64,000 bases of DNA from Haloarcula limicola. GTDB taxonomy: Archaea > Halobacteriota > Halobacteria > Halobacteriales > Haloarculaceae. A program made the translations under genes and the position numbers. The notes beneath the pieces are model-generated. The model was given only the letters and a program-made list of their open reading frames with translations, was not told the DNA's origin and searched no databases. Within the stretch, counting starts at the first letter, position 1. Every line of letters starts with the position of its first letter. The DNA is taken from contig NZ_WRXM01000002.1 in NCBI RefSeq assembly GCF_010119205.1, positions 1,046,982 through 1,110,981 of the forward strand, given 5' to 3'. Below are positions 1 to 64,000 of this stretch, piece by piece.

Positions 1-1
1 A

Positions 2-907
2 TACGTCTACGACCTCGTCGAGTCGCTCGCCGAGCGGGGCTTCGTCGTCGTCGACGACCACCGAACGCCGACGCAGATACGCGCCGTCGACCCCGAGTCG
101 GCCATCGAGTCGATGACCGAGGAGCTGACCGACCTCGAATCGGACCTCACGGAACGCTATACGGATACGGAGCGCGACTATCCCGGCATCGAGCTCGTCC
201 GCGCTCGACAGACGCTGTACCGCCGCCTCGAACGCCTCATCGACGAGGCGGAAGACGAGATATTCATGATGCTGCCCGCCGTCGTCGCCGAGCGGCTCTC
301 CGACCCGCTGAAGCGGGCGCGCGACCGAGGCGTGTTCGTCGCGCTGTTGCTCGGCGACGGCGAGGAGACGAGCATCGTCGAGAACGCGACCGAGATCGCG
401 ACTATCGTCCGCTCGTGGGAACCGCCGGTCGAGACGCTCGTGACGGTCGACGACACGTCGGCGGTGACGAGCGACTCCTCGCTGCTGCGCGGCGAACACC
501 GCGACGGGGACTACAGTCTCGTCCTCGAACAGAGTCCGAAGACGGCGGGCGCGATCACCTCCCAGTGGTTTAACTTCTGGGCCGCCGGTGACGAGGTAGC
601 CAGCGCCGACCCGCCCGAACTCCCCGCCGAGAACCTCCCGTTCAGACACGGCCTGTTCGCGATCGTCAAGCACGCCGAGGAGCGGGACCTGCTGGTGACC
701 GCCCACCTCTTCCCCGGACAGGGCCACCAGACGCTCACCGGCACGGTCGTCGCGGTCAACCAGAGCCTCGTCGAACCCGTCACGGCGGATTTCCCGGTCC
801 AGAACACGCTGACGCTCGACGTCGACGGCGAGGAAGTGACCATCGGCGGTGCCGGCGCGTTCGTCGAGGACTACTCGGCGGCGGCACTCAGCGTTCGAGA
901 GCAGTAG
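2..907 (+). CDS. TrmB-family transcriptional regulator, 5' end missing
   Basis: The frame is open from the first bases of the window, so the gene starts upstream. Residues before the first ATG (position 113), such as YDLVESLAERGFVVV and PTQIRAVDP, look like the end of a TrmB winged helix and its linker, so 113 is not the real start. After a helical, charged linker comes the TrmB effector region, with a PLD-like segment (LIDEAEDEIFMMLP) and a beta-rich C-terminus. TrmB proteins regulate sugar uptake and metabolism; the effector here is unknown. A hairpin follows the stop codon. Confidence 0.8.
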   Translation, partial: YVYDLVESLAERGFVVVDDHRTPTQIRAVDPESAIESMTEELTDLESDLTERYTDTERDYPGIELVRARQTLYRRLERLIDEAEDEIFMMLPAVVAERLSDPLKRARDRGVFVALLLGDGEETSIVENATEIATIVRSWEPPVETLVTVDDTSAVTSDSSLLRGEHRDGDYSLVLEQSPKTAGAITSQWFNFWAAGDEVASADPPELPAENLPFRHGLFAIVKHAEERDLLVTAHLFPGQGHQTLTGTVVAVNQSLVEPVTADFPVQNTLTLDVDGEEVTIGGAGAFVEDYSAAALSVREQ

Positions 908-919
908 GCGACTCGAAAA

Positions 920-944
920 GCGGTGACTGGTGGGTAATCACCGC
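920..944 (+). terminator. Hairpin after the TrmB-type gene
   Basis: GCGGTGA (920-926) and TCACCGC (938-944) pair perfectly over 7 bp with an 11-base loop, 13 bases after the stop codon. No T-run follows, so a role in 3'-end formation is inferred from position only. Confidence 0.4.
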
Positions 945-1058
945 AGCGGGACCGCGGTGCGTTGTCACAGGCATGGACACGAGGCACGGGAACCACGGTA
1001 CCCATCCCATCGCATGGCGTAATCGAGAATAAATGTTTTCCCGCGCTCCGCATCGCTC

Positions 1059-1313
1059 TCACAGCGGCCCGGCACACTCCCGACAGTAGGCGAATTCGCC
1101 CGCGTTCTCGGCTCCGCAGTGGCGACAGCGGCGATCGGACGAGTCGGACTGTGCCTCGGTCTCGGCGGGCGCTGCCCGCAGGTCGGGGCCGCCCCGGCGC
1201 AGTCGCTCGCGACCCTCGCGGGCGATACCGAGCAGCACCGGAGCCGCGGCGGCGAGCGCCACGAGCGCCATGACCGTCACGGCGAGGAGATACAGTTGCC
1301 CGGGCGAGACCAT
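1059..1313 (-). CDS. Small membrane-anchored zinc-ribbon protein
   Basis: An 84-residue protein. It opens with one hydrophobic segment (about residues 5-29, LYLLAVTVMALVALAAAAP), then a basic and acidic linker, and ends in a zinc ribbon with two pairs of cysteines (CRHCGAENAGEFAYCREC). This is the build of haloarchaeal membrane-tethered zinc-ribbon proteins of unknown role. The ribbon should face the cytoplasm if the N-terminus is outside. A VOC-family gene lies upstream on the same strand, 37 bases away, so they may be co-transcribed. Confidence 0.65.
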   Translation of the reverse strand: MVSPGQLYLLAVTVMALVALAAAAPVLLGIAREGRERLRRGGPDLRAAPAETEAQSDSSDRRCRHCGAENAGEFAYCRECAGPL

Positions 1314-1350
1314 ATCCTCTCTACGGGCCGCGGACGGGTAGCGTCTCGGG

Positions 1351-1722
1351 TCAGAGCCAGCGGTAGAACTCCAGCGTGTACCCCTCGGGGTCCTCGACGA
1401 AGGCGGCGAAGGCTCCGGCGGCGTCGATCTCCGTCGGTTCGAGGACCGGCGCGCCGCCGGCGTCGATAGCCGTCTCGAAGGTCCCTTCGACGTCGTCGAC
1501 GGTGAAGGCGACGTGGTCGACGTCGGCGCGAGAGGGCGCGATGGGGGTCGTCCGGTCGGCGTCGTACCGCAACTGGAGGTCCGCCTCCTCGCCGCGTCCC
1601 AGGTAGACGTTCTCGACGCCGTCGAGCGTGAAGCGGTGGGTCTCTTCGAAGCCCAGTTCCCCGTAGAAGGCCATCGCGCGGTCGAGGTCCGAGACGCAGA
1701 TGGCGACGTGTGCCAGATCCAT
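1351..1722 (-). CDS. VOC (glyoxalase/bleomycin-resistance) superfamily protein
   Basis: A 123-residue single-domain protein of the usual length for the family. It has two beta-alpha-beta-beta-beta halves: the first begins LAHVAICVSDLDRAMAFYGE, the second VDHVAFTVDDVEGTFETAI, and it ends in the metal-ligand motif FVEDPEGYTLEFYRWL. The metal ligands would be H5, the Glu of the first half (E79 region) and the C-terminal Glu. It resembles lactoylglutathione lyase-like proteins, but haloarchaea lack glutathione, so the substrate is unknown. The start ATG follows a divergent promoter region shared with the kinase at 1836. Confidence 0.85.
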   Translation of the reverse strand: MDLAHVAICVSDLDRAMAFYGELGFEETHRFTLDGVENVYLGRGEEADLQLRYDADRTTPIAPSRADVDHVAFTVDDVEGTFETAIDAGGAPVLEPTEIDAAGAFAAFVEDPEGYTLEFYRWL

Positions 1723-1835
1723 GTCCGGCCGTTCGGAAGCGCCCGAAATGACTGTACCGGTGTGACCTGTCAGCCGTCCCGTGATACCACGTGCGCCGCC
1801 GGGGTTTTTGCCCCTCGGTGTCGTCGTCCGAGTGA

Positions 1836-3230
1836 ATGAACGACGCGGAGGTCGCGGCGACGCTGCTCGACTACACGCAGGACAAGATCGCGGTAGTCGA
1901 CGCCTCGGGCGCGTACACGTACGTGAACGCGGCTACCGAGTCCATTCTCGGGTTCGATTCCGAGGCCCTCGTCGGCGAAACCGTCTTCGAGTACGTCCAT
2001 CCCGACGACCGCGCCGAAGTGGAACGCCGATTCGAGGCGGTCGTGAACGCGGCCGGGGAGTTCGCCGCCGATACCGCCACCTACAGACACCGGGCCAGCG
2101 ACGGGTCGTGGGTCTGGCTGGAGAGTCGGATGTCGAACCTGACCGACTCGGACCTCGACGGGTACGTCGTGAGTTCCCGCGTCGTCACCGACCGCGTCGA
2201 GGCCGAGCGCGAGCGCCGCGAGACGCGAGAGCGCTTGCAGGAACTCGCCGACACGACCGACGACGTCCTCTGGATGTACGACGGCGACTGGTCGGAACTG
2301 CTGTTCTGTAACCCGGCCTACGAGGACGTCTTCGGGCAATCCGTCGAGACGCTGGAACGCGACCCGCAGAGCTTCATGGAGGCCATCTATCCGCCCGACC
2401 GGCCAGCCATCGTCGACGCGATGGAACAGGTCTCGAACGGCACACCCGTCGAGGTGGAGGCGCGGGTCAACCCCTCCCTGGAGTACAATCGGTGGGCCTG
2501 GATAAAGGCCGAACCGATAGTTCGAGACGGCGACGTGGTCCGCATCGCCGGCTTCACCCGCGACGTCACCGACCGACGCCGCCGCGAGCGACAGCTGGTC
2601 GTCATCGACAACTTCCTCCGGCACAACATCCGCAACCAGCTGAACGTCGTCCTCGGCAACGCCGCGGCGCTGGCGGCCGACGCCGAGGGCGAGACGGCCG
2701 AACGCACCGCGATGATCCGCCGGGCCGGCGAGGCGCTGCTCGAAACGGCCGAGAAACAGCGCGAGATCGTCGACGTGCTCACGGCGAACCCGCAGTCGTC
2801 GAAGACGGACGTCGCGGAGATCGTCGAAGACGTCGTCGGCCAGTTCCGCGAGCGGTCCCCGGACGCGCTCATCGCCACTGAGGGCATCGAGTCCGTCGCG
2901 GTCGACGCTCCCGACGAACTGCGTTACGCAGTCGCCGAACTGGTCGAGAACGCCATCCGTCACACTCGCTCGGAGCGCCCCGAAGTCGCCGTCTCCCTCC
3001 GGACCACGCCCGAACGCGTCGAGCTGTCGGTCGCCGACGACGCCCCGCCGATCCCCGAGTACGACCGGAAGGTCCTGTTGGGCGACCACGAGATGACCGC
3101 CGTCAACCACAGCCGCGGGTGCGGGCTCTGGCTGGTCTACTGGGTCGTCGACCTCGCGGGCGGACACATCGACCACACCGTCGACGAGGCGGGCAACACC
3201 ATCACGCTCTCGCTGCTGCGGGCGTCGTGA
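1836..3230 (+). CDS. PAS-domain sensor histidine kinase (cytoplasmic)
   Basis: 464 residues without membrane segments. There are two PAS domains (about residues 8-130 and 140-255; the second includes a PAC-like end, IAGFTRDVTDR). A dimerization helix follows with the phospho-acceptor H263 in NFLRHNIRNQLNVVLG, the haloarchaeal form of the H-box. The ATPase domain has an N-box (ELVENAIRHT) and a shortened G region (GCGLWLVYWVV). A TTTTTG TATA-like element lies about 27 bases before the ATG, which supports a leaderless start. No response regulator is adjacent, as is common for haloarchaeal orphan kinases. The signal is unknown. Confidence 0.9.
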   Translation: MNDAEVAATLLDYTQDKIAVVDASGAYTYVNAATESILGFDSEALVGETVFEYVHPDDRAEVERRFEAVVNAAGEFAADTATYRHRASDGSWVWLESRMSNLTDSDLDGYVVSSRVVTDRVEAERERRETRERLQELADTTDDVLWMYDGDWSELLFCNPAYEDVFGQSVETLERDPQSFMEAIYPPDRPAIVDAMEQVSNGTPVEVEARVNPSLEYNRWAWIKAEPIVRDGDVVRIAGFTRDVTDRRRRERQLVVIDNFLRHNIRNQLNVVLGNAAALAADAEGETAERTAMIRRAGEALLETAEKQREIVDVLTANPQSSKTDVAEIVEDVVGQFRERSPDALIATEGIESVAVDAPDELRYAVAELVENAIRHTRSERPEVAVSLRTTPERVELSVADDAPPIPEYDRKVLLGDHEMTAVNHSRGCGLWLVYWVVDLAGGHIDHTVDEAGNTITLSLLRAS

Positions 3231-3299
3231 ACCGCGGCGGGGACCGCCGGTCGTCGGTCGGGTCAGAACGCCTTTGCGGCCGCCGCCCCTCGACCGACT

Positions 3300-4274
3300 A
3301 TGGAGTACACCACGCTCGGTTCGACGGGCATCGAAGTCAGCAAGGTCTGTCTGGGCTGCATGAGCTTCGGGAGCGGCCGCGAGTGGATGTTAGACGACGA
3401 GGAGAGCCGCGAACTCATCGAGCGCGCCATCGACCTGGGCGTGAACTTCTTCGATACGGCCAACGTCTACTCGGCGGGCGAGAGCGAGCGGATCCTGGGC
3501 GACGTGCTCGCAGACTACGAGCGGGACGAGCAGGTCGTCGCCACGAAGGTCCGCTTCTCGGGCGCGAGCGACCACCGGAACGCGCGGGGGCTCTCCCGGA
3601 AGACCATCGAGCAGGAGCTCTCGCACTCGCTCGACCGGCTGGGGATGGACACCGTCGACCTCTACCAGATCCACCGCTGGGACTACGACACGCCCATCGA
3701 GACGACGCTCCGAGCGCTCGACGACGCCGTCCGCCGCGGGCAGGTCCGCCACATCGGCGCGTCCTCGATGTGGGCCCACCAGTTCCAGCGGGCGCTGCAG
3801 ATCAGCGACCGGGAGGGACTGGCCCGCTTCGAGACGATGCAGGACCTCTATCACCTCGCCTACCGCGAGGAGGAACGCGAGATGTACCCGCTCTGCGACC
3901 GCGAGAACGTCGGCGTGATGCCGTGGAGTCCGCTCGGCGCTGGCTACCTCGCGCGCCCGCACGAGGAGTTCGAGGCCACGACCCGCGGCGTCCACGAGAG
4001 CGAGGAGGCCGGCGTCCCCTACGCCGAGGGGCCGGGTAGCCCGGAGATAAACGAGCGCGTCCAGGAACTCGCCGCCGACCACGGCGTGACGATGGCCCAG
4101 ATCGCCCTCGCGTGGCAGTTCCAGAACGACAACGTCACCGCGCCCATCGTCGGCACCTCCAGCATCGAGCATCTGGAGGACGCCGTCGAGGCGCTGGAGG
4201 TCGACCTCTCGGCGTCGGACGTGGCCTACCTCGAAGAGCCGTACGAGCCGGTGGCAGTGTACGGGCACGAGTAG
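3300..4274 (+). CDS. Aldo/keto reductase
   Basis: 324 residues, a full-length NAD(P)H-dependent aldo/keto reductase of the YajO/YghZ-like group. The N-terminus MEYTTLGSTGIEVSKVCLGC is typical. The catalytic tetrad is present: D52 and Y57 (FFDTANVY), K83 (VATKV) and H125 (YQIHRWD). The C-terminal cofactor loop reads PIVGTSSIEHLEDAV. Substrate cannot be told from sequence. A second, less similar member lies at 35771-36610. A palindromic intergenic repeat follows directly after the stop. Confidence 0.92.
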   Translation: MEYTTLGSTGIEVSKVCLGCMSFGSGREWMLDDEESRELIERAIDLGVNFFDTANVYSAGESERILGDVLADYERDEQVVATKVRFSGASDHRNARGLSRKTIEQELSHSLDRLGMDTVDLYQIHRWDYDTPIETTLRALDDAVRRGQVRHIGASSMWAHQFQRALQISDREGLARFETMQDLYHLAYREEEREMYPLCDRENVGVMPWSPLGAGYLARPHEEFEATTRGVHESEEAGVPYAEGPGSPEINERVQELAADHGVTMAQIALAWQFQNDNVTAPIVGTSSIEHLEDAVEALEVDLSASDVAYLEEPYEPVAVYGHE

Positions 4275-4400
4275 CGAGGGGCGCGCGACTGGAGGGAGCG
4301 CGGCCCTCGAAGCGATGCGGTGACCGCAGGGAACCGCAGAGCAGTAGCGAGAGCCCGAGCGAAGCGAGGGGTCTCGAAACGACGACGCCCGGCAACGCTT
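4275..4400. repeat. Dispersed palindromic intergenic repeat
   Basis: A run of imperfect GC-rich palindromes directly after the aldo/keto reductase. CGAGGGGCGCG pairs with CGCGGCCCTCG over 11 positions with one mismatch. The same word order (GAGGGGCGCG ... GCGGCCCTCGAAGCGA ... GCGGTGA ... GAACCGC) recurs at 18190-18327, and a shorter form at 24728. No coding frame is credible. Confidence 0.6.
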
Positions 4401-4442
4401 TCCGAACCGAGCGCCTACGACCCGGCGTTCGAGGGACCACGT

Positions 4443-4598
4443 ATGATGCCACCGTTCATCCGCCGCTGTCCCGAGTGCGGGCACGTGGGCTGGACCCGTT
4501 CGTTTCGAGTCGAGACCGGCGAGAGAGGACGGCGTCTCGTCGAGTGCCCGTCCTGCCAGCATCGGTTCGAACCGATAGACAACCCGCTGCTCAACTGA
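4443..4598 (+). CDS. Small zinc-ribbon protein
   Basis: 51 residues starting MMPPFIRRCPECGH. Two cysteine pairs (CPECG and CPSCQ, 23 residues apart) make a complete zinc ribbon with little else. The ATG at 4443 is preferred over an open frame reaching back to 4320, because the upstream part is repeat-derived. Function unknown; proteins of this size in haloarchaea may bind nucleic acid or protein partners. Confidence 0.6.
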   Translation: MMPPFIRRCPECGHVGWTRSFRVETGERGRRLVECPSCQHRFEPIDNPLLN

Positions 4599-4735
4599 CC
4601 CGGTCGCCCCGATCAGTCCCGGATATTCTCCACTGACGCCGCCGGTCGTCTAGCTCGTCCCGCGCCGTTCTGCGACGTGTTCGTGCCAGTAGGAACAATC
4701 CGCACGGCTTTGTCCGCGCCGCGCCAGTCTTCGAT

Positions 4736-5341
4736 ATGAACACGGTCGCCATCGCGTGTTTCGACGGCTTCGACGAACTGGACGCCATCGGTCCCTACGA
4801 GGTCTTCGAGAACGCGAGGGCCTTCGGCGCGACGTGGGACGTGAGCCTGCGTACTGTAGACGAGCGATCGACAGTCACAGCCAGTCACGGCCTCACGGTC
4901 GAAATGGATGGGACCCTCGACGCCGTCTCGCCGGACCTGCTGGTCGTCCCCGGCGGCGGGTGGAACTCCGGCGCGGACGTGGGCGCGCGGGCGGCGGCCC
5001 GGCGCGGCGAGTTGCCCGACGCCATCGCGGCCGCCCACGACGCCGGCGCGACCGTCGCGGGCGTCTGTACCGGCGGCATGTTGCTCGCGCGGGCCGGCGT
5101 CCTCGACGGTCGGCCGGCGGTCACGCACCGGGGGGCGCTCGACGACCTGCGAGCGACGGCCGCCGACGTGGTCGAGGCCCGCGTCGTGGACGACGGCGAC
5201 GTGTTGACGGCCGGTGGCGTCACGTCGGGGCTGGACCTGGCGGTCCACCTCGTCGAACGCGAGTGGGGCGAGGCCGTCGCCGACAGCGTGACGACGGGGA
5301 TGGAGTACGAACCGCGCGGGCCGGTCCACCGACGGGAATGA
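4736..5341 (+). CDS. DJ-1/PfpI family protein
   Basis: 201 residues with the class I glutamine amidotransferase-like fold. The nucleophile elbow is GVCTGGMLLA with Cys111; the acidic partner expected early in the fold would be in GPYEVFENA (E22). The segment VVPGGGWNSG is the usual glycine-rich loop. Members are chaperone-like, deglycase or isonitrile hydratase-like enzymes; the haloarchaeal ones are usually uncharacterised. The gene stands alone, followed by a tiny zinc-finger gene on the other strand. Confidence 0.88.
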   Translation: MNTVAIACFDGFDELDAIGPYEVFENARAFGATWDVSLRTVDERSTVTASHGLTVEMDGTLDAVSPDLLVVPGGGWNSGADVGARAAARRGELPDAIAAAHDAGATVAGVCTGGMLLARAGVLDGRPAVTHRGALDDLRATAADVVEARVVDDGDVLTAGGVTSGLDLAVHLVEREWGEAVADSVTTGMEYEPRGPVHRRE

Positions 5342-5383
5342 GCGGTGTCCGCCGCTCGTCGGCGCGCTGGAACGTGACGGTTC

Positions 5384-5509
5384 TCACAGGTCACCGCCAC
5401 AGGCCGGGCACTCGGGACCCGTCTCGCTGGCCGACGGTTCGACGCTGAGCTCGCAGTTCTCACACCAGAGACGCCGCTCGTCGCGCCCGTCCGGTGTGTC
5501 GTGTGTCAT
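5384..5509 (-). CDS. 41-residue zinc-finger microprotein
   Basis: Starts MTHDTPDGRDERRLWCENCE and ends CPACGGDL. Two CxxC pairs (C16/C19 and C34/C37) predict one zinc site in a rubredoxin-like knuckle fold. It is short enough to be missed by many gene finders. No function can be assigned. It lies between a DJ-1 gene and a Gfo/Idh gene, with 78 bases to the latter. Confidence 0.6.
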   Translation of the reverse strand: MTHDTPDGRDERRLWCENCELSVEPSASETGPECPACGGDL

Positions 5510-5587
5510 ATGTCGGCATAGTACCTCCGCTCACTCAAGAATGGGAGGCCGTTCCGTAGTGGAGAGCGGGCGGCAGCCGTCGACCCG

Positions 5588-6661
5588 TTATGCGCGCTGT
5601 CGGGCGTCGTCGAGCAGGTCTTGGACGTTCACGGCCTCGCCGCGGCGACTGCTCTCGATGGCGGCGAAGACGATCCCCATCGAGTGGAGGTTCTCCTCGA
5701 CGCGGGTGGCCATCGGGTCGCCGCCGTCCAGCCACTCGCAGAACTGCTCGATGAGCCAGGCGTTCTCCCAGATAGGGCGTTCGGCCAGCGGCACCGCTTC
5801 GCCGTCGCCCTTCCGGAGGCCGGACCAGTCGCCGACGTCGGCGGGGTCGAAGGGGAACCGCTCGACTTCGCGGTCGTCCAAGAGGAGTGTCTCGTCCCGG
5901 CACTCCGCGCGGAACTGCTCGTGGCCCCAGCCGTTGAGCGTCGTCGCGTTGGCGTAACTGCCCTCGTACTGGGCGCGGGTGCCGTCGGCGAAGTGGAGGG
6001 TGACGAGGCCGGTGCAGTCGCCCTCGTAGTCCGCGCCGTCGGGGACCCACGTCTCGGCGTAGACGCGCTCGCAGGGGGCGTCGGCGAAGGACGCCAGCAT
6101 GTCGAGGTGATGAATCGCGCCGTCCAAGAGGAGCATGTCGGTCATCTCGTGGACATAGTCGGCGTACAGCCCGCGGTTGCGGACGTTGCCCGTGTATCGG
6201 GCGGTGAGGTAGTCCACGGGGCTGGCTTCCGAGAGGGCGCGGCGGAACGTCGTCTTGTCCTGGTCGTAGCGGTGGCTCATCGTGACGCCCATCTTCGCGC
6301 CGGCCTCGCGGACCTTCCGCTCGATTCGGACGGAGCTTTCGAGGGTGTCGGCGATGGGTTTCTCCGAGAGGATATCGAGGCCGTGTGCGAGCGCCGTTTC
6401 GACGACGGGCTCGTGGGCCGACGGCGGCGTCACGACCGAACAGAAGTCGGCGTCGCGTTCCGAGAGCGCGGCGTCGAGGCCGGTGTAACAGCGGTCGGGC
6501 GAGAGCCCGAGTTCGGACTCGGCCAGTTCGAGGCGTTCGGGGTCCGTGTCGACGGCGGCGACGACGTCGACGCGGCCGGCGTCGACGTTGGGCGGGATCG
6601 CCTCGGTCAGCCAGCGTCGCCCCTGCCCACCCAGTCCCACGTGCACCATGCGTTGTGTCAT
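5588..6661 (-). CDS. Gfo/Idh/MocA family NAD(P)-dependent oxidoreductase
   Basis: 357 residues. The N-terminal Rossmann domain begins VHVGLGGQGRRWL (a GxGxxG variant) and holds the conserved EKP motif (ILSEKPIADT) that binds cofactor and substrate. The C-terminal alpha/beta domain includes LDGAIHHLDML, the place of the family's catalytic histidine. Substrates are usually sugars, inositols or their derivatives; none can be assigned here. It is divergent from nothing close by and seems monocistronic. Confidence 0.9.
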   Translation of the reverse strand: MTQRMVHVGLGGQGRRWLTEAIPPNVDAGRVDVVAAVDTDPERLELAESELGLSPDRCYTGLDAALSERDADFCSVVTPPSAHEPVVETALAHGLDILSEKPIADTLESSVRIERKVREAGAKMGVTMSHRYDQDKTTFRRALSEASPVDYLTARYTGNVRNRGLYADYVHEMTDMLLLDGAIHHLDMLASFADAPCERVYAETWVPDGADYEGDCTGLVTLHFADGTRAQYEGSYANATTLNGWGHEQFRAECRDETLLLDDREVERFPFDPADVGDWSGLRKGDGEAVPLAERPIWENAWLIEQFCEWLDGGDPMATRVEENLHSMGIVFAAIESSRRGEAVNVQDLLDDARQRA

Positions 6662-6719
6662 GGAAATCGGATACCCGCCGCCGGGTATAAAGGTCGTGTT
6701 ATCGCCCGGTGGGGCGTGC

Positions 6720-7643
6720 TTACTCGCTGTCCGGGAACTGGACGTGTCGTTCCAGCCCGTCCTCCGCGAGGATCACCTCGCCGTCGAACGCCTCGCGGGC
6801 CTCGGCGGCGAGCGTGTCGGCCTGCCCGGCGTAGCGCGTCGAGACGTGCGTTAGCGCCAGGCTTCGGACGCCCGCCTGTCGGGCCACCTCGGCGGCGTCC
6901 TTCGCCGTCGAGTGGGCCGTCGCCTGCGCCCGGTCCCGGCGGTCCTCGGCGAAGGTGGCGTCGTGGACCAGCAGGTCCGCGCCCTCGCTCGCGTCGACGA
7001 CCGACTGCGTCGGGAGGGTGTCGCCGGTGTAGACGAAGGTGCGGCCGGGCCGGGGCGGGCCGACAACTTCCTCGGGCTGAACCGTCCGGCCGTCGTGTTC
7101 GACCGGCTCGCCGCGGTGGAGCTTCGAGTACTTCGGTCCCGGCGGGATGCCGAGTTCCTCCTCGGCCTTCTCGCGGTCGAACTCGCCCTTGCGGTCGTCC
7201 TCGGCGAGGACGTAGCCGACGGCGATACAGCGGTGGTCGGTCTCGACGGCGCGGACCTCGTACTCCTCGCGGTCCAGCACGGTGTCACCGGCCGACACCT
7301 CGTTGACTCGGACCGGGTAGGAGGGAGTCGTCCCGGTCGATTCGATGAGTTGGGTGACGTTGCCGCGGGTCCCCGCGGGGGTGTGGATGGCGACGGGTTC
7401 CTCACGGTCGTTGAAGTCGAACGTCTGGAGCAGGCCCGGGATCCCGAGGACGTGGTCGCCGTGGAGATGCGTGAGGAAGACGTGGTCGATACCGAAGCCG
7501 GTCCCGTAGCGCATCATCTGTCGCTGGGTGCCCTCCCCGCAGTCGAAGAGGAGGTAGTCGCCGTCCCGATTGACGAAGATGCCGCTCGTGTTGCGCTGTA
7601 CCGTCGGGATGGCCCCGCTCGTCCCGAGAAACGTCACTTGCAT
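6720..7643 (-). CDS. rnz: Ribonuclease Z (tRNA 3'-processing endonuclease)
   Basis: 307 residues, normal for the short form of RNase Z. The start MQVTFLGTSGAIPT is the canonical N-terminus, so the much longer open frame upstream is not used. The metallo-beta-lactamase motif is H59-x-H61-x-D63-H64 (THLHGDH). A GP-rich exosite segment (IPPGPKYSKLHRGEPV) and FVYTGDT are present. It cuts the 3' trailer of pre-tRNAs that lack an encoded CCA, such as the tRNA-Gly at 21217. It is divergent from the DUF7282-like gene at 7831. Confidence 0.95.
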   Translation of the reverse strand: MQVTFLGTSGAIPTVQRNTSGIFVNRDGDYLLFDCGEGTQRQMMRYGTGFGIDHVFLTHLHGDHVLGIPGLLQTFDFNDREEPVAIHTPAGTRGNVTQLIESTGTTPSYPVRVNEVSAGDTVLDREEYEVRAVETDHRCIAVGYVLAEDDRKGEFDREKAEEELGIPPGPKYSKLHRGEPVEHDGRTVQPEEVVGPPRPGRTFVYTGDTLPTQSVVDASEGADLLVHDATFAEDRRDRAQATAHSTAKDAAEVARQAGVRSLALTHVSTRYAGQADTLAAEAREAFDGEVILAEDGLERHVQFPDSE

Positions 7644-7693
7644 CCTCTGGTCGTGGGCCGCCGACGGGTAAACGCGTGTCGAAACCCGTCCGG

Positions 7694-7802
7694 CAAAGCT
7701 CGGCTTTCTCGGACTAATGACGGCCTTTCGAACGGTTGGCTTCACCTTCGGTTCTGAACTGTCGTTCCTGTTTATCGGCTGTCCTGTTGTCCACTCGCTC
7801 GC
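7694..7802 (+). promoter_or_regulatory. Duplicated promoter region, copy 1
   Basis: This segment aligns with 9063-9172. Shared words are AAAGC-C-G-CTTTCTC, CTAAT, TTCTGAACTGTC and GTTTATCGGC. TTTATC at 7771-7776 is the likely TATA box and puts transcription start near 7800, just before the hairpin at 7803. The conserved GAACTGTC 15-20 bases upstream is a candidate regulator site. Confidence 0.6.
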
Positions 7803-7822
7803 GTCGCCCGCAGACGGGCGAC
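7803..7822 (+). promoter_or_regulatory. 5' leader hairpin, copy 1
   Basis: GTCGCCCG (7803-7810) pairs perfectly with CGGGCGAC (7815-7822) around the loop CAGA. The ATG lies 8 bases further on. The gene at 9202 has a hairpin in the same place whose pairs differ but still match. Confidence 0.6.
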
Positions 7823-7830
7823 AGATAACC

Positions 7831-8967
7831 ATGATACGTACCAAGACACTGGCCGTCTTTCTGGCCATCGCTATGGTCGGGGCGTTCGCCGCGCAGGCGG
7901 CGGCCGTCCCCGGCGTGACAGCACAGCAAGAGACCCCTACAGAGGAGACACCGACCGAAGAAGGGACCGAGACCGGCACGGAGGCCGGCACTGAGACTGG
8001 AACCGAAACCGGAACCGAAGCAGGTACCGAGACCGCGACGCAGGCCGACAACGAGACGGCTGCGAACGACACAGCCGACAACGAGACGGCCGAACCCTCG
8101 GTCACGTTCGACGATCAGGAGACCAACGGAACGACGGTGACGGTCAGTAACGTCAGCGTCCCCGAGGGCGGCTTCGTCGTCATCCACGACGAGATCCTCG
8201 AACGCGGCAACGCGCTGGACAGCACCATCGGCGTCTCGGAGTACCTCGAACCCGGCGAGTACGACAACGTCACGATCACGCTGTACGAGGTGCCCGGCGC
8301 GGAGTTCGGTGAGACGGACGCCGAAAACGACACGATGGCCGGTAACGAGACGATGACCGCCAACGAGACCATGGTGGGCAACGAGACGATGACCGCCAAC
8401 GAGACGACCGTCGGCGAGCAGACCGCGACGCCCGACAACGAGACGACGGGCACCGAGACGGCGACCGGTAACGAGACGATGGCGGACAACGAGACGATGA
8501 CCGGCAACGAGACCGGCACGACCGACACCGCCACGACCGGCACGCAGGCCGAGGACAGCGGCTCGCAGATGCAGCTAACTAGTGACCAGACGCTCACTGC
8601 GATGCTGCACGTCGACAGCAACGACAACCAGACGTTCGACTACGTCAGCACGTTCAGCCTCGAAGACGGTCCCTACGTCGTCGACGGCGAACCGGTCACC
8701 GACGTGGCGAACGTGACCGTCACCAACGAGAGCGACGGCGCGGGCGCGGCGACCGACGACGCCGGTGCCGAGACGGAGACGTCGACCGAGACGGGCACCG
8801 AAACCGGCACTGAGACCGAAACCGGCACCGAGGAGGCCGGCGCTGAAACGACCGAGACGGAGACGCCGGGCGGTGCCGGAGCCGAGGAGACGCCGACCGA
8901 CGGCGGCGCGGCCGCCGGCACGGAGACGCCGACCGAGACGGGAACGACGGGCGAGGCGACCGGCTAA
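7831..8967 (+). CDS. Secreted, sequon-rich protein with a DUF7282-like domain
   Basis: 378 residues starting MIRTKTLAVFLAIAMVG, a Sec-type signal peptide likely cut near VPGVTAQQ. A Thr/Glu/Gly-rich stalk (repeats of GTET) leads to a beta domain (about residues 85-160: VTFDDQETNGTTVTV, GVSEYLEPGEYDNVTITLYEVPGA). This resembles the haloarchaeal DUF7282 domain. The domain is interrupted by a block of NET repeats (about 165-245), and a second GTET-rich tail ends the protein. About 18 N-x-S/T sequons suggest heavy N-glycosylation. No C-terminal anchor is visible. The start is set by the signal peptide, leader hairpin and the paralogue. Paralogue at 9202. Confidence 0.8.
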   Translation: MIRTKTLAVFLAIAMVGAFAAQAAAVPGVTAQQETPTEETPTEEGTETGTEAGTETGTETGTEAGTETATQADNETAANDTADNETAEPSVTFDDQETNGTTVTVSNVSVPEGGFVVIHDEILERGNALDSTIGVSEYLEPGEYDNVTITLYEVPGAEFGETDAENDTMAGNETMTANETMVGNETMTANETTVGEQTATPDNETTGTETATGNETMADNETMTGNETGTTDTATTGTQAEDSGSQMQLTSDQTLTAMLHVDSNDNQTFDYVSTFSLEDGPYVVDGEPVTDVANVTVTNESDGAGAATDDAGAETETSTETGTETGTETETGTEEAGAETTETETPGGAGAEETPTDGGAAAGTETPTETGTTGEATG

Positions 8968-9062
8968 CGCCTCCACCGGCAGCGATTCAGCGGGCCGACT
9001 CTCTGACGGCCGGGCTGAGACAACGCGGTTGCAGTCATCGCCCGCACCCGTCGACCGGACCG

Positions 9063-9172
9063 ACAAAGCCCGCCTTTCTCCCGCTAATTCTCGCTTAGCC
9101 GGCAGTTGGGAACTCCTTCGATTCTGAACTGTCTGAGCCGTTTATCGGCCATCACTCCCTCCTCCCGGTCGC
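9063..9172 (+). promoter_or_regulatory. Duplicated promoter region, copy 2
   Basis: Aligns with 7694-7802 (see the shared words there). TTTATC at 9141-9146 is the likely TATA box, which puts transcription start near 9170, 3 bases before the hairpin. The preserved spacing shows that promoter and leader were duplicated with the gene. Confidence 0.6.
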
Positions 9173-9192
9173 GTCGTCTCTCCGGAGACGAC
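9173..9192 (+). promoter_or_regulatory. 5' leader hairpin, copy 2
   Basis: GTCGTCTC (9173-9180) pairs perfectly with GAGACGAC (9185-9192) around the loop TCCG, 9 bases before the ATG. Compared with copy 1, four stem positions have changed together with their partners or kept pairing. Confidence 0.6.
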
Positions 9193-9201
9193 AGATTACT
9201 C

Positions 9202-10791
9202 ATGACACGCACCAGAATCCTCGCCGTACTTCTCGCGTTGAGTATGTTCGGTGCTGTCACGGTACAGGGAGCGGCGCTCCCCGGCGTGACAGCCCAGCAA
9301 GAGGCACCGGACGGACAGCAGAGCGGTCTCGTCGTCGAGTCGATCACGGCCCCGGACAGCGCCGAACCCGGCTCGACCGTGACCGTCGTCGCCGAGGTGA
9401 GCAACCCGGGCAGCGCGCGGACCACGCAGGAAGTCGAGTTCCGACTCGGCGGTGACGTGGTCGACCGGACGCTCGTGACCCTCGCCGGCGGCGAGAACAC
9501 GACGGTCCGGTTCGAGGCCGACACCGAGGACTTAGACCCCGGCGAGTACCGCCACGGCGTCTACACCGGTGACAACAGCCAGACCGCCACGCTCGTCCTC
9601 TCGGAGTCCTTCGAGATCGCGGACTTCGACGCGCCGGACTCGGTCGAGGCCGGTGAACTCGTCACGGTCGACGTCGAGTTGGAGAACCCCAACGACTTCG
9701 AGACCACGCAGAACGTCTCGTTCTGGTTCGACGGCAGCCGCGTCGCCAGCGAGGCCATCACTATCGACGACGGCGACGACGAGGACGTGACGTTCAACCT
9801 CTCGTCCGAAGGCGTCGCGCCCGGGACGTACGAACACGGCGTGTTCACCCGCGACGGCGGCGAACTCGCGGAACTCGAAGTCACCGAACCGGGACCGACG
9901 AACGCCTCGGTCGCCTTCGCCGATCAGGAGTCCGACGGCACGACCGTCACCGTCGACCAGCTGGTGCTTCCGAGCGACGGCTACGTCACCATCCACGACG
10001 ACAGTCTGCTGGAGGGCAACGTCGTCGGGAGCGTCATCGGCGTCTCGGAGTACCTCGAAGAAGGCACGTACCAGAACGTCAACGTCACGCTCTACGAGGT
10101 CGAGGGAGCCGACTTCAACGAGACGGAACTGACCGAGAGCGGGACGCTCATCGCCATGCCGCACAACGAGACGACTGGCGATGAGACCTACGGCTTCGTC
10201 GCCAGCAACGGCACCGACGACGGGCCGTTCACCGCTGACGGCCAGCCGGTGACCGACGACGCGACCGTGACCGTCGCGGGCGCGAACGAGACCGCCGACA
10301 ACGAGACGGAAGCGCCGCCCGCCGACAACGAGACCGCGGCGAACGAGACCGCCGATAACGAGACCGCCGATAACGAGACGGCGGCAGCTCCGACCGCGAG
10401 CGTGGCGCTCGACGACCAGACGTCCGACGGGACCTCGGTCACGGTAACCGACGTCTCCGTCTCGGAGGGCGGCTACGTGGTGATCCACGATAGCGGGCTG
10501 CTCGACGGTGACGCCACCGGCAGCGTCGTCGGCGTCTCCGAATATCTCGAACCCGGTGAGTACGACGAGCTCACGATCCAGCTCTTCGACGTACCGGGCG
10601 CGACGTTCGACCAGACGGAGCTGACCGAGAACCAGACGCTCATCGCCATGCCGCACCTCGAAGACAGCGGCAACCAGACGTACGACTTCGTCACGAGCGG
10701 CGGGAGCGCCGACGCGCCCTACGTTGACGACGAGGGCGCGGTCACCGACGCGGGGAACGTCACCGTCGCGGCCAACGCGACCGCCGACTGA
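9202..10791 (+). CDS. Secreted protein with CARDB-like repeats and two DUF7282-like domains
   Basis: 529 residues starting MTRTRILAVLLALSMFG, a Sec-type signal peptide. Two beta-sandwich repeats of the CARDB type follow (about 35-130 and 135-235; GSTVTVVAEVSNPGSARTTQ and GELVTVDVELENPNDFETTQ are parallel). Then come two DUF7282-like domains (about 235-345 and 395-510), each with GVSEYLE and IAMPH, split by a DNET-rich linker. It is clearly paralogous to the gene at 7831, though it has one more DUF7282 copy and the CARDB part. Exported, probably glycosylated and cell-surface. No anchoring helix is seen. Function unknown. Confidence 0.82.
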   Translation: MTRTRILAVLLALSMFGAVTVQGAALPGVTAQQEAPDGQQSGLVVESITAPDSAEPGSTVTVVAEVSNPGSARTTQEVEFRLGGDVVDRTLVTLAGGENTTVRFEADTEDLDPGEYRHGVYTGDNSQTATLVLSESFEIADFDAPDSVEAGELVTVDVELENPNDFETTQNVSFWFDGSRVASEAITIDDGDDEDVTFNLSSEGVAPGTYEHGVFTRDGGELAELEVTEPGPTNASVAFADQESDGTTVTVDQLVLPSDGYVTIHDDSLLEGNVVGSVIGVSEYLEEGTYQNVNVTLYEVEGADFNETELTESGTLIAMPHNETTGDETYGFVASNGTDDGPFTADGQPVTDDATVTVAGANETADNETEAPPADNETAANETADNETADNETAAAPTASVALDDQTSDGTSVTVTDVSVSEGGYVVIHDSGLLDGDATGSVVGVSEYLEPGEYDELTIQLFDVPGATFDQTELTENQTLIAMPHLEDSGNQTYDFVTSGGSADAPYVDDEGAVTDAGNVTVAANATAD

Positions 10792-10842
10792 CGTCCCTGT
10801 CACACGTTCACATTTATACCCCTGGGTGTCCTACCCCGCCGC

Positions 10843-11502
10843 ATGAAGTTCGTCATCGTCGGCTACGGGCGCGTCGGCACCCGGACTGCACGCATCCTCC
10901 AGAGCGAAGGCCACGACCTCGTCATCGTCGAGTCGGAACGCGAGAAGGTCGATCGCGCCAGCGACGAGGGCTTCACCGTCGTCCACGGCGACGGGAGCGA
11001 GGAATCGGTGTTACAGGAGGCCGGCATCGGCAATGCCGACGCCATCGGCGCGCTCACGGGCGACCTGAACACGAACTTCAGCGCCTGTATGATCGCGAAG
11101 GAACACGGCTGTCGGACCGTCCTGCGCATCGACGCGGACTACCGCGAGGAGATCTACGACAAGTACGCCGCCGACGTCGACGAGATAATCTACCCCGAGC
11201 GGCTCGGGGCCGCCGGCGCGAAGACGGCGCTCTTGGGCGGGGACTTCAACGTCCTCGCGGATTTGACCGAGCGCCTCTCGATCGCCAGCGTCGAGGTGCC
11301 CGAGGGGTCGCCGTTCGTCGGCAAGCGCGTCGTCGAGGTGGAGCTCCCCGGCGACGCCCACATCTACGCGCACGGTCGCCACCACGAACCGATGACCATC
11401 CCGCTGCCACAGACCGAGATCGAGGCGGGCGACAGCGTCGCCGTCATGGCCGCGCCGGACGGACTCGACGCCGTGCGGTCGTCGCTCCGCGGCGAGGCGT
11501 GA
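10843..11502 (+). CDS. TrkA-type potassium-channel regulatory protein (RCK: NAD-binding plus C domain)
   Basis: 219 residues. The N-terminal RCK Rossmann domain (1-125) has the nucleotide motif G7YGRVG12 and the acidic residue that binds ribose in IVESE. The TrkA-C domain (about 135-215) reads ASVEVPEGSPFVGKRVVEVELP. Such proteins gate Trk/Ktr potassium transporters by sensing NAD(H) or nucleotides. No transporter gene is next to it. Potassium control is central in salt-in haloarchaea. A perfect hairpin 62 bases after the stop may mark the 3' end. Confidence 0.92.
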   Translation: MKFVIVGYGRVGTRTARILQSEGHDLVIVESEREKVDRASDEGFTVVHGDGSEESVLQEAGIGNADAIGALTGDLNTNFSACMIAKEHGCRTVLRIDADYREEIYDKYAADVDEIIYPERLGAAGAKTALLGGDFNVLADLTERLSIASVEVPEGSPFVGKRVVEVELPGDAHIYAHGRHHEPMTIPLPQTEIEAGDSVAVMAAPDGLDAVRSSLRGEA

Positions 11503-11564
11503 GTATCGGAGAATCCGTACGAAGGGGTGCGGTGTCCGGGCGCGCGATGGGAGGATGGGAGAAA

Positions 11565-11583
11565 CCGCCGGAGTAACCGGCGG
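11565..11583 (+). terminator. Hairpin after the TrkA-type gene
   Basis: CCGCCGG (11565-11571) and CCGGCGG (11577-11583) pair perfectly around AGTAA. Placement suggests 3'-end formation or stabilisation; there is no T-tract. Confidence 0.4.
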
Positions 11584-11697
11584 AAGTGGTCGTCGGTGCG
11601 CGCCCGTATCGGGAGGAGGAATCCGTCTACCATAAACTCCCGTCAGACGGGCGGCGGACGGGACGGCTTTTTGCCCCGTGTCTCCCTCTTAGCAGAC

Positions 11698-11802
11698 ATG
11701 ACCTGGGGCGACTTATTCGAACGAGCGAGCGCACACGAGACGAGCGTCGAGCGAGTCCGAGACTCCCTCCGAACGCGGCGAGCGACGTCCGACGATGAGT
11801 GA
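11698..11802 (+). CDS. 34-residue microprotein overlapping a PIN-like gene
   Basis: Reads MTWGDLFERASAHETSVERV and ends in a charged tail (TRRATSDDE). The predicted fold is two short amphipathic helices. CTTTTTG at 11667-11673 sits about 28 bases before the ATG, fitting a leaderless start. Its last 8 bases overlap the next start (ATGAGTGA), a tight coupling that supports both being real. No known family is recognised with confidence. It could be a partner or antitoxin-like regulator of the PIN-like protein; that is inference. Confidence 0.55.
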   Translation: MTWGDLFERASAHETSVERVRDSLRTRRATSDDE

Positions 11803-12280
11803 CGGCGACGCCTCGCCGGCCCGCGTCGTCGCCGACGCCGACGTTCTCGCGGCGGACCTGCTCTGTGGGGACGAGGACAACCCGGCCCGCGCCGCCCTCG
11901 ATCACGTCCGACGCCACTCGTGGGTGACGCTGGTCGCAAGCGACCCGCTCCTCGACGACGCCGAATGGGTAATTCGAGAGCTGAGCGACGCCGCTCTCGC
12001 CGAGGAGTGGCGCGAGCGCATCGAACGCGAGCGGGAACCGGTCGAACACCCCGACGGCGACCACCCGGCGCTGGCCTCGGCGTATCGCGGGAACGCCGCT
12101 CACCTCCTCACCTACGACGATGACCTCCGGAGCGCCGAGACCGGGCTCTCGCTCAAACCGCACGTGCAGGTGAGCGTCCGTCCGCCCGACGCTTTCGCGC
12201 GCCTGTTCGACGCTCGGTCGCTGTACGAAGCCGTAGAGGGCGGCGAGTACCCCGGCCCCGACCGGGACCCGCGAGCGTGA
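11795..12280 (+). CDS. PIN-domain-like protein
   Basis: 161 residues. The N-terminal strand VVADADVLAADLL carries the first acidic residues (D14, D16), as in PIN nucleases. The C-terminal part has GNAAHLLTYDDDL, matching the PIN end strand with its acidic cluster. The middle is helical and acid-rich (EEWRERIEREREP). It resembles a haloarchaeal family of PIN-like proteins (DUF7384 type, from memory). Activity as an RNase depends on all four acidic positions, which I cannot verify without a structure. It overlaps the microprotein by 8 bases. Confidence 0.65.
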   Translation: MSDGDASPARVVADADVLAADLLCGDEDNPARAALDHVRRHSWVTLVASDPLLDDAEWVIRELSDAALAEEWRERIEREREPVEHPDGDHPALASAYRGNAAHLLTYDDDLRSAETGLSLKPHVQVSVRPPDAFARLFDARSLYEAVEGGEYPGPDRDPRA

Positions 12281-12292
12281 CCGGTCACGTCG

Positions 12293-13069
12293 CTACCGTC
12301 CGCTGTTGACCCACGCCGCCACCCGCCGGACGACCCGCCGCGGCGCGACCCGCCCGATCAGGTCCACGACCCGCATCGCACGGCTCGGGATCACGACCGT
12401 CTCGCCGGCCATCAGCCCCTCGTAGGCCGCACCGGCGACCGCCTCGGGCGTGTTCGAGGTGACCGATCCGACCGTCGAATCGCCCATCCCCGCTCGGGAC
12501 TGGAACTCCGTCTCGACCGGGCCGGGACACAGCAGCGTCACGTCGACCTCCCCGCGCAGTTCCTCGGCTACGGCCTCGGTGAAGCTGTTGACGTAGGCCT
12601 TGCTGGCGTAGTATCCCGCGAGGTTCGGTCCCGGTTGGAACCCCGCGACCGAGCCGACGTTCAGTATCTTCGGCGTCCCGTCGCTGCCCTCGAACTTGTC
12701 GAGGAACAGGCGGGTGAGCTCGACGGGGAGGACGACGTTCAGGCGCAGCTGCGTCCGCTCGGCGTCGAGGTCGCTGTCGGCGAACGGGCCGTAGGTGCCG
12801 ACGCCGACGTTGTTGACGAGAATGTCGACGTCGAGGCCCCGCCCGATGACCTCCTCGTGGAGGTCCTCGGCGGCCGACGTCCGGTCGAGGTCCATCACCA
12901 CGGTTTCCGCGGTCACGCCTTCCCGCTCTAGCTCGCCGGCCAGCGATTCGAGGCGGTCTTCGCGGCGAGCCACCAAAGCGAGGTCGTGGCCGTGCGCGGC
13001 GAACTCGCGGGCCAGCGCCCGCCCGATGCCCGCCGACGCGCCCGTTATGAGTGCCGTTTGCTTCTCCAT
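12293..13069 (-). CDS. SDR-family oxidoreductase
   Basis: 258 residues, a classical short-chain dehydrogenase. The cofactor motif is TGASAGIG, with R35/R36 nearby (LVARRE) suggesting NADP. NNVG is the NNAG-type motif. The catalytic Ser is in NVGSVAG and the YxxxK pair is in YYASKAYV. The C-terminus is basic (PRRVVRRVAAW), similar to DltE/YqjQ-like members. It follows rdgB on the same strand with a 3-base gap, so the two are probably one operon. Substrate unknown. Confidence 0.9.
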   Translation of the reverse strand: MEKQTALITGASAGIGRALAREFAAHGHDLALVARREDRLESLAGELEREGVTAETVVMDLDRTSAAEDLHEEVIGRGLDVDILVNNVGVGTYGPFADSDLDAERTQLRLNVVLPVELTRLFLDKFEGSDGTPKILNVGSVAGFQPGPNLAGYYASKAYVNSFTEAVAEELRGEVDVTLLCPGPVETEFQSRAGMGDSTVGSVTSNTPEAVAGAAYEGLMAGETVVIPSRAMRVVDLIGRVAPRRVVRRVAAWVNSGR

Positions 13070-13072
13070 TAT

Positions 13073-13723
13073 TCACCGCTCGGCATACCACTCACCGAAC
13101 TTCGAAAGCGCCCGTCCGCGGTGGGAGACGGCGTTCTTCTCTTCGGTACTCATCTCGGCGAACGTGGTGCCGTCGTGCTCGAAGATCGGGTCGAAGCCGA
13201 AGCCGCCGTCGCCGCGCGGGGCGACGATCTCACCGGGCACGCGCCCCTCGAACAGTTTGACCGGGAGCGCGTCGTCGCCGCTCCGGACCTGTTCGTCGGT
13301 CGTCGCCGCGCCGCGGTCGCCCGCGCCGAGGTCCTGACCCCGCCGCTCGTCCCTCTCTACTGGTTCGGGAGTGGCGGCGAACGCCTCGCCGTCGCAGTAG
13401 GCGATGACCGTCTTGAACGCCGCGCCGCGGTCGTCCTCGGGTTCGGTCATCCGCCAGACCCGCTCAACGCCGACGGTGTCCTCGACGTACGAGGAGTACG
13501 GTCCCGGAAAGCCGTCGAAGGCATCGACGAAGAGGCCGGCGTCGTCGACGATGACCGGCCCGTCGGCCGCGCGGTAGGCCGCCCGCGCGCCGTTGGCCGC
13601 CACCGCGCCGAGGTCGTCGGCCTGTATCTCGGGGTAGTCGAAGTCGAACTGCGCCACCTCGTCGTTCAGATACTCGGTGGCCTCCCGGACCTTCCCGGGG
13701 TTGGTCGTCACGAAGTTGAGCAT
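13073..13723 (-). CDS. rdgB: Non-canonical purine NTP pyrophosphatase (RdgB/HAM1)
   Basis: 216 residues beginning MLNFVTTNPGKVREA, the typical substrate-binding start; longer in-frame extensions are rejected for that reason. Other motifs are VDDAGLFVDAFDGFPGPYSS and GGFGFDPIFEHDG. It hydrolyses ITP, dITP and XTP to monophosphates, which keeps deaminated purines out of nucleic acids. An extra charged insert (about 119-154) separates two core strands and is probably a surface loop. The SDR gene follows 3 bases downstream. Confidence 0.92.
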   Translation of the reverse strand: MLNFVTTNPGKVREATEYLNDEVAQFDFDYPEIQADDLGAVAANGARAAYRAADGPVIVDDAGLFVDAFDGFPGPYSSYVEDTVGVERVWRMTEPEDDRGAAFKTVIAYCDGEAFAATPEPVERDERRGQDLGAGDRGAATTDEQVRSGDDALPVKLFEGRVPGEIVAPRGDGGFGFDPIFEHDGTTFAEMSTEEKNAVSHRGRALSKFGEWYAER

Positions 13724-13848
13724 ACCGACACACCGCGAGCGGTGCCAAAAGAGGCGTCGAAACGTCCCCAGACGGCCGGTTGTGAGCCGTTCTCGGAAGC
13801 CGTCGGACCGTCCGACGAACTCCCGGTGAACGGTTACAGCCGTCCGTC

Positions 13849-14124
13849 TCAGTCCACGACGACTTCGACCGGTTCGTCGGCCTCGTCGTCCTCGAACTCC
13901 TCGCCGTCGCCGCCGCGTTCGAGATAGAGCATCACGCCGGCCACGAGGAGGACGACCCACGCCCGCCAGTTGGCGAGGTTCAGCGTGTAGCCGATCCCGA
14001 AGGGCTTCTCGACGAGCATCCCGTCACCCGGCTGCCAGTACGAGGAAACGAGCCGCTTGAGACTCGGTCGCTCGAAGTTGTACGGGACTCCGAACAGGCT
14101 CCCAGACTGCGGTTTGTCTGCCAT
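13849..14124 (-). CDS. Small membrane protein with a DUF5808-like domain
   Basis: 91 residues starting MADKPQSGSLFGVPYNFERP. The segment LFGVPYNFERPSLKRLVSSYW followed by PFGIGYTLNLAN matches the DUF5808 pattern. One membrane helix (about 55-68, WVVLLVAGVMLYL) is followed by an acidic tail. The start is chosen because the DUF5808 core begins right after it; upstream in-frame sequence is the hairpin-rich intergenic region. Function unknown. Confidence 0.75.
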   Translation of the reverse strand: MADKPQSGSLFGVPYNFERPSLKRLVSSYWQPGDGMLVEKPFGIGYTLNLANWRAWVVLLVAGVMLYLERGGDGEEFEDDEADEPVEVVVD

Positions 14125-14160
14125 GTCCAGCCTTACTCGCCCGGACGTTAAACCCTTTAT

Positions 14161-14346
14161 CCCGACCTTTTTCTGCGTCGGGTTTCCTCGCGCCGCGAAG
14201 CGGCGCTGCGGGAACCTTCCTCGAAAAACGTCGATGAAAAAGGCCGGAAGACGCGCCTTCGGCGCGCTTCCGGGGAACCGGCGGCTCTGCCGCCGGATGC
14301 TCTGAGGAAAGCCTGCCCTTCCCCGTTTTCGCGCGACGGAGCGCGC
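14161..14346. repeat. String of GC-rich hairpins between two genes
   Basis: Five hairpins in 186 bases: 14161-14182 (CCCGAC/GTCGGG), 14190-14206 (GCGCCGC/GCGGCGC around GAA), 14244-14273 (CCGGAAG-A-CGCGCC/GGCGCGCTTCCGG around TTC), 14278-14296 (CCGGCGG/CCGCCGG) and 14331-14346 (GCGCG/CGCGC). GGGGAA (14272) can also pair with TTCCCC (14319). It lies between the 3' side of neither gene alone: upstream of the DUF5808 start and downstream of EamA's stop on the minus strand. It may be a repeat element or a structured RNA. Confidence 0.55.
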
Positions 14347-14390
14347 TCCCGGCCACCGCCACCGCGCCGCTGTTGCACCGCTCGCTCTCC

Positions 14391-14807
14391 TCACTCCACG
14401 GCGGTCAGATACACCGCGACCATCGCGAGGGCGATGCCGCTGACCTTGCGCGCGGTCAGCGGTTCGTCCAAGAAGGCGATGCCGATGACCGAACTCGTGG
14501 CGATGAACATCCCGAAGACGGGGACGACGACGCTGATTGGGCCGGCCGCCAGCGCGCGGTAGTACGCGATGATGCCGACGGCGAGCGCGATGCCCGCGCC
14601 GTAGGCGTACACCGCTTTGGAGTGCGTGAGGTAGGGGGTGACGGAGACATCCGAGAGGATCACCACGACGACGACGGCGGTGATGAGGATACCGTTGGAG
14701 ATGAGCAAGACGACGTTGCTGGGGAGGTCGGCGGTCGCCACCTTCACCAGCGGCGGGACCAGCGAGTAGGCGAGCAACGCCACCACCGCCCACGCGAGAT
14801 AGCGCAT
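14391..14807 (-). CDS. EamA-type small membrane transporter (half-size DMT)
   Basis: 138 residues with four predicted membrane helices (about 3-22, 33-52, 62-82, 90-135 in two). The end ATSSVIGIAFLDEPLTARKVSGIALAMVAVYL is the typical EamA repeat signature. The usual DMT protein has ten helices and two EamA repeats; this is a half-size one-repeat protein, which would need to dimerise. Substrate unknown. It is 52 bases downstream of the kae1-bud32 gene on the same strand and may read through from that operon. Confidence 0.85.
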   Translation of the reverse strand: MRYLAWAVVALLAYSLVPPLVKVATADLPSNVVLLISNGILITAVVVVVILSDVSVTPYLTHSKAVYAYGAGIALAVGIIAYYRALAAGPISVVVPVFGMFIATSSVIGIAFLDEPLTARKVSGIALAMVAVYLTAVE

Positions 14808-14859
14808 ATCGGGAACCGGTGGACGAGCGGCAAGAGTGTTTGCGTTGCGGACGTTCGGA

Positions 14860-16596
14860 CTACTGATAGCGGCCGCGACCCTCGATGTCGTCGAGGCGCT
14901 CGAAGACCGCGTCGGCGTGATCGCTCTCCTCGCGGTAGGCCGACTCCGCCGCCGACAGCAACCGCTCGGGGTCGTCGGCGGTCCCGGAAAGGGACTGGGC
15001 GAGGACGTGGAGGTCCATCGCGTGGTCCTCCGGCTCGCCGCTGTAGTAGCCCAGCCCGAAGTCGATGAGGTGGGTGCGCCGTCGTTCCGCGTCCGTCGGC
15101 CCGTCGCGCCGCTCGCGCGTCCCGTCCGTCGACGCGACGCGCACGTTCCGCGTCGTCGGGTCGCCGTGGACGAACCCGGCGTCGTGGATGCGCGCGAGGT
15201 GGCGGCCCACGTCGCCGACGTGCGGTTCGGTCAGGGACTCGCGCAGGTCCGCGTCGCCGACGCGCTGGAAGACGATGCGGGCTTCCTCGGGGTCCACGTC
15301 CAGAACCAGCGGCGTGGGGACGCCGTGCCGGCGGGCGTCGCTCGTGAGCCGCGTCTCCTGTCGCGTGCGCTCGACGCGGAGCCGCTCGTCGAGTTCGGGA
15401 TGTCGGTAGATCCGCGGCACGCGCTCTTTGACGACCCGATCGGGTTCGATACTGACCGTCGCCTCGGCCCCCTGCACCTCGGTTTCGGTTCGGACGGCAC
15501 GGTCGACGGATTCGGTCGCCCCTCGCCAGCTCACCGCCACCTCGTCCGGCCGGAAGTTCGAGTCGATGCCCGACTCGGCGATCTCGAGGGTGTCGCCGGC
15601 GGCGTACATCTTCGCGCCGAGCATCGCGATCATGCCCGCGTTGTCCCGCAGAAAGCGGTCTTCGGGGGCGTAGAAGTCGGCCCCGCGCTGGTCGCACATC
15701 TCGCCGAGCATCCGCTTCAGCCGGTCGTTCTGGCCGACGCCGCCGCCCAGCACCAGCTCGTCGGCACCCGTCAGCGACAGCGCGCGCTCGGACACCTCGG
15801 TCAGCATGGCGAAGACGGTCTCTTCGAGGCCGCGACAGACGTTTTCGACGGGTACATCGTCGTCGTAAGCCTGCTTCGCCGCGCTCATGATGCCCGAAAA
15901 GGAGAAGTCCATCCCCTTGACGACGTAGGGCAGCGGGTGGAACTCGCCCTCGCGGGCGCGGGCCTCGACCTTCGGTCCGCCGGGGTGCTGCCAGCCGACG
16001 TGGCGGGTGAACTTGTCGATGGCGTTGCCGACGCCGGTGTCCATCGTCTCGCCGAGGACGCGGTAGCGGCCGTTTCGGTAGCCCAGTAAGTGCGCGTTCG
16101 CGCCGGAGGCGTTCAGACAGACCGGCGATGAGAAGCCGGACTGGTGGCGGCCGACTTCGAGGTGGGCGACCATGTGATTGACACCGACGAGCGGCACGTC
16201 GAAGCGCTGGGCGACGGCGCGAGCGGCGGTGCCGACGATGCGCAGACACGGGCCGAGACCCGGGCCGCGGGAGAAGGCGACGGCGTCGATCGGCGACGGC
16301 GATTGGCTCGACGGGGTCTCCCCGTCGGCGTCGATCGGCGACTGACCGTCTCCGCCGCCGTCACCGCTCTCACTCGCCCGCTCGCGAGCGTGCTCGATGG
16401 CCGTCTCGACCACCTCGGGAATCGCCTCGCCCATGTGTTCGGCGGCCTCGCGCGGGTGGATGCCGCCGCTCTCGGGCTGGTAGGCATCGCTCTCGATGAA
16501 GACGTGGTCGGCGTCGCCGACCCGGGTCGGGTCGTCGGTCTCGAAGACCGCAGCGCTCGCTGCCCAGGCGGTTCCTTCGATGCCGAGAACGCGCAT
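14860..16596 (-). CDS. KEOPS complex fusion: Kae1 (tRNA t6A synthase) and Bud32 kinase
   Basis: 578 residues. The Kae1 part (1-355) is an ASKHA ATPase with metal ligands H141 and H145 (NHMVAHLEVGR), the SGANAHLL loop and VLGGGVGQNDRL. The Bud32 part (about 370-578) is a small kinase with catalytic FVHGDPTTRNV and metal motif LIDFGLG. Together they make N6-threonylcarbamoyladenosine at A37 of ANN-decoding tRNAs. An acid/Ser/Gly insert (about 75-102) breaks the Kae1 core, compared with the unfused enzyme. Fusion is common in euryarchaea. Last gene of the operon after rps24e and rps27ae (9-base gap). Confidence 0.95.
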   Translation of the reverse strand: MRVLGIEGTAWAASAAVFETDDPTRVGDADHVFIESDAYQPESGGIHPREAAEHMGEAIPEVVETAIEHARERASESGDGGGDGQSPIDADGETPSSQSPSPIDAVAFSRGPGLGPCLRIVGTAARAVAQRFDVPLVGVNHMVAHLEVGRHQSGFSSPVCLNASGANAHLLGYRNGRYRVLGETMDTGVGNAIDKFTRHVGWQHPGGPKVEARAREGEFHPLPYVVKGMDFSFSGIMSAAKQAYDDDVPVENVCRGLEETVFAMLTEVSERALSLTGADELVLGGGVGQNDRLKRMLGEMCDQRGADFYAPEDRFLRDNAGMIAMLGAKMYAAGDTLEIAESGIDSNFRPDEVAVSWRGATESVDRAVRTETEVQGAEATVSIEPDRVVKERVPRIYRHPELDERLRVERTRQETRLTSDARRHGVPTPLVLDVDPEEARIVFQRVGDADLRESLTEPHVGDVGRHLARIHDAGFVHGDPTTRNVRVASTDGTRERRDGPTDAERRRTHLIDFGLGYYSGEPEDHAMDLHVLAQSLSGTADDPERLLSAAESAYREESDHADAVFERLDDIEGRGRYQ

Positions 16597-16605
16597 GCGG
16601 CGGCC

Positions 16606-16737
16606 TTACTTCCACTCGGTGTAGCCGCACTTGCCGCAGTGCTTGCGGTCGTCGTGGTCGGCCAGCACCGTATCGCCACAGCGGGGGCAGTTCTCCTTGA
16701 CCAGTTCGCCGTCCTCGTAGTACTCGTTGCGGGCCAT
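16606..16737 (-). CDS. 30S ribosomal protein S27ae
   Basis: 43 residues beginning [20 protein letters not shown]. Four cysteines (C17, C20, C34, C37) form the zinc site, and the protein ends KCGYTEWK, the family signature. It is a small-subunit protein found only in archaea and eukaryotes (where it is fused to ubiquitin). It starts one base after the stop of rps24e and stops 9 bases before kae1-bud32, a gene order widely kept in Euryarchaeota. Confidence 0.95.
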
Positions 16738-16738
16738 C

Positions 16739-17047
16739 TCAGGCCTCCTCCGCCTCTTCCTCGCCGTCGGCGACGATCTTGTTGCGTTCGAGCATGTGGT
16801 CCTGCTCGACGTCGCGAGCGTACTCGGGGCTGTCGTAGACCTTCGCGTAGCCGACGGTCTTTCGCATCCCGAACTTGGTGTCGAGTTCGTGGACGACGAC
16901 TTCCTCGGCGTCCTTGTTCAGCGTCGCCGCCAGCGAGTCACGCACGGAGAGCCGGGAGGGCGTCGCTTCGTCGTGGACGACCTCGAAGCGGACGTCCGTT
17001 CGGTGCAACATGGGGTTTTCCTCTTCCTCGATGATGTCGATATCCAT
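16739..17047 (-). CDS. 30S ribosomal protein S24e
   Basis: 102 residues, [20 protein letters not shown] at the start, followed by the S24e core ([38 protein letters not shown]). It has an acidic C-tail typical of halophiles. An archaeal/eukaryotic small-subunit protein. First gene of the operon with rps27ae and kae1-bud32; transcription probably starts in the 90 bases between it and the RFC gene. Confidence 0.95.
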
Positions 17048-17136
17048 GGTTCGTTGCCCATAGATTCCCGTCGAAGCGCCTAAAAGGATTTCGAAGCCGT
17101 AGCTGCCGGTTTCGCCGTCACTTCGCTTTCGCCCGG

Positions 17137-18141
17137 TCAGCGCTGTAACCGCGCGAGCAGGTGCGAGAGGTGGATACGTTCGTTCGCGGCATCCGTCAGC
17201 GCCATGTCAGTCTCGCCCGCCAGCCGGTGGACCTCGGCCAGTCGCCGGCCCGAATACCGCGAGCGAGCGACCGACAGCAGTTCCTCCAACACGTCGTCGG
17301 CTCCGTACCCCTCGTCGACGAGCAGGTCGTCGAGCGTCGAGCGCGCGTCGGTGAACCGGCCCTCCTCGGCGGCCTCGACCATGCCCTCGACGGCGTCGTC
17401 GGCCTCGACGGCGTTCAGCGTCTCGTAGGCGGCGTCCATCGTCACCTCGCCGCTCTCCTCGTAGGTGGTCTGCGCGGCCAGTACGGCCCGCCGCAGGTCG
17501 CCCTCGGCGTAGCCGGCGACGTACTCCAACCCGTCGTCGTCGTGGTCTGCTCCCTCGGCGGTGACGACGTTTCGAAGCACCGAGACGGTCTCCTCGTGGG
17601 TCGGCGCGCGCATCACGACCGGGAAACACCGCGAGCGGATCGGCGGGATGAGCGCCGAGGGCTGGCGGGTGGCGATGACGAACTGCGTCGCCTCGTAGTA
17701 CTGCTCCATCACCCGGCGCAGCGCCTGCTGGAAGTCCTCGCGCATCCCCTCGGCGTTGTCCAGCAGGATGGTCTTGTACGTGCCCGACATCGGCGTGTAA
17801 CTGGCCGACTCCTTCAGGACGTGGTTGATGAGGTCGGCCTTCGAGGACTCGCGGCGGCGCTTGCTGTCGATGAACGACGAGAAGCGCGGGTCGTTCGCCA
17901 CCTCCTTCTTCGTCAGATCGAAGACGTCGGCGACGTTGAGTTCGGTGAAGTCCGCGTCGGGATTGGCGTGGACTTCCTCGGCGTAGGCGCGGACGCCCGC
18001 CGTCTTCCCCGCCCCCTTCGGCCCGTGGACCAGCAGGTTCATCGGCTCCTCGACTGCCCCCTGTAAGTGCTCGCGTGCCTTCGGCTGGGGGATGTCGTCT
18101 AAGGCCGGCGCGTGCGTCTCGGTCCACAGCGGCGCGTCCAT
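17137..18141 (-). CDS. Replication factor C small-subunit family AAA+ ATPase
   Basis: 334 residues. Walker A is HGPKGAGKT; Walker B is atypical, LLDNAEGM, where the canonical DEA(D/E) has become DNAE, suggesting altered or lost ATP hydrolysis. The SRC motif is RSRCFPVV with the arginine finger present. The lid and collar domains follow (about 185-334). Haloarchaea carry several RFC-like subunits; this looks like the divergent third type (RfcC-like). It loads or helps load PCNA at replication. The start MDAPLWTETHAP is chosen because the frame above it is repeat-rich. Confidence 0.85.
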   Translation of the reverse strand: MDAPLWTETHAPALDDIPQPKAREHLQGAVEEPMNLLVHGPKGAGKTAGVRAYAEEVHANPDADFTELNVADVFDLTKKEVANDPRFSSFIDSKRRRESSKADLINHVLKESASYTPMSGTYKTILLDNAEGMREDFQQALRRVMEQYYEATQFVIATRQPSALIPPIRSRCFPVVMRAPTHEETVSVLRNVVTAEGADHDDDGLEYVAGYAEGDLRRAVLAAQTTYEESGEVTMDAAYETLNAVEADDAVEGMVEAAEEGRFTDARSTLDDLLVDEGYGADDVLEELLSVARSRYSGRRLAEVHRLAGETDMALTDAANERIHLSHLLARLQR

Positions 18142-18189
18142 CTGTCGGACGTAGGTTGGGTGGGGGTCGTCAAGTATTCCGCGGTTGGC

Positions 18190-18327
18190 GAGGGCGAGGG
18201 GCGCGAACGGAGTGAGCGGCCCTCGAAGCGACGCGGTGAGTGAAACGAACCGCGGAGCAACAGCGAGGGCGAGGGGCGCGAAGCGCGGCCCTCGCTGCTC
18301 CACGGGTCGCTTACGCTCCCCGTTCCA
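18190..18327. repeat. Dispersed palindromic intergenic repeat
   Basis: Same word order as at 4275: GAGGGGCGCG ... GCGGCCCTCGAAGCGA ... CGCGGTGA ... GAACCGCGGAGCA. The part 18254-18301 folds on itself: GGAGC/GCTCC closing a perfect 9-bp stem AGCGAGGGC/GCCCTCGCT. No credible coding frame. Confidence 0.6.
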
Positions 18328-18328
18328 C

Positions 18329-18357
18329 CGAGGTTCCTCACTCCGTTCGGAACCTCG
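18329..18357 (-). terminator. Hairpin touching the stop codon of the Bat-type gene
   Basis: CGAGGTTCC (18329-18337) pairs perfectly with GGAACCTCG (18349-18357) around 11 bases. On the minus strand it starts at the base after the stop codon of the regulator. Confidence 0.5.
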
Positions 18358-20760
18358 CTACTCGAACAACTCCTCGAACACCTTCTGCTGGGCGGCCCGG
18401 AGATGCTGGTGGTAGGTCGGTCGCGAGATGTCCATCGCGCCGGCGAGCTCGTCGCCGTCGACCTCGCGGGGCCACTCGAAGAAGCCGCCGAAGAAGGCCG
18501 TCCGGAGCGCGGTCTCCTGTCGGTCGGTGAACCGATCGGCCAGCGACGCGCGGAACTCCTGTCGGGTCTGGACGGGCCGTTCGTGTTCGTGGTATCCCGC
18601 GAGGTCCGTGCCGTCGTAGTTGTCCTCGACCAGTGAGAACACCTCGCGGGCGTCGGCCTCGTAGGGGAGTTCGATAGTGTAGCGGGCGACGCCGTTCTCG
18701 CCGCCGACGGCCTTCGGCACCGCGCCGTGGTCGACCAGCGTCGCCAGCAGCGAGGTTTCGACGACGACGTCGAACAGCGCACTCCCCTCGTGTTCGGCCA
18801 CGCGGGTCGCCTCGACGACCGCGTCGTCGTCGGCCAGCTCGGCGAGGATCTCGTCGCTGTCGCCGCCTTCGGTAGTGAGGTAGAGCCGTAGCGACCCGTC
18901 GTCCTGCGTGACGGCGTCGACCGAGGAGAGCGCCGCGCCGGTCGCGGCCGAGACGCGGCTCAGGAGGAGGTCCCGGTCGTCGACGGTGAACTCCAGTTCG
19001 ACCACCTTGTCAGCCGAGAGGATCTTCCCACTCTCGATGGCGTTGATGGCGTTGGCGACCGCGCGGCCCAGCGCTTCGAGCACCACCCGTTCGCGGTCGT
19101 CGAAGGCGTCCGGCTGATCCGAACAGACGTACAGCACGCCGTAGGTCGAGTCCGTATACGAGAGGGGAATCGCCATCATCGACTCGATGCCGGCCTCTCG
19201 GGCGCGTTCGCTCCACTCGTCGTCGCCGGAGAAGTCGTCGACGACCTCCGTCGTGTGCTCGGCGAGCGCGCGGGCACCCGGGGCGTCGCCGCTCGTCGAT
19301 ACCGAGAGCCCCTCCATCGCTATCGGCGCGTCGCCGGCCCACTCGCTCGCCACCAGTTCGTCGCCGCGGACCGCCGGGCGGCCGACCCACGCGAAGGTGT
19401 AGGGCTCGGTCGCGGCCAGTTCCGCACAGACGCCGGCCTCGACGGCCTCTCTCGTGGTCGCCTCGACCAGCACCTCGACGGTGTTCTCGATGAGGCCGTT
19501 GATGCGTTCGAGGATGGTCGCGATGCGCTCGCGGGTCTCTCTGACCTCCTGTTCGCGCTTGGCGCGGTTGCAGGCCGCGGCGGCGTTCGTCGCCAGCAGC
19601 GCGACCACCTGCCGGTCGACGTCGTCGAAAGCGTCGGGCTCCTCGGAGAGCACGCTCAGCGTCCCGTGGACGCCGATCGGGTAGTAGATCCCCGACTGCG
19701 CGGTCGTCTCGGCGTCGAGTCGGTGGCTCTCGCCGTACATCGCCGCCTCGCCCGAGGCGAACACCTGCCCCGCCTGGCCCTCGTCCAGGTCGTAGACCGG
19801 TCGCTCGCCGAGGCGGTCGGTCGTCGCTTCCGTGGTCGCGGCCGGCCGCAACACTCGCTCGTCGGCGTCGTAGAGGCGAACGACGGCGAGGTTGACCCCC
19901 AGGACGCGCTCGGCCGCGTTGGCGACGATTGCCGCGACCTGTTCGCGGCTGGGGGCCTGCATGAGCGACCGCGAGGTCTCCTGGAGCGTCGAGAGCATCT
20001 CCTCGCGGCGCTTCCGCTCGGTGATGTCGCGGATGACCCCTGCCGTCCCGCGGAACTCGCCGTCGGGACCGTACAGCACCGTCATGTGGTCCTCGCAGGG
20101 GACGGTCTCGCCGTCGGCCCGCCGGAGCTGCAGTTCGAACGTCGTCCCGATATCGTCGGGCGCGTCCGACGAGAGCAGGTCGCGGAGCTTCGACTCGGCG
20201 ACCGTCACCGCTTCGTGGTCCTTGATGACGCTCGTGTGCTCGCCGAGCAAGTCCTCGACGGCGTAGCCGGTCAGCTCCGCCATCGCCTCGTTGACGAAGA
20301 CGAACGCCCCCGTATCGTCGAGGGCGTAGACGCCGTCGTCGAGCGCCTCGATAACCTCCGCGTACCGCTCGAACCCCTCGTGGGCGACGGACGGCGCGTC
20401 GCCGTCGACGGTGACCGCGCGCTCGATGCGGTGAGCGAGGACGACGTATTGCTCGTCGCTCCCCCGCTGTACGTACTCCGTCGCGCCGTCTTCGAGCAGC
20501 GCGGAGACGACGTCGGCGTCCCAGTCGCCGAACGCGACTACCGGCAGCGAAGGGGCGTCCCGCCGCAGCGTCTCGACCAGCGCCGGCGTCTCGGACTGCA
20601 CGCTGACGACGCAGTCGACGGCACCGACGGAACTCGCCGAGGCGTCGCTCGCCGCGGTGCGTGTCTCGAAGCCGTCCCCCACCCGCTCCAGCGCTCGTGC
20701 CGTCTCCGTCACGAGGGCCTCGTCGTCGCCGCAGACGAGGACGGCTACCCCGCTCTTCAT
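18358..20760 (-). CDS. Bat-type regulator: PAS, two GAF and HTH_10 domains
   Basis: 800 residues, no membrane segments. A receiver-like N-terminal domain (1-115, VAVLVCGDDEALVTETARAL) appears degenerate: the phospho-acceptor position reads VDCVVSV instead of a D-containing motif. A PAS domain (about 125-255) follows, then GAF 1 (about 270-410), GAF 2 (about 425-590), a Bat connecting domain, and the C-terminal HTH_10 (about 745-800, TDRQETALRTAFFGGFFEWPRE, MDISRPTYHQHLRAAQQKVF). Bat of Halobacterium activates bacterio-opsin in response to light and oxygen. Here there is no opsin gene nearby, so the targets are unknown. Confidence 0.9.
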   Translation of the reverse strand: MKSGVAVLVCGDDEALVTETARALERVGDGFETRTAASDASASSVGAVDCVVSVQSETPALVETLRRDAPSLPVVAFGDWDADVVSALLEDGATEYVQRGSDEQYVVLAHRIERAVTVDGDAPSVAHEGFERYAEVIEALDDGVYALDDTGAFVFVNEAMAELTGYAVEDLLGEHTSVIKDHEAVTVAESKLRDLLSSDAPDDIGTTFELQLRRADGETVPCEDHMTVLYGPDGEFRGTAGVIRDITERKRREEMLSTLQETSRSLMQAPSREQVAAIVANAAERVLGVNLAVVRLYDADERVLRPAATTEATTDRLGERPVYDLDEGQAGQVFASGEAAMYGESHRLDAETTAQSGIYYPIGVHGTLSVLSEEPDAFDDVDRQVVALLATNAAAACNRAKREQEVRETRERIATILERINGLIENTVEVLVEATTREAVEAGVCAELAATEPYTFAWVGRPAVRGDELVASEWAGDAPIAMEGLSVSTSGDAPGARALAEHTTEVVDDFSGDDEWSERAREAGIESMMAIPLSYTDSTYGVLYVCSDQPDAFDDRERVVLEALGRAVANAINAIESGKILSADKVVELEFTVDDRDLLLSRVSAATGAALSSVDAVTQDDGSLRLYLTTEGGDSDEILAELADDDAVVEATRVAEHEGSALFDVVVETSLLATLVDHGAVPKAVGGENGVARYTIELPYEADAREVFSLVEDNYDGTDLAGYHEHERPVQTRQEFRASLADRFTDRQETALRTAFFGGFFEWPREVDGDELAGAMDISRPTYHQHLRAAQQKVFEELFE

Positions 20761-20802
20761 GGCTGTCCGTTAGCCCGTCCGTACAAGAATATTCGGGGTC
20801 GC

Positions 20803-20955
20803 TTATCGAGCGCTTTCGTGCCGCAAGACGCTCGGCATCTCCGGGTGGCACGTCGCACAGAGCCACTCGTCGGTTCGGTGGGTCATCGTCTCCGCGGGTC
20901 GGCGGTGTCGCCAGACGTGGACGGCCTCGGATTCGCAGTTATCACAGTCGGACAT
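20803..20955 (-). CDS. Small zinc-finger protein
   Basis: 50 residues, starting MSDCDNCESEAVHVWRHRRP. Two cysteine pairs (CDNC and CATC), with histidines between them, form a probable zinc site. A GTG 30 bases upstream is in frame, but the ATG at 20955 begins at the first cysteine motif and is preferred. An AT-rich element (TATTTATG on the minus strand) lies 30-40 bases upstream. Role unknown; size and form suggest nucleic-acid or protein binding. Confidence 0.6.
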   Translation of the reverse strand: MSDCDNCESEAVHVWRHRRPAETMTHRTDEWLCATCHPEMPSVLRHESAR

Positions 20956-21085
20956 GGATCTACTAACCGTGTGTGTCGTTATCACGCATAAATACTCCGT
21001 ATAATCGAGTTTAAGGTGGTAAATGTGTCCGAACGTGTTTCTCAGGGAGGGTACGGTCGCTGTTCACGGGTTGCTCACGGCAAAA

Positions 21086-21216
21086 TGCGCCGGCCGGGAG
21101 TTCACGAGCGCAGCGAGGTGAACGTCGGGCGGCAAACGACCACAGGGGATGCGCCTGCCGGGAGTGAGCGAACGCGACGCGTTCGCGAATATCGGGCGGC
21201 AAACGACCGCAGGGAG
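21086..21216 (-). repeat. Tandem units downstream of tRNA-Gly
   Basis: Two units of 64 and 67 bp (21086-21149, 21150-21216). On the plus strand each begins with a copy of the tRNA's 3' end (TGCGCCGGCCGGGAG and TGCGCCTGCCGGGAG; the tRNA itself has TGCGCCGGCCGGGAA at 21217), and each ends TCGGGCGGCAAACGACC-CAGGG. Their middles differ but are palindromic: TTCAC/GTGAA in one, GCGAACGCGACGCGTTCGC in the other. Confidence 0.75.
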
Positions 21217-21287
21217 TGCGCCGGCCGGGAATTGAACCCGGGCTATTGGCTTGGGAAGCCAATGTCCTACCACTGGACCACCGGCGC
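21217..21287 (-). tRNA. tRNA-Gly (CCC)
   Basis: 71 bases read on the minus strand. The acceptor stem is GCGCCGG/CCGGCGC with discriminator A. The D arm is GUCC-AGUGGUA-GGAC, the anticodon arm UUGGC-UUCCCAA-GCCAA with anticodon CCC, the variable loop UAGC and the T arm CCGGG-UUCAAUU-CCCGG. There is no intron and no encoded CCA, so RNase Z (gene at 6720) and a CCA-adding enzyme are needed. It decodes GGG. Both flanks are made of tandem units that repeat its acceptor ends. Confidence 0.95.
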
Positions 21288-21430
21288 ACAGCACTCACTT
21301 CGTTCGTTTGTGCGCCGTGCATCACGATTCCTTCGGAATCGTTCAACACCGGCGCTCACTTCGTTCGCTCGCGCCCCGAGGTTCGCAGCTCCTGCGGAAC
21401 TGCTCACCACCGGCGCGCGGCACTCGCGCC
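21288..21430 (-). repeat. Tandem units upstream of tRNA-Gly
   Basis: The tRNA's 5' end reads CCACCGGCGC on the plus strand (21278-21287). The same word recurs at 21346-21355 (ACACCGGCGC) and 21407-21416 (CCACCGGCGC), spaced 68 and 61 bases. Each unit holds its own palindrome, such as ACGATTCCTTCGGAATCGT. No promoter is obvious within these units, so tRNA transcription may start further up or inside the array. Confidence 0.7.
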
Positions 21431-21571
21431 GTGCGTCGACCGACGGCGCGTTCACTCACAGGTTCCACGGCCGTCGCACTTGAACGTAGCGTTTCCGTCG
21501 GGCGGTGGACGAGCGTTGGAAAATGTCGCGCCGAGGCGTGGCTATTAGTCCCGTCCGCGCGACGCCTCTGT

Positions 21572-22405
21572 ATGGCCGAAGCCGACACCGTCGTGCGGGC
21601 CGACAGTCCGCTCGACCTGACCTTCTCGGAGGCGGAACTCGAGGCGCACCGCGAGCACATCACCGAGTTCGTCGAGGCGCAACTCGACGCCGCGGGGGTC
21701 GAGCGGGCGGTCATCGGCCTCTCGGGCGGCATCGACAGCACGCTGACCAGCTATCTGGCGGCCGAGGCGGTGGGTGCCGACGCGCTCCACGGCCTCGTGA
21801 TGCCGAGCGAGGTCAACCGCGAGGACAACATGAGCGACGCCGAGCGGATCGCCGAGGAACTGCTGGGCATCGAGTACGACGTCATCGAGATAAACCCGAT
21901 CGTCGACGCGGTCCTCGACACGTACCCCGAGGCCGCCGGCGACCAGATGGCGGTCGGCAACCTCCGGGTGCGCTGTCGGGCGCTGTTGAACTACCTCGTG
22001 GCGAACCACGAGAACGCGCTCGTGCTGGGGACCGGAAATCGCAGCGAGTCGCTGGTGGGCTACTACACGAAGTACGGCGACGGCGCGGTCGACTGCCATC
22101 CCATCGCGCCGCTGTACAAACAGCAGGTCCGCCAGCTCGCGACCCACGTCGGCGTCCCCGACGACCTCGTGGACAAGACGCCGAGCGCGGAGATGTGGAG
22201 CGGACAGACCGACGCCGAAGAGATGGGGATGGACTACGACACGCTGGACTCGGTTCTCGCCCTGCATATCGACGGTGGGGTGCCGAAGGCCGCCACCGCC
22301 GACCACATCGGCGTCCCCGAGAGCGCCGTCGAGCGAGTCCGCGAGATGTACGAGGGCAGCGCGCACAAGCGCGCGATGCCGCCGGGACCGACGCCGCTGT
22401 ACTGA
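21572..22405 (+). CDS. nadE: NH3-dependent NAD+ synthetase
   Basis: 277 residues, a single NAD synthase domain without the glutaminase part, so it uses ammonia. The PP-loop is S51GGIDS56. Other signatures are LVMPSEVNREDNM, NLRVRCRALLNYL, LGTGNRSESLVGYYTKYGDGAVDCHPIAPLYK, and PSAEMWSGQTDAEEMG. It makes the last step from deamido-NAD to NAD. Start MAEADTVVRADSPL is preferred, since the upstream part of the open frame is the tRNA flank. Two TA-rich bases groups upstream give no clear TATA box. Confidence 0.95.
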   Translation: MAEADTVVRADSPLDLTFSEAELEAHREHITEFVEAQLDAAGVERAVIGLSGGIDSTLTSYLAAEAVGADALHGLVMPSEVNREDNMSDAERIAEELLGIEYDVIEINPIVDAVLDTYPEAAGDQMAVGNLRVRCRALLNYLVANHENALVLGTGNRSESLVGYYTKYGDGAVDCHPIAPLYKQQVRQLATHVGVPDDLVDKTPSAEMWSGQTDAEEMGMDYDTLDSVLALHIDGGVPKAATADHIGVPESAVERVREMYEGSAHKRAMPPGPTPLY

Positions 22406-22482
22406 CCGGGACTGCCACCGCGATACTGCGCCGGTCATCCGATGCGGGGCGGTTTTATGCCGGCCCCGTTCGAACGGCCGGT

Positions 22483-22872
22483 ATGTCACATCGCGCCAAC
22501 TACGCACGCTGTACGTTTCTCCAGCATCTCGGCCCGTCGGAGGACTCGCTCGACGTGCCGTGGGCGGACTTCTCGGGCGACAGCACCGATCGAGCGACCT
22601 TCGACGTGCCGACCGACACGCCCAGCGAGCCCTACGTCGAGATGCAGGTGTACGACGTGAGCGAGTTCGGCCACGAGATCCGGCTGAACGGGGAGTCCCT
22701 ATCCGGGTTCGACATCGCGCCGGGCGAGGGCTGGAACTACTGGATGGACACCATCGGCACGGACCAGATTCGCCTCGGCGAGAATGCCCTGCAGTTCCGG
22801 CGCGACGTGGACACCGACGACGCCTTCGTCATCGGCACGGCCGTCGTCCACTGGAAAGAGCCGACCGAGTGA
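22483..22872 (+). CDS. Conserved-looking haloarchaeal protein (DUF7383-like)
   Basis: 129 residues, starting MSHRANYARCTFLQHLGPSE. The beta-rich body includes EMQVYDVSEFGHEIRLNGESLSGFDIAPGEGWNYWMDTI and ends in AVVHWKEP. Such a shape suggests a jelly-roll, carbohydrate-binding-like fold. From memory it matches DUF7383; I cannot confirm. Cytosolic, no signal peptide. A TTTTATG element lies about 25-30 bases before the ATG, consistent with a short or absent leader. Confidence 0.6.
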   Translation: MSHRANYARCTFLQHLGPSEDSLDVPWADFSGDSTDRATFDVPTDTPSEPYVEMQVYDVSEFGHEIRLNGESLSGFDIAPGEGWNYWMDTIGTDQIRLGENALQFRRDVDTDDAFVIGTAVVHWKEPTE

Positions 22873-23012
22873 GTACTTAAAGCGCTGAAACGCTCTCGAC
22901 GCGCCCGTGCGAACTGTTGTCACGGAAACGCGACACTCCGGTCGCAGTGTCGGGGTTTTTGGCGCTATCGGCGACGTGGAGTCGTGCCCGCGGCTCGCCT
23001 CCAACCCGTACT

Positions 23013-23020
23013 TTTATATA
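23013..23020 (+). promoter_or_regulatory. TATA box of the thermosome gene
   Basis: TTTATATA, a strong match to archaeal TATA boxes, centred 26 bases before about 23043. That puts transcription start about 5 bases before the ATG at 23048. Confidence 0.7.
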
Positions 23021-23047
23021 GAACCACATACAATCTCTCGCCTGACT

Positions 23048-24727
23048 ATGAGCCAGCGTCAGATGCAGGGCCAGCCGATGATAATTCTCGGCGAGGACGC
23101 CCAGCGGATGAAGGACAAGTCCGCACAGGAACACAACATCTCGGCCGCTCGCGCGGTCGCCGAGTCCGTACGCTCGACACTCGGCCCGAAGGGGATGGAC
23201 AAGATGCTCGTCTCCTCGATGGGCGACGTGACCGTCACGAACGACGGCGTCACCATCCTCTCGGAGATGGACATCGACAACCCGACGGCCTCGATGATCG
23301 TCGAGGTCGCCGAAACGCAGGAGGACGAGGCCGGTGACGGCACCACCTCCGCCGTCGCCATCGCCGGCGAACTCCTGAAGAACGCGGAGGATCTCCTCGA
23401 CCAGGACATCCACCCGACGGCCATCATCAAAGGGTTCGACATGGCCGCGAAGGAGGCGAAACAGGAGATAAACGACATCGCTACCGAGGTCGACCCCAGC
23501 GACGAGGAACTGCTGAAGAGCGTCGCCGAGACGTCGATGACCGGCAAGGGCGCGGAACTCAACAAGGACCTCCTCGCCCAGATCATCGTCGACGCGGTCA
23601 ACGCCGTCACCGTCGAGGCCGACGACGGCTCCGTCATCGCGGACCTCGAGTACCTCAACATCGAGACCCAGACCGGTAGCTCCGCCGGCAACTCCGAACT
23701 GCTCGAAGGCGCGGTCATCGACAAGGACCCCGTCCACGAGGAGATGGCGACCGAAGTCGAGGACGCGAACGTCCTCCTGATGGACACCGCCATCGAACTC
23801 GAGGAGACGGAGGTCGACGCCCAGCTTTCCGTCGACGACCCGAGCCAGCTCCAGAACTTCCTCGACCAGGAGGAACAGCAGCTCAAGGACCTCGTCGACA
23901 AGGTCGAGGCGACGGGCGCGAACGTCCTGTTCTGTCAGAAGAACATCGACGACATGGCCCAGCACTACCTCGCGGAGAAGGGCATCCTCGCGGTCAAGCG
24001 CGCGAAGAAGTCCGACATCGAGTTCCTCAAGGAGGTCCTCGGGGCGAACGTCGTCTCGGACCTCGACTCGGCCAGCGAGGACGACCTCGGCCACGGCTCG
24101 GTCACCCGCGACGAGGGCGAGGGCCTGTTCTACGTCGAGGGCACCGGCGAGGACGCCCACGGCGTCACGCTGCTGCTCCGCGGCTCGACCGACCACGTCG
24201 TGGACGAGCTCGAACGCGGCGTCACCGACGCGCTGGACGTCGTCGCCTCCACCGTCGCCAACGGCTCGGTGCTCGGCGGCGGCGGCGCGCCCGAAGTCGA
24301 GGTCGCCGCCCGCCTGCGCGACTACGCCGACGGCGTCGAGGGCCGCGAACAGCTGGCCGTCGAGGCCTTCGCAGACGCGCTGGAGATCATCCCGCGCACG
24401 CTGGCGGAGAACGCCGGACTCGACAGCATCGACACGCTGGTCGACCTGCGCGCAGCCCACGAGGACGGCGAGGTCAGCGCCGGCCTGAACGTCTTCACCG
24501 GCGACGTCGAGGACACGCTCGAAACCGGCGTCGTCGAGCCGGCTCACGCGAAGACGCAGGCCGTCTCCTCGGCCGCCGAGGCCGCGAACCTCGTGCTCAA
24601 AATCGACGACATCATCGCTGCCGGCGACCTCTCGACCTCCGGTGACGGAGACGAGGGGCCCGGCGGCCCCGGCGGTGCGCCCGGCGGCATGGGCGGCATG
24701 GGCGGCGGTATGGGCGGCATGATGTAA
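23048..24727 (+). CDS. Thermosome (group II chaperonin) subunit
   Basis: 559 residues with apical, intermediate and equatorial domains. Equatorial signatures are GPKGMDKMLVSSMGDVTVTNDG and EDEAGDGTTSAVAIAGELL (catalytic Asp in GDGTT), and VLGGGGAPEVEVA in the second half. It ends in a Gly-Met repeat tail (GGMGGMGGGMGGMM), as in chaperonins. Subunits form double-ring folding chambers; haloarchaea usually have two or three. Start MSQRQMQGQPMIILGEDAQR is set by the family and by the TATA box. A palindrome-rich repeat follows the stop. Confidence 0.97.
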   Translation: MSQRQMQGQPMIILGEDAQRMKDKSAQEHNISAARAVAESVRSTLGPKGMDKMLVSSMGDVTVTNDGVTILSEMDIDNPTASMIVEVAETQEDEAGDGTTSAVAIAGELLKNAEDLLDQDIHPTAIIKGFDMAAKEAKQEINDIATEVDPSDEELLKSVAETSMTGKGAELNKDLLAQIIVDAVNAVTVEADDGSVIADLEYLNIETQTGSSAGNSELLEGAVIDKDPVHEEMATEVEDANVLLMDTAIELEETEVDAQLSVDDPSQLQNFLDQEEQQLKDLVDKVEATGANVLFCQKNIDDMAQHYLAEKGILAVKRAKKSDIEFLKEVLGANVVSDLDSASEDDLGHGSVTRDEGEGLFYVEGTGEDAHGVTLLLRGSTDHVVDELERGVTDALDVVASTVANGSVLGGGGAPEVEVAARLRDYADGVEGREQLAVEAFADALEIIPRTLAENAGLDSIDTLVDLRAAHEDGEVSAGLNVFTGDVEDTLETGVVEPAHAKTQAVSSAAEAANLVLKIDDIIAAGDLSTSGDGDEGPGGPGGAPGGMGGMGGGMGGMM

Positions 24728-24875
24728 GCGAGGGGCCGAACGAAGTGAGGGCCCTCGACTAGCGAGCGGGGAGGGACGACCCGCGAGCAGGGAGAGCCTC
24801 GCTACGCTCGCCTCTCCGAACGAGCGAGCGGCCATCGCTCCGCTCCTTCGAACAGTTCGGAGCGGACCGACGTTT
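24728..24875. repeat. Palindrome-rich region after the thermosome gene
   Basis: Starts GCGAGGGGCC right after the stop and can fold with GGGCCCTCG. A second perfect stem is CCGCTCC/GGAGCGG near 24838-24866. The word types match the repeats at 4275 and 18190. It may give the thermosome mRNA its 3' end. Confidence 0.5.
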
Positions 24876-24993
24876 TCTTCGCGACCCGCCGGTCGATACG
24901 GCCCGGATTTCGTCTCGACGCCCGTCTGAACTCCGATTTTCGACCGGTTGTTGCCCAAAAAGGTGATTACCCCACGTTAACTCGTAACGAACG

Positions 24994-26457
24994 ATGCGCC
25001 CCCTCTCACAGTTGCTCTCGCGGGTCGGGGGACGCCGGCTCATCTCCGTGCTCGGCGGCCTGTATCTCGCTCTCGCCGTCGGCTTTCCGGCCACGCTGCT
25101 CACCGGCGGGCGGACGGTCGGCGACATCTCCCTGGCGTCGCTCTTGGTCGGCGGCAGCGGGCTGGTGCTCCTCTACAGCAGTTATCGCATCCCGCAGACG
25201 CGCGTCCGTCCGGAGCTGTACGACGTGGTCGCGGGGTGGTGCGTCCGCGCCATCGGCGTGATGGTCGGCATCCTGCTTCTCGCGGCGCTTTTCGGGACGC
25301 TCGACGACCCGCTCTCCGGCGTCCCCATCCTGTCGTCGCTCGCCAGCGTCGCCGGGCTCGGCGTCGGCTATCAGGACGCGAAGGCGAGGACCCGCGCGCT
25401 GGACGCCGAGGAACAACAGCGCGCGGCAGAGCGCTACAGCCGGGAACTCGAACGGTACAAGACCATCGTCGAGACGGTCAACGACGGCATCTTCGTCGCC
25501 GACGCGGCGGACCGGTTCACGTTGGTCAACGACGCCTACACGCGGCTGGTCGGCTACGACCGCGAGACGCTCGTCGGCGCGGACACGGCGCTCGTCGCCG
25601 CCGAGGGGACGGACGTCGAGGGGATACGGCGGACGGTCGAACGCGAGGTCGGGTCCGGGGACGGGAAGTCGAAGACCTACGCGTCGCAGATCTCGACCGC
25701 GTCCGGTGAGACGATCGACGCGGAGATGACCGTCGCGCCGCTTCCCTCACAGGCCGACGCCGCTCCGGACAAGGTCGTCGTCGTCCGCGACGTGACCGAG
25801 CGCAACGAGCGCGAGCGCCGACTCGAAGCGCAGAACGAGCGCCTCGACAGTTTCGCCGGGATGCTGGCCCACGAGCTCCGCAACCCAGTCAACATCGGAC
25901 AGATTTACAGCGCGCAGCTTCCCGCCGAACCGAACCCGGACGCGGTCGGCTACGTTGCGGACGCCTTCGACCGCATCGAGGACATCATCGACGTCATGCT
26001 GGTCATCACGGGCGAGCGGGACGTGGTCCCCTCCTCGGGACCGGTCCAACTCGCGGCAGTCGCACTGGAGGCGTGGGAGGAGGTGGACGCGCCCGGAGCC
26101 ACCCTCGAATTGGAACTCGACTTCGCGGCGGCGGTCGACGAGACGTACACCAGACACCTCTTTCGGAACCTATTCGAAAACGCCATCGAGCACGGGGGAA
26201 GCGACGTCACCCTCACCGTCGGCGAACTCCCGACCGGGTTCTACGTGGCCGACGACGGGATCGGCATCTCGGAGAGCACTCGACGGGAGATATTCCAGTC
26301 GGGGTACACCACTGCGGGCGATCAGGGCGGGATGGGTCTCGGACTGGCGTTCGTCCGGCAGTTGACGGACGTGTACGGCTGGACGTGCTCGGTGACTGAG
26401 AGCGAGTCCGGCGGGGCGCGCTTCGAGTTCGAGAACGTGACGGACGGGGTCGCGTAG
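24994..26457 (+). CDS. Membrane histidine kinase with a PAS domain
   Basis: 487 residues. The first part (about 17-135) has four membrane helices. A coiled linker (about 130-150) leads to a PAS domain (about 150-265, YKTIVETVNDGIFVADAADRF). The HisKA domain has a classical H-box, MLAHELRNPVNIGQ, with the phospho-accepting His. The ATPase domain has NAIEHG (N-box), YVADDGIGIS (G1) and GMGLGLAFV (G2). The GC-rich leader is absent: TTAAC and AACGA runs lie just before the ATG. Signal and regulator partner unknown. Confidence 0.92.
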   Translation: MRPLSQLLSRVGGRRLISVLGGLYLALAVGFPATLLTGGRTVGDISLASLLVGGSGLVLLYSSYRIPQTRVRPELYDVVAGWCVRAIGVMVGILLLAALFGTLDDPLSGVPILSSLASVAGLGVGYQDAKARTRALDAEEQQRAAERYSRELERYKTIVETVNDGIFVADAADRFTLVNDAYTRLVGYDRETLVGADTALVAAEGTDVEGIRRTVEREVGSGDGKSKTYASQISTASGETIDAEMTVAPLPSQADAAPDKVVVVRDVTERNERERRLEAQNERLDSFAGMLAHELRNPVNIGQIYSAQLPAEPNPDAVGYVADAFDRIEDIIDVMLVITGERDVVPSSGPVQLAAVALEAWEEVDAPGATLELELDFAAAVDETYTRHLFRNLFENAIEHGGSDVTLTVGELPTGFYVADDGIGISESTRREIFQSGYTTAGDQGGMGLGLAFVRQLTDVYGWTCSVTESESGGARFEFENVTDGVA

Positions 26458-26498
26458 ACTCGGCGGCGGTCGAGCGACCGCGTCGGTGGCGTGATCGC

Positions 26499-27332
26499 TC
26501 AACGCTCCGTTCGACCGTCGAGCTCGGGCGTCGTCGTCCCGACCTCGCCGTACCGCAGCGACTCGGTGACGCGCAGGGTCGTGCCGTTGCGGACGACGGT
26601 GTACTGGACGCCGTAGTCGTAGACGAGCCCCTCGGGTCCGACGACGGCGGTGAAGCCGACGTCGCCGACCCGCTCGGCGGGCGCGACCGGGAACTGCGAG
26701 CGGTCGGTCGCGCCGTCGGCGCTGACGCGGTACACCGGCGCGCCGTAGGTCTGCCGGACTTCCTCGCGGGCCGGGCTCACGTCGGTCACGTTCGCGCCGT
26801 CGAACAGCGAAGCGAGACGGCTGTTGTAGGTGGGCTCGAAGAACAGCGCCTCGCGCGGCGGGAGCGGCGGCGCGCCGATGCCGCGACCGTCGGCGACGAC
26901 CTCCCGTCGCGTAGTCTCGTTCACCGTCGTCCGCTCGATCGCTCGGCCGTCGGTCCATCGGGTCCGCAGCTCCGTCTCCGGGACGCTCGTCCCCGTGACG
27001 GTGCGCCGGGCGACGTACTCGCGGTAGTTCGCGCCGGTCCGGAACACCGTGGTCTGCCGGAGCCGAACGTCCCCGTCGCCGGTCCGCACGGTGCGGGTGT
27101 ACCAGAGTGTATAGGAGACGTTCGACAGCCGGACGACGTGGGCCTGTGCCAGCGCGTCGCTATCGGTGACGCCGGTTTCAGTGAGCCCCGGCGCGACGCG
27201 GGCCGGCGGCTCCTCGGGGACGGGGGCGGGCGTCAGCGTCTCCGAAGCGGCCGGATCCCGCGGGCCGACGAGAGCCGTACACCCGGCGGTAACGAGGCAG
27301 CCGGCGAGCAAGACGACGACTACCCTTCGCAT
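26499..27332 (-). CDS. Predicted lipoprotein (DUF7537-like)
   Basis: 277 residues. The start has a signal peptide with lipobox VTAGC (lipidated Cys18), so it should be anchored on the outer face of the membrane. After a Pro/Thr-rich spacer comes a beta-rich domain of about 220 residues with VSYTLWYTRTVRTGDGDVRLRQ and YGAPVYRVSADGA. The general shape recalls LolA/LppX-like lipoproteins and a common haloarchaeal family (DUF7537, from memory). Function unknown. It is divergent from the cyclodeaminase-like gene. Confidence 0.72.
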   Translation of the reverse strand: MRRVVVVLLAGCLVTAGCTALVGPRDPAASETLTPAPVPEEPPARVAPGLTETGVTDSDALAQAHVVRLSNVSYTLWYTRTVRTGDGDVRLRQTTVFRTGANYREYVARRTVTGTSVPETELRTRWTDGRAIERTTVNETTRREVVADGRGIGAPPLPPREALFFEPTYNSRLASLFDGANVTDVSPAREEVRQTYGAPVYRVSADGATDRSQFPVAPAERVGDVGFTAVVGPEGLVYDYGVQYTVVRNGTTLRVTESLRYGEVGTTTPELDGRTER

Positions 27333-27433
27333 ACCTCGCAGAGGGCCGTTCGTCGGATAACTGCTCGGGTAAAAAAGATGCCTTCGTGAGAACTATGCCG
27401 AAGTATAAGTGCCGGGACGTGCCACTCCCTGCC

Positions 27434-28429
27434 ATGCAGACGCTGCTGCTCGGTTCCGACGACGTGACGGAACACGCCGACCTGAGAGCGGTCATCGACG
27501 CTGTCGAGTCGGCGTTCGCGGCCGACGCGCGCGGCGACACTATCATGCCCGCGAAGTCCTACATCGACCTCCCGCAGTACAACGGCGACTTCCGGTCGAT
27601 GCCCGCCTACGTGAACGCGGGCGAGTGGGACGCCGCCGCCGTCAAGTGGGTCAACGTCCACCCGGACAACCCGACCGATCACGACCTCCCGACTGTGTTG
27701 GGCACGCTCATCTACTCGGACCCCGAGACGGCGTTTCCCCTCGCGGTGATGGACGGCACCGTCCTCACGCGCCTGCGGACGGGCGCGGCCGCCGCCGTCG
27801 CCACCGACCACCTCGCGATCGAGGACGCTCGCTCGCTCGGCCTCGTCGGCGCGGGCACGCAGGCATACACCCAACTGGAGGCCATCGCCGCCGTCCGCGA
27901 CATCGAGGAGGTGGTCGTCGCCGACCGCGACGAAGCCAAACAGCGGGCGTTCGGCGAGCGCTTCGGCGACCGCTTCGACGTGCGACCGGGGTCTATCGAG
28001 GACGCCGCCGCCTGCGACGTGCTCTCGACGATAACGCCGGTCGAATCGCCCATCGTCGAGCGGGAGTGGCTCGGCGAGCGCACCCACGTCAACGCCATCG
28101 GGGCCGACGCCGCCGGCAAGCACGAACACGACGACCGGACGCTACTGGACGCGAAACTCGTCATCGACGACTACGAGCAGTGTACCCACTCCGGCGAGAT
28201 CAACGTCCCGTGGAGCGAGGGGACGCTCACCGAGGACGACCTCTACGGCGAACTCGGGAGCGTCGTCGCCGGCGACCTGGCCGGACGCGAACCCGACGAC
28301 GGCATCACGCTCTTCGATTCGACGGGACTGGCGATTCAGGACGTGGCGGCCGCGCACGTCACCTACGAGCGCGCTACCGAGGGCGGCGGCGGGACGCCGT
28401 TCTCGCTAGTCGGGACGGAGACGACCTAA
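27434..28429 (+). CDS. Ornithine cyclodeaminase/alanine dehydrogenase family enzyme
   Basis: 331 residues. The NAD-binding core has LVGAGTQAYTQLEAI, followed by VVVADRDEAK. The substrate part includes RTGAAAAVATDHLA and KSYIDLP. The family includes ornithine cyclodeaminase, archaeal alanine dehydrogenase and ketimine reductase; they cannot be told apart here. The ATG at 27434 fits family N-termini (MQTLLLGSDDV). A further in-frame start at 27386 is rejected. Its last four bases overlap the convergent DUF7535-like gene. Confidence 0.88.
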   Translation: MQTLLLGSDDVTEHADLRAVIDAVESAFAADARGDTIMPAKSYIDLPQYNGDFRSMPAYVNAGEWDAAAVKWVNVHPDNPTDHDLPTVLGTLIYSDPETAFPLAVMDGTVLTRLRTGAAAAVATDHLAIEDARSLGLVGAGTQAYTQLEAIAAVRDIEEVVVADRDEAKQRAFGERFGDRFDVRPGSIEDAAACDVLSTITPVESPIVEREWLGERTHVNAIGADAAGKHEHDDRTLLDAKLVIDDYEQCTHSGEINVPWSEGTLTEDDLYGELGSVVAGDLAGREPDDGITLFDSTGLAIQDVAAAHVTYERATEGGGGTPFSLVGTETT

Positions 28430-28638
28430 CTGGGCGTCAGCGCGTCGGTCGCCTTCGAGATGAGCCAGACGATGACGATGAACGGCAACAGCGGCATCAG
28501 GAGGATCAACAGGCCGAGAAACATCCCCCAGCCGATGAGGTTCATGCTCTCGTCGGGATGCGGACGGGAGAGGGGCGTGACGGTTCGCAACGGTTCCGGC
28601 AGGATGGAGCCGGTCGACTCGTCTGCGTCTTCTGCCAT
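28426..28638 (-). CDS. Small membrane protein (DUF7535-like)
   Basis: 70 residues, MAEDADESTGSILPEPLRTV at the start. One long hydrophobic stretch (about 42-62, MFLGLLILLMPLLPFIVIVW) makes one or two membrane helices. The segment PLRTVTPLSRPHPDESMNLIGW is distinctive and, from memory, fits DUF7535. Its stop overlaps the stop of the convergent cyclodeaminase-like gene by 4 bases. Function unknown. Confidence 0.7.
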   Translation of the reverse strand: MAEDADESTGSILPEPLRTVTPLSRPHPDESMNLIGWGMFLGLLILLMPLLPFIVIVWLISKATDALTPS

Positions 28639-28743
28639 GCTCGGCGGTAGGTCAGGAACCGGCATAAGGCTACGGTCGGCGTCGGCTCAGGCCGTCCCCG
28701 TCGCCGACAGGGTGATGCCGTTCAGCGCCGTCTAGTCGGCACT

Positions 28744-29532
28744 ATGTCCACTTCCGAGGCGGGACGCGTCGTCGCGGTCACCGGTGCGAACGAGGGCATC
28801 GGCTACTACCTGCTTCGCGCGCTGTCCGAGCGCGGGTACCGGGTCGTCGGACTCGACATCGAGGTGGAGAACCTCGAACCGTTGCAGGCGTCCCGTCCCG
28901 ACCGAATTCGGTTCTCCGAGTGCGACGTGACGGCCGACGCGGCCGTCGAGACGGCGATAGAGGGGGTGCTGGCGGAGTGGGGACGGATAGATATCCTCGT
29001 CAATAACGCCGCGGTATTCGACTTCGCCCCGTTCGCGGCCCAGACGCTCGCGGACACTCGCCGCGAGTTCGACGTGAACTTCTTCGGCTACCTGCGGACG
29101 ATTCGCGCCGTCTTGCCGCACATGCGGGAACGGGGCGAGGGGGTCATCCACAATATGAGCTCCGGCGTCGGACTCGTCGGTCATCCGGGGCTCTCGGGGT
29201 ACGCCGCGACGAAGGGGGCCGTCGAGGCGTTTACCCGATCGCTTCGACTGGAACTACGAGACGAGGACATCCGGTGTACGGTGATGCATCCGCCGCTCAC
29301 CCGAACGCGGTCGGCGCTCGAACTCGGCTACCCGGAGTCCCTGCTGCGCGACCCCGCGGGCGTGGGGCGGAAACTGGCGGCCGAAATCGAATCGACGGGA
29401 CCGGTCGTCACGGCCGACTGGACGGTGACACTCGGGCTGGCGCTCGCCCGGTGGTTCCCCTCTATCGTGGAGAAGGGGACCGAGCGGTTCGTCGCGGAGT
29501 TCGAGACGACCACAGAGCGGGGCGAGCGGTAG
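28744..29532 (+). CDS. SDR-family oxidoreductase
   Basis: 262 residues. The cofactor motif is TGANEGIG; D40 after LDIEVEN suggests NAD preference. NNAAVF is the NNAG-type motif. The catalytic Ser is in MSSGVG, and YAATKGAV carries Tyr and Lys. It differs from the SDR at 12293 in cofactor region and length, so they are not recent duplicates. C-terminal segment has a hydrophobic helix (WTVTLGLALARWFPS). Substrate unknown. Confidence 0.9.
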   Translation: MSTSEAGRVVAVTGANEGIGYYLLRALSERGYRVVGLDIEVENLEPLQASRPDRIRFSECDVTADAAVETAIEGVLAEWGRIDILVNNAAVFDFAPFAAQTLADTRREFDVNFFGYLRTIRAVLPHMRERGEGVIHNMSSGVGLVGHPGLSGYAATKGAVEAFTRSLRLELRDEDIRCTVMHPPLTRTRSALELGYPESLLRDPAGVGRKLAAEIESTGPVVTADWTVTLGLALARWFPSIVEKGTERFVAEFETTTERGER

Positions 29533-29585
29533 CCCTGTTTCGGCAAAGTCGACTCAGTGCGACTCTGTCGCCGAGTGACGACCAG

Positions 29586-29592
29586 TATATAT
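29586..29592 (+). promoter_or_regulatory. TATA box of the DUF4188-like gene
   Basis: TATATAT centred 27 bases before the ATG at 29616, so the transcript is predicted to be leaderless. Confidence 0.65.
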
Positions 29593-29615
29593 CCCGAAAC
29601 CGCGTAGATTGAGTA

Positions 29616-30134
29616 ATGTTACCGCCCATCAATACGCGGCTGGTCGCGGACATCGACGGCGATTTCGTGATTTACATCAACGGGATGCGACTGAACAGGC
29701 TTCGGGCCGTCCACAAGTGGCTCCTCGCCGGGCGGAAGATAGCGAAGATGTTCGAGCGACTGGAATCCGATCCGGACAGCGGCTTTCTGGGCTATCAGCC
29801 GGCGTTCATGGGACTGCGAACCGGCGCAGCCATCCAATACTGGCGCTCGCTGGAGGATTTACGACGGTTCGCGCGGGACCCGGAGGACCTCCACGTTCCG
29901 GCCTGGCAGTGGTACAACGACGAGGTCGACAGCGGCGGGGGCGTCGGATTCTGGGCGGAACTCTACGTCATCGAGGACGGCAACTACGAGACGTTCTTCC
30001 GGAATGTGCCGCCCATCGGGCTGGGGACGGTCGCAGACATGGTCCCCGCGTCCGACCAGCGTCGTCGTCTCGGCTTGTCTGGGACTGGGACGCCGCCGCC
30101 CGAAGACGGCGACGACGGACGACGGGTCTCGTGA
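29616..30134 (+). CDS. DUF4188-like protein (monooxygenase-type ferredoxin-like fold)
   Basis: 172 residues. The segment VADIDGDFVIYINGMRLNRL opens the domain, followed by FLGYQPAFMGLRTGAAIQYWRSLEDLRRFARDP and WAELYVIEDGNYETFFRNVPPIGLG. This is the pattern of DUF4188, a dimeric alpha/beta-barrel-like family sometimes annotated as monooxygenase or aldoxime dehydratase-like; haem binding is not evident. The tail (after 155) is low complexity. Function unknown. Confidence 0.75.
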   Translation: MLPPINTRLVADIDGDFVIYINGMRLNRLRAVHKWLLAGRKIAKMFERLESDPDSGFLGYQPAFMGLRTGAAIQYWRSLEDLRRFARDPEDLHVPAWQWYNDEVDSGGGVGFWAELYVIEDGNYETFFRNVPPIGLGTVADMVPASDQRRRLGLSGTGTPPPEDGDDGRRVS

Positions 30135-30176
30135 AGGGAAAGGTATAGCACCGTCGGTGCCCGAAATCACGGTATC

Positions 30177-32855
30177 ATGACCACGACTGGCGAGGAACGC
30201 GAGCGCGGGTTCGACCACGGCGAGGTCGAACCGCGCTGGCAGGCGGCGTGGGACGACGCCGACGTGTTCCGCATCGACGACGACGCCGAGGACCCCGAGT
30301 ACGTGCTGGCGATGTTCCCGTACACCTCGGGGAGCCTCCACATGGGCCACGTCCGGAACTACACCATCACCGACGCGTTCGCCCGTTTCGAGCGGATGCG
30401 CGGGGAAGACGTCCTGCACCCGATGGGGTGGGACTCCTTCGGCCTGCCCGCCGAGAACGCCGCCGAGGAACGGGACACCAATCCGCGGGACTGGACGATG
30501 CAGTGTATCGACTCGATGAAGGAACAGCTGACCGAGATGGGGTTCGGCTACGACTGGGAGCGGGAGATCACGACCTGCGAACCGGAGTACTACCGGTGGA
30601 ACCAGTGGCTGTTCAAGCGCTTCCGCGAGGAGGGTCTCGTGGAGCGACAGGCCGCCGAGCTGAACTGGTGTCCCTCCTGCGAGACGGTGCTGGCCGACGA
30701 GCAGGTCGAGGGCGAGGGAGACGAGGAGCTGTGCTGGCGCTGTGAGACGCCCATCGAGCACCGCGAGATGGACCAGTGGTTCTTCACCATCACCGACTAC
30801 GCCGACGAACTGCTCTCGGCCTTAGACGACCTGGAGGGGTGGCCGAACAACGTCCGCGAGATGCAGCGCAACTGGATCGGCAAGCAGGAGGGCGCGAGCG
30901 TCGCCTTCGAGATTCCGGGCTACGGCGACGTGGACATCTTCACGACGCGGCTCGACACCATCTACGGCGCGACGTACTTCTCGCTGGCCCCGGGCCACCC
31001 GGTCGCCCGGGAGATCGCCGAGGACAACGAGGAGGTCGCCGAGTACGTCGAGATGGCCGAGGCCGCCGACGAGGACGACTTGGACGTGACCTCTGGCGTC
31101 TTCACCGGCGAGTACGCGAAGAACCCCGCGACGGGCGAGGAGATTCCGGTCTACGTCGCCGACTACGTGCTGACCGACGTGGGGACCGGCGCGCTCTACG
31201 CCGTGCCCGCCCACGACGACCGCGACCACGAGTTCGCGGAGGCCCACGGCGTCCCGATCAAGCAGGTCGTCGAACCCGGTCCCGAGGCCGAGGTGGACGC
31301 CGACGAGATCGACGTGCAGGCGGAGGCATACACCGAGGACGGCGTCCTCGTCGACAGCGGCGAGTTCGACGGCCTCCACAGCGAGGAGGCCCGCGACGCC
31401 TTCGTGGAGGAGTTCGACGGCGAGCACCGGACGGAGTACAACCTCCGGGACTGGGGCATCTCACGGCAGCGCTACTGGGGAACGCCCATCCCGATGATCC
31501 GCTGTGAGGACTGCGGTCACGTCCCGGTCCCCGACGAGGACCTGCCGGTGGAACTGCCGGAGTTCGTCCACACGACCGGGAACCCGCTGGACGCCGCCGA
31601 GGAGTGGAAACAGGTCGACTGTCCGGACTGCGGCGGCGACGCCGTCCGCGAGACGGACACGATGGACACGTTCGTCGACTCCTCCTGGTACTTCCTGCGT
31701 TACACCTCGCCGGACCTCGACGAGGTCCCCTTCGACGGCGACCGGGCCAGCGACTGGATGCCGGTCGACCAGTACGTCGGCGGCATCGAACACGCCGTGA
31801 TGCACCTGCTGTACGCCCGCTTCTTCACGAAGGTCGTGAACGACCTCGACATGCTCTCCGACGCGCGCGAGCCGTTCACGAACCTGACGAACCAGGGGAT
31901 GGTGCTCGGCGAGGACGGCCACAAGATGTCCAAGAGCCGCGGCAACGGCGTCTCGCCCCAGCGCATCATCGAGGAGTACGGCGCGGACACCGCCCGCCTG
32001 TTCATCATGGAGGCTGCCCAGCCGGAGAAGGAACTGGCCTGGAGCGCCGAGGAGGTCCAGTCGGCCCACTCCTTCCTCCAGAACGTCTACCGGTTGGCCG
32101 AGGAGTTCGCGGACGGCGATATCGAGATGGGTCCCGACGGCGCGGACATCGCCGACTACGTCTCCCGCGAGATCGACGCGACGGCGGCCCGCGCCACCGA
32201 GGAGTACGAGCAGTTCCGCTTCAACCACGCGCTGCAGGCGCTGCGGGAACTCGTCTCCCTGCTCCGTCGCTACGAGGACGCGACCACGCCCGACGCCGAG
32301 GTGCTCGAACGCGGCGTCAGGGTCGCGGCGAAACTGCTCGCGCCGGTCGCCCCCCACGTCGGCGAGGAGATGTGGGAGCGCTTAGACCGCGAGGGCCTTT
32401 TGGCCGAGGCCGACTGGCCCAGCGCCGACGCGCCCGAGGGCTACGACGTCGAGCGCCGGCTGGTCGAGAACACCCGCGAGGACGTCCGCGACATCGTCGA
32501 CACCGTCGGCATCGAGGACCCGACGACCATCACGCTCGCCGTCGCGCCCGAGTGGAAGCACCGGGTCGTGGAGATCGCCCGCGACGCGGACAACGTCGTC
32601 CCCGCGGTGATGCAGAACGAGGACCTCCAGCGCCACGGCGAGGCCGCCGCCGACTTCGCCAAGGACCTCGCGGGCCGCGCCCAGTACGACGAGACGCTCT
32701 CGCCCGAGGGCGAACTGGCGGCTCTGAAGCGGGCGACGTGGCTCATCGAACGCGAGTTCGACGCCGAGGTGGTCGTCCGCTCGGCCGAGGACGCCGACGA
32801 CTCGCTGGCGAAGAAGGCCGAACCGGGTCGGCCGGCGATCGACATCGAGGAGTAG
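30177..32855 (+). CDS. leuS: Leucyl-tRNA synthetase
   Basis: 892 residues, class I. HIGH is H55MGH58 (PYTSGSLHMGHVRN) and KMSKS is at 583-587 (KMSKSRGNGVS). A zinc-ribbon (CPSC...CWRC) and a CP1 editing domain (about 220-410) are present. The order and motifs (HPMGWDSFGLPAENAA, DWGISRQRYWGTPIP) are of bacterial type, in line with the known presence of bacterial-like LeuRS in haloarchaea. The C-terminus, from about 650, binds tRNA. A GGTATAG element about 33 bases upstream may be the TATA box. Confidence 0.97.
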   Translation: MTTTGEERERGFDHGEVEPRWQAAWDDADVFRIDDDAEDPEYVLAMFPYTSGSLHMGHVRNYTITDAFARFERMRGEDVLHPMGWDSFGLPAENAAEERDTNPRDWTMQCIDSMKEQLTEMGFGYDWEREITTCEPEYYRWNQWLFKRFREEGLVERQAAELNWCPSCETVLADEQVEGEGDEELCWRCETPIEHREMDQWFFTITDYADELLSALDDLEGWPNNVREMQRNWIGKQEGASVAFEIPGYGDVDIFTTRLDTIYGATYFSLAPGHPVAREIAEDNEEVAEYVEMAEAADEDDLDVTSGVFTGEYAKNPATGEEIPVYVADYVLTDVGTGALYAVPAHDDRDHEFAEAHGVPIKQVVEPGPEAEVDADEIDVQAEAYTEDGVLVDSGEFDGLHSEEARDAFVEEFDGEHRTEYNLRDWGISRQRYWGTPIPMIRCEDCGHVPVPDEDLPVELPEFVHTTGNPLDAAEEWKQVDCPDCGGDAVRETDTMDTFVDSSWYFLRYTSPDLDEVPFDGDRASDWMPVDQYVGGIEHAVMHLLYARFFTKVVNDLDMLSDAREPFTNLTNQGMVLGEDGHKMSKSRGNGVSPQRIIEEYGADTARLFIMEAAQPEKELAWSAEEVQSAHSFLQNVYRLAEEFADGDIEMGPDGADIADYVSREIDATAARATEEYEQFRFNHALQALRELVSLLRRYEDATTPDAEVLERGVRVAAKLLAPVAPHVGEEMWERLDREGLLAEADWPSADAPEGYDVERRLVENTREDVRDIVDTVGIEDPTTITLAVAPEWKHRVVEIARDADNVVPAVMQNEDLQRHGEAAADFAKDLAGRAQYDETLSPEGELAALKRATWLIEREFDAEVVVRSAEDADDSLAKKAEPGRPAIDIEE

Positions 32856-32894
32856 CCCGGCGAACTGCCTCTCTCCGCTGTTCTCTCTCGCACG

Positions 32895-33353
32895 CTACTG
32901 TTCGGCGGCGTCGACGAGGCCCGCTTCGGCGAGGTCGCGCAGCACGTCGGTCGCGTGGCCGTCGGGGCGGACGCCCTCGTAGACGCCGACGACCTGCTCT
33001 TGGGCGACGACGAACGTCGTCCGCGGGGTCCGCCCGTCTCGCAGGTCCACGTCGAACGCCTCGGCGACGGTGCCGTCGGGGTCCGCCAGCAGGTCGAACC
33101 CGAGGTCGTGGGCCTCGGCGAACTCGCGGTGACTGTCCACGTCGTCGGTCGAGACGCCGTAGACGGCGACGCCGACCTCCTCGTAGTCGTCGTGGCGGTC
33201 CTCGAACTGCCTGGCCTCGGTCGTACAGCCCGGCGTGTCGTCCTTCGGGTAGAAGTAGACGACCGTCGGGCGCGAGAAGTCCGGGCGGACCCGCTCGCCG
33301 CGTTGATTCTCGGCGGCGACCGCCGGCACTACCGACCCCGGTTCGAGGACCAT
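32895..33353 (-). CDS. bcp: Peroxiredoxin (Bcp/PrxQ type)
   Basis: 152 residues. The peroxidatic Cys43 lies in YPKDDTPGCTTEARQF. The PrxQ resolving cysteine, normally five residues later, is replaced by Arg, so it should act as a 1-Cys enzyme or use an outside thiol. It reduces hydroperoxides, and its likely place is the cytoplasm. It starts one base after the stop of hsp20, so they form an operon of stress proteins. Confidence 0.92.
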   Translation of the reverse strand: MVLEPGSVVPAVAAENQRGERVRPDFSRPTVVYFYPKDDTPGCTTEARQFEDRHDDYEEVGVAVYGVSTDDVDSHREFAEAHDLGFDLLADPDGTVAEAFDVDLRDGRTPRTTFVVAQEQVVGVYEGVRPDGHATDVLRDLAEAGLVDAAEQ

Positions 33354-33354
33354 C

Positions 33355-33762
33355 TCAGTTCACCGGGATGTCCGTCCCGTCCTCGTCGCCGTCGGCGCTG
33401 ACCTTCGGGAGGCGGACGGTCAGCACGCCGTCGTCGTAACTGGCGCTGGTTTCCTCCTCGTCTACTGCCGCCGGGAGCCTGACCGTTCGGCTGACCGACT
33501 GCCGGCGGCGCTCGCGCTGGACGTACCGCCCGTCGCTCGACTGCGCGGACTCGCTGTGCGTGGCGCTGATGGTGAGTTCCCGCTCGTCGGCCAGTTGCAC
33601 GTCTAAGTCCTCGCTGTCGAAGCCGGGGAGGTCGGCGCGGACGACGTAGGCGTCCCCCGCATCGACGATGTCCGTCGGGACGCTGTCGAGGTCGACGCCG
33701 AACTGCTCGCCGAACGTGTCGAGCGCTCGCTCGATCTCCGCGAAGGGGTCACGGTCGCTCAT
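33355..33762 (-). CDS. Hsp20/alpha-crystallin family small heat-shock protein
   Basis: 135 residues. The alpha-crystallin domain (about 30-125) holds YVVRADLPGFDSEDLDVQL and ends GVLTVRLPKVS, the conserved GxLxxxxP part. An N-terminal helical arm and an IPV-like C-terminal motif (DIPVN) for oligomer contacts are both seen. It binds unfolding proteins without ATP. The longer open frame upstream is discarded because the Hsp20 N-terminus MSDRDPFAEIERAL fits the family. First gene of the operon with bcp. Confidence 0.93.
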   Translation of the reverse strand: MSDRDPFAEIERALDTFGEQFGVDLDSVPTDIVDAGDAYVVRADLPGFDSEDLDVQLADERELTISATHSESAQSSDGRYVQRERRRQSVSRTVRLPAAVDEEETSASYDDGVLTVRLPKVSADGDEDGTDIPVN

Positions 33763-33809
33763 AGGCGAGCGTACACGGGGACGGAACTTAAGAACCCCGT
33801 CGAACCGGG

Positions 33810-34625
33810 TCAGTTCAGCACCGTCTCGGAGTCGTAGGAGCCCAGGTGGCGCACCCAACCGTTCTCCGCGAGCGCCTCGACGTCGGCGATGGCGTCCCGC
33901 GTGCGCTCCTCGTAGAGCCCGGCGGCGATGTCGACGTGGAAGACGTAGTCGCCCAGCCGCTCGCCGCTCGGTCGGGACTCGACGCGGGTGAGGTTGATGT
34001 CGCGGTCGGCGAACGGTTCGAGCAGTTCCAACAGCAGACCGGGGTAGTCGGCGTTCGGGTAGACGATGAAGGAGGACTTCCCGCCGGCTTCCGAGCGCTC
34101 GCTGACGGGCGCGACGGCCAGGAAGCGGGTCGCGTTCGAGGACTGGTCCTGGATGTCCTCGGCTAGCACTTTCAGTTCCGTGCCGTTGGTGGCGTTCTCG
34201 GGGTGACCGATGGCCGCGACGTTGGGGTCCTCGCGGGCGCGCTCGACGCCGCGAGCCGTCGAGGCGACCGCCTCCACGTCGACGCCGGGGTAGTGCTCGT
34301 CCAGCCAGCCCCGACACTGGGCCAGCGCCTGCGCGTGGCTGGTGACGAGATCGAAGCTATCTCCCTGCGCCAGCAGCGCGTGGCGGATGGGCGTGATGAT
34401 CTCCTTGATCACGGCGACGTCGTACTCGGCGAAGGCGTCCAGCGACTCCGTCACGGACCCCTCGATGCTGTTCTCGACCGGGACGACGCCGCGGTCGGCC
34501 TCCCCCTCGGCGACGGCCTCGACGATGGCGGTCATCGACTCGGCGAACTCGATGTCGCCGTCGTCGACCGCCTGCGCGGCCCGGTGGGAGTAGGTGCCCG
34601 CGGGCCCCAGCGTGATGGTCGTCAT
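33810..34625 (-). CDS. pheA: Prephenate dehydratase
   Basis: 271 residues. The catalytic part (1-180) contains LGPAGTYSHRAA, GVVPVENSIEGSV and the substrate motif NATRFLAV (TRF). The ACT domain (about 182-262) has PGLLLELLEPFADRDINLTRVESRPS; the ESRP motif binds Phe for feedback inhibition. It converts prephenate to phenylpyruvate in Phe synthesis. It is a stand-alone enzyme, without chorismate mutase. The start MTTITLGPAGTYS is chosen over one 24 bases upstream. Confidence 0.95.
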   Translation of the reverse strand: MTTITLGPAGTYSHRAAQAVDDGDIEFAESMTAIVEAVAEGEADRGVVPVENSIEGSVTESLDAFAEYDVAVIKEIITPIRHALLAQGDSFDLVTSHAQALAQCRGWLDEHYPGVDVEAVASTARGVERAREDPNVAAIGHPENATNGTELKVLAEDIQDQSSNATRFLAVAPVSERSEAGGKSSFIVYPNADYPGLLLELLEPFADRDINLTRVESRPSGERLGDYVFHVDIAAGLYEERTRDAIADVEALAENGWVRHLGSYDSETVLN

Positions 34626-34713
34626 ACCGTCGGGTAGTCCGCTCGTCATGAAAAGCGCCGCGGTCGGGTGTCACGACGCGACAGGGGTATGCCACTCGGG
34701 CACAATAGTCTGT

Positions 34714-35733
34714 ATGGACACTATCGACTACCGACACCTGTACGACGCGACCGTCCCCTCGGTCGTCTCCGTCTACCGCGAGGCCGGCCAGCGCGGTGCC
34801 GGCTCCGGATTCGTCTACGACGACGCACACGTCCTGACCAACGAGCACGTCGTCCGCGAGTGCGAAGCGGTCGACGTCCGCTTCCACGACGGGACGTGGC
34901 AGACCGGCACCGTCGTCGGCAGCGACGTGTACACCGACCTCGCGGTCGTCCGAATCGAAGACCGGCCGCCGGACGCCGACCCCCTGCCGATCGCGACTGG
35001 AGCCGACGCGCCGCGACCCGGCCAAGCCGTCGCGGCGCTCGGGAACCCACTGGGACTGGAGGGCTCTATCACCGCGGGCGTGGTCAGCGGCGTCGACCGC
35101 TCGATGCCGATCTCCGGCGGGTTCGCCATCCCCGACGTCGTCCAAACGGACGCGCCGATAAACCCCGGTAACAGCGGCGGGCCGCTGGTCGCCGCGGACG
35201 CGGACGGCGACTCCGGAAGCGAGAGCTACCCGGTCGTCGGCGTCAACCGCGCGCGTTCGGGGGACAACATCGGCTTCGCCGTCTCGGCGCGAGTCGTCTC
35301 GACGGTGGTCCCCGCCCTCGTCAGCGACGGCCGCTACCGTCACTCCTACCTCCGCATCAGCACGCTCGACGTGACGCCGCGGGTCGCCAGCGCGAACGGA
35401 CTGGACGAGCCGCGCGGCGTCGTCGTGGTCGACATCCGCGATCAGTCCCCCGGCGAGTCGCTGCGCGCGTGTTCGGGGTCGAAACGCGTCGACGGGACCG
35501 AGGTTCCGGTCGGCGGCGACGTCGTGGTCGGCCTCGACGGGGTGCCGGTTCGGTCGCACGAGGAGCTCACGCGGCGGCTGCTGACCGATACGGAACCCGG
35601 CGAACCGGTCGCGCTGGACGTGATCCGGGACGGGGCGGAACTGACCGTCGAGTTCGTCGCCGCCGAGCGGCCGGCGGCGAGCGACGACCGACGGCGCGCG
35701 GCCGACCGGTCGTCGGCGGTTCCGATAGAGTGA
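34714..35733 (+). CDS. HtrA/DegP-like serine protease with PDZ domain
   Basis: 339 residues. The trypsin-like domain has a full triad: H45 (LTNEHVV), D75 (VYTDLAVV) and S154 (NPGNSGGPLV). A PDZ domain (about 225-320) contains RGVVVVDIRDQSP and GDVVVGLDGVPVRSHEEL. No signal peptide or membrane helix is visible, so a cytoplasmic place seems likely unless it is exported by an unseen route. HtrA enzymes degrade damaged proteins. The start MDTIDYRHLYDATVPS fits haloarchaeal members; an upstream frame to 34594 is rejected. Confidence 0.92.
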   Translation: MDTIDYRHLYDATVPSVVSVYREAGQRGAGSGFVYDDAHVLTNEHVVRECEAVDVRFHDGTWQTGTVVGSDVYTDLAVVRIEDRPPDADPLPIATGADAPRPGQAVAALGNPLGLEGSITAGVVSGVDRSMPISGGFAIPDVVQTDAPINPGNSGGPLVAADADGDSGSESYPVVGVNRARSGDNIGFAVSARVVSTVVPALVSDGRYRHSYLRISTLDVTPRVASANGLDEPRGVVVVDIRDQSPGESLRACSGSKRVDGTEVPVGGDVVVGLDGVPVRSHEELTRRLLTDTEPGEPVALDVIRDGAELTVEFVAAERPAASDDRRRAADRSSAVPIE

Positions 35734-35770
35734 GCGGCCGGCGGATCGAGTCGACGGGAGCCTCGGCCGA

Positions 35771-36610
35771 TCAGGAGAGCCGGTCGAGTTCGTCGTCGCC
35801 CAGTTCGATCTCGCTGGCGGCGACGTTCTGTTCGAGGTGGTCGACGCTCGATGTGCCAGGGATTGGCAGGGTCACGTCGGAGTACTGGAGGAGCCACGCG
35901 AGCGCGATCTGGTGGGGCGAGGCGTCGTGGTCGTCGGCGATCTCGTCGATGCCCTCGACGTCGTCTAAGTCGCCCGCCGCGAGCGGGAACCACGGGATGA
36001 AGCCGATTCCGTACTCCTCGCAGGCTTCCAGCACGTCGTCGTCCTCGCGGTTGGCGACGTTGAACTCGTTTTGAACCGTCGCGATATCGACGATGTCGCG
36101 GGCGGTGTCTAACTGCTCGACGGAGACGTTCGAGACGCCGACGTGGCGGATCAGCCCCTCGTCTTTCATCTCGGCGAGCGCGTTGATCGACTCCTCGAAG
36201 TCCGTGTCCGGGTCCGGGCGGTGGTACTGATAGAGGTCGATGGGGTCCATCCGCAGGCGGTCCCGCGAGACCAGTTGGGCGTTGCGGAGGTAGTCGGGGT
36301 CGCCGTGGGGGAGCCAGTCGCCGTCGGTGTTGCGCAGGAGGCCGCCCTTCGTGGCGACGACGAGGTCCTCGCTCTCCGTGTCCAGCGCCTCGCCGATGAG
36401 GCGCTCGGAGACGCCGGGACCGTAGGAGTCCGCCGTGTCGACGAAGTTCACGCCGAGTTCGACGGCCCGCTGGAGGACGCTACGGGCCTCGTCCTCGTCG
36501 TCGGGTGCGCCGATGATGTCCTCGCCGGTGATGCGCATCGCGCCGTAGCCGAGTCGGTTGACGGTCAGGTCGCCGCCGATATCGAACGTGTCGCTCTGGT
36601 TTTCGACCAT
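35771..36610 (-). CDS. Aldo/keto reductase
   Basis: 279 residues. The tetrad is seen: D and Y in FVDTADSYG, K in VATKGG and H in YQYHRPD. The cofactor end is LPIPGTSSVDHLEQNV. The start MVENQSDTFDIGGDLTVNRL fits the family; the long open frame upstream overlaps lpdA antisense and is not used. Unlike the enzyme at 3300, it belongs to the shorter oxidoreductase group (YdbC/YdhF-like). Substrate unknown. Downstream of it on the same strand there is no partner gene. Confidence 0.92.
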   Translation of the reverse strand: MVENQSDTFDIGGDLTVNRLGYGAMRITGEDIIGAPDDEDEARSVLQRAVELGVNFVDTADSYGPGVSERLIGEALDTESEDLVVATKGGLLRNTDGDWLPHGDPDYLRNAQLVSRDRLRMDPIDLYQYHRPDPDTDFEESINALAEMKDEGLIRHVGVSNVSVEQLDTARDIVDIATVQNEFNVANREDDDVLEACEEYGIGFIPWFPLAAGDLDDVEGIDEIADDHDASPHQIALAWLLQYSDVTLPIPGTSSVDHLEQNVAASEIELGDDELDRLS

Positions 36611-36690
36611 CGCCTCGAGGTTGGCGGGCCAGCCTGAAAGGGGGCCGGGTGGGAGAAATCCAGCGGTGGAACCGAGGGGAAGAACGCCCA

Positions 36691-38109
36691 CTACCGCGTG
36701 TGAATCGCTTCGCCGCGGGCGGCCATCGCGGCCTCGTGGACCGCCTCGGAGAGCGTCGGGTGCGTGTGGACGGTGCTCGCCAGGTCCTCGAGGCGCGCGC
36801 CCATCTCGATGCCCAGGCCGACCTCGGCGATCAGTTCCGAGGCCTCGGGGCCGACGATCTGCGCGCCCAGCAGGAACTCGCTGTCGGCGTCGGCGACGAG
36901 GCGGACGAACCCCTCCCTCTCGTCGAGGGTCAGCGCTCGCCCGCTCGCGCGCATCGGCATCTCGCCGACGACGGGGTCGAAGCCGGCCTCCTCGGCCTCT
37001 GATTCGGTCATCCCGACGGTGCCGATCTCGGGGTCGGTGAAGACCGCCGCGGGAATCGCCTGCTGGTCCAGCGCGGCCGGTTCGCCCGCCGCGACCTCCG
37101 CCGCGACCTCGCCCTCGGCGGAGGCCTTGTGAGCGAGCATCGGCTCGCCGGCCACGTCGCCGACGGCGAAGACGTGCTCGACGTCCGTGCGGGCCTGCGA
37201 ATCCGTGGAAAGGAATCCGTCGTCGTCGGGTTCGAGGCCGACGGCGTCCAGTCCGACGGTGTCGGTGACGGGCTCGCGGCCGACCGCGACGAGGCACTGC
37301 TCGGCGTTGTACTCAGTCACGTCGTCGTTCTCGTCAGTGGTGCTGACGCGGATGCCGTCGTCGAGTTCGGTCCAGTCGCGGGCGGCCTCGCCGAAGGCGA
37401 ACTCGATGCCCAGCGACTCGGCGCGCTCGCGGACGATCTCCGCCACGTCGTCCTCGTAGCCCGGCAGCACGTCGTCTAACATCTCCACGACGGTCACGTC
37501 CGCGCCGAGCTTGGCGAACACCGTCGAGAGCTCCATCCCGATGTAGCCCGCCCCGACCACCAGCAGGTCGTCGGGGACCGTCTCGAGCGCGAGCGCGTCC
37601 GTCGAGGAGAGGATGCGCTCGCCGTCGAACTCGAAGCCCGGCACCTCGACGGGCCGGCTGCCGGTGGCGACGACGGCGTGTTCGAAGGCGACCGATTCCG
37701 AGCCCTGGCCTTCGCCGCCGTGGGCGACCCGGACCGTCTCGTCGTCGACGAACTGCGCCGTGCCCTCGATGAGTTCGACGCCCGCGCTCTCACAGAGGGA
37801 CTCGACGCCGCGGGTCAGCCGGGTGACGACGCCGTCTTTCCACTCGCTCATCGTGCTCATGTCCACGGCGGGATCGGCGTAGACGCCCATGTCCTCGGCC
37901 TGTCCCGCGTCGTGTGCTACATCTGTGGCCGAGATGAGGGCCTTCGAGGGAATGCAGCCGTGGTTGAGACAGGTGCCGCCGTAGGCGTCCCGCTCGACCA
38001 GCGTGGTGTCGAGTCCGAGTTGCGCGCCGCGGATGGCGGCGACGTAGCCGCCCGGCCCGCCGCCGATGACCAACAGTTCCGTGCCCGTGGTGACGTCTCC
38101 TACGACCAT
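36691..38109 (-). CDS. lpdA: Dihydrolipoyl dehydrogenase (E3)
   Basis: 472 residues. FAD motif IGGGPGGYVAA; redox pair C47/C52 (GGTCLNHGCIPSKAL); NAD motif VGAGYIGMELS; C-terminal His-Glu dyad in HTHPTLSEAVHEAA. It reoxidises dihydrolipoyl groups on E2 with NAD+. It is the E3 of the 2-oxoacid dehydrogenase complex encoded just upstream (38530-42296), although a gene on the other strand sits between them. Its own promoter in the 90 bases before the start is likely. Confidence 0.97.
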   Translation of the reverse strand: MVVGDVTTGTELLVIGGGPGGYVAAIRGAQLGLDTTLVERDAYGGTCLNHGCIPSKALISATDVAHDAGQAEDMGVYADPAVDMSTMSEWKDGVVTRLTRGVESLCESAGVELIEGTAQFVDDETVRVAHGGEGQGSESVAFEHAVVATGSRPVEVPGFEFDGERILSSTDALALETVPDDLLVVGAGYIGMELSTVFAKLGADVTVVEMLDDVLPGYEDDVAEIVRERAESLGIEFAFGEAARDWTELDDGIRVSTTDENDDVTEYNAEQCLVAVGREPVTDTVGLDAVGLEPDDDGFLSTDSQARTDVEHVFAVGDVAGEPMLAHKASAEGEVAAEVAAGEPAALDQQAIPAAVFTDPEIGTVGMTESEAEEAGFDPVVGEMPMRASGRALTLDEREGFVRLVADADSEFLLGAQIVGPEASELIAEVGLGIEMGARLEDLASTVHTHPTLSEAVHEAAMAARGEAIHTR

Positions 38110-38199
38110 AGCGGCCTCTCGGCGGGCCGGGTGAAAAACTACCGCCCTCTGCGCCGAGGCGGACTAAGCTATGTAACGCCGGCGGTCGTACGCACCGAC

Positions 38200-38529
38200 A
38201 TGGCAGACGAGATCAGCGATTCGGAGGAGTTGCCGACGACGCCGACGCGGTTCGCCGAGGAACAGCCGGCCGTCTGGGAGGCGTACGGCGACCTCGGGGA
38301 GGCGTGCTCGGAGGCCGGACCGTTAGACGACGAGACGAAACGGCTCGTGAAACTCGCGCTGGCGGTCGGCGCGCAGTCGGAGGGCGCGGTCCACTCGCAC
38401 GTTCGGCGCGGGCTGGACGAGGGCCACTCCGCGGCGGCGCTCGAACACGTCGCCACGCTGGCGATACCGACCATCGGGTTCCCGAAGGCGATGGCGGCCA
38501 GGAGCTGGATCTCGGACCTGACGGAGTGA
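38200..38529 (+). CDS. Carboxymuconolactone decarboxylase-family protein without the CxxC pair
   Basis: 109 residues of AhpD/CMD-like fold. KLALAVGAQSEGAVHSHVRRGLDEG is the place where AhpD-type peroxidases have CxxC; here no cysteine is present (the only Cys is C36), so disulphide reductase activity is not expected. The gene lies on the plus strand between E2 and E3 of the dehydrogenase complex on the minus strand, and its stop codon abuts the E2 stop. Function unknown. Confidence 0.82.
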   Translation: MADEISDSEELPTTPTRFAEEQPAVWEAYGDLGEACSEAGPLDDETKRLVKLALAVGAQSEGAVHSHVRRGLDEGHSAAALEHVATLAIPTIGFPKAMAARSWISDLTE

Positions 38530-40188
38530 CTACTCCAGCAGCAGCCGCGTCGGGTCCGCGAGGTACTCCTTCAGGGTGTTGACGAACCGGGCGGCGTCCG
38601 CGCCGTCGACGACACGGTGGTCGATGGCCAGCGAGAGCGTCAGCGTCGGTTTCGCCACCACTTCCCCGTCGACTGCGACGGGCCGCTCTTCCAGCGACCC
38701 GACGCCGAGGATGGCCGTCTCGGGGACGTTGATGACCGGGTCGGCGTACTCGCCGCCGATAGCCCCGAAGTTTGTCACGGTGAACGTCCCGCCCTGCATC
38801 TCCTCGCGGGCGATGTCGCGGCTCCGGGCGCGCTCGACGAGGTCGTTGACCTCGGTCGCCACCTGCAGGAGCCCCTTCTCGTCCACATCGTCGACGACGG
38901 GGACGACGAGGCCGTGGTCGGTGGCCGTCGCCACGCCGAGGTTGCGGTCGTCCTTGAAGACGATCTCCTCGGTTTCCGTGTCGAGTCGCGTGGCGAGAAT
39001 CGGGTGGTCGTCGAGCGCGGCGGCGACGCACTTCAGCAGGAACGGCGTGTACGTGAGGCGGACGCCGCGCTCCTCGGCCAGCGGTTCGAGGCGCTCGCGG
39101 GCCTCGACCAGCCCCGGCACGGCTACCCTGTCGTGGTGGGTCGCGTGGGGGACCTCCCGCCGGGAGCGGGCCATCTGCTCGCCGATGGCCCGCCGGACGC
39201 CGCGGTAGGGTTCGCGCCGGTCGCCGGCGGCCTCCCTCTCCGCGGCGACGCCCGCCGCGCCCGCCTCCGCGCCGCCCGCCCCCTCGGCCGCGTCGCGCAT
39301 CTCCGAGACGACCGCTTCGGTGACCTCGCGGACGTCCTCGTCGGTGACTTCGCCGGCCGCCCCCTCGGCGACGGCGCGCACGGCGGCCTCGTCGACGTAG
39401 GGCTCGCCGTCGCGGGTCTCGTCGGTCGGGACGGCGTCGATGTCGACGCCCAGTTCGCGGGCGAGGCGGCGGGTGGCCGGCGTCGCCAGCGTGCGGTCGC
39501 GGCGCTCGGCCATCGGCTCGTCGCCCGACGCCCGCCGGACGGCGGACTTGACGGGCCGCTCGTCGGCCGCGCCGTCACCGCTCTCGTCGCCGCCGACCTT
39601 CGAGACGACTGACGTGGGGCCGTCGTCTTCTCCGCTCTCCCCGTCGCCGACCTTCGAGACCGCCGGTGTCGGTCCGTCGTCGTCGGATTCGCTCCCGGCC
39701 GACTCGGCGGCGGCGGTCACGTCGGCCTCGGTGATGCGGCCGCTCGGCCCCGACCCGGAGACGGTCGCGATGTCGACGCCCTTCTCGCGGGCGAGGCGGC
39801 GGACGCTCGGCGGCGCGAAGACCCGGCCCTCGGTCGCCGCCGCGGACTCGCTCGCCTCGGTCGTTCCGGACGCGCCCGCGTCGGGTTCAGCGCCGTCGCC
39901 CGCCGACGCGTCGCGCTCGCTCTCGGCGGCCGTCTCGCCCGCCTCGGCGTCGCCCTCTTCCTCGATGGTGACGAGGACCTCGCCGGTGGCGACGACGTCG
40001 CCGACCTCGGCGTGCAGTTCGCGGACGACGCCCTCGACCGGCGAGGGAACGTCCACGGCAGCCTTGTCCGTCTCGACCTCTGCCAGCACCTGATCCTCGG
40101 TGACGGCGTCGCCGACGGCGACGTGCCACTCCAGCACCTCCCCCTCGGCGACCCCTTCGCCGAGGTCCGGGAGCTTGAACTCGAACAT
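38530..40188 (-). CDS. 2-oxo acid dehydrogenase E2 (lipoamide acyltransferase)
   Basis: 552 residues. An N-terminal lipoyl domain (1-80) has the lipoyl lysine K42 (ETDKAAV). Linkers rich in Ala, Glu and Ser follow. Two peripheral-subunit-binding domains are seen: FAPPSVRRLAREKGVDIATVSG (about 128) and TLATPATRRLARELGVDI (about 235), the second degenerate. The catalytic domain (about 315-552) ends with DHRVVDGADAARFV, with the active His and Asp. It makes the core of the PDH/OADH complex. It follows E1 beta with a 3-base gap. Confidence 0.95.
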   Translation of the reverse strand: MFEFKLPDLGEGVAEGEVLEWHVAVGDAVTEDQVLAEVETDKAAVDVPSPVEGVVRELHAEVGDVVATGEVLVTIEEEGDAEAGETAAESERDASAGDGAEPDAGASGTTEASESAAATEGRVFAPPSVRRLAREKGVDIATVSGSGPSGRITEADVTAAAESAGSESDDDGPTPAVSKVGDGESGEDDGPTSVVSKVGGDESGDGAADERPVKSAVRRASGDEPMAERRDRTLATPATRRLARELGVDIDAVPTDETRDGEPYVDEAAVRAVAEGAAGEVTDEDVREVTEAVVSEMRDAAEGAGGAEAGAAGVAAEREAAGDRREPYRGVRRAIGEQMARSRREVPHATHHDRVAVPGLVEARERLEPLAEERGVRLTYTPFLLKCVAAALDDHPILATRLDTETEEIVFKDDRNLGVATATDHGLVVPVVDDVDEKGLLQVATEVNDLVERARSRDIAREEMQGGTFTVTNFGAIGGEYADPVINVPETAILGVGSLEERPVAVDGEVVAKPTLTLSLAIDHRVVDGADAARFVNTLKEYLADPTRLLLE

Positions 40189-40191
40189 GCG

Positions 40192-41184
40192 TTAGAACTC
40201 CACGGCCTCGGTGATACCGTCTTTGATGCGGGCGGGTTCCGGGAGGTAGTAGTCCTCTAGGGCGTAGAGCGGGAACGGCACGTCGAAGCCGGTGATGCGC
40301 GTGATCGGGGCCTCCTGATACAGCAGCGCCTCCTCCTGGATCGTGGCGATTATCTCGCCGGCGAGGCCGCCGGTCTTGGGGGCCTCGTGGACGACGGCGG
40401 CGCGCCCGGTCTTCCTGAACGAGTCGAGGATGGCGTCGGTGTCCATCGGTTTGAGGGTCCGAAGGTCGACCACCTCGGCGTCGATGCCCTCCCCGGCGAG
40501 GTCCTCGGCCGCTTCCACCGTCGGCCGGGTCATCGCGCCCCACGTGAACACCGAGATGTCCTCGCCCTCGCGGCGGACCTTCGCCGCTCCCAGTTCGGTC
40601 GCGTACGTCTCCTCGGGCACGTCCTCGCGGAACGCCCGGTAGATGAGCTTCGGTTCGAGGAAGACGACGGGGTCGGGGTCCCGGATTGAGGCGGCGAGCA
40701 GGCCCTTCGCGTCGCCCGGCGTCGAGGGGACGACGACCTTCAAGCCGGGCTCGTGGACGTAGAACGCCTCCTTGGACTCGGAGTGGTGTTCGGGGGCGCG
40801 GATGCCGCCGCCGTAGGGAGCCCGGACCGTCATCGGGCAGGTGTATCGGCCCCGGCTTCGGGTCCGCAGGCGCGCGGCGTGGCTGACCAGTTGATCGAAG
40901 GCGGGGTACATGAACCCGGAGAACTGCATCTCGGGGACCGGCCGCAGCCCGTAGGCGGCCATCCCGATGGCGGTGCCGATGATGCCCGACTCGGCGAGCG
41001 GCGTGTCGATGACGCGGTCCTCGCCGAACTCCTCGTGGAGGCCCTGCGTCGCCCGGAAGACGCCGCCGTTCTTGCCCACGTCCTCGCCCATCACGAGGAC
41101 GTCCTCGTCGCGCTCCATCTCGCCGTAGAGGCCGTCCCGGACCGCCTGGACGAGCGTCAGGCTCTGTGCGTTCTCCGCGCTCAT
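40192..41184 (-). CDS. 2-oxo acid dehydrogenase E1 component, beta subunit
   Basis: 330 residues. The transketolase pyrimidine-binding domain includes [20 protein letters not shown] and [32 protein letters not shown]; the C-terminal domain includes [14 protein letters not shown]. With the alpha subunit it decarboxylates a 2-oxo acid using thiamine diphosphate. The start [13 protein letters not shown] overlaps the E1 alpha stop (ATGA). Substrate (pyruvate, branched-chain oxo acids or acetoin) is not settled by sequence. Confidence 0.95.
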
Positions 41185-42296
41185 TCGAGCATCACCTCGT
41201 CGCCGTGTCGCTCGCGCAGGTCGCGGAGGTACTCGAGCTGTTCCTCGAGGCGGGCGGGCATCTCGGCGTAGACGTCGGCGAACATCTCCTCGGGGTCGGG
41301 CCGGTCGGTCGACTCGGCCGCGTCGATGGCTTCGGCCACCTCCTCCTCGATGGACTCGTCGATGCTCGCCACTCGCTCGTCGTCGAGCACGTCCCGGTCG
41401 CGGAGGTACGTCTCCAGCCGCGGGATCGGGTCGCGCTTCTTCCACTTCTCGACCTCGTCGTCGTCGCGGTAGACCGAGGGGTCGTCGGCGGTGGTGTGCG
41501 CGCCGAAGCGGTACTGCACCGACTCGATCATCGTCGGGCGGCGTTCGCCCGCCGGCGGGTCGCGAGCCTTCTCGACGGCCTCGCTGGTCGCCTGATACAC
41601 CGCCAGCGGGTCCATCCCGTCGACCTGGACGCCGTCGAAACCGTAGGCGTTGGCCTTCTGGGCGAGCGTCTCGCTGGCCGTCTGGCGCTCGCGCGGGACC
41701 GAGATCGCCCACTGGTTGTTGTTACAGAAGAACACCGCGGGCACGTCGAAGACGCCGGCGAAGTTCAGCCCCTCGTGGAAGTCGCCCTCGCTGGTCGCGC
41801 CGTCGCCGAAGTACGCGAGGAACACCTTGTCTTCGCCCCTGAGCTTCGAGGCCCACGCCGCGCCGGTCGCGTGGGGTATCTGCGTGGCGATGGGCACGGC
41901 GAGCGAGAACACCTGCACGTCCTCGGGCGGGGAGTTGCCCCGTTCGCTGCCCATCCAGTACAGCAGGTCGTCGGCCAGGTCCCAGCCGCGGACGTACAGC
42001 GCGAGGTGTTCGCGGTAGCTCGGGAACGTCCAGTCGCCCTCTGATAAGGCCATCGCGCTGCCGACCTGCGAGGCCTCCTGTCCGGCCATCGGCGGATAGG
42101 TTCCCATCCGACCCTGCCGCTGGAGGCTCACCGCTCGCTGGTCGAAGCGCCGCCCCAACTTCAGGTTGCGATACATCTCGACCAGTTCGTCTTCGGAGAG
42201 GTCCGGCACCGTCGCGCCGTCGACCACCTGCCCGTCCTCGCCGAGTATCTGTACTCTATCGGCCGGATCGCGCTGGAGGACGCTCAGAGAAACCAC
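41181..42296 (-). CDS. 2-oxo acid dehydrogenase E1 component, alpha subunit
   Basis: 371 residues. The thiamine-diphosphate motif is [33 protein letters not shown] (GDG...NN). The phosphorylation-loop region is [19 protein letters not shown] start ([14 protein letters not shown]) is used because no in-frame ATG precedes the conserved region. First gene of the operon with E1 beta and E2. In haloarchaea these complexes are often of unknown substrate; LipA is encoded at 48042. Confidence 0.93.
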
Positions 42297-42655
42297 CTGC
42301 CGTGGCGTGACATGTGATAGGTGTTGACTCGCAACGGGTTTAGCGTTTGTGTGGCGTTATACTGGCAGCTCAGAGATTACCGGAGTGTATTTCTCACGAA
42401 GGAGCTGGATGAGTTGTTGGGCAGTTCGCGCCCGCGCCGAAGCAGTCCAAAACGGAGGCAACTGGATGTGTCTCCTGATATTATTATACTCACCAGTTAG
42501 TCACTATTAGTGAACGAATCTCCGCTCAGTATCTCTCAGAAGAACTACAGTCGGTCGTCGCTCGGCGCCCGCTCGCTCTCCGAACGTATCAGCCATTTTA
42601 CCACCTGATTAAATAAGATGGATCCGCCCGTGGACCGCCTGTTCCGTCCGCCGGG
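42297..42655. promoter_or_regulatory. 359-base intergenic region between E1 alpha and the GH2 gene
   Basis: No gene seen. It is locally AT-rich around 42475-42520. TTAAATAA (42609-42616) is a good TATA box for the GH2 gene and predicts a start near 42639. GGTTTAG (42337-42343, minus-strand reading CTAAACC) is a weaker one for E1 alpha. A perfect palindrome TCACTATTAGTGA (42501-42513) is a candidate operator. Confidence 0.5.
42501..42513. promoter_or_regulatory. Palindrome TCACTATTAGTGA, candidate operator
   Basis: A perfect 6-bp inverted repeat with a 1-base centre, about 96 bases before the TATA box of the GH2 gene. No regulator is known for it. Confidence 0.35.
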
Positions 42656-45600
42656 ATGGAACAACGAGTGATGGATTCACCAATGACGAACGACGAAACA
42701 GCGAGACGGCGCGGCGAACAGCGCGCGAATATCACCCCCTCCCGACGGGAGTTCTTACAGGCAACCGGGCTGGCGGCGCTGGCGACCGGCACCGGCGTCG
42801 GCGCGGCCAGCGCGGAGACGCCGTCGACAGCGGCACCGGATCTCTCGCCGGGCGGTCCCGGCCGGATCCGGAACCTCGACGCCTACATCGAGGACCCGAC
42901 GGTGTTCGAACAGTACCGAGAACCGACGCACGTCACGTCGACGATCCCCTACGGGTCCGTCGAGGCGGCCCGCGACGCCGACGACCCGTTCACGGCGCTC
43001 GAGAGCCGGTGGGCGGAGTCAGCGTACTTCCGGTCGCTGAACGGCGAGTGGGACTTCCGGTTCTACGAGCGGCCGGCGGACGTGCCGGCGTCGCTCGACG
43101 GCGTCGACTGGGAGTCGATTTCCGTCCCGAGCGTCTGGCAGACCGAGGGGTACGACCAGCGCATCTACACGAACACGGGGATAACGTGGGACGCCTACGA
43201 CCCGGACCTGCCGGGCAACCTCGACCCCACGTCGGGCGACATCGACGTTCCGGACACCAACCCCATGGGCGTCTACCGGCGCTCGTTCGGCGTGCCGGAA
43301 GACTGGGGCGACCGCGAGGTGTTCCTCCACTTTGAGAGCGTGAAACAGGCGTACTTCGTCTGGATCGACGGGACCTACGTCGGGTTCCAGCAGGGGTCGA
43401 TGACGCCCGGTGAGTTCGACGTCACCGACCACGTCACGCCCGGCGAGGACCACACGGTGACCGTGCAGGCGTATCGGTTCTCCGACGGCGAGGCCCTCGA
43501 GAACCAGGACATGTTCCGGTACTCGGGCATCTTCCGGAGCGTCTATCTCTACTCGACGCCGACGGTCCACGTCCGGGACTTCTACGCGCAGACCGACTTG
43601 GACGAGGAGTACGAGGACGGCCACCTCCGAATCGACGCCGAGGTGGCGAACTACACCGACGCGGCACGGGGCCGACACGCGGTGAGGGCGCACCTCTTCG
43701 GCCCCGACGGGGAGACGGTGACGACGCGGTCGGCGGCGCTCGACGTGGGTCCCGACGGCGGCACCGTCACGCTGGAAGCGACCGTCTCGAACCCCGAGAA
43801 GTGGTCCGCGGAGCACCCGACCCTCTACGGGGTCGCGCTGGAACTCGACGACGGCGAGACCACTACCGAGGCGCTGTTCGACAAGGTCGGGTTCCGGACC
43901 TACGAGACGACCCGCGGAAAGCGGGGCGCACAGGTCCTCGTCAACGGCGAACCGGTCAACGTCCGCGGAACGAACCGCCACGAGACGACCCCGGAGGCCG
44001 GGCGGACGGTCCCGGTCGAGCGGATGCGGCAGGACATCGAGATCCTCCGGCAGTACAACGTCAACGCCGTCCGGACCTCTCACTACCCCAACGACCCGAC
44101 GTTCTACCGGCTGGCCGACGAGTACGGCCTCTACGTCCAGGACGAGGTGAACGTCGAGACCCACTGGTGGCAGGGTCTGCTCGCCAACACGGAAGTCTAC
44201 CGCGAGCAGGCGGTCTCGCGGTTCCGGCGGATGATCCTCCGGGACCGCAACCACGCTTCGATCTTCTCGTGGTCGACCGGGAACGAGGCCGGGACGAGCG
44301 CCGAACACCTGGAGATGGCGGCCCTCGCGATGGATTCCGACGAGAACCTGCCCGAGGACACCAGCGACGTCGCCGGCGTCTCGGCCGTCGAGAGCTACGA
44401 CGGGGACGTCGAGGGGTTCGCGCCGGACCGAATCATGTACCACCAGCCCAACGGCGGCGGGTGGAACGTCGAGTACAGCGACATGCTCGGACCGCGGTAC
44501 GTCGACGTGGACTCGCTCCTCGAAGTGGCCAGCGGTGAGTGGATCGGCGACGGGAAGCGCCCCGTGGTGATGGGCGAGTACAACCACGCGATGGGCAACA
44601 GCCTCGGGCTGATCCACGCGATGTGGTCCGACCACATCCAGCCGCCCGCGCGTCGCGCCCGCGACACGAGCGAGTCGGGTAACGACGGCGTCCTCGTCGG
44701 CGCGCCGACGGTGAACGTCGGGCAGTCCGAGGGGATGGTCACGCTCGATAGCGGCGATTACGTCGAGGTAGCCGACCCGTCCGGGGTGAACTTCGATTCG
44801 CCCGGCTTCGCGGTCGGGGTGACGTTCTCCGGTCTCGAACCCAACACCGAGGTCGGGTTCCTCTCGAAGGGCGATCAGTACGCGCTGAGCGCCCGCGAGG
44901 GTGGCCACCTCGAGTTCAGCGTCGGCGACCGGTCGGTCTCCGGCAGGCCGGGGGGCCGACTCGCGGCCGACGAGTGGCACACGCTCGTCGGCGTCTGTTC
45001 GGCCGACGGTCTCGCACTCTACCTCGACGGGACGGAACTCGCGTCGACGAGCGACTCCCCGTCGTCGCTTCCGACGGGGTCCCGCCCGCTCCGCCTCGGC
45101 GAGAACACCCAGCGTGGGGCCGACGAGCCGATATCGGTCGACGCGGTGAGCGTCCTCGACTCGGCGCTGGACGCGGGCTCGGTCTCTGCCGTCCACGAGG
45201 CCGACGGCGCGGCGCTCCGGTACGACTTCGGCGCGCTGCTGCGCGACCAGAGCCTGATGGGCGGGTTCATCTGGGACTGGGTCAACCAGGACCTGAACGC
45301 GACGACCGCCGACGGCACCGAGTTCCAGTTCTACGACGAGGACCCGTTCTGCCTGAACGGGATGGTCTGGTCCGACCGGTCGGTCCAGCCCGAACTCCGG
45401 CAGCTCAAACACAGCCACCAGCCGGTCAAGGTCGCCCCGAGGGACCTCGCGGCGGGCGAGGTGTACGTCACCAACCACTACGCGTTCACCGACCTCGGCG
45501 CGCTCGACGGCGAGTGGCAGTTGACCGCCGACGACGAGGTCGTCCAGTCCGGTTCGCTCGACCTCGATATCCCGCCCGGCGAGACCCAGCCGGTCAGCCT

Positions 45601-47992
45601 CGACCTCTCGGCACCCGCGGACCCGTCGCCCGGCACCGAGTATCGACTCGAAGTCGCCTTCACGCGGCCCGACGCGACGTCCTACGCCGACGCCGGCCAC
45701 GAGGTCGCCTTCGACCAGTTCGAGGTCCCCTTCGACGTGCCGGAGCCGTCGGTCGTCGACCCGGCGGATCTCCCGGCGGTGTCGCTGTCGGAGGGCGACG
45801 ACGCCGTCGTCGTCGCCGGCGACCGCTTCGAGTACGCGCTCGACATCGAGTCGGGGACGTTCTCGTCCATGCGGTACGACGGGACCGAACTCCTCGACGC
45901 CGGCCCGCGGTTCAACGCCTGGCGCGTCCCCATCATGAACGAGACGGTGAGCTGGGGGAGCGAGCAGGCCTCCAGCTGGCGAGAGGCTGGGCTGAACGAC
46001 CTCTCCCAGACCGTCGAGGACGTGCGCACCGAGCGGCCGGCGGACGGCCTCGCCCGCATCGACGTCGACGCGTTCCTCGAAGGCGCGTCGGCCAGCGACG
46101 TTCTGGTGACGCCGGACGAATCCAGTACCGGGAGCGACGGCACCGTCTACGGCGACCCCGAACTCGTCTCGGGGCAGTCGGGCACGGCGCTCGCGTTCGA
46201 CGGGGAGGACGACTACGTCGACGCCGGCAACCCCGATGCGCTCGATTTCACCAGCCCCGGCTTCACCGTCGCGGCGACGTTCCGGGGGCTGGACACCGGC
46301 GGCCACTCGCCGTTCGTCACGAAGGGGGACAAACACTACGCGCTGAAGGTCAACGACGACGTGTTCTCGTTCTTCGTCTACGACGCCGAGGCCGGTTCGT
46401 GGGAGTCCGTCACCGCCGAGATTCCGGCGGACCTCGACGGCGACACCTGGCACCGACTGGTCGGCGTCTGCACCGACGGGGAACTCCGGCTCTACCTCGA
46501 CGGGGCCGAGGTCGCGACTCGCTCGCACGACGTGACGGAACTCGGCCCCTCCGACTTCCCGGTGCAGGTCGCGCACAACGCGGAGAAGCCGAGCCGCTAC
46601 GCCGAGACGACCGTCGACTCGGTCCGCGTCTTCGACCGCGCGCTGTCGGCCGAGGAAGCGGCCGACGGGTTCGACTCGCCGCCCGAGAGCGCCGTCCTCT
46701 GGTACGACTTCGACGAGGTCACCGAGCGCTCCTCGACGCGGATCACGCCCGACGCGACCGACAACGGCAACGACGGGACGCTCCGGAACGGTCCCGACGT
46801 CGTCTCCGGCGTCTCCGGACAGGCGCTGTCCTTCGGCGGGCAGAGCTACCTCTCGCTCGGCACCTCGGACAGCCTTGATATAACGGAGGGCGGCCTGACG
46901 CTCGAATGTTGGGTCCGGCCGGGCGAACCACAGGAGGGCGCTGGCTCGCAACCCTACATCATGAAGGGCACCCAGTACCTCCTCAAGCGCCGGACCGCCG
47001 ACCGCGGCGGGGCGCTCGAACTCTCCTTCAACACGGGCGAGTGGCACTGGGTCGCCACCGACGTTCCCGAGGACTGGGCCGGCAACTGGCACCATATCGC
47101 CGGTGTCTGGGACGCCGACGCCGGAGAGCTACGGTTCTACATCGACGGGGAGCGCCAGAACACGAAGGCCTACGACGGGTCGCTCCGGCACTCGGACTCG
47201 CCGGTGACGGTCGGCCGCGCCGGCGACGGCTACGTCGCAAGCGGCACGCGGATCGACAACGTCCGCGTCTACGACCGCGGGCTGGGCGACGACGAGGTGG
47301 CCGCGCGGACCGACCAGCCGATAGACGGCGCGGTCGCGTGGCTGAACCTGAACTCCTTCGAGACCGTCACGCGGCGCGGCCCGGGCTTCTCGGTCACGTA
47401 CAGCTATCGCGTCTTCGGCTGTGGCGACGTCGCTATCGACGTCGCGGCCTCGCCCAACGACAAGCTCCGGCAGACGGTGACCGACTACCTCCCGAAGATG
47501 GGCCTGCGCCTCGACGTGCCCGACCGCTTCGACGAGTTGGAGTGGTACGGCCGCGGGCCGGAGGAGACCTATCCCGACCGCCAGTGGGGCGTCCGGACGG
47601 GCCGCTACGCGGGTAGCGTCGCCGACCAGTACGTCCCGTATCTGCCGCCGACGGACAACGGCAACAAGGCCGGCACCCGGTGGGCCGCGCTGACCGACGG
47701 CGACGGCACCGGCCTGCTCGGATTGCCCCTCGACGAGTCGATGAACGTCAACACCGACCACTGGGCCAACCTCGACGACGCGGAGTACCAGTACGAACTC
47801 GAAGCGAGCGACTCGGTCGCGTTCGACTTGGACCACCTCGTCTCCGGCGTCGGCGGGACGCCGGTCGAACCGCTCGAACAGTACCGCGTCCAGCCGACGG
47901 ACGCCTCCTTCGGCTTCGTGATCCAGCCGTTCTCGACGGCCGACGCCGACCCGATGGCGCTCTCGAAGCGGCGGTACCCGACGGGGGACTGA
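42656..47992 (+). CDS. Tat-exported GH2 beta-galactosidase-type enzyme with three inserted LamG modules
   Basis: 1778 residues. The Tat signal has SRREFLQATG (Arg30-Arg31) and is cut near residue 53. A GH2 jelly roll (FRSLNGEWDFRFYERP), Ig-like domain and TIM barrel (about 415-930) follow. The acid/base is E544 (WSTGNEAG) and the nucleophile E641 (GEYNHAMGN), as in LacZ. LamG 1 (about 670-855) is inserted in the barrel between NSLGLIHAMW and LMGGFIWDW. LamG 2 (about 1150-1345) and LamG 3 (about 1365-1558) sit in the C-terminal beta-galactosidase domain. Other possible starts are M6 and M10. It should act outside the cell on beta-galactosides or polysaccharide; substrate unknown. Confidence 0.9.
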   Translation: MEQRVMDSPMTNDETARRRGEQRANITPSRREFLQATGLAALATGTGVGAASAETPSTAAPDLSPGGPGRIRNLDAYIEDPTVFEQYREPTHVTSTIPYGSVEAARDADDPFTALESRWAESAYFRSLNGEWDFRFYERPADVPASLDGVDWESISVPSVWQTEGYDQRIYTNTGITWDAYDPDLPGNLDPTSGDIDVPDTNPMGVYRRSFGVPEDWGDREVFLHFESVKQAYFVWIDGTYVGFQQGSMTPGEFDVTDHVTPGEDHTVTVQAYRFSDGEALENQDMFRYSGIFRSVYLYSTPTVHVRDFYAQTDLDEEYEDGHLRIDAEVANYTDAARGRHAVRAHLFGPDGETVTTRSAALDVGPDGGTVTLEATVSNPEKWSAEHPTLYGVALELDDGETTTEALFDKVGFRTYETTRGKRGAQVLVNGEPVNVRGTNRHETTPEAGRTVPVERMRQDIEILRQYNVNAVRTSHYPNDPTFYRLADEYGLYVQDEVNVETHWWQGLLANTEVYREQAVSRFRRMILRDRNHASIFSWSTGNEAGTSAEHLEMAALAMDSDENLPEDTSDVAGVSAVESYDGDVEGFAPDRIMYHQPNGGGWNVEYSDMLGPRYVDVDSLLEVASGEWIGDGKRPVVMGEYNHAMGNSLGLIHAMWSDHIQPPARRARDTSESGNDGVLVGAPTVNVGQSEGMVTLDSGDYVEVADPSGVNFDSPGFAVGVTFSGLEPNTEVGFLSKGDQYALSAREGGHLEFSVGDRSVSGRPGGRLAADEWHTLVGVCSADGLALYLDGTELASTSDSPSSLPTGSRPLRLGENTQRGADEPISVDAVSVLDSALDAGSVSAVHEADGAALRYDFGALLRDQSLMGGFIWDWVNQDLNATTADGTEFQFYDEDPFCLNGMVWSDRSVQPELRQLKHSHQPVKVAPRDLAAGEVYVTNHYAFTDLGALDGEWQLTADDEVVQSGSLDLDIPPGETQPVSLDLSAPADPSPGTEYRLEVAFTRPDATSYADAGHEVAFDQFEVPFDVPEPSVVDPADLPAVSLSEGDDAVVVAGDRFEYALDIESGTFSSMRYDGTELLDAGPRFNAWRVPIMNETVSWGSEQASSWREAGLNDLSQTVEDVRTERPADGLARIDVDAFLEGASASDVLVTPDESSTGSDGTVYGDPELVSGQSGTALAFDGEDDYVDAGNPDALDFTSPGFTVAATFRGLDTGGHSPFVTKGDKHYALKVNDDVFSFFVYDAEAGSWESVTAEIPADLDGDTWHRLVGVCTDGELRLYLDGAEVATRSHDVTELGPSDFPVQVAHNAEKPSRYAETTVDSVRVFDRALSAEEAADGFDSPPESAVLWYDFDEVTERSSTRITPDATDNGNDGTLRNGPDVVSGVSGQALSFGGQSYLSLGTSDSLDITEGGLTLECWVRPGEPQEGAGSQPYIMKGTQYLLKRRTADRGGALELSFNTGEWHWVATDVPEDWAGNWHHIAGVWDADAGELRFYIDGERQNTKAYDGSLRHSDSPVTVGRAGDGYVASGTRIDNVRVYDRGLGDDEVAARTDQPIDGAVAWLNLNSFETVTRRGPGFSVTYSYRVFGCGDVAIDVAASPNDKLRQTVTDYLPKMGLRLDVPDRFDELEWYGRGPEETYPDRQWGVRTGRYAGSVADQYVPYLPPTDNGNKAGTRWAALTDGDGTGLLGLPLDESMNVNTDHWANLDDAEYQYELEASDSVAFDLDHLVSGVGGTPVEPLEQYRVQPTDASFGFVIQPFSTADADPMALSKRRYPTGD

Positions 47993-48041
47993 CGACGGAG
48001 GCGAGTCGGCGACCGTACATTCCGGGCCGAGCGTCTCGGTC

Positions 48042-48965
48042 TCACCCGCTCCGCGCTCGCTCGCGGGCGGCGTCCACGTCGCCGTCTTCCAGCACCGCCT
48101 CGACGAACAGCTCGCCCGCGCGATAGGACGACCGGACCATCGGCCCCGACGCGCAGTACAGGAACCCGAGTTCCTCCTCGGCGACCCGCCGCCACGTCTC
48201 GAAGGCGTCGGGGTGGACGTACTCAGAGACCTCCAGGTGCGAGCGGGAGGGCTGGAGGTACTGCCCGAGCGTCACCACGTCGACGCCGACCTGCCGCAAA
48301 TCGGAGAGCGTCTGGTACACCTCGTGGGCGTACTCGCCGACGCCGAGCATCAGGCTGGTCTTGGTATGGACGTCGCTCTCGCGGTCGGCCTGCCGCAGGA
48401 CCGACAGCGACTGCTCGTAGCCCGCCCGGCGGTCCCGGACCGGCCACTGAAGGCGGTCTACGGTCTCGATATTGTGCGCGAGCACGTCCGGCTCGGCGTC
48501 GATGATCTTTTGCACGAGGCGCTCCTCACCGCGGAAGTCCGGTATCAGGCACTCGACGAGAACCGACGGGTCGCGGCGCTTGATGGCCCGGATGGTCTCG
48601 GCGAAGTGGCCCGCCCCCTGGTCGGGGAGGTCGTCGCGGTCAACGCTCGTGAGGACGACGTAGTCGAGGCCGATGTCGGCGACGGCGTCGGCGACCTGCT
48701 CCGGTTCGTCGGGGTCCAGCGCGTCCATTCCGCCGGTCTCGACGTCACAGAAGTTACAGCCCCGCGAGCAGCGCTCGCCCATGAGCATGAACGTCGCTGT
48801 CCCCGGGCCGTCCCGACCGCTCCAGCACTCCCCGAGGTTCGGGCAGTTGGCCTCCTCACAGACCGTGTTGAGGTCCCGCTCGCGGAGGCTCGCTTTGATG
48901 TCGGTGAATCGCTCGCCCGACGGCGGCCGAGTCTTCAGCCAGTCGGGCTTGCGCGCACGACTCAT
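48042..48965 (-). CDS. lipA: Lipoyl synthase
   Basis: 307 residues. The auxiliary cluster ligands are C36, C41 and C47; the radical SAM ligands are C66, C70 and C73 ([13 protein letters not shown]). It adds two sulphur atoms to octanoyl-lysine on lipoyl domains, here E2 at 38530. It ends with the RSSYRAGE type motif that binds the auxiliary cluster (Ser). The start [15 protein letters not shown] is preferred over one 27 bases upstream. No lipoyl ligase gene is near. Confidence 0.96.
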
Positions 48966-49039
48966 TGGTCGTGGGTTGGCGCCTACGCGCAAAAGAGATT
49001 GGGTTCAGCGGAACCGCACGACGGCTCTCGACGGTCCCG

Positions 49040-49210
49040 TCACTCCGCGTCCATCTCGGTCAGGTCCTCGGACCCGCACTCGGGGCACTGGAACCAGTAG
49101 GAGCCGGGATCGGAGTCCGATTCGAACTCGTTGCCGCAGTCTTCACACCGGTACTCGGGTTTTTCCTCCGCGACGCCGACCTTCTGCTTGACTGTATCGA
49201 GAACTGACAT
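49040..49210 (-). CDS. 56-residue zinc-ribbon protein
   Basis: Starts MSVLDTVKQKVGVAEEKPEY. The two cysteine pairs are C22/C25 (CEDCG) and C42/C45 (CPECG). The short N-terminal helix could bind a partner. An element ATTATAAC on the minus strand, about 40 bases upstream, may be its TATA box. The gene stands 75 bases after lipA's start on the same strand and may be transcribed with it. It is not a known family I can name. Confidence 0.65.
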   Translation of the reverse strand: MSVLDTVKQKVGVAEEKPEYRCEDCGNEFESDSDPGSYWFQCPECGSEDLTEMDAE

Positions 49211-49260
49211 GGGTTCCGGTAGGCGGATATGGATGGCAGATTGTTATAATCCCCAGCAGC

Positions 49261-49391
49261 GCTTCAGGCCGTGAAGCCCCGGATATCGACGATCGAGTTC
49301 ACTCGACAGGACCGAGACGAAATTTCCGCGCTCCCCGCGGCGAACGGGCGCGACCGCCGCGAGGTGGGGCTGTTTCAGGTCGTGAAGTCCT
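49261..49391. repeat. Two directly repeated palindromes
   Basis: GCTTCAGGCCGTGAAGCC (49261-49278) and GTTTCAGGTCGTGAAGTCC (49373-49391) are copies of one 18-bp word, 112 bases apart, each nearly self-complementary (GCTTCA/TGAAGC). They may be ends of a lost element such as an IS605-type unit; nothing between them codes. Confidence 0.4.
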
Positions 49392-49442
49392 GATGAATCG
49401 TCCGGACGGCGTCTCCCGAATCGTAACGCCGCCGAGGGCGAT

Positions 49443-49805
49443 TCACGCGTCCTCGTCGGCGGAAAAATCGTCCCGGGGGACGTCCTCCACCTGGTCGACG
49501 GTCTCCCGGCGGAGTCGGAGGTCGACCTCGAAGCCGCCGCCGTCGAGTTCGAAACAGATCCGCTCTAAGGTCGTCTCGTACACCTTGTAGTGGTTCCCGT
49601 CCTCGTCGACGCGAGTGTCCTCCCGGAGGAGGTCGTACTCCTGGCAGACGTTGACGCGGCGGTACACCGTCGGCTCGGAGGCGTCCAGCCCCTCGGCGAG
49701 GGCCGGAACGGAGACGGGTTCGACGTTCGCGACCGCGAGGATCCGACGGACGTCCTCGCTCCCCAGCACCTCGAAAATGGTTTCCGGCTCCCAGTCCTTG
49801 CTCAC
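49443..49805 (-). CDS. Winged-helix (ArsR-like) transcriptional regulator
   Basis: 120 residues from a GTG start. The winged helix runs WEPETIFEVLGSEDVRRILAVANVEPVSVPALAEGLDASEPTVYRRVNVCQEYDLL, then a wing with RVDEDGNHYKVYETTLERICFEL. An amphipathic C-tail is acidic. The GTG at 49805 is chosen because CATAAG at 49829-49834 (minus-strand CTTATG) lies 26 bases upstream, fitting a leaderless start; an ATG at 49868 would lie beyond the promoter. Target unknown. It is divergent from the helicase gene. Confidence 0.8.
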   Translation of the reverse strand: MSKDWEPETIFEVLGSEDVRRILAVANVEPVSVPALAEGLDASEPTVYRRVNVCQEYDLLREDTRVDEDGNHYKVYETTLERICFELDGGGFEVDLRLRRETVDQVEDVPRDDFSADEDA

Positions 49806-50048
49806 ACCTATCGGCGGGTTGCTAGCCACATAAGCCCGCGGACGGTTTCGGCCGTCGCGTGCGCTCACGCGAGCGAGAGCGTCGTCCGTCGTCGGAGAAG
49901 AGCGCGGTTAGCGTGTGGATAAGCCGACATTCACGACCGATACCGCGGTCATCGATAGACTGATTCGTGTTAGCAACCCCCTTCCGAAACCGACCGCCGA
50001 GAGGCCACCATAGAAACGCCTTTGCCGACGCGGTTCCGTCCTCACGAC

Positions 50049-52460
50049 GTGCCACACAGCGCCGACAGCGAGCCGACGGTGGCGGTCGAGGAGGTGGTGG
50101 CCGACTTCGCGGACGCGTTCCCCTTCGAGCGGTTCAACAAGATGCAGTCGGCGGCGCTTCCCGCCCTGTTGAACCGAGAGGACAACGTCGTCGTCAGCGC
50201 GCCGACCGCGAGCGGAAAGACCGCGCTCGCGGAACTGGCCATCTGCAAGACGCTCGCGGCCGGCGGGACCGCCCTCTTTCTGGCCCCGCTCCGCGCGCTC
50301 ACCAACGAGAAGGAGAGCGAGTGGGAGCGCTTCGAGGAGATGGGCTACTCGGTGTACGTCGTCACCGGCGAGCGCGACCTGAGCCCGCGCCGGGCCGAGC
50401 GGGCCGACATCCTCGTGATGACTCCCGAGAAGGCCGACTCCGCGACGCGGAAGCACGACACGCCGCGGTACTCCTTCATCACGGACGTCGATTGCTGTGT
50501 CATCGACGAGGTCCACCTACTCGACTCCGACCGGCGCGGCGCGGTGCTGGAAGTCACCGTCTCCCGGCTCCGTCGGCTCTGTGACCCGCGCGTGGTCGCG
50601 CTGTCGGCGACGATGCCCAACATCCGGGACGTGGCCGACTGGCTGGACGCCCCCGACGAGACGACGTTCGCCTTCGGCGACGAGTACCGCCCGGTGCCGC
50701 TGAACGCCGACGTGAAGACCTACTCCCACGGCGAGAACGCCTTCGCCGACAAGTACCGGCGGCTCTACCGCGCGCTCGACCTCGCGGAACCGCACATCCG
50801 CGACGAGGGCCAGTCCCTCGTCTTCGTCTCCTCGCGGCAGGACACGGTCCAGGCCGCGAAGAAGGCCCGCGACGAACTCACCGAGCGGGACATTCCGATG
50901 GGCGCGCGCGGGGACTACGACTTCCACACCGACGCCGCCGAGCTATCCAACGACACGCTCCGGCAGTCCGTCTTGGACGGCGTCGGCTTCCACCACGCCG
51001 GGCTCTCTCGCGAGGACAAGAACCGCGTCGAGCGGTGGTTCAAGGAGGGGAAGATTCAGCTCCTCTTCTCCACCTCGACGCTGGCGTGGGGCGTGAACCT
51101 GCCCGCTCGCTGCGTCGTCATCCGCGACACCAAACTGCACGACCCGCTGGAGGGCGAGGTGGACATGAGCCCGCTCGACGTCCTCCAGATGCTCGGCCGG
51201 GCGGGACGGCCGGGCTACGACGACATGGGCTACGCGTGGGTGGTCTGTGACCGCTCGGACGCCGACAAGTACCGCCGACTCCTGCGTGACGGCAAGGAGA
51301 TCGAGTCCCGACTGGCCGCCGAACTGGACGCTCATCTCAACGCCGAGATCGCGCTGGGAACCATCGGCGACGTGGACGACGTGATGGACTGGCTGGAAAC
51401 CACGTTCTACTACGCCCGCGCCCAGTCCGCGCCCGAGGAGTACGACGCCGGGAGCGACCTGCGAGAGCGCGTCAGCGCGACGCTCTCGGAACTGGTCGCC
51501 GACGGCTTCGTGGAACAGGACGGGCTCCGCATCGAACCGACGCGGCTGGGCCACCTCGCCTCGAAGTTCTACCTCCGACTGGAGACCGCCCGCCGCTTCG
51601 CCGACCTCGCCGAACGCTGCGAAGCGGAGACGGGCGCAGAAGCGGGGACGGGCGACGGCTCGGCGGCCATCGACGCGGACGACCTCCTCCGCACCGTCGC
51701 GGGCGCGACCGAGTTCGACAGCGTCAGCGCCCGGTCGGACGAGCAGGACGCCGTGAACGCGGTCTTGGGGAGCGAGGAGGACGAACTCGACGCCGGCCAG
51801 CGGAAGGTGCTCGCCATCCTCCGCTCGGGGATGACCGGGACGACGCCCACCGAGCTCAAGAGCGACGCGTGGGTCATCCGGCAGAACGCCTTGCGGCTGC
51901 TGGCCGCGCTGCGGGAGTTCCTCGACAACCTCGCGCCGGCCCGTTTCGCCAACCTCGCCTGCCGGGTCGAGGCCCGCGTCGAGCACGGCATCAGCGCCGA
52001 CGCGGTGGGTCTGACCGCCATCGACGGCGTCGGCTCCGGCCGGGCGAACAAACTCGCTGCGAAGGGCCTCCGGTCGCCCGCCGACGTGCTGAAGACGGGC
52101 GTCTCGGGCCTCGAATCGGCGGGCCTCTCCGAGGGCGTCGCAGAGCAGGTCGTCGCTAACGCGCGGGACCTCCCCGTCGTCGTCGTGGACTGGGGCGAGT
52201 TCCCGGAAACGATTGCGCCGGGCGACCGCGAGCTGTGCGAAGTGACGGTCGCGAACAACGGCGGCGGCGCACGCGCGGGGCTGCGCGTCACGGTCAACGG
52301 CCGCGAGATGACCGCGAAACCGTCGTACCTTGGTCAGACGACGCTGCCGGTCGCCGTCTTCGGGGCCGACGCGGACGAACTCACCTTCACCGTCGAGGTG
52401 ACGTTCCCGAACCGCCCGCTCCCGCCGGTCACGCAGTCCCGGACGGTCCGGATCCGGTGA
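50049..52460 (+). CDS. Ski2-like DEAD/DEAH-box helicase with Sec63-like region
   Basis: 803 residues from a GTG. Walker A is residues 51-58 (APTASGKT), the box DEVH is 153-156, motif III SATMPN and motif VI QMLGRAGRPGYD. A winged helix and ratchet (about 400-530) lead to a C-terminal Sec63-like part with a helix-hairpin-helix (about 650-715, GLTAIDGVGSGRANKLAAKG) and a beta sandwich at the end. This plan is Hel308/Brr2-like. Hel308 acts on stalled forks, but this may be another Ski2 type. The start is unsure: a TTG at 50022 would add nine residues. Confidence 0.88.
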   Translation: MPHSADSEPTVAVEEVVADFADAFPFERFNKMQSAALPALLNREDNVVVSAPTASGKTALAELAICKTLAAGGTALFLAPLRALTNEKESEWERFEEMGYSVYVVTGERDLSPRRAERADILVMTPEKADSATRKHDTPRYSFITDVDCCVIDEVHLLDSDRRGAVLEVTVSRLRRLCDPRVVALSATMPNIRDVADWLDAPDETTFAFGDEYRPVPLNADVKTYSHGENAFADKYRRLYRALDLAEPHIRDEGQSLVFVSSRQDTVQAAKKARDELTERDIPMGARGDYDFHTDAAELSNDTLRQSVLDGVGFHHAGLSREDKNRVERWFKEGKIQLLFSTSTLAWGVNLPARCVVIRDTKLHDPLEGEVDMSPLDVLQMLGRAGRPGYDDMGYAWVVCDRSDADKYRRLLRDGKEIESRLAAELDAHLNAEIALGTIGDVDDVMDWLETTFYYARAQSAPEEYDAGSDLRERVSATLSELVADGFVEQDGLRIEPTRLGHLASKFYLRLETARRFADLAERCEAETGAEAGTGDGSAAIDADDLLRTVAGATEFDSVSARSDEQDAVNAVLGSEEDELDAGQRKVLAILRSGMTGTTPTELKSDAWVIRQNALRLLAALREFLDNLAPARFANLACRVEARVEHGISADAVGLTAIDGVGSGRANKLAAKGLRSPADVLKTGVSGLESAGLSEGVAEQVVANARDLPVVVVDWGEFPETIAPGDRELCEVTVANNGGGARAGLRVTVNGREMTAKPSYLGQTTLPVAVFGADADELTFTVEVTFPNRPLPPVTQSRTVRIR

Positions 52461-52463
52461 GTT

Positions 52464-52542
52464 CCTGTCCGAAATTCTTGACGCTGGCACGTCTTTTTGA
52501 ACTGTCTAAACGGCCGCTGTACCTGTAACGAAACCGGACAGG
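52464..52542 (+). repeat. Inverted repeat after the helicase gene
   Basis: CCTGTCCG (52464-52471) and CGGACAGG (52535-52542) match perfectly, 63 bases apart, in the gap between helicase and the next gene. Confidence 0.35.
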
Positions 52543-52591
52543 ATAGTTCAGGGAGGGTCTAATTCGATGAAATCGAGGAAACGGTCTGGCG

Positions 52592-52599
52592 TTTATATG
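52592..52599 (+). promoter_or_regulatory. TATA box of the small membrane protein gene
   Basis: TTTATATG predicts transcription start near 52620. GGAGG at 52626-52630 then sits only 2 bases before the ATG at 52633. Confidence 0.55.
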
Positions 52600-52632
52600 G
52601 GGACGTAGCGCCATGGTGATACCGAGGAGGAC

Positions 52633-52881
52633 ATGTCTAACGTCTCGCCATTCCGGTCAGCGACCGACACCGTCACCGAGAAACTCGTTGACATCCGAGC
52701 GCTCGCTGCCGGACCCGTGCGGTTCCTCGGGTTCTGGACGGCGATCCTCGCCCCGCTCGCGTATCCCCCGCTGCTGCTCGGCGGGCTGGACGGACAGACA
52801 CAACTGCTCCTCCTCGCCGGCGTCTTCGTCGCGAACGTCCTCGGCCTGGTCCTCGGCCGCGGCTACCGCGCGGACGCCTGA
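52633..52881 (+). CDS. Small membrane protein with two helices
   Basis: 82 residues. An amphipathic N-terminus (TVTEKLVDIRALAAGPVRF) is followed by two membrane helices (about 34-52 and 58-75) with a GLDGQ turn, and ends GRGYRADA. Similar short two-helix proteins are common in haloarchaea, with no known role. It has its own TATA box and is in convergent order with the HAD gene, 39 bases away. Confidence 0.7.
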   Translation: MSNVSPFRSATDTVTEKLVDIRALAAGPVRFLGFWTAILAPLAYPPLLLGGLDGQTQLLLLAGVFVANVLGLVLGRGYRADA

Positions 52882-52920
52882 CGCTCCATCGGCCCCCCGG
52901 CCCCTTCGACCCCTTTCGCT

Positions 52921-53574
52921 TTACTCCCCGAGTATCAACGCCCGGAGGCCCTCGGCGTCGTCGGCGAGATAATTGACCATCGAGAGGTCCGTTTCGTCGC
53001 CGTCGCCGCGGAACCCGACGGTGGTCATCCCCGCCGCCACGGCCGCTCGCGCGCCCGCGGTGGAGTCCTCGACGGCCCAGCACTTGCCCGGAGCGACGCC
53101 GAGTTCGGCCGCGCCGCGCTCGTAGATGTCCGGTTCGGGCTTACCCGGCCCGTCGACGTCCTGTGCGCTGACGGCGGCGTCGAAGTGCGAGAGTAAGTCG
53201 AACCGCTCGTCGACGACGTCGATCCAGTCCCAGGGGGCCGACGTGGTGAGCGCAAGCGAGACCCCCGCCGCGCCGAGGTCGTCGAGCAGTTCGTGCGCGC
53301 CGTCTAAGAGCGTCGCGTGCTCGCTGTAGATCTCCTGACCGGCCTCCTCGAAGAGGGACTCGTACTCCTCGCGGGAGACGGCCATGTCGTACTCGGCGTT
53401 CAGGTCGGGGTAGACCTCCGAGTAGTCGCGGCCGGTGATGGCCGACAGCGGGATGTCGTCGTTCGGCGCGACGGTCGGCAGGATGTGGTCGCGCTGGACG
53501 GTGACCCAGTGGTCCTCGGACTGGACGAGGACGCCGTCCATGTCGAAACAGATGGCGGGCGGAACGTCGCTCAT
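52921..53574 (-). CDS. HAD-family hydrolase (beta-phosphoglucomutase-like)
   Basis: 217 residues. Motif I is FDMDGVLV with D11 nucleophile and D13 acid/base. The cap domain is helical (about 20-90). Motif II is LALTTSAP, Lys in GKPEPDIY and motif IV in AVEDSTAGARAA. It is probably a phosphatase of sugar phosphates or a mutase; the family includes phosphoglycolate phosphatase. Substrate cannot be read from sequence. It stands alone and is divergent from the zinc-finger gene. Confidence 0.9.
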   Translation of the reverse strand: MSDVPPAICFDMDGVLVQSEDHWVTVQRDHILPTVAPNDDIPLSAITGRDYSEVYPDLNAEYDMAVSREEYESLFEEAGQEIYSEHATLLDGAHELLDDLGAAGVSLALTTSAPWDWIDVVDERFDLLSHFDAAVSAQDVDGPGKPEPDIYERGAAELGVAPGKCWAVEDSTAGARAAVAAGMTTVGFRGDGDETDLSMVNYLADDAEGLRALILGE

Positions 53575-53620
53575 TACCGACTCTCAGTCGCTCGGGGGTT
53601 TTGCCTGTTGTGGGCGAGCC

Positions 53621-53628
53621 TTCATATA
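53621..53628 (+). promoter_or_regulatory. TATA box of the C4-zinc-finger gene
   Basis: TTCATATA, centred 27 bases before the ATG at 53652, predicts a leaderless mRNA. Confidence 0.6.
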
Positions 53629-53651
53629 CGAGAACGGGACCACCCCGACCC

Positions 53652-54374
53652 ATGCACGACGGAACGCGCGTGATGGCCGGCGAGTGTACGACCGTCTTCG
53701 AAGGGTCCCGCGAGCGAGAACAGCGCGGCGACGTGCTGGTGGTCGTCAAACCCGACAACACCGTCCTCGTCCACGACGCCGAGGGCTACCAACCGGTGGC
53801 GTGGCTCACCCGCGCCGAGAGCGTCGCCGTCTCGGACGGCACCGTGACCGCGAGAGACGGCGAGGAACTGCTCCGCGTAGTCGCCCACGAGGAACACGGC
53901 AGCGCTCGGTTTCCGGCCTCTCACGCGGGCGTGCCGGTCGCCGACTGCCCGGACTGTCCGGGGACGCTCGTCCGCACCCGCGGGAGCGTCACCTGTACCG
54001 GCTGTGACCGCGCCCACGGCCTCCCCTCCGACGCCACCGTCACCGGCGGGCGCTGTGACGACTGCGGCCTGCCGACGATGCGCGTCGAACGCGGCGAGGC
54101 TTTCGAACTCTGTCTGGACCGCGAGTGCGACCCGCTGGACGACCGCGTAACCGACGCCTTCGACCGCGTCTGGTCCTGTCCCGACTGCGACGGCGACCTG
54201 CGGATCATCCGCCGCGGCGGCCTACTGGCCGGCTGCGAGCGCTACCCCGACTGCGACACCGGCTTCTCGTTCCCCTCGGGAATCGTCGTCGGCGACTGCC
54301 CCTGTGGGCTCCCCGCGTTCGAGACGGCCGGCGGCCGACGCTGTCTGGACAGCACCTGCGAGCAGATGGGGTAA
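53652..54374 (+). CDS. Topoisomerase-type C4 zinc-finger protein with NucS-like N-terminus
   Basis: 240 residues. The N-terminal part (1-95) reads HDGTRVMAGECTTVFEG, VLVVVKPDNTVLVHD and GYQPVAWL, like the DUF91/NucS N-terminal domain that binds DNA. The C-terminal half holds several cysteine knuckles (CPDCPGTL, CTGC, CDDCGLPTM, CPDCDGDLRIIRRGGLLAGCERYPDC) of the topoisomerase I zinc-finger type. It lacks the NucS nuclease domain. A DNA-binding role is inferred. The start ATG is supported by the TATA box. Confidence 0.75.
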   Translation: MHDGTRVMAGECTTVFEGSREREQRGDVLVVVKPDNTVLVHDAEGYQPVAWLTRAESVAVSDGTVTARDGEELLRVVAHEEHGSARFPASHAGVPVADCPDCPGTLVRTRGSVTCTGCDRAHGLPSDATVTGGRCDDCGLPTMRVERGEAFELCLDRECDPLDDRVTDAFDRVWSCPDCDGDLRIIRRGGLLAGCERYPDCDTGFSFPSGIVVGDCPCGLPAFETAGGRRCLDSTCEQMG

Positions 54375-54389
54375 TCGGCTCCTGACTCC

Positions 54390-54419
54390 TGAACGTTTCA
54401 GAACCCAGCAAAACGTTCA
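54390..54419 (+). terminator. Perfect hairpin after the zinc-finger gene
   Basis: TGAACGTTT (54390-54398) pairs perfectly with AAACGTTCA (54411-54419) around a 12-base loop, 15 bases after the stop. Confidence 0.45.
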
Positions 54420-54458
54420 CGGGGTGGGACTGAGAGCGAGTGAAACTTCCGCGAGGGA

Positions 54459-54595
54459 GAAGACGCGAAGCGTCTTCCGGGATTGAAAGGGGCCGACCGC
54501 TCCGGGAAGACGGCTGACGTAAGCACCACAGGAACGACCATCGGGAGTGACGAGGAGCGCAGCGAAGCCCTCGACTGGAGCGGTCGGGGGCTTTC
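54459..54595. ncRNA. Candidate structured RNA or mobile repeat in a 319-base gap
   Basis: Between 54375 and 54693 there is no gene. GAAGACGC/GCGTCTTC (54459-54477) is a perfect 8-bp hairpin with loop GAA. GAAAGGGGCCGACCGCTCC (54485-54503) can pair with GGAGCGGTCGGGGGCTTTC (54577-54595) over 19 positions with three mismatches, closing a 73-base region. The layout could be an RNA or a dispersed element. Strand is not known. Confidence 0.4.
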
Positions 54596-54693
54596 GAGGT
54601 AGTCACTGCGGTAACGGGAGGCGGAGCAATTCTTTCAGCGATTGCTAGCCGTGACCCGGAGGGGATTTGTCCCCGCACGGACCAGACACGGGC

Positions 54694-55692
54694 ATGGACA
54701 TCACACTCGACGGCGACGTCGTCCGGGCGGGCCAGCGCGCCCGGGAGCGGTTCTACGATTCGCGGGGGTACGGTCGCGTCCGGGGCGGCGAACTGGACCT
54801 CGCGCCGGTCGAGGCCGCGCACCTCCTCTACCGCGGCGACATCGAAGGGGTCGACGGGATGGACTTCCGCGAGTTGCTCACCTCGACGGCCGTCTCGGAG
54901 GTCGAGTTCTTCGTCTACAAGGACCTGCGGGACCGGGGGTTCTACCTCACGCCGGCCCGCGAGGGCTGGGTCGAGGACTCCGAAGGCGTGGACTTCGTGG
55001 TGTACCCCCGCGGGCAGGGACCGTGGGACGACGCGGTCGCTCACCGGGTCCGGGTCGTCGGCGAGCGGGACGGCCTGCCGGCGGCGTCGCTGGGCGACTG
55101 CGTGCTGAGCGTCGTCGACGAGGAGAGCGAGATAACGTACCTCGATACCGACCGGCCCGAGGTGGCCGGCACCAGCGACCCGAGCGTCCCGGCGACCGCG
55201 GGGGACCTGCTGGCCGAGCGCGCGGTGTGCTGGGACCCGCCCGCGGCGCTGTACGAGCGGGCGTTCTACGGCCAGCGACTCGACGAGGACGCGGTTCAAC
55301 TCTCGCTGGTCGAGGCCGCCTACCTCGCCCGCGAGGGACACCTCTCGCTCGATGGGGGGGCCGAGGCGGTCGTCGAACGCGGCCACGACGTGGAGGGCGA
55401 GCGGTTCGACCGGCGGCTGGCGGTCTACACGGCGCTTCGAGAGTCGGGCGTCGTCCCCAAGACCGGATTCAAGTTCGGCGCGGATTTCCGAACCTACGCC
55501 GACGCGGAGTCCGTCGAGAATCTGGGCCACTCAGAGCGGCTGGTCCGGGTGTTGCCGACCGAGTACGTCTTCGAACCGCGGGACCTCGCGCTGGACGTGC
55601 GGCTGGCCCACGGCGTGCGAAAGACGATGGTGTTCGCGCTGACCGACGGGGCGGGCGTCGAGTGGGTCGCCGTCGAGCGGCTGACGCCCTGA
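54694..55692 (+). CDS. endA: tRNA-intron endonuclease
   Basis: 332 residues, a duplicated two-domain form. The first half (1-165) is a degenerate copy; the second (about 170-332) is catalytic, with triad Y268 (FGADFRTY), H279 (LGHSERLV) and K310 (AHGVRKTMVFAL). It cuts bulge-helix-bulge motifs in pre-tRNAs and pre-rRNAs, including the stems that flank 16S and 23S. The start MDITLDGDVVRAG is chosen over a TTG at 54667. It precedes trpS with 67 bases between, a pair often seen in haloarchaea. Confidence 0.95.
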   Translation: MDITLDGDVVRAGQRARERFYDSRGYGRVRGGELDLAPVEAAHLLYRGDIEGVDGMDFRELLTSTAVSEVEFFVYKDLRDRGFYLTPAREGWVEDSEGVDFVVYPRGQGPWDDAVAHRVRVVGERDGLPAASLGDCVLSVVDEESEITYLDTDRPEVAGTSDPSVPATAGDLLAERAVCWDPPAALYERAFYGQRLDEDAVQLSLVEAAYLAREGHLSLDGGAEAVVERGHDVEGERFDRRLAVYTALRESGVVPKTGFKFGADFRTYADAESVENLGHSERLVRVLPTEYVFEPRDLALDVRLAHGVRKTMVFALTDGAGVEWVAVERLTP

Positions 55693-55759
55693 GAGCAGTC
55701 GCCGCGACGCCTCGAAACGAACCCTTTTTGCGCCGACCGGGCCGATGGGTCGGTGTACG

Positions 55760-57487
55760 ATGTCCGACCGCGACACGCCGACAGAGGACGCATCGCCCGA
55801 CGAGGACCGCCGCCGGTCGGGGCGAGCGTGGCGCGGGTCGGACGCGCCGCTTCGCGCCGACGGGGGCGAAGCGAACGACGAGAGCCGACCCTCGTCGGAG
55901 CTTCGCTCTGACGGCGGTGAGGCGAGCGAAGCGAGGCGAGCTTCGTCAGCGCTCCGCGCTGACGGTGGCACGGAAACCGAGGGCGCGGACGACGTGCGAC
56001 TCGACCCGTGGGGTTCCTCGACGATCGCCGACTACCGGAAACTGTTCGAGCAGTTCGGCATCGAGGAGTTCGACGAGGTGCTGCCGGAGGTGCCCGACCC
56101 GCACTACCTGATGCGGCGGGGCGTCATCTTCGGCCACCGCGACTACCGACCGGTCGCAGAGGCCATGCGCGAGGGCGAGGAGTTCGCGTCGCTCTCTGGG
56201 TTCATGCCGACCGGAGATCCCCACATCGGCCACAAGATGGTGTTCGACGAGATAATCTGGCACCAGCAGCAGGGCGGCGACGCCTACGCGCTCATCGCCG
56301 ACCTCGAAGCCCACGCCGCTCGCGGGCTCTCCTGGGAGAAGATCGACGAGCACGCCCGCAGTTACGTCCTCTCCCTGCTCGCGCTCGGCTTCGACCCCGA
56401 GGAGGGCGAGCTGTACCGCCAATCCGATAACCGCGAGCTACAGGACCTGGCGTTCGAACTCGGGACGGAGGCGAACTTCTCGGAACTGCAGGCGATCTAC
56501 GACTTCGGCGGCGAGACGAACGTCTCCTACATGCAGTCGGTCGTCACGCAGATGGCCGACATCCTGTATCCGCAACTCGACGAGCCGAAGCCGACGGTCA
56601 TCCCCGTCGGCCCGGATCAGGACCCCCACATGCGACTGGCCCGGGACCTCGCGGCGCGGATGCGCTACTTCGGTGTCCGGGAGGCCTTCGCCAGTTTCGA
56701 GGCGGAAGCGGACGAGCGAGTCCTGCTCCGGCAGGCCTACGACGCCCGCGAGGAGTACGCCGAGGACGCCGACCTGCCCCGCTGTGGCGAGGCCGCCGAC
56801 TGGCTTCGAACCCGAGAGCCGGCCCCGCCCGACGCCCGCGAATCCACCGTCGAGAAGTTGGAGAACGCCGGGAAGGAACCGCTCCGTCCCCGGACCCGAA
56901 TCTTCGACCGACGGGCGACCGACGCGGCCTTCGAGGCGCTCATCGAGGCCGTTCCCGGGGAGAAGCGCGTCTACGACGAGCATATCGACGCCTTCGAGCT
57001 AGGCGAGGGAGACGCCGAGGAGCTCGCTCGCGAAGTGGAACTGGACCACGGCGGCCACGGCTTCCTCCCGCCGTCGTCGGTCTACCACCGCTTCATGACC
57101 GGGCTGACCGGCGGGAAGATGTCCTCGTCGGTTCCGGCCTCGCACATCTCCCTACTCGACGACCCCGAGGACGGTTACGACAAAGTGAAGTCGGCGACGA
57201 CGGGCGGGCGGACTACCGCCGAGGAACAGCGCGAGAAGGGCGGTAAAGCCGACGAGTGTCCCGTGTACGAACTGTACGCCTACCTGCTGTCGGGCGACGA
57301 CGACGAGTTCGCCAAGGAGGTCTACGAGGAGTGCGTCGGCGGCGAACGCCTCTGTGGGGGCTGTAAGGAGCAGGCCGCCGAGCTGATGGAGTCGTTCCTC
57401 GAAGACCACCAGGAGAAACGCGCCGAGTGGGAGGAGAAACTGGACGACCTCGACATCGACCTCGATTCCGACCGCAAGCGCGCGTAG
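55760..57487 (+). CDS. trpS: Tryptophanyl-tRNA synthetase
   Basis: 575 residues, class I. HIGH is H155IGH158 (GFMPTGDPHIGHKM); KMSKS reads GGKMSSS. The catalytic body begins about residue 82 (DPWGSSTIADYRKLFEQFG). Before it lies an unusual extension with repeats (LRADGGEAND, LRSDGGEASE, LRADGGTETE). The DNA of this part looks like the intergenic repeats elsewhere. Start ATG at 55760 is preferred over 55745, as a CCCTTTTTG element lies about 28 bases upstream. Confidence 0.94.
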   Translation: MSDRDTPTEDASPDEDRRRSGRAWRGSDAPLRADGGEANDESRPSSELRSDGGEASEARRASSALRADGGTETEGADDVRLDPWGSSTIADYRKLFEQFGIEEFDEVLPEVPDPHYLMRRGVIFGHRDYRPVAEAMREGEEFASLSGFMPTGDPHIGHKMVFDEIIWHQQQGGDAYALIADLEAHAARGLSWEKIDEHARSYVLSLLALGFDPEEGELYRQSDNRELQDLAFELGTEANFSELQAIYDFGGETNVSYMQSVVTQMADILYPQLDEPKPTVIPVGPDQDPHMRLARDLAARMRYFGVREAFASFEAEADERVLLRQAYDAREEYAEDADLPRCGEAADWLRTREPAPPDARESTVEKLENAGKEPLRPRTRIFDRRATDAAFEALIEAVPGEKRVYDEHIDAFELGEGDAEELAREVELDHGGHGFLPPSSVYHRFMTGLTGGKMSSSVPASHISLLDDPEDGYDKVKSATTGGRTTAEEQREKGGKADECPVYELYAYLLSGDDDEFAKEVYEECVGGERLCGGCKEQAAELMESFLEDHQEKRAEWEEKLDDLDIDLDSDRKRA

Positions 57488-57543
57488 CGCTCGGCGGTCG
57501 CTTCTCCGCCGCTCGATTTCATCGCTAATCGGTGACGCAACCC

Positions 57544-57550
57544 TTTTACT
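57544..57550 (+). promoter_or_regulatory. TATA box for the pheST leader transcript
   Basis: TTTTACT centred 26 bases before 57573, exactly the ATG of the leader ORF. The upstream GCAACCC may be the BRE. A weaker TATTTC at 57742 could start a second, leaderless pheS transcript. Confidence 0.6.
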
Positions 57551-57572
57551 GCCCAATCACGACCCTCCGCAC

Positions 57573-57653
57573 ATGGCATCCGAATCCCACCGCGCCGGCG
57601 TCGCCCGCCAGCCAGATCGCCGTCCGGGGTTCGGCTTCTTCTTCGCCGCCTGA
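57573..57653 (+). CDS. Phe-rich leader peptide upstream of pheST
   Basis: 26 codons then TGA. It starts MASESHRAGVARQPD and ends RPGFGFFFAA, with Phe at residues 20, 22, 23 and 24, all TTC. It has its own TATA box 26 bases upstream and no room for a leader RNA, so it should be leaderless. The order leader ORF, small hairpin (CCGAC/GTCGG at 57667-57679), pheS copies the layout of E. coli pheST attenuation, whose leader is also Phe-rich. No clear terminator (stem plus T-run) is seen, so any mechanism would differ. Not a track-length ORF and never a proven gene. Confidence 0.55.
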   Translation: MASESHRAGVARQPDRRPGFGFFFAA

Positions 57654-57666
57654 CGGTGCGTGGACT

Positions 57667-57679
57667 CCGACCGCGTCGG
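57667..57679 (+). promoter_or_regulatory. Hairpin between leader ORF and pheS
   Basis: CCGAC (57667-57671) pairs with GTCGG (57675-57679) around CGC, 14 bases after the leader stop. The Phe-codon region GGGGTTCGG (57626) can alternatively pair with CGAAACCGCCC near 57694, so rival folds exist. Confidence 0.35.
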
Positions 57680-57770
57680 GAGGCGCTGTCGGACGAAACC
57701 GCCCGGCAGGAAGTGAGAACCGTTAACTGAGCGACCCGCGGTATTTCCCGACAACGACCGAGACACCCGC

Positions 57771-59282
57771 ATGAAACGACCACAGGCACAGGTGGCCGTC
57801 CTACAGGCCGCCGACGCACAGGAGGACAGACGGATCGACGAGGTGGCCGAGGACGCCGACCTCAAACCCGAGGCGGCCACGCGAGCGGCCTTCGAACTCG
57901 AGGCCGACGGCCTCGTGACCGTCGCCGAGGAGACGCTCGAACACTACGACCTGACCGAGGAGGGCGAACGCTACGTCCGCGAGAGCCTGCCGGAACAGGA
58001 CCTCTACGCGGCCGCGCTGGACGCCGGGGCCGACGAGGAACCCGCGCAGATGGGACAGGTCATCGGCGCGTCCGGCCTCGAAGGCGGGGCCGTCGACATC
58101 GCGCTGTCGAACTACGCCCGCAAGGGGTACGGCGAGATCGACAGCGGCAAGATAACGGCCGATCCCGCGGTCGACGCGGGGGCCGACCCCGAGATGCACG
58201 CGCTTGAGGCCGTCGCCGACGGCCGCATCGAGGACGCCGACGCCGAGGCGCTCGACCAACTGGAACGCCGCGGCTTGCTCGAACTCAGCGAGGAGACGGT
58301 TCGGTCGGTGCGCCTGACCGACGGCGGCGTCACGGCGCTGATGGAGGGCGTCGAGGCCGCCGAGACGGTCGACCAGCTAACCCCGGAACTGCTCACCAGC
58401 GGCGAGTGGGAGGACGTGGAGTTCACCGAGTACAACGTCGAAGCCGACGCCGAGGACGTGAGCCACGGCAAGGAACACATCCTCCGTCAGACCGCCAATC
58501 GCGTGAAGGACACCCTCGTCGGCATGGGTTTTCAGGAGATGGAGGGGCCGCACGTCGACGCCCAGTTCTGGATCAACGACTGCCTGTTCATGCCCCAGGA
58601 CCACCCCGCCCGGACCCACTGGGACCAGTTCGCGCTCTCGCAACCCGACGAGATCAAGGAGCTACCCGAGGATCTCGTCGAGCGCGTTCGCTCGGCGCAC
58701 TTAGAGGGCGTCGGGCCCGACGGCGAGGGGTACCACTCGCCGTGGGAGGAAGACGTCGCCCGGGGGCTGGACCTCCGCGGACACACCACCTCGCTGTCGA
58801 TGCGGTACCTCTCGGGACACGAGGTCGGCGAGCTGGAACCGCCCAAGCGCTTCTTCAGCGTCGAGAAGGTGTACCGCAACGACACGCTCGATCCGACGCA
58901 CCTGCTTGAATTCTTCCAGATAGAGGGCTGGGTGATGGCCGAGGACCTCTCCGTGCGCGACCTGATGGGGACGTTCACGGAGTTCTACGAGCAGTTCGGC
59001 ATCACCGACCTGGAGTTCAAACCCCACTACAACCCCTACACCGAACCGAGCTTCGAGCTGTTCGGAACCCACCCCGAGACCGGCGAGGTCGTCGAGGTGG
59101 GGAACTCCGGCATCTTCCGCGACGAGGTGCTCGATCCGCTGGGCGTCGACTGCGACGTGATGGCGTGGGGGCTCTCGCTCGAACGACTACTCATGCTCAT
59201 GTACGGCTTCGAGGACATCCGCGACGTGCACGGGACGCTCTGTGACTTGGAACTGCTGCGGGAGACGGAGGTGATGCGCTGA
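57771..59282 (+). CDS. pheS: Phenylalanyl-tRNA synthetase alpha subunit
   Basis: 503 residues, archaeal/eukaryotic type. The N-terminal half contains winged-helix units (MKRPQAQVAVLQAADAQEDR, DLTEEGERYVRESLPEQ). The class II catalytic domain has motif 1 (HGKEHILRQTANRVKDTLVGMGF), motif 2 (FFSVEKVYRNDTLDPTHLLEFFQIEGWV) and motif 3 (VMAWGLSLERLLMLMYG). Phe specificity residues lie in the FFQIEG region. Its TGA overlaps the ATG of pheT by one base, so the subunits are coupled. Upstream lies the leader ORF. Confidence 0.97.
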   Translation: MKRPQAQVAVLQAADAQEDRRIDEVAEDADLKPEAATRAAFELEADGLVTVAEETLEHYDLTEEGERYVRESLPEQDLYAAALDAGADEEPAQMGQVIGASGLEGGAVDIALSNYARKGYGEIDSGKITADPAVDAGADPEMHALEAVADGRIEDADAEALDQLERRGLLELSEETVRSVRLTDGGVTALMEGVEAAETVDQLTPELLTSGEWEDVEFTEYNVEADAEDVSHGKEHILRQTANRVKDTLVGMGFQEMEGPHVDAQFWINDCLFMPQDHPARTHWDQFALSQPDEIKELPEDLVERVRSAHLEGVGPDGEGYHSPWEEDVARGLDLRGHTTSLSMRYLSGHEVGELEPPKRFFSVEKVYRNDTLDPTHLLEFFQIEGWVMAEDLSVRDLMGTFTEFYEQFGITDLEFKPHYNPYTEPSFELFGTHPETGEVVEVGNSGIFRDEVLDPLGVDCDVMAWGLSLERLLMLMYGFEDIRDVHGTLCDLELLRETEVMR

Positions 59283-61018
59283 TGCCCGTCGTCGACGTCG
59301 ACCCCGACGAACTGCGTTACCTGACCGGTCACGACGAGAAAGACGACGACGAACTCAAGTCCGACCTCTTCGACCTCGGCCTGGAGTTCGAGGGCTGGAC
59401 CGAGGACGACGAGTTCCAACTGGAGTTCGCCCCCGACCGCCTCGATCGCCTCTCGGTCGAGGGCGTCGCCCGCTCGCTTCGCTACCACTACGGCGACGAC
59501 CGGGGCGTCTACGTCCCGAGCACGAACAGCGCCGAGTGGACGATCGAAGTCGAGGACCAACCCGCGGGTCGCCCCTACGTCACCGGCGCTATCGTCCGGG
59601 GCCTCGACATGGACGAGGACGCGCTGGAGTCGCTGATCCAACTGCAGGAGAAACTCCACGCGACGATGGGCCGCAAGCGCGCGAAAGGCGCTATCGGCGT
59701 CCACGACCTCACCATGATGAAGGGAGACGCCGCGACGGAGGGAACTGGCAAATCCATCACCTACACGAGCGTCGATCCCGACGAGGCGACGTTCGTGCCG
59801 CTCGACGCCGACGCGGAGATGACGCCCAACGAGGTCGTCGCCGACCACGAGACCGGACGGGCTTACGGCGACCTCGTCGCGGGCTTCGACCGCGTGCCCG
59901 CCATCTTCGACTCCATCGGCCTGTTCTCGTTCCCGCCGGTCATCAACGGCCGCCGGACAGAGGTGACCGAGGGCTCCCGAGACCTCTTCATCGAGATGAC
60001 CGGGACCGACCAGTGGACCATCGACCACATGTGCAACATCGTCTGCTACGCGCTCGAAGCGCGCGGCGGCAAGGTCGAACGTGTCGAGGTCGAGTACGCC
60101 GACAACGCACCCGGCGAGTACGCCGGCCGGACGCTCGAACGGCCCGACTTCGAGGTCAGGTCGAAGACGGTCACGCTAGAGCGGATTCGCAACGTCCTCG
60201 GCGTCGACCTGGACGCCCGTGAAGTAATCGACTACGCCGAGCGCGCGGGGCTGGACGCGACGCGGACCGAGACCGACGACGGGGCGGTCGCCTTCGAAGT
60301 GGAGGTCCCGCCCTACCGCGTCGACGTCATTCACCCGCTGGACCTCATCGACGACATCGGCCGCGCGCTGGGGTTCAACACGCTCGAACCCACGTACCCC
60401 GACGTCTCGACGGTCGGCGGCCGCCACGAGCGCTCTCGACTGGAGGACGCGGCCCGCGATACGCTGGTCGGGCTGGGCTTCGAGGACCTGCTGAACTTCC
60501 ACATGACCAACGAGGCGGAGAACTTCCGTAGAATGGGCCTCACCGCGGACGACGACGCCGTCGGCGCGGCCGACCCGGTGACGATTCAGGAACCCTACAG
60601 CGAGGACTACACCGTCCTCCGAACCTGGGCGCTCCCGTCGCTGCTGATGGTCTTAGAGAACAACACGCACCGGCGCTACCCGCAGGACCTCGCGGAGATC
60701 GGCCTCGCCGCCGGTCTGGACGACTCGCAGAACACCGGCGTCGCCGAGCACCGAACCGTCGCGGGCGCGCTCGCGCGGACCGACGCCTCCTACGAGGACG
60801 CGAAGGCCCGCCTGCAGGCCATCGCCGAGGCGTTCGATAAAGACCTCCGGACGCCGCCGACGACCCACCCGTCGTTCATCGACGGCCGGGCCGCCGACGT
60901 GGTGTTAGACGGCGAGCCCGTCGGTGTTGTGGGTGAGGTCCACCCGAAGGTCCTCGTCGAACACGACTTGGAGCTGCCGGTGGCAGCCTTCGAATTCCGA
61001 CTGGACGGGCTAGAATAG
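59282..61018 (+). CDS. pheT: Phenylalanyl-tRNA synthetase beta subunit
   Basis: 578 residues, the archaeal short form. The B3/B4 editing domain (about 90-330) has GRKRAKGAIGVHDLTMM and FSFPPVINGRRTEVTEGSRDLFIEMTGTD. A B5 domain with YRVDVIHPLDLIDDIGRALGF and a catalytic-like domain (about 390-578) follow. With PheS it forms the alpha2-beta2 enzyme; editing removes mischarged Tyr. It starts at the last base of the pheS stop codon. Confidence 0.97.
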   Translation: MPVVDVDPDELRYLTGHDEKDDDELKSDLFDLGLEFEGWTEDDEFQLEFAPDRLDRLSVEGVARSLRYHYGDDRGVYVPSTNSAEWTIEVEDQPAGRPYVTGAIVRGLDMDEDALESLIQLQEKLHATMGRKRAKGAIGVHDLTMMKGDAATEGTGKSITYTSVDPDEATFVPLDADAEMTPNEVVADHETGRAYGDLVAGFDRVPAIFDSIGLFSFPPVINGRRTEVTEGSRDLFIEMTGTDQWTIDHMCNIVCYALEARGGKVERVEVEYADNAPGEYAGRTLERPDFEVRSKTVTLERIRNVLGVDLDAREVIDYAERAGLDATRTETDDGAVAFEVEVPPYRVDVIHPLDLIDDIGRALGFNTLEPTYPDVSTVGGRHERSRLEDAARDTLVGLGFEDLLNFHMTNEAENFRRMGLTADDDAVGAADPVTIQEPYSEDYTVLRTWALPSLLMVLENNTHRRYPQDLAEIGLAAGLDDSQNTGVAEHRTVAGALARTDASYEDAKARLQAIAEAFDKDLRTPPTTHPSFIDGRAADVVLDGEPVGVVGEVHPKVLVEHDLELPVAAFEFRLDGLE

Positions 61019-61047
61019 GGCGCAAGCGACCGCTCTTGCCTCTCTCG

Positions 61048-61527
61048 CTATCTGTCGCTCGGATAGACGTACTCCACGTCCCTTGGCTGGCTGTCCGCGT
61101 TTTCGTCGGTTTCGACGACGATGGTCGACGAGAGCTTGTTGAACAGTCGCAGCCCCTCCTCCTCGTAGGCCAGCCAGCCGATAATGAGGTCGAGGGGTAG
61201 CAAGAACGCCTTGCCGAAGCTCTCGATCGCGGCGGTCGCGTAATCGATGGGATCGCCGCGCTCGTCGGTGACAGCGATGTTCATCACCAGTTTCCCGGTC
61301 GACTGTCCCTGATAGCCTTCGAGGGCAGTCCAGTAGACGAACAGTCCGACGCCGTTCATCCCGGCGAAGGGAGTCGTGATAGAGAGGCTGCCGGTGAGCA
61401 GCGAGAAGACGTTCGCGACTTCGCCGAGACCGGCCAGAATCGCGCCGACGAGTATCACGTCGATCAGCCACGCGAGGAATCGGTCGTCCCAGGAGGCGAT
61501 GTGGAGCGTTCGGGGCGTATCAGCCAT
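61048..61527 (-). CDS. RDD-family membrane protein
   Basis: 159 residues. The start MADTPRTLHIASWDDRFLAWLID carries the R-D-D-type motif (here DDRFLAWLID). Three hydrophobic segments (about 17-50, 65-80, 110-130) and GQSTGKLVMNIAV fit the RDD domain. Function is unknown for the family; some help in transport or stress. It starts 35 bases after pyrD's stop on the same strand, so it may be in one operon. Start MADTPRT is preferred over one 24 bases upstream. Confidence 0.85.
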   Translation of the reverse strand: MADTPRTLHIASWDDRFLAWLIDVILVGAILAGLGEVANVFSLLTGSLSITTPFAGMNGVGLFVYWTALEGYQGQSTGKLVMNIAVTDERGDPIDYATAAIESFGKAFLLPLDLIIGWLAYEEEGLRLFNKLSSTIVVETDENADSQPRDVEYVYPSDR

Positions 61528-61562
61528 GCCTCGGCTACTCGCACTCCCCACTTCAACGTTGG

Positions 61563-62615
61563 TTACAGGTCAGCGCCGACCGCCGCTTCGACGCTGTCGA
61601 AGCCGTCCGCTTCGAGCAAGTCGAGTAGCCCCTCGTTGATGTCCCGGGCGATAGACGGCCCGCGGTAGACGAGACCGGTGTACAACTGGACGAGCGAGGC
61701 CCCGGCCCGAATCTTTCGATACGCGCCCTCGGCCGTCGAGACACCGCCGACGCCGACGACCGGAACGTCGACGCGTTCGGCGACGAACCGAACCATCTCC
61801 GTCGAACGCCCTTCGATCGGTTTCCCCGAGAGGCCGCCCCGCTCGCTCGCGTTCGGCGAGCGCAGACTGGTCGGGCGCTCGGTCGAGGTGTTGGTCGCGA
61901 CGACGCCGTCGAGACCGAGTTCGGTCACCAGATCAAGCGTGTCCTCGACGGCGGGTTCGGGGAGGTCCGGCGAGAGCTTCACGAGCAGCGGCGACGCGCC
62001 GGCGTCCTGCAGTTCCTCGAAGATAGCCGTCATCGCCTCGCGGTTCTGGAGTTCCTCGAACCCCTGTGAGTTCGGGCAGGAGACGTTCACGACGAAGAAG
62101 TCGCCGCCTGCGGCGACCCGTTCGTACGTGTAGCGGTAGTCCGCCGGCGCGTCGTCGGTGCCGACGTGCTCGCTCTTGGCGATGTTGACGCCGATCGGAA
62201 ACGGGGCGTCCGTCGCTGCCAGTCGCTCGCCGACGACGTCGGCACCGTCGTTGTTCAGTCCCATCCGGTTGATGATCCCCTCGTCTTCGCGCAGGCGGAA
62301 CATCCGCGGGCGAGCGTTGCCGGTCTGAGGTTCTGCGGTCACGCCGCCGACTTCCGCGAAGCCGAAACCCAGCGAGGCCAGCATCGTCGGGACGGTCGCG
62401 TTCTTATCGAACCCGGCGGCGACGCCGACCGGATTAGCGAACGACTGGCCGAACGCCTCGACGGTGAGGCTGTCGTCCGTAACTACGTACCGGTCGGCGA
62501 CGGCGTCAGCGACCGGCGTTCCGGCCGTCGCTTCCAACAACGTATGCACGGCGTTATTGGCCGTCTCCGCCGGTAGCGTGAACAGTACCGGTCTGGCGAT
62601 GTCGTAGAGTCTCAT
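61563..62615 (-). CDS. pyrD: Dihydroorotate dehydrogenase (class 2-like)
   Basis: 350 residues. The N-terminal helical extension (MRLYDIARPVLFTLPAETAN) is that of class 2, membrane-associated, quinone-using enzymes. The FMN barrel has GVAAGFDKNA and GGVTAEPQTGN, NRMGLNNDG, and ends in GVGGVSTAEGAYRKIRAGASLVQLYTGLVY. The base in the NxSxPN motif is Cys180 (NVSCPN), as in class 1, where class 2 normally has Ser. It makes orotate in pyrimidine synthesis. Upstream of RDD gene. Confidence 0.94.
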   Translation of the reverse strand: MRLYDIARPVLFTLPAETANNAVHTLLEATAGTPVADAVADRYVVTDDSLTVEAFGQSFANPVGVAAGFDKNATVPTMLASLGFGFAEVGGVTAEPQTGNARPRMFRLREDEGIINRMGLNNDGADVVGERLAATDAPFPIGVNIAKSEHVGTDDAPADYRYTYERVAAGGDFFVVNVSCPNSQGFEELQNREAMTAIFEELQDAGASPLLVKLSPDLPEPAVEDTLDLVTELGLDGVVATNTSTERPTSLRSPNASERGGLSGKPIEGRSTEMVRFVAERVDVPVVGVGGVSTAEGAYRKIRAGASLVQLYTGLVYRGPSIARDINEGLLDLLEADGFDSVEAAVGADL

Positions 62616-62666
62616 TCGTGAATTCGAGTCTCGTCTCGGTGATACTGGAAAACCAGCGAGAACGGA

Positions 62667-62864
62667 TTAGAAGTCGTGTTCGACCTCGTCTGGGTCCGCC
62701 TTCTGGATGATAATCTTGTTGTCGCGCACCCGAACGAACACCTCGTCACCGATCTCCATGCCGGCGACGGCCAGCTCGTCTTCGTGGATGTTGATATGGA
62801 CGTTGTGGTACTCGCCGTCTTCGTCTTTGGCGCCACTCGGGCTGAGCTTCTTTTTTCGCACCAT
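62667..62864 (-). CDS. AbrB/SpoVT-like small protein
   Basis: 65 residues. The start is MVRKKKLSPSGAKDEDGEYH, followed by a swapped-hairpin-like stretch (VHINIHEDELAVAGMEIGDEVFVRVRDNKIIIQKAD) typical of AbrB/MazE proteins. The order is strand, helix with DELAVAGMEIGD, then strands. It may bind DNA as a dimer. Its promoter on the minus strand contains CTTAAGTG, about 38 bases upstream. MC1 is divergent from it. Confidence 0.7.
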   Translation of the reverse strand: MVRKKKLSPSGAKDEDGEYHNVHINIHEDELAVAGMEIGDEVFVRVRDNKIIIQKADPDEVEHDF

Positions 62865-63026
62865 CGCGCTATCGTACTCCGTGCATCACCGTAGGATACA
62901 CTTAAGTCTACCGTGCGGTCGACCGGGACAACGCGTGGAGTTTCGGCGCGTGCGACGTCCGACCGGCGGCTAATCCCCCCGAATTTCGGCTGAATCGGAG
63001 CGCGTACCCGGTCTGCCTGGAGATGG

Positions 63027-63077
63027 TATATAAATGTATCCCGGGACGGCAGCCGAATTGGGGGGTATATTTATATT
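63027..63077 (+). promoter_or_regulatory. Two TATA elements upstream of the MC1 gene
   Basis: TATATAAATG (63027-63036) and TATATTTATATT (63066-63077), 40 bases apart, both in the plus orientation. They predict starts near 63058 and 63097. The second leaves an 18-base leader with GGAG (63101-63104). Confidence 0.55.
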
Positions 63078-63114
63078 GGGGCATGTGCTGAATTGACATG
63101 GAGCGGTGAAAACC

Positions 63115-63423
63115 ATGGCACGCGATAGTGACAAGCGCAACTTTGCGCTCCGTGAGGATGGTGACGAATCGAGCGTCTTCTCAGGCGGGACTCCCCGACA
63201 GGCTGCACTGAAGGCAGCCCGACGGCTCGACCCGGCCGACAGCGAAGACGATGCCGAGCGCCAGGAGATACGCCTCCGCGAGAAAGGAACCCACAAGGTC
63301 CACATCTACGAGGCGTGGGCTTGGGTCGAGCAGGCCCCCGACGATAAGCCCGACTGGATGCCCGGCGACATCACGAAGGGGAACGTCTCGAAAGAGGGCG
63401 TCGAGCACCTAGACGACATCTGA
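63115..63423 (+). CDS. MC1-type chromosomal protein
   Basis: 102 residues. The start MARDSDKRNFALREDGDESS and the signature ending HKVHIYEAWAWVEQAPDDKPDWMPGDITKGNVSKEGVEHLDDI are of the MC1 family, which bends DNA and is found in methanogens and haloarchaea. Basic residues are partly replaced by acidic ones, as expected for high salt. The ATG at 63115 is preferred over an ORF start at 63106. The gene is directly upstream of an rRNA operon on the same strand. Confidence 0.95.
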   Translation: MARDSDKRNFALREDGDESSVFSGGTPRQAALKAARRLDPADSEDDAERQEIRLREKGTHKVHIYEAWAWVEQAPDDKPDWMPGDITKGNVSKEGVEHLDDI

Positions 63424-63594
63424 ACTGCCGACGGATGCGAGATTTTTCGGAATCACTCCACTACGAGGTGCCACCTTCGCGCGGGCGCGCGACCGATCGC
63501 TTCGTTCGTTCCGGCTACGAATTCTCGCTTGTGCCGATCTGCCGTGTGCGACTCTCTCACCCGTGTAATCGCCTGTCGAGGCGGCTTCGGTCCG

Positions 63595-63640
63595 ACGGGG
63601 TTAAGTGTGACACTCCCATCGGATATGATGCGAACGCGGT
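63595..63640 (+). promoter_or_regulatory. rRNA operon promoter P1
   Basis: GGTTAAGTG (63599-63607) is the TATA-like core, followed about 25 bases later by GGATATGATGCGAACGC, the start region typical of haloarchaeal rRNA promoters. Confidence 0.7.
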
Positions 63641-63676
63641 TCGGGGCGACGCTCCCCCGGCCGGGCCACGACCCAA

Positions 63677-63720
63677 CCGATGCCCTTAAGTGGTACAGGG
63701 CATTCGGATGGGATGCAAAG
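63677..63720 (+). promoter_or_regulatory. rRNA operon promoter P2
   Basis: GATGCCCTTAAGTGGTACAG begins the unit; GGGCATTCGGATGGG continues it. ATGCCCT and AGGGCAT make a 7-bp inverted repeat around the TTAAGT core. Confidence 0.85.
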
Positions 63721-63755
63721 GTCGCTTTCGTCGTGCGGTTCGACGGAAGCCCACT

Positions 63756-63800
63756 CCGATGCCCTTAAGTGGTACAGGGCATTTGGAATGAATGCGAACG
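63756..63800 (+). promoter_or_regulatory. rRNA operon promoter P3
   Basis: Copy of P2, 79 bases downstream: CCGATGCCCTTAAGTGGTAC then AGGGCATTTGGAATG. It is followed by AATGCGAACG, as at P1. Confidence 0.85.
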
Positions 63801-63865
63801 AGGCCCGGTCGGGGCCAACGAAACCCGACCGATCCGGACGGTGACGAGGCAACTCGTCGACGGAA

Positions 63866-63915
63866 CTCGAAGCCTTTAAGATGGGTTCGGGGCAACATAC
63901 AGGTCCGGAGTGAAT
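63866..63915 (+). promoter_or_regulatory. rRNA operon promoter P4
   Basis: AAGCCTTTAAGATGGGTTCG with TTTAAG at 63875-63880 and the start region GGAGTGAATG about 30 bases later. It is the promoter nearest to 16S. Confidence 0.7.
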
Positions 63916-64000
63916 GAGGATTCCACCCCTGCGGTCCGCCGTCAAGATGGGATCTGATGTTAGCCTTGATAGTTCGGTGACACCCGATCGACGGGTGTCC
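63916..64000 (+). other. 16S rRNA leader (pre-rRNA), continues past the window
   Basis: The stretch GAGGATTCCACCCCTGCGG then GATCTGATGTTAGCCTTGA recalls the conserved leader before haloarchaeal 16S. It ends in the hairpin GACACCCG/CGGGTGTC (63979-63999). The 16S start is not in the window. Confidence 0.75.

Follow-up and report, generated by a model that had tools for sequence, protein, structure and literature searches.

A conserved phenylalanine-rich leader with covarying RNA structure ahead of pheST in Halobacteria, a probable sensor of charged tRNA-Phe

A short open reading frame (ORF) that ends in phenylalanine codons was found ahead of pheS in Haloarcula limicola and in the majority of the Halobacteria compared, together with a promoter set at a fixed distance from its start codon and two covarying RNA structures. 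Based on this comparison of genomes, it is highly probable that the leader is a cis element of pheST that senses the cognate tRNA. We place the fuller reading, in which a translating ribosome would sense charged tRNA-Phe and thereby control pheST, at roughly 80%. As the conserved Phe-ending ORF is accompanied by RNA folds that match it, haloarchaea probably sense the supply of phenylalanine by means of the translating ribosome. The preliminary description of this DNA had proposed a Phe-rich leader that reports the supply of Phe-tRNA. This idea is supported by the conservation of the ORF and its Phe codons, by the two covarying structures and by a parallel family of tryptophan leaders, whereas the downstream pairing that had been suggested for the Phe codons was not.

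Locus and conservation of the leader

The window, i.e., the whole stretch of 64,000 nucleotides that was analysed, contains the leader ORF between the tryptophanyl-tRNA synthetase gene and the pheS-pheT pair (Table 1). The encoded PheS shares 96% identity with the Haloarcula amylovorans protein, and the start of pheT overlaps the end of pheS. A quinone-dependent dihydroorotate dehydrogenase gene adjoins pheT (61563-62615, minus strand). The preliminary description was correct in reading the ORF as 26 codons with Phe at residues 20, 22, 23 and 24, and in naming pheA near 33810, which was identified as a prephenate dehydratase gene (33810-34649, minus strand). No comparable Phe leader was found before or near pheA.

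Table 1. Features annotated at the pheST leader and its surroundings, numbered within the window.
Feature	Positions	Strand	Basis
Tryptophanyl-tRNA synthetase gene (upstream of the leader ORF and pheS-pheT)	55745-57487		
Promoter P1 (predicted): BRE CGCAA 57536-57540, TATA-like TTTTACT 57544-57550	57536-57550	+	Sequence; positional conservation in 112 leaders; spacing
Leader ORF MASESHRAGVARQPDRRPGFGFFFAA with stop TGA	57573-57653	+	Sequence; counterparts across Halobacteria
Helix A, 5' arm CCGAATCCC (Ser-Glu-Ser codons)	57580-57588	+	9-bp pairing with 57626-57634; covariation
Helix A, 3' arm GGGGTTCGG (Pro-Gly-Phe-Gly codons)	57626-57634	+	Pairing with 57580-57588; covariation
Phe control codons: residue 20 (57630-57632, within helix A), residues 22-24 (57636-57644)	57630-57644	+	Phe kept, TTT/TTC vary
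Hairpin 3: TGGAC 57661-57665; inner stem 57666-57671 with 57688-57693; CGAAA 57694-57698	57661-57698	+	Conservation; covariation
Probable promoter P2, pheS-proximal: BRE GAACC, TATA-like TTAACTGA 57723-57730, predicted start ACAAC 57751-57755	57717-57755	+	Conservation; spacing
pheS, phenylalanyl-tRNA synthetase alpha subunit (putatively regulated gene)	57771-59282	+	NCBIfam NF003210, 590.8 bits
pheT, phenylalanyl-tRNA synthetase beta subunit	59282-61018	+	NCBIfam TIGR00471, 420.5 bits

For the comparison, we identified pheS in 145 genomes of Halobacteria representing 58 genera and inspected the upstream DNA for a short ORF with at least three Phe within its last 14 residues. Such a counterpart occurs in 112 of the 145 genomes, for example MAPESHRAGVARQLSDSPGFGFFFTA, MAPESHETGVGDQLRRPRSGFGFFFAR and MTTEPVSDGVCVTREPTTDGFGFFFLTA. 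On the reverse strand of the same regions none of the 145 has one, and shuffled sequences yielded two in 1450. A second collection gave the leader at 62 of 80 named loci, including those of Haloarcula, Natrinema, Natrialba, Halorussus and Haloferax larsenii. Both ends of the peptide are conserved, with a start of the form M-A-S/P-E-S/P and C-terminal codons that are GFGFFF-like, and the middle residues are free to vary. The check that had been suggested, a search for Phe-ending short ORFs before pheS in other Halobacteria, therefore came out as predicted, since the ORF and its number of Phe residues are kept while other residues change.

An intact leader is absent from 33 of the 145 genomes, some of which show visible decay, so the leader is dispensable. 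In several loci (L038, L041, L046, L131-L134, L136 and L137) the start codon was lost, the frame was lost or the leader was deleted, with the pheS-proximal element being retained. Among about 31 regions upstream of pheS in other classes of the phylum, the only such ORF was one attributable to chance. A contig labelled Candidatus Pacearchaeota (L309) was observed to carry a haloarchaeal pheS together with the Phe leader, and this label is probably a binning error.

The usage of Phe codons differs between the two parts of the leader. Outside helix A, TTT accounts for 77 of 292 Phe codons (26%), against 2 of 114 (2%) in the opening part of pheS from these genomes. The Phe codon that lies within helix A is always TTC (108 of 108). 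This pattern points to selection for the amino acid where codons lie outside the helix, and for the nucleotide where they lie within it.

Pairing of the leader start with the control codons

The first of the two structures, helix A, joins the early codons of the leader (CCGAATCC or CCGAACCC) to the Gly-Phe-Gly codons (GGATTCGG or GGGTTCGG). Two-sided changes were found at eight of its nine pairs in a gapless alignment of 50 sequences, and none of 500 shuffles reached the observed values. A compensatory variant, GGACCC/GGGTCC, occurs in four genomes that carry Ser in place of the first Phe, and further compensatory variants are GACCCC/GGGGTC, GAACGCCC/GGGCGTTC and CTCGAACGCG/CGCGTTCGAG. The mean energy of the duplex is -20.8 kcal/mol in native sequences compared to -15.2 kcal/mol after shuffling of synonymous codons, with 99% of the natives being better. 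The preliminary description had assigned the Phe codons a rival partner further down. Only weak matches with little covariation were found there, and the covarying partner is located on the upstream side, among the first codons of the ORF.

Hairpin behind the stop codon

The small hairpin that had been noted behind the ORF is present in the source sequence and conserved across the leaders. This hairpin 3 contains an internal loop in which (C/T)GGA(N) lies opposite CGAA(A), with the GGA and GAA forming a tandem. An outer stem flanks the inner part and is weak or bulged in the source genus. Two-sided changes were observed at all 14 stem pairs. A motif score of at least 9 was reached by 79% of the native sequences and by 0.2% of the shuffled ones, and the invariance of GGA/GAA and the percentage of pairing are partly built in, because the search demanded GGA and GAA at the best-pairing position. 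For the whole leader structure, 86.7% of cells are paired compared to 68.2% in shuffled sequences and covariation is 0.492 compared to 0.169 (0 of 500 shuffles), the positions of helix A and the hairpin having been chosen by maximising pairing, which biases the pair percentages upwards and the two-sided changes less so. The hairpin mostly starts 4-14 nt past the leader stop, a distance that a ribosome terminating at this stop would be expected to cover.

Other structures were searched for in the same regions. An alternative hairpin that uses the 3' arm of hairpin 3 (ACCG..CGGU) has a native energy barely better than that of shuffled sequences, and a hairpin at the stop codon occurs in some lineages only and is weak overall. 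Comparison of fold energies with shuffles supported no mutually exclusive downstream structure or terminator-antiterminator pair. The GGA/GAA loop is presumably not a K-turn, as by inspection it does not fit the k-turn consensus. No T-box or other Rfam family was found at the leader, the Rfam search giving a chance SNORD49 match far below the gathering score.

Promoters P1 and P2

A TATA box had been described ahead of the leader ATG. Its TTTT (57544-57547) occupies positions -29 to -26 and is near-invariant when the 112 leaders are aligned on the ATG (T in 87-99% at these positions), and a TATA box is correctly placed in 110 of the 112. The BRE-like AA (57539-57540) at -34/-33 is found in 90% of the leaders, and the C at -37 is also nearly invariant. 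The distance from AA to ATG is 34 in 82 of the 97 leaders that could be parsed. With this spacing of BRE and TATA, transcription from P1 should start at the leader ATG, and the mRNA would therefore be leaderless.

A second element with the consensus CGGAACCG(C/T)TAACTGAC lies directly before pheS in 126 of the 145 genomes, 96 of the 112 with a leader and 30 of the 33 without one. No other zero-mismatch copy of it was found in the genome. In 84 cases its AA and CAA are 34 nt apart, which equals the AA-to-ATG spacing of P1, and we read the element as a probable second promoter, P2. Lineages without a leader would depend on P2, and control through P1 might be made partial by it. The element is unusually conserved, also in genomes that lack the leader, and it may bind a regulator as well.

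Published data from Haloferax volcanii, whose pheS is HVO_2948, bear on both promoters. In differential RNA-seq, pheS had a long 5'-UTR that contains a 26-aa uORF, and no further transcription start was recorded at the gene itself, so that P2 did not register as one in this species (PMC4983044). The uORF fits related leaders (L052/L064 and L302 of H. larsenii) by position and length, and it is probably the same element as the Phe leader. A 23-aa uORF was reported as well upstream of HVO_A0127, a tryptophan--tRNA ligase gene (PMC4983044). Babski et al. 2016 class these uORFs as small proteins, using neither the term 'leader peptide' nor 'attenuation' and giving no mechanism (PMC4983044).

Tryptophan leaders

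Trp-rich leaderless leaders, e.g., MQSAPTGWRWRAPGADSLAAAA and MSASDGWRWRWQFPEADSLASPAAR, were found in other haloarchaea ahead of a divergent second TrpRS gene and, within one genus of the source organism's family, ahead of the primary trpS (trpS upstream regions L196-L215 and L223-L244). A strict pattern for such leaders matches 78 of 242 genomes, with most, not all, of the matches being true leaders. The amino acid of the leader thus matches the synthetase in both families, Phe before pheST and Trp before trpS. The start codons of the Trp leaders (CCGCTCCC) pair with GGGAGCGG just past the Trp codons and compensatory variants exist; this helix has an energy of -22.4 kcal/mol compared to about -11 kcal/mol in shuffled sequences and is better in 32 of 32 cases. 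An antiterminator pairing between regions 2 and 3 was no better than shuffles. Pyrimidine- and T-rich tracts follow the Trp leaders, some of them with T5C. Nine bases past the Trp codons (GCGGACAGT, encoding Ala-Asp-Ser) are near-invariant beyond what the helix needs in L197, L206, L213 and most other Trp leaders.

No Trp leader was found in the genome of Haloarcula limicola itself. Leaders were also sought before SNF transporter genes, before trpC (IGPS) and before this genome's own synthetase genes of the PF00133, PF00587 and PF00579 families, and none was convincing.

Proposed mechanism and alternative explanations

From these structures we infer stalling, a switch with its sign, and an output. 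P1 would yield a leaderless mRNA that opens directly with the ATG of the leader ORF, and a ribosome would translate the leader. When charged tRNA-Phe is scarce, the ribosome would stall at the Phe codons and cover the Gly-Phe-Gly (GFG) arm, which would block helix A and leave the hairpin past the stop free to fold, and expression of pheST would proceed. When tRNA-Phe is plentiful, the ribosome would reach the stop codon and cover the 5' arm of the hairpin, releasing the GFG arm, and helix A would then form across the beginning of the leaderless mRNA so that translation of the leader ceases. The untranslated transcript might then be terminated or degraded before pheS, a final step that we put forward tentatively, and basal pheST would be supplied by P2. 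Ribosome footprints would cover the GFG arm and the hairpin in opposite ways when the ribosome is stalled at FFF and when it stands at the stop codon, and these opposite states fit the requirement of an attenuator. The stalled state was assigned as the ON state on physiological grounds, since more PheRS is called for when Phe-tRNA is scarce.

Concerning the output, classical transcription attenuation, in which the ribosome would select RNA structures that terminate or spare RNA polymerase in the leader, is conceivable, with the odds somewhat against it. Such an output would work in the same way as in E. coli pheST and trp. One tested hairpin and a T5C stretch terminate transcription in H. volcanii (59% and 95%, respectively; PMC7237163), and the tracts behind the Trp leaders include T5C. 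In contrast, the Phe leader lacks a T stretch. The preliminary description had seen no T-rich terminator before pheS, and this was borne out in the leader-pheS intervals, where no intrinsic terminator consisting of a hairpin and a T tract was found and an 8-nt window holds at most five T, mostly two to three. A terminator-antiterminator pair likewise lacks support, with the pairing of Trp regions 2 and 3 lying at the level of shuffles.

Control at the level of translation, where translation of the leader would alter the access of ribosomes to the start of pheS, is an unlikely output. The leader stop lies about 35 nt from pheS in two genomes (L127 and L130), which lack the usual P2 element and in which direct coupling of leader and pheS is possible. 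The other leaders (108 leaders) end 75-231 nt from pheS, whereas translational coupling in H. volcanii weakens once the gap exceeds about 30 nt (PMC12548453), and simple termination-reinitiation is therefore improbable. In addition, no conserved pairing between the leader and the pheS start was found.

It is very improbable that the ORF encodes a functional microprotein with the RNA pairing being incidental. The conserved start and end of the peptide and its predicted translation would agree with this, but the middle of the peptide varies freely and the conserved N-terminal residues are those of the codons that pair in helix A, changing jointly with the partner codons. Moreover, the Trp version shares the layout and differs in sequence. 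Finally, a Phe-rich frame arising by chance in GC-rich spacer DNA, which the very short length of the ORF might suggest, is hardly credible given its presence in 112 of 145 genomes on the forward strand compared to the near absence in the reverse-strand and shuffled controls, and the fixed promoter spacing.

Returning to the ribosome-based sensor of charged tRNA-Phe, we lean towards a wider generalization, namely that leader peptides in Halobacteria would sense charged tRNA for at least the Phe and Trp synthetases, through a helix between the leaderless start and the control codons that opens or shuts the leader. If true, archaea sense charged tRNA by ribosome stalling, as represented by a class-wide Phe leader and its Trp counterpart. 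These leaders would make it possible to test cleanly in vivo how transcription and translation are coupled and how ribosomes affect archaeal termination, in the genetically tractable Haloferax and Haloarcula.

Comparison with known systems

Leader-peptide attenuation is a textbook form of bacterial control that depends on the coupling of transcription and translation, and is known from E. coli pheST (pheM) and from bacterial trp and pheA. We found no report of it for archaea in the open-access literature, and the haloarchaeal leaders, if the proposed reading is true, would form a family of this kind without precedent in the domain as far as we could find. The closest known case for the Phe leader is the attenuation of E. 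coli pheST. In both, a short ORF ends in codons cognate to the synthetase gene that follows, an arrangement that is repeated here for Trp, and the control codons take part in RNA pairing. Unlike in E. coli, the haloarchaeal leader starts leaderless as predicted from P1, helix A joins the start of the ORF to the control codons, and the locus has a GGA/GAA hairpin past the stop and a probable second promoter before pheS. The Phe leader also lacks the terminator formed by a hairpin and a T tract; we looked for this feature and did not find it, and for this reason the leader is not filed under the attenuators of the E. coli pheST and trp type. The T-boxes of Bacteria are similar in that a synthetase gene is controlled by tRNA charging through a leader RNA, but they differ by binding the tRNA directly, without a leader peptide.
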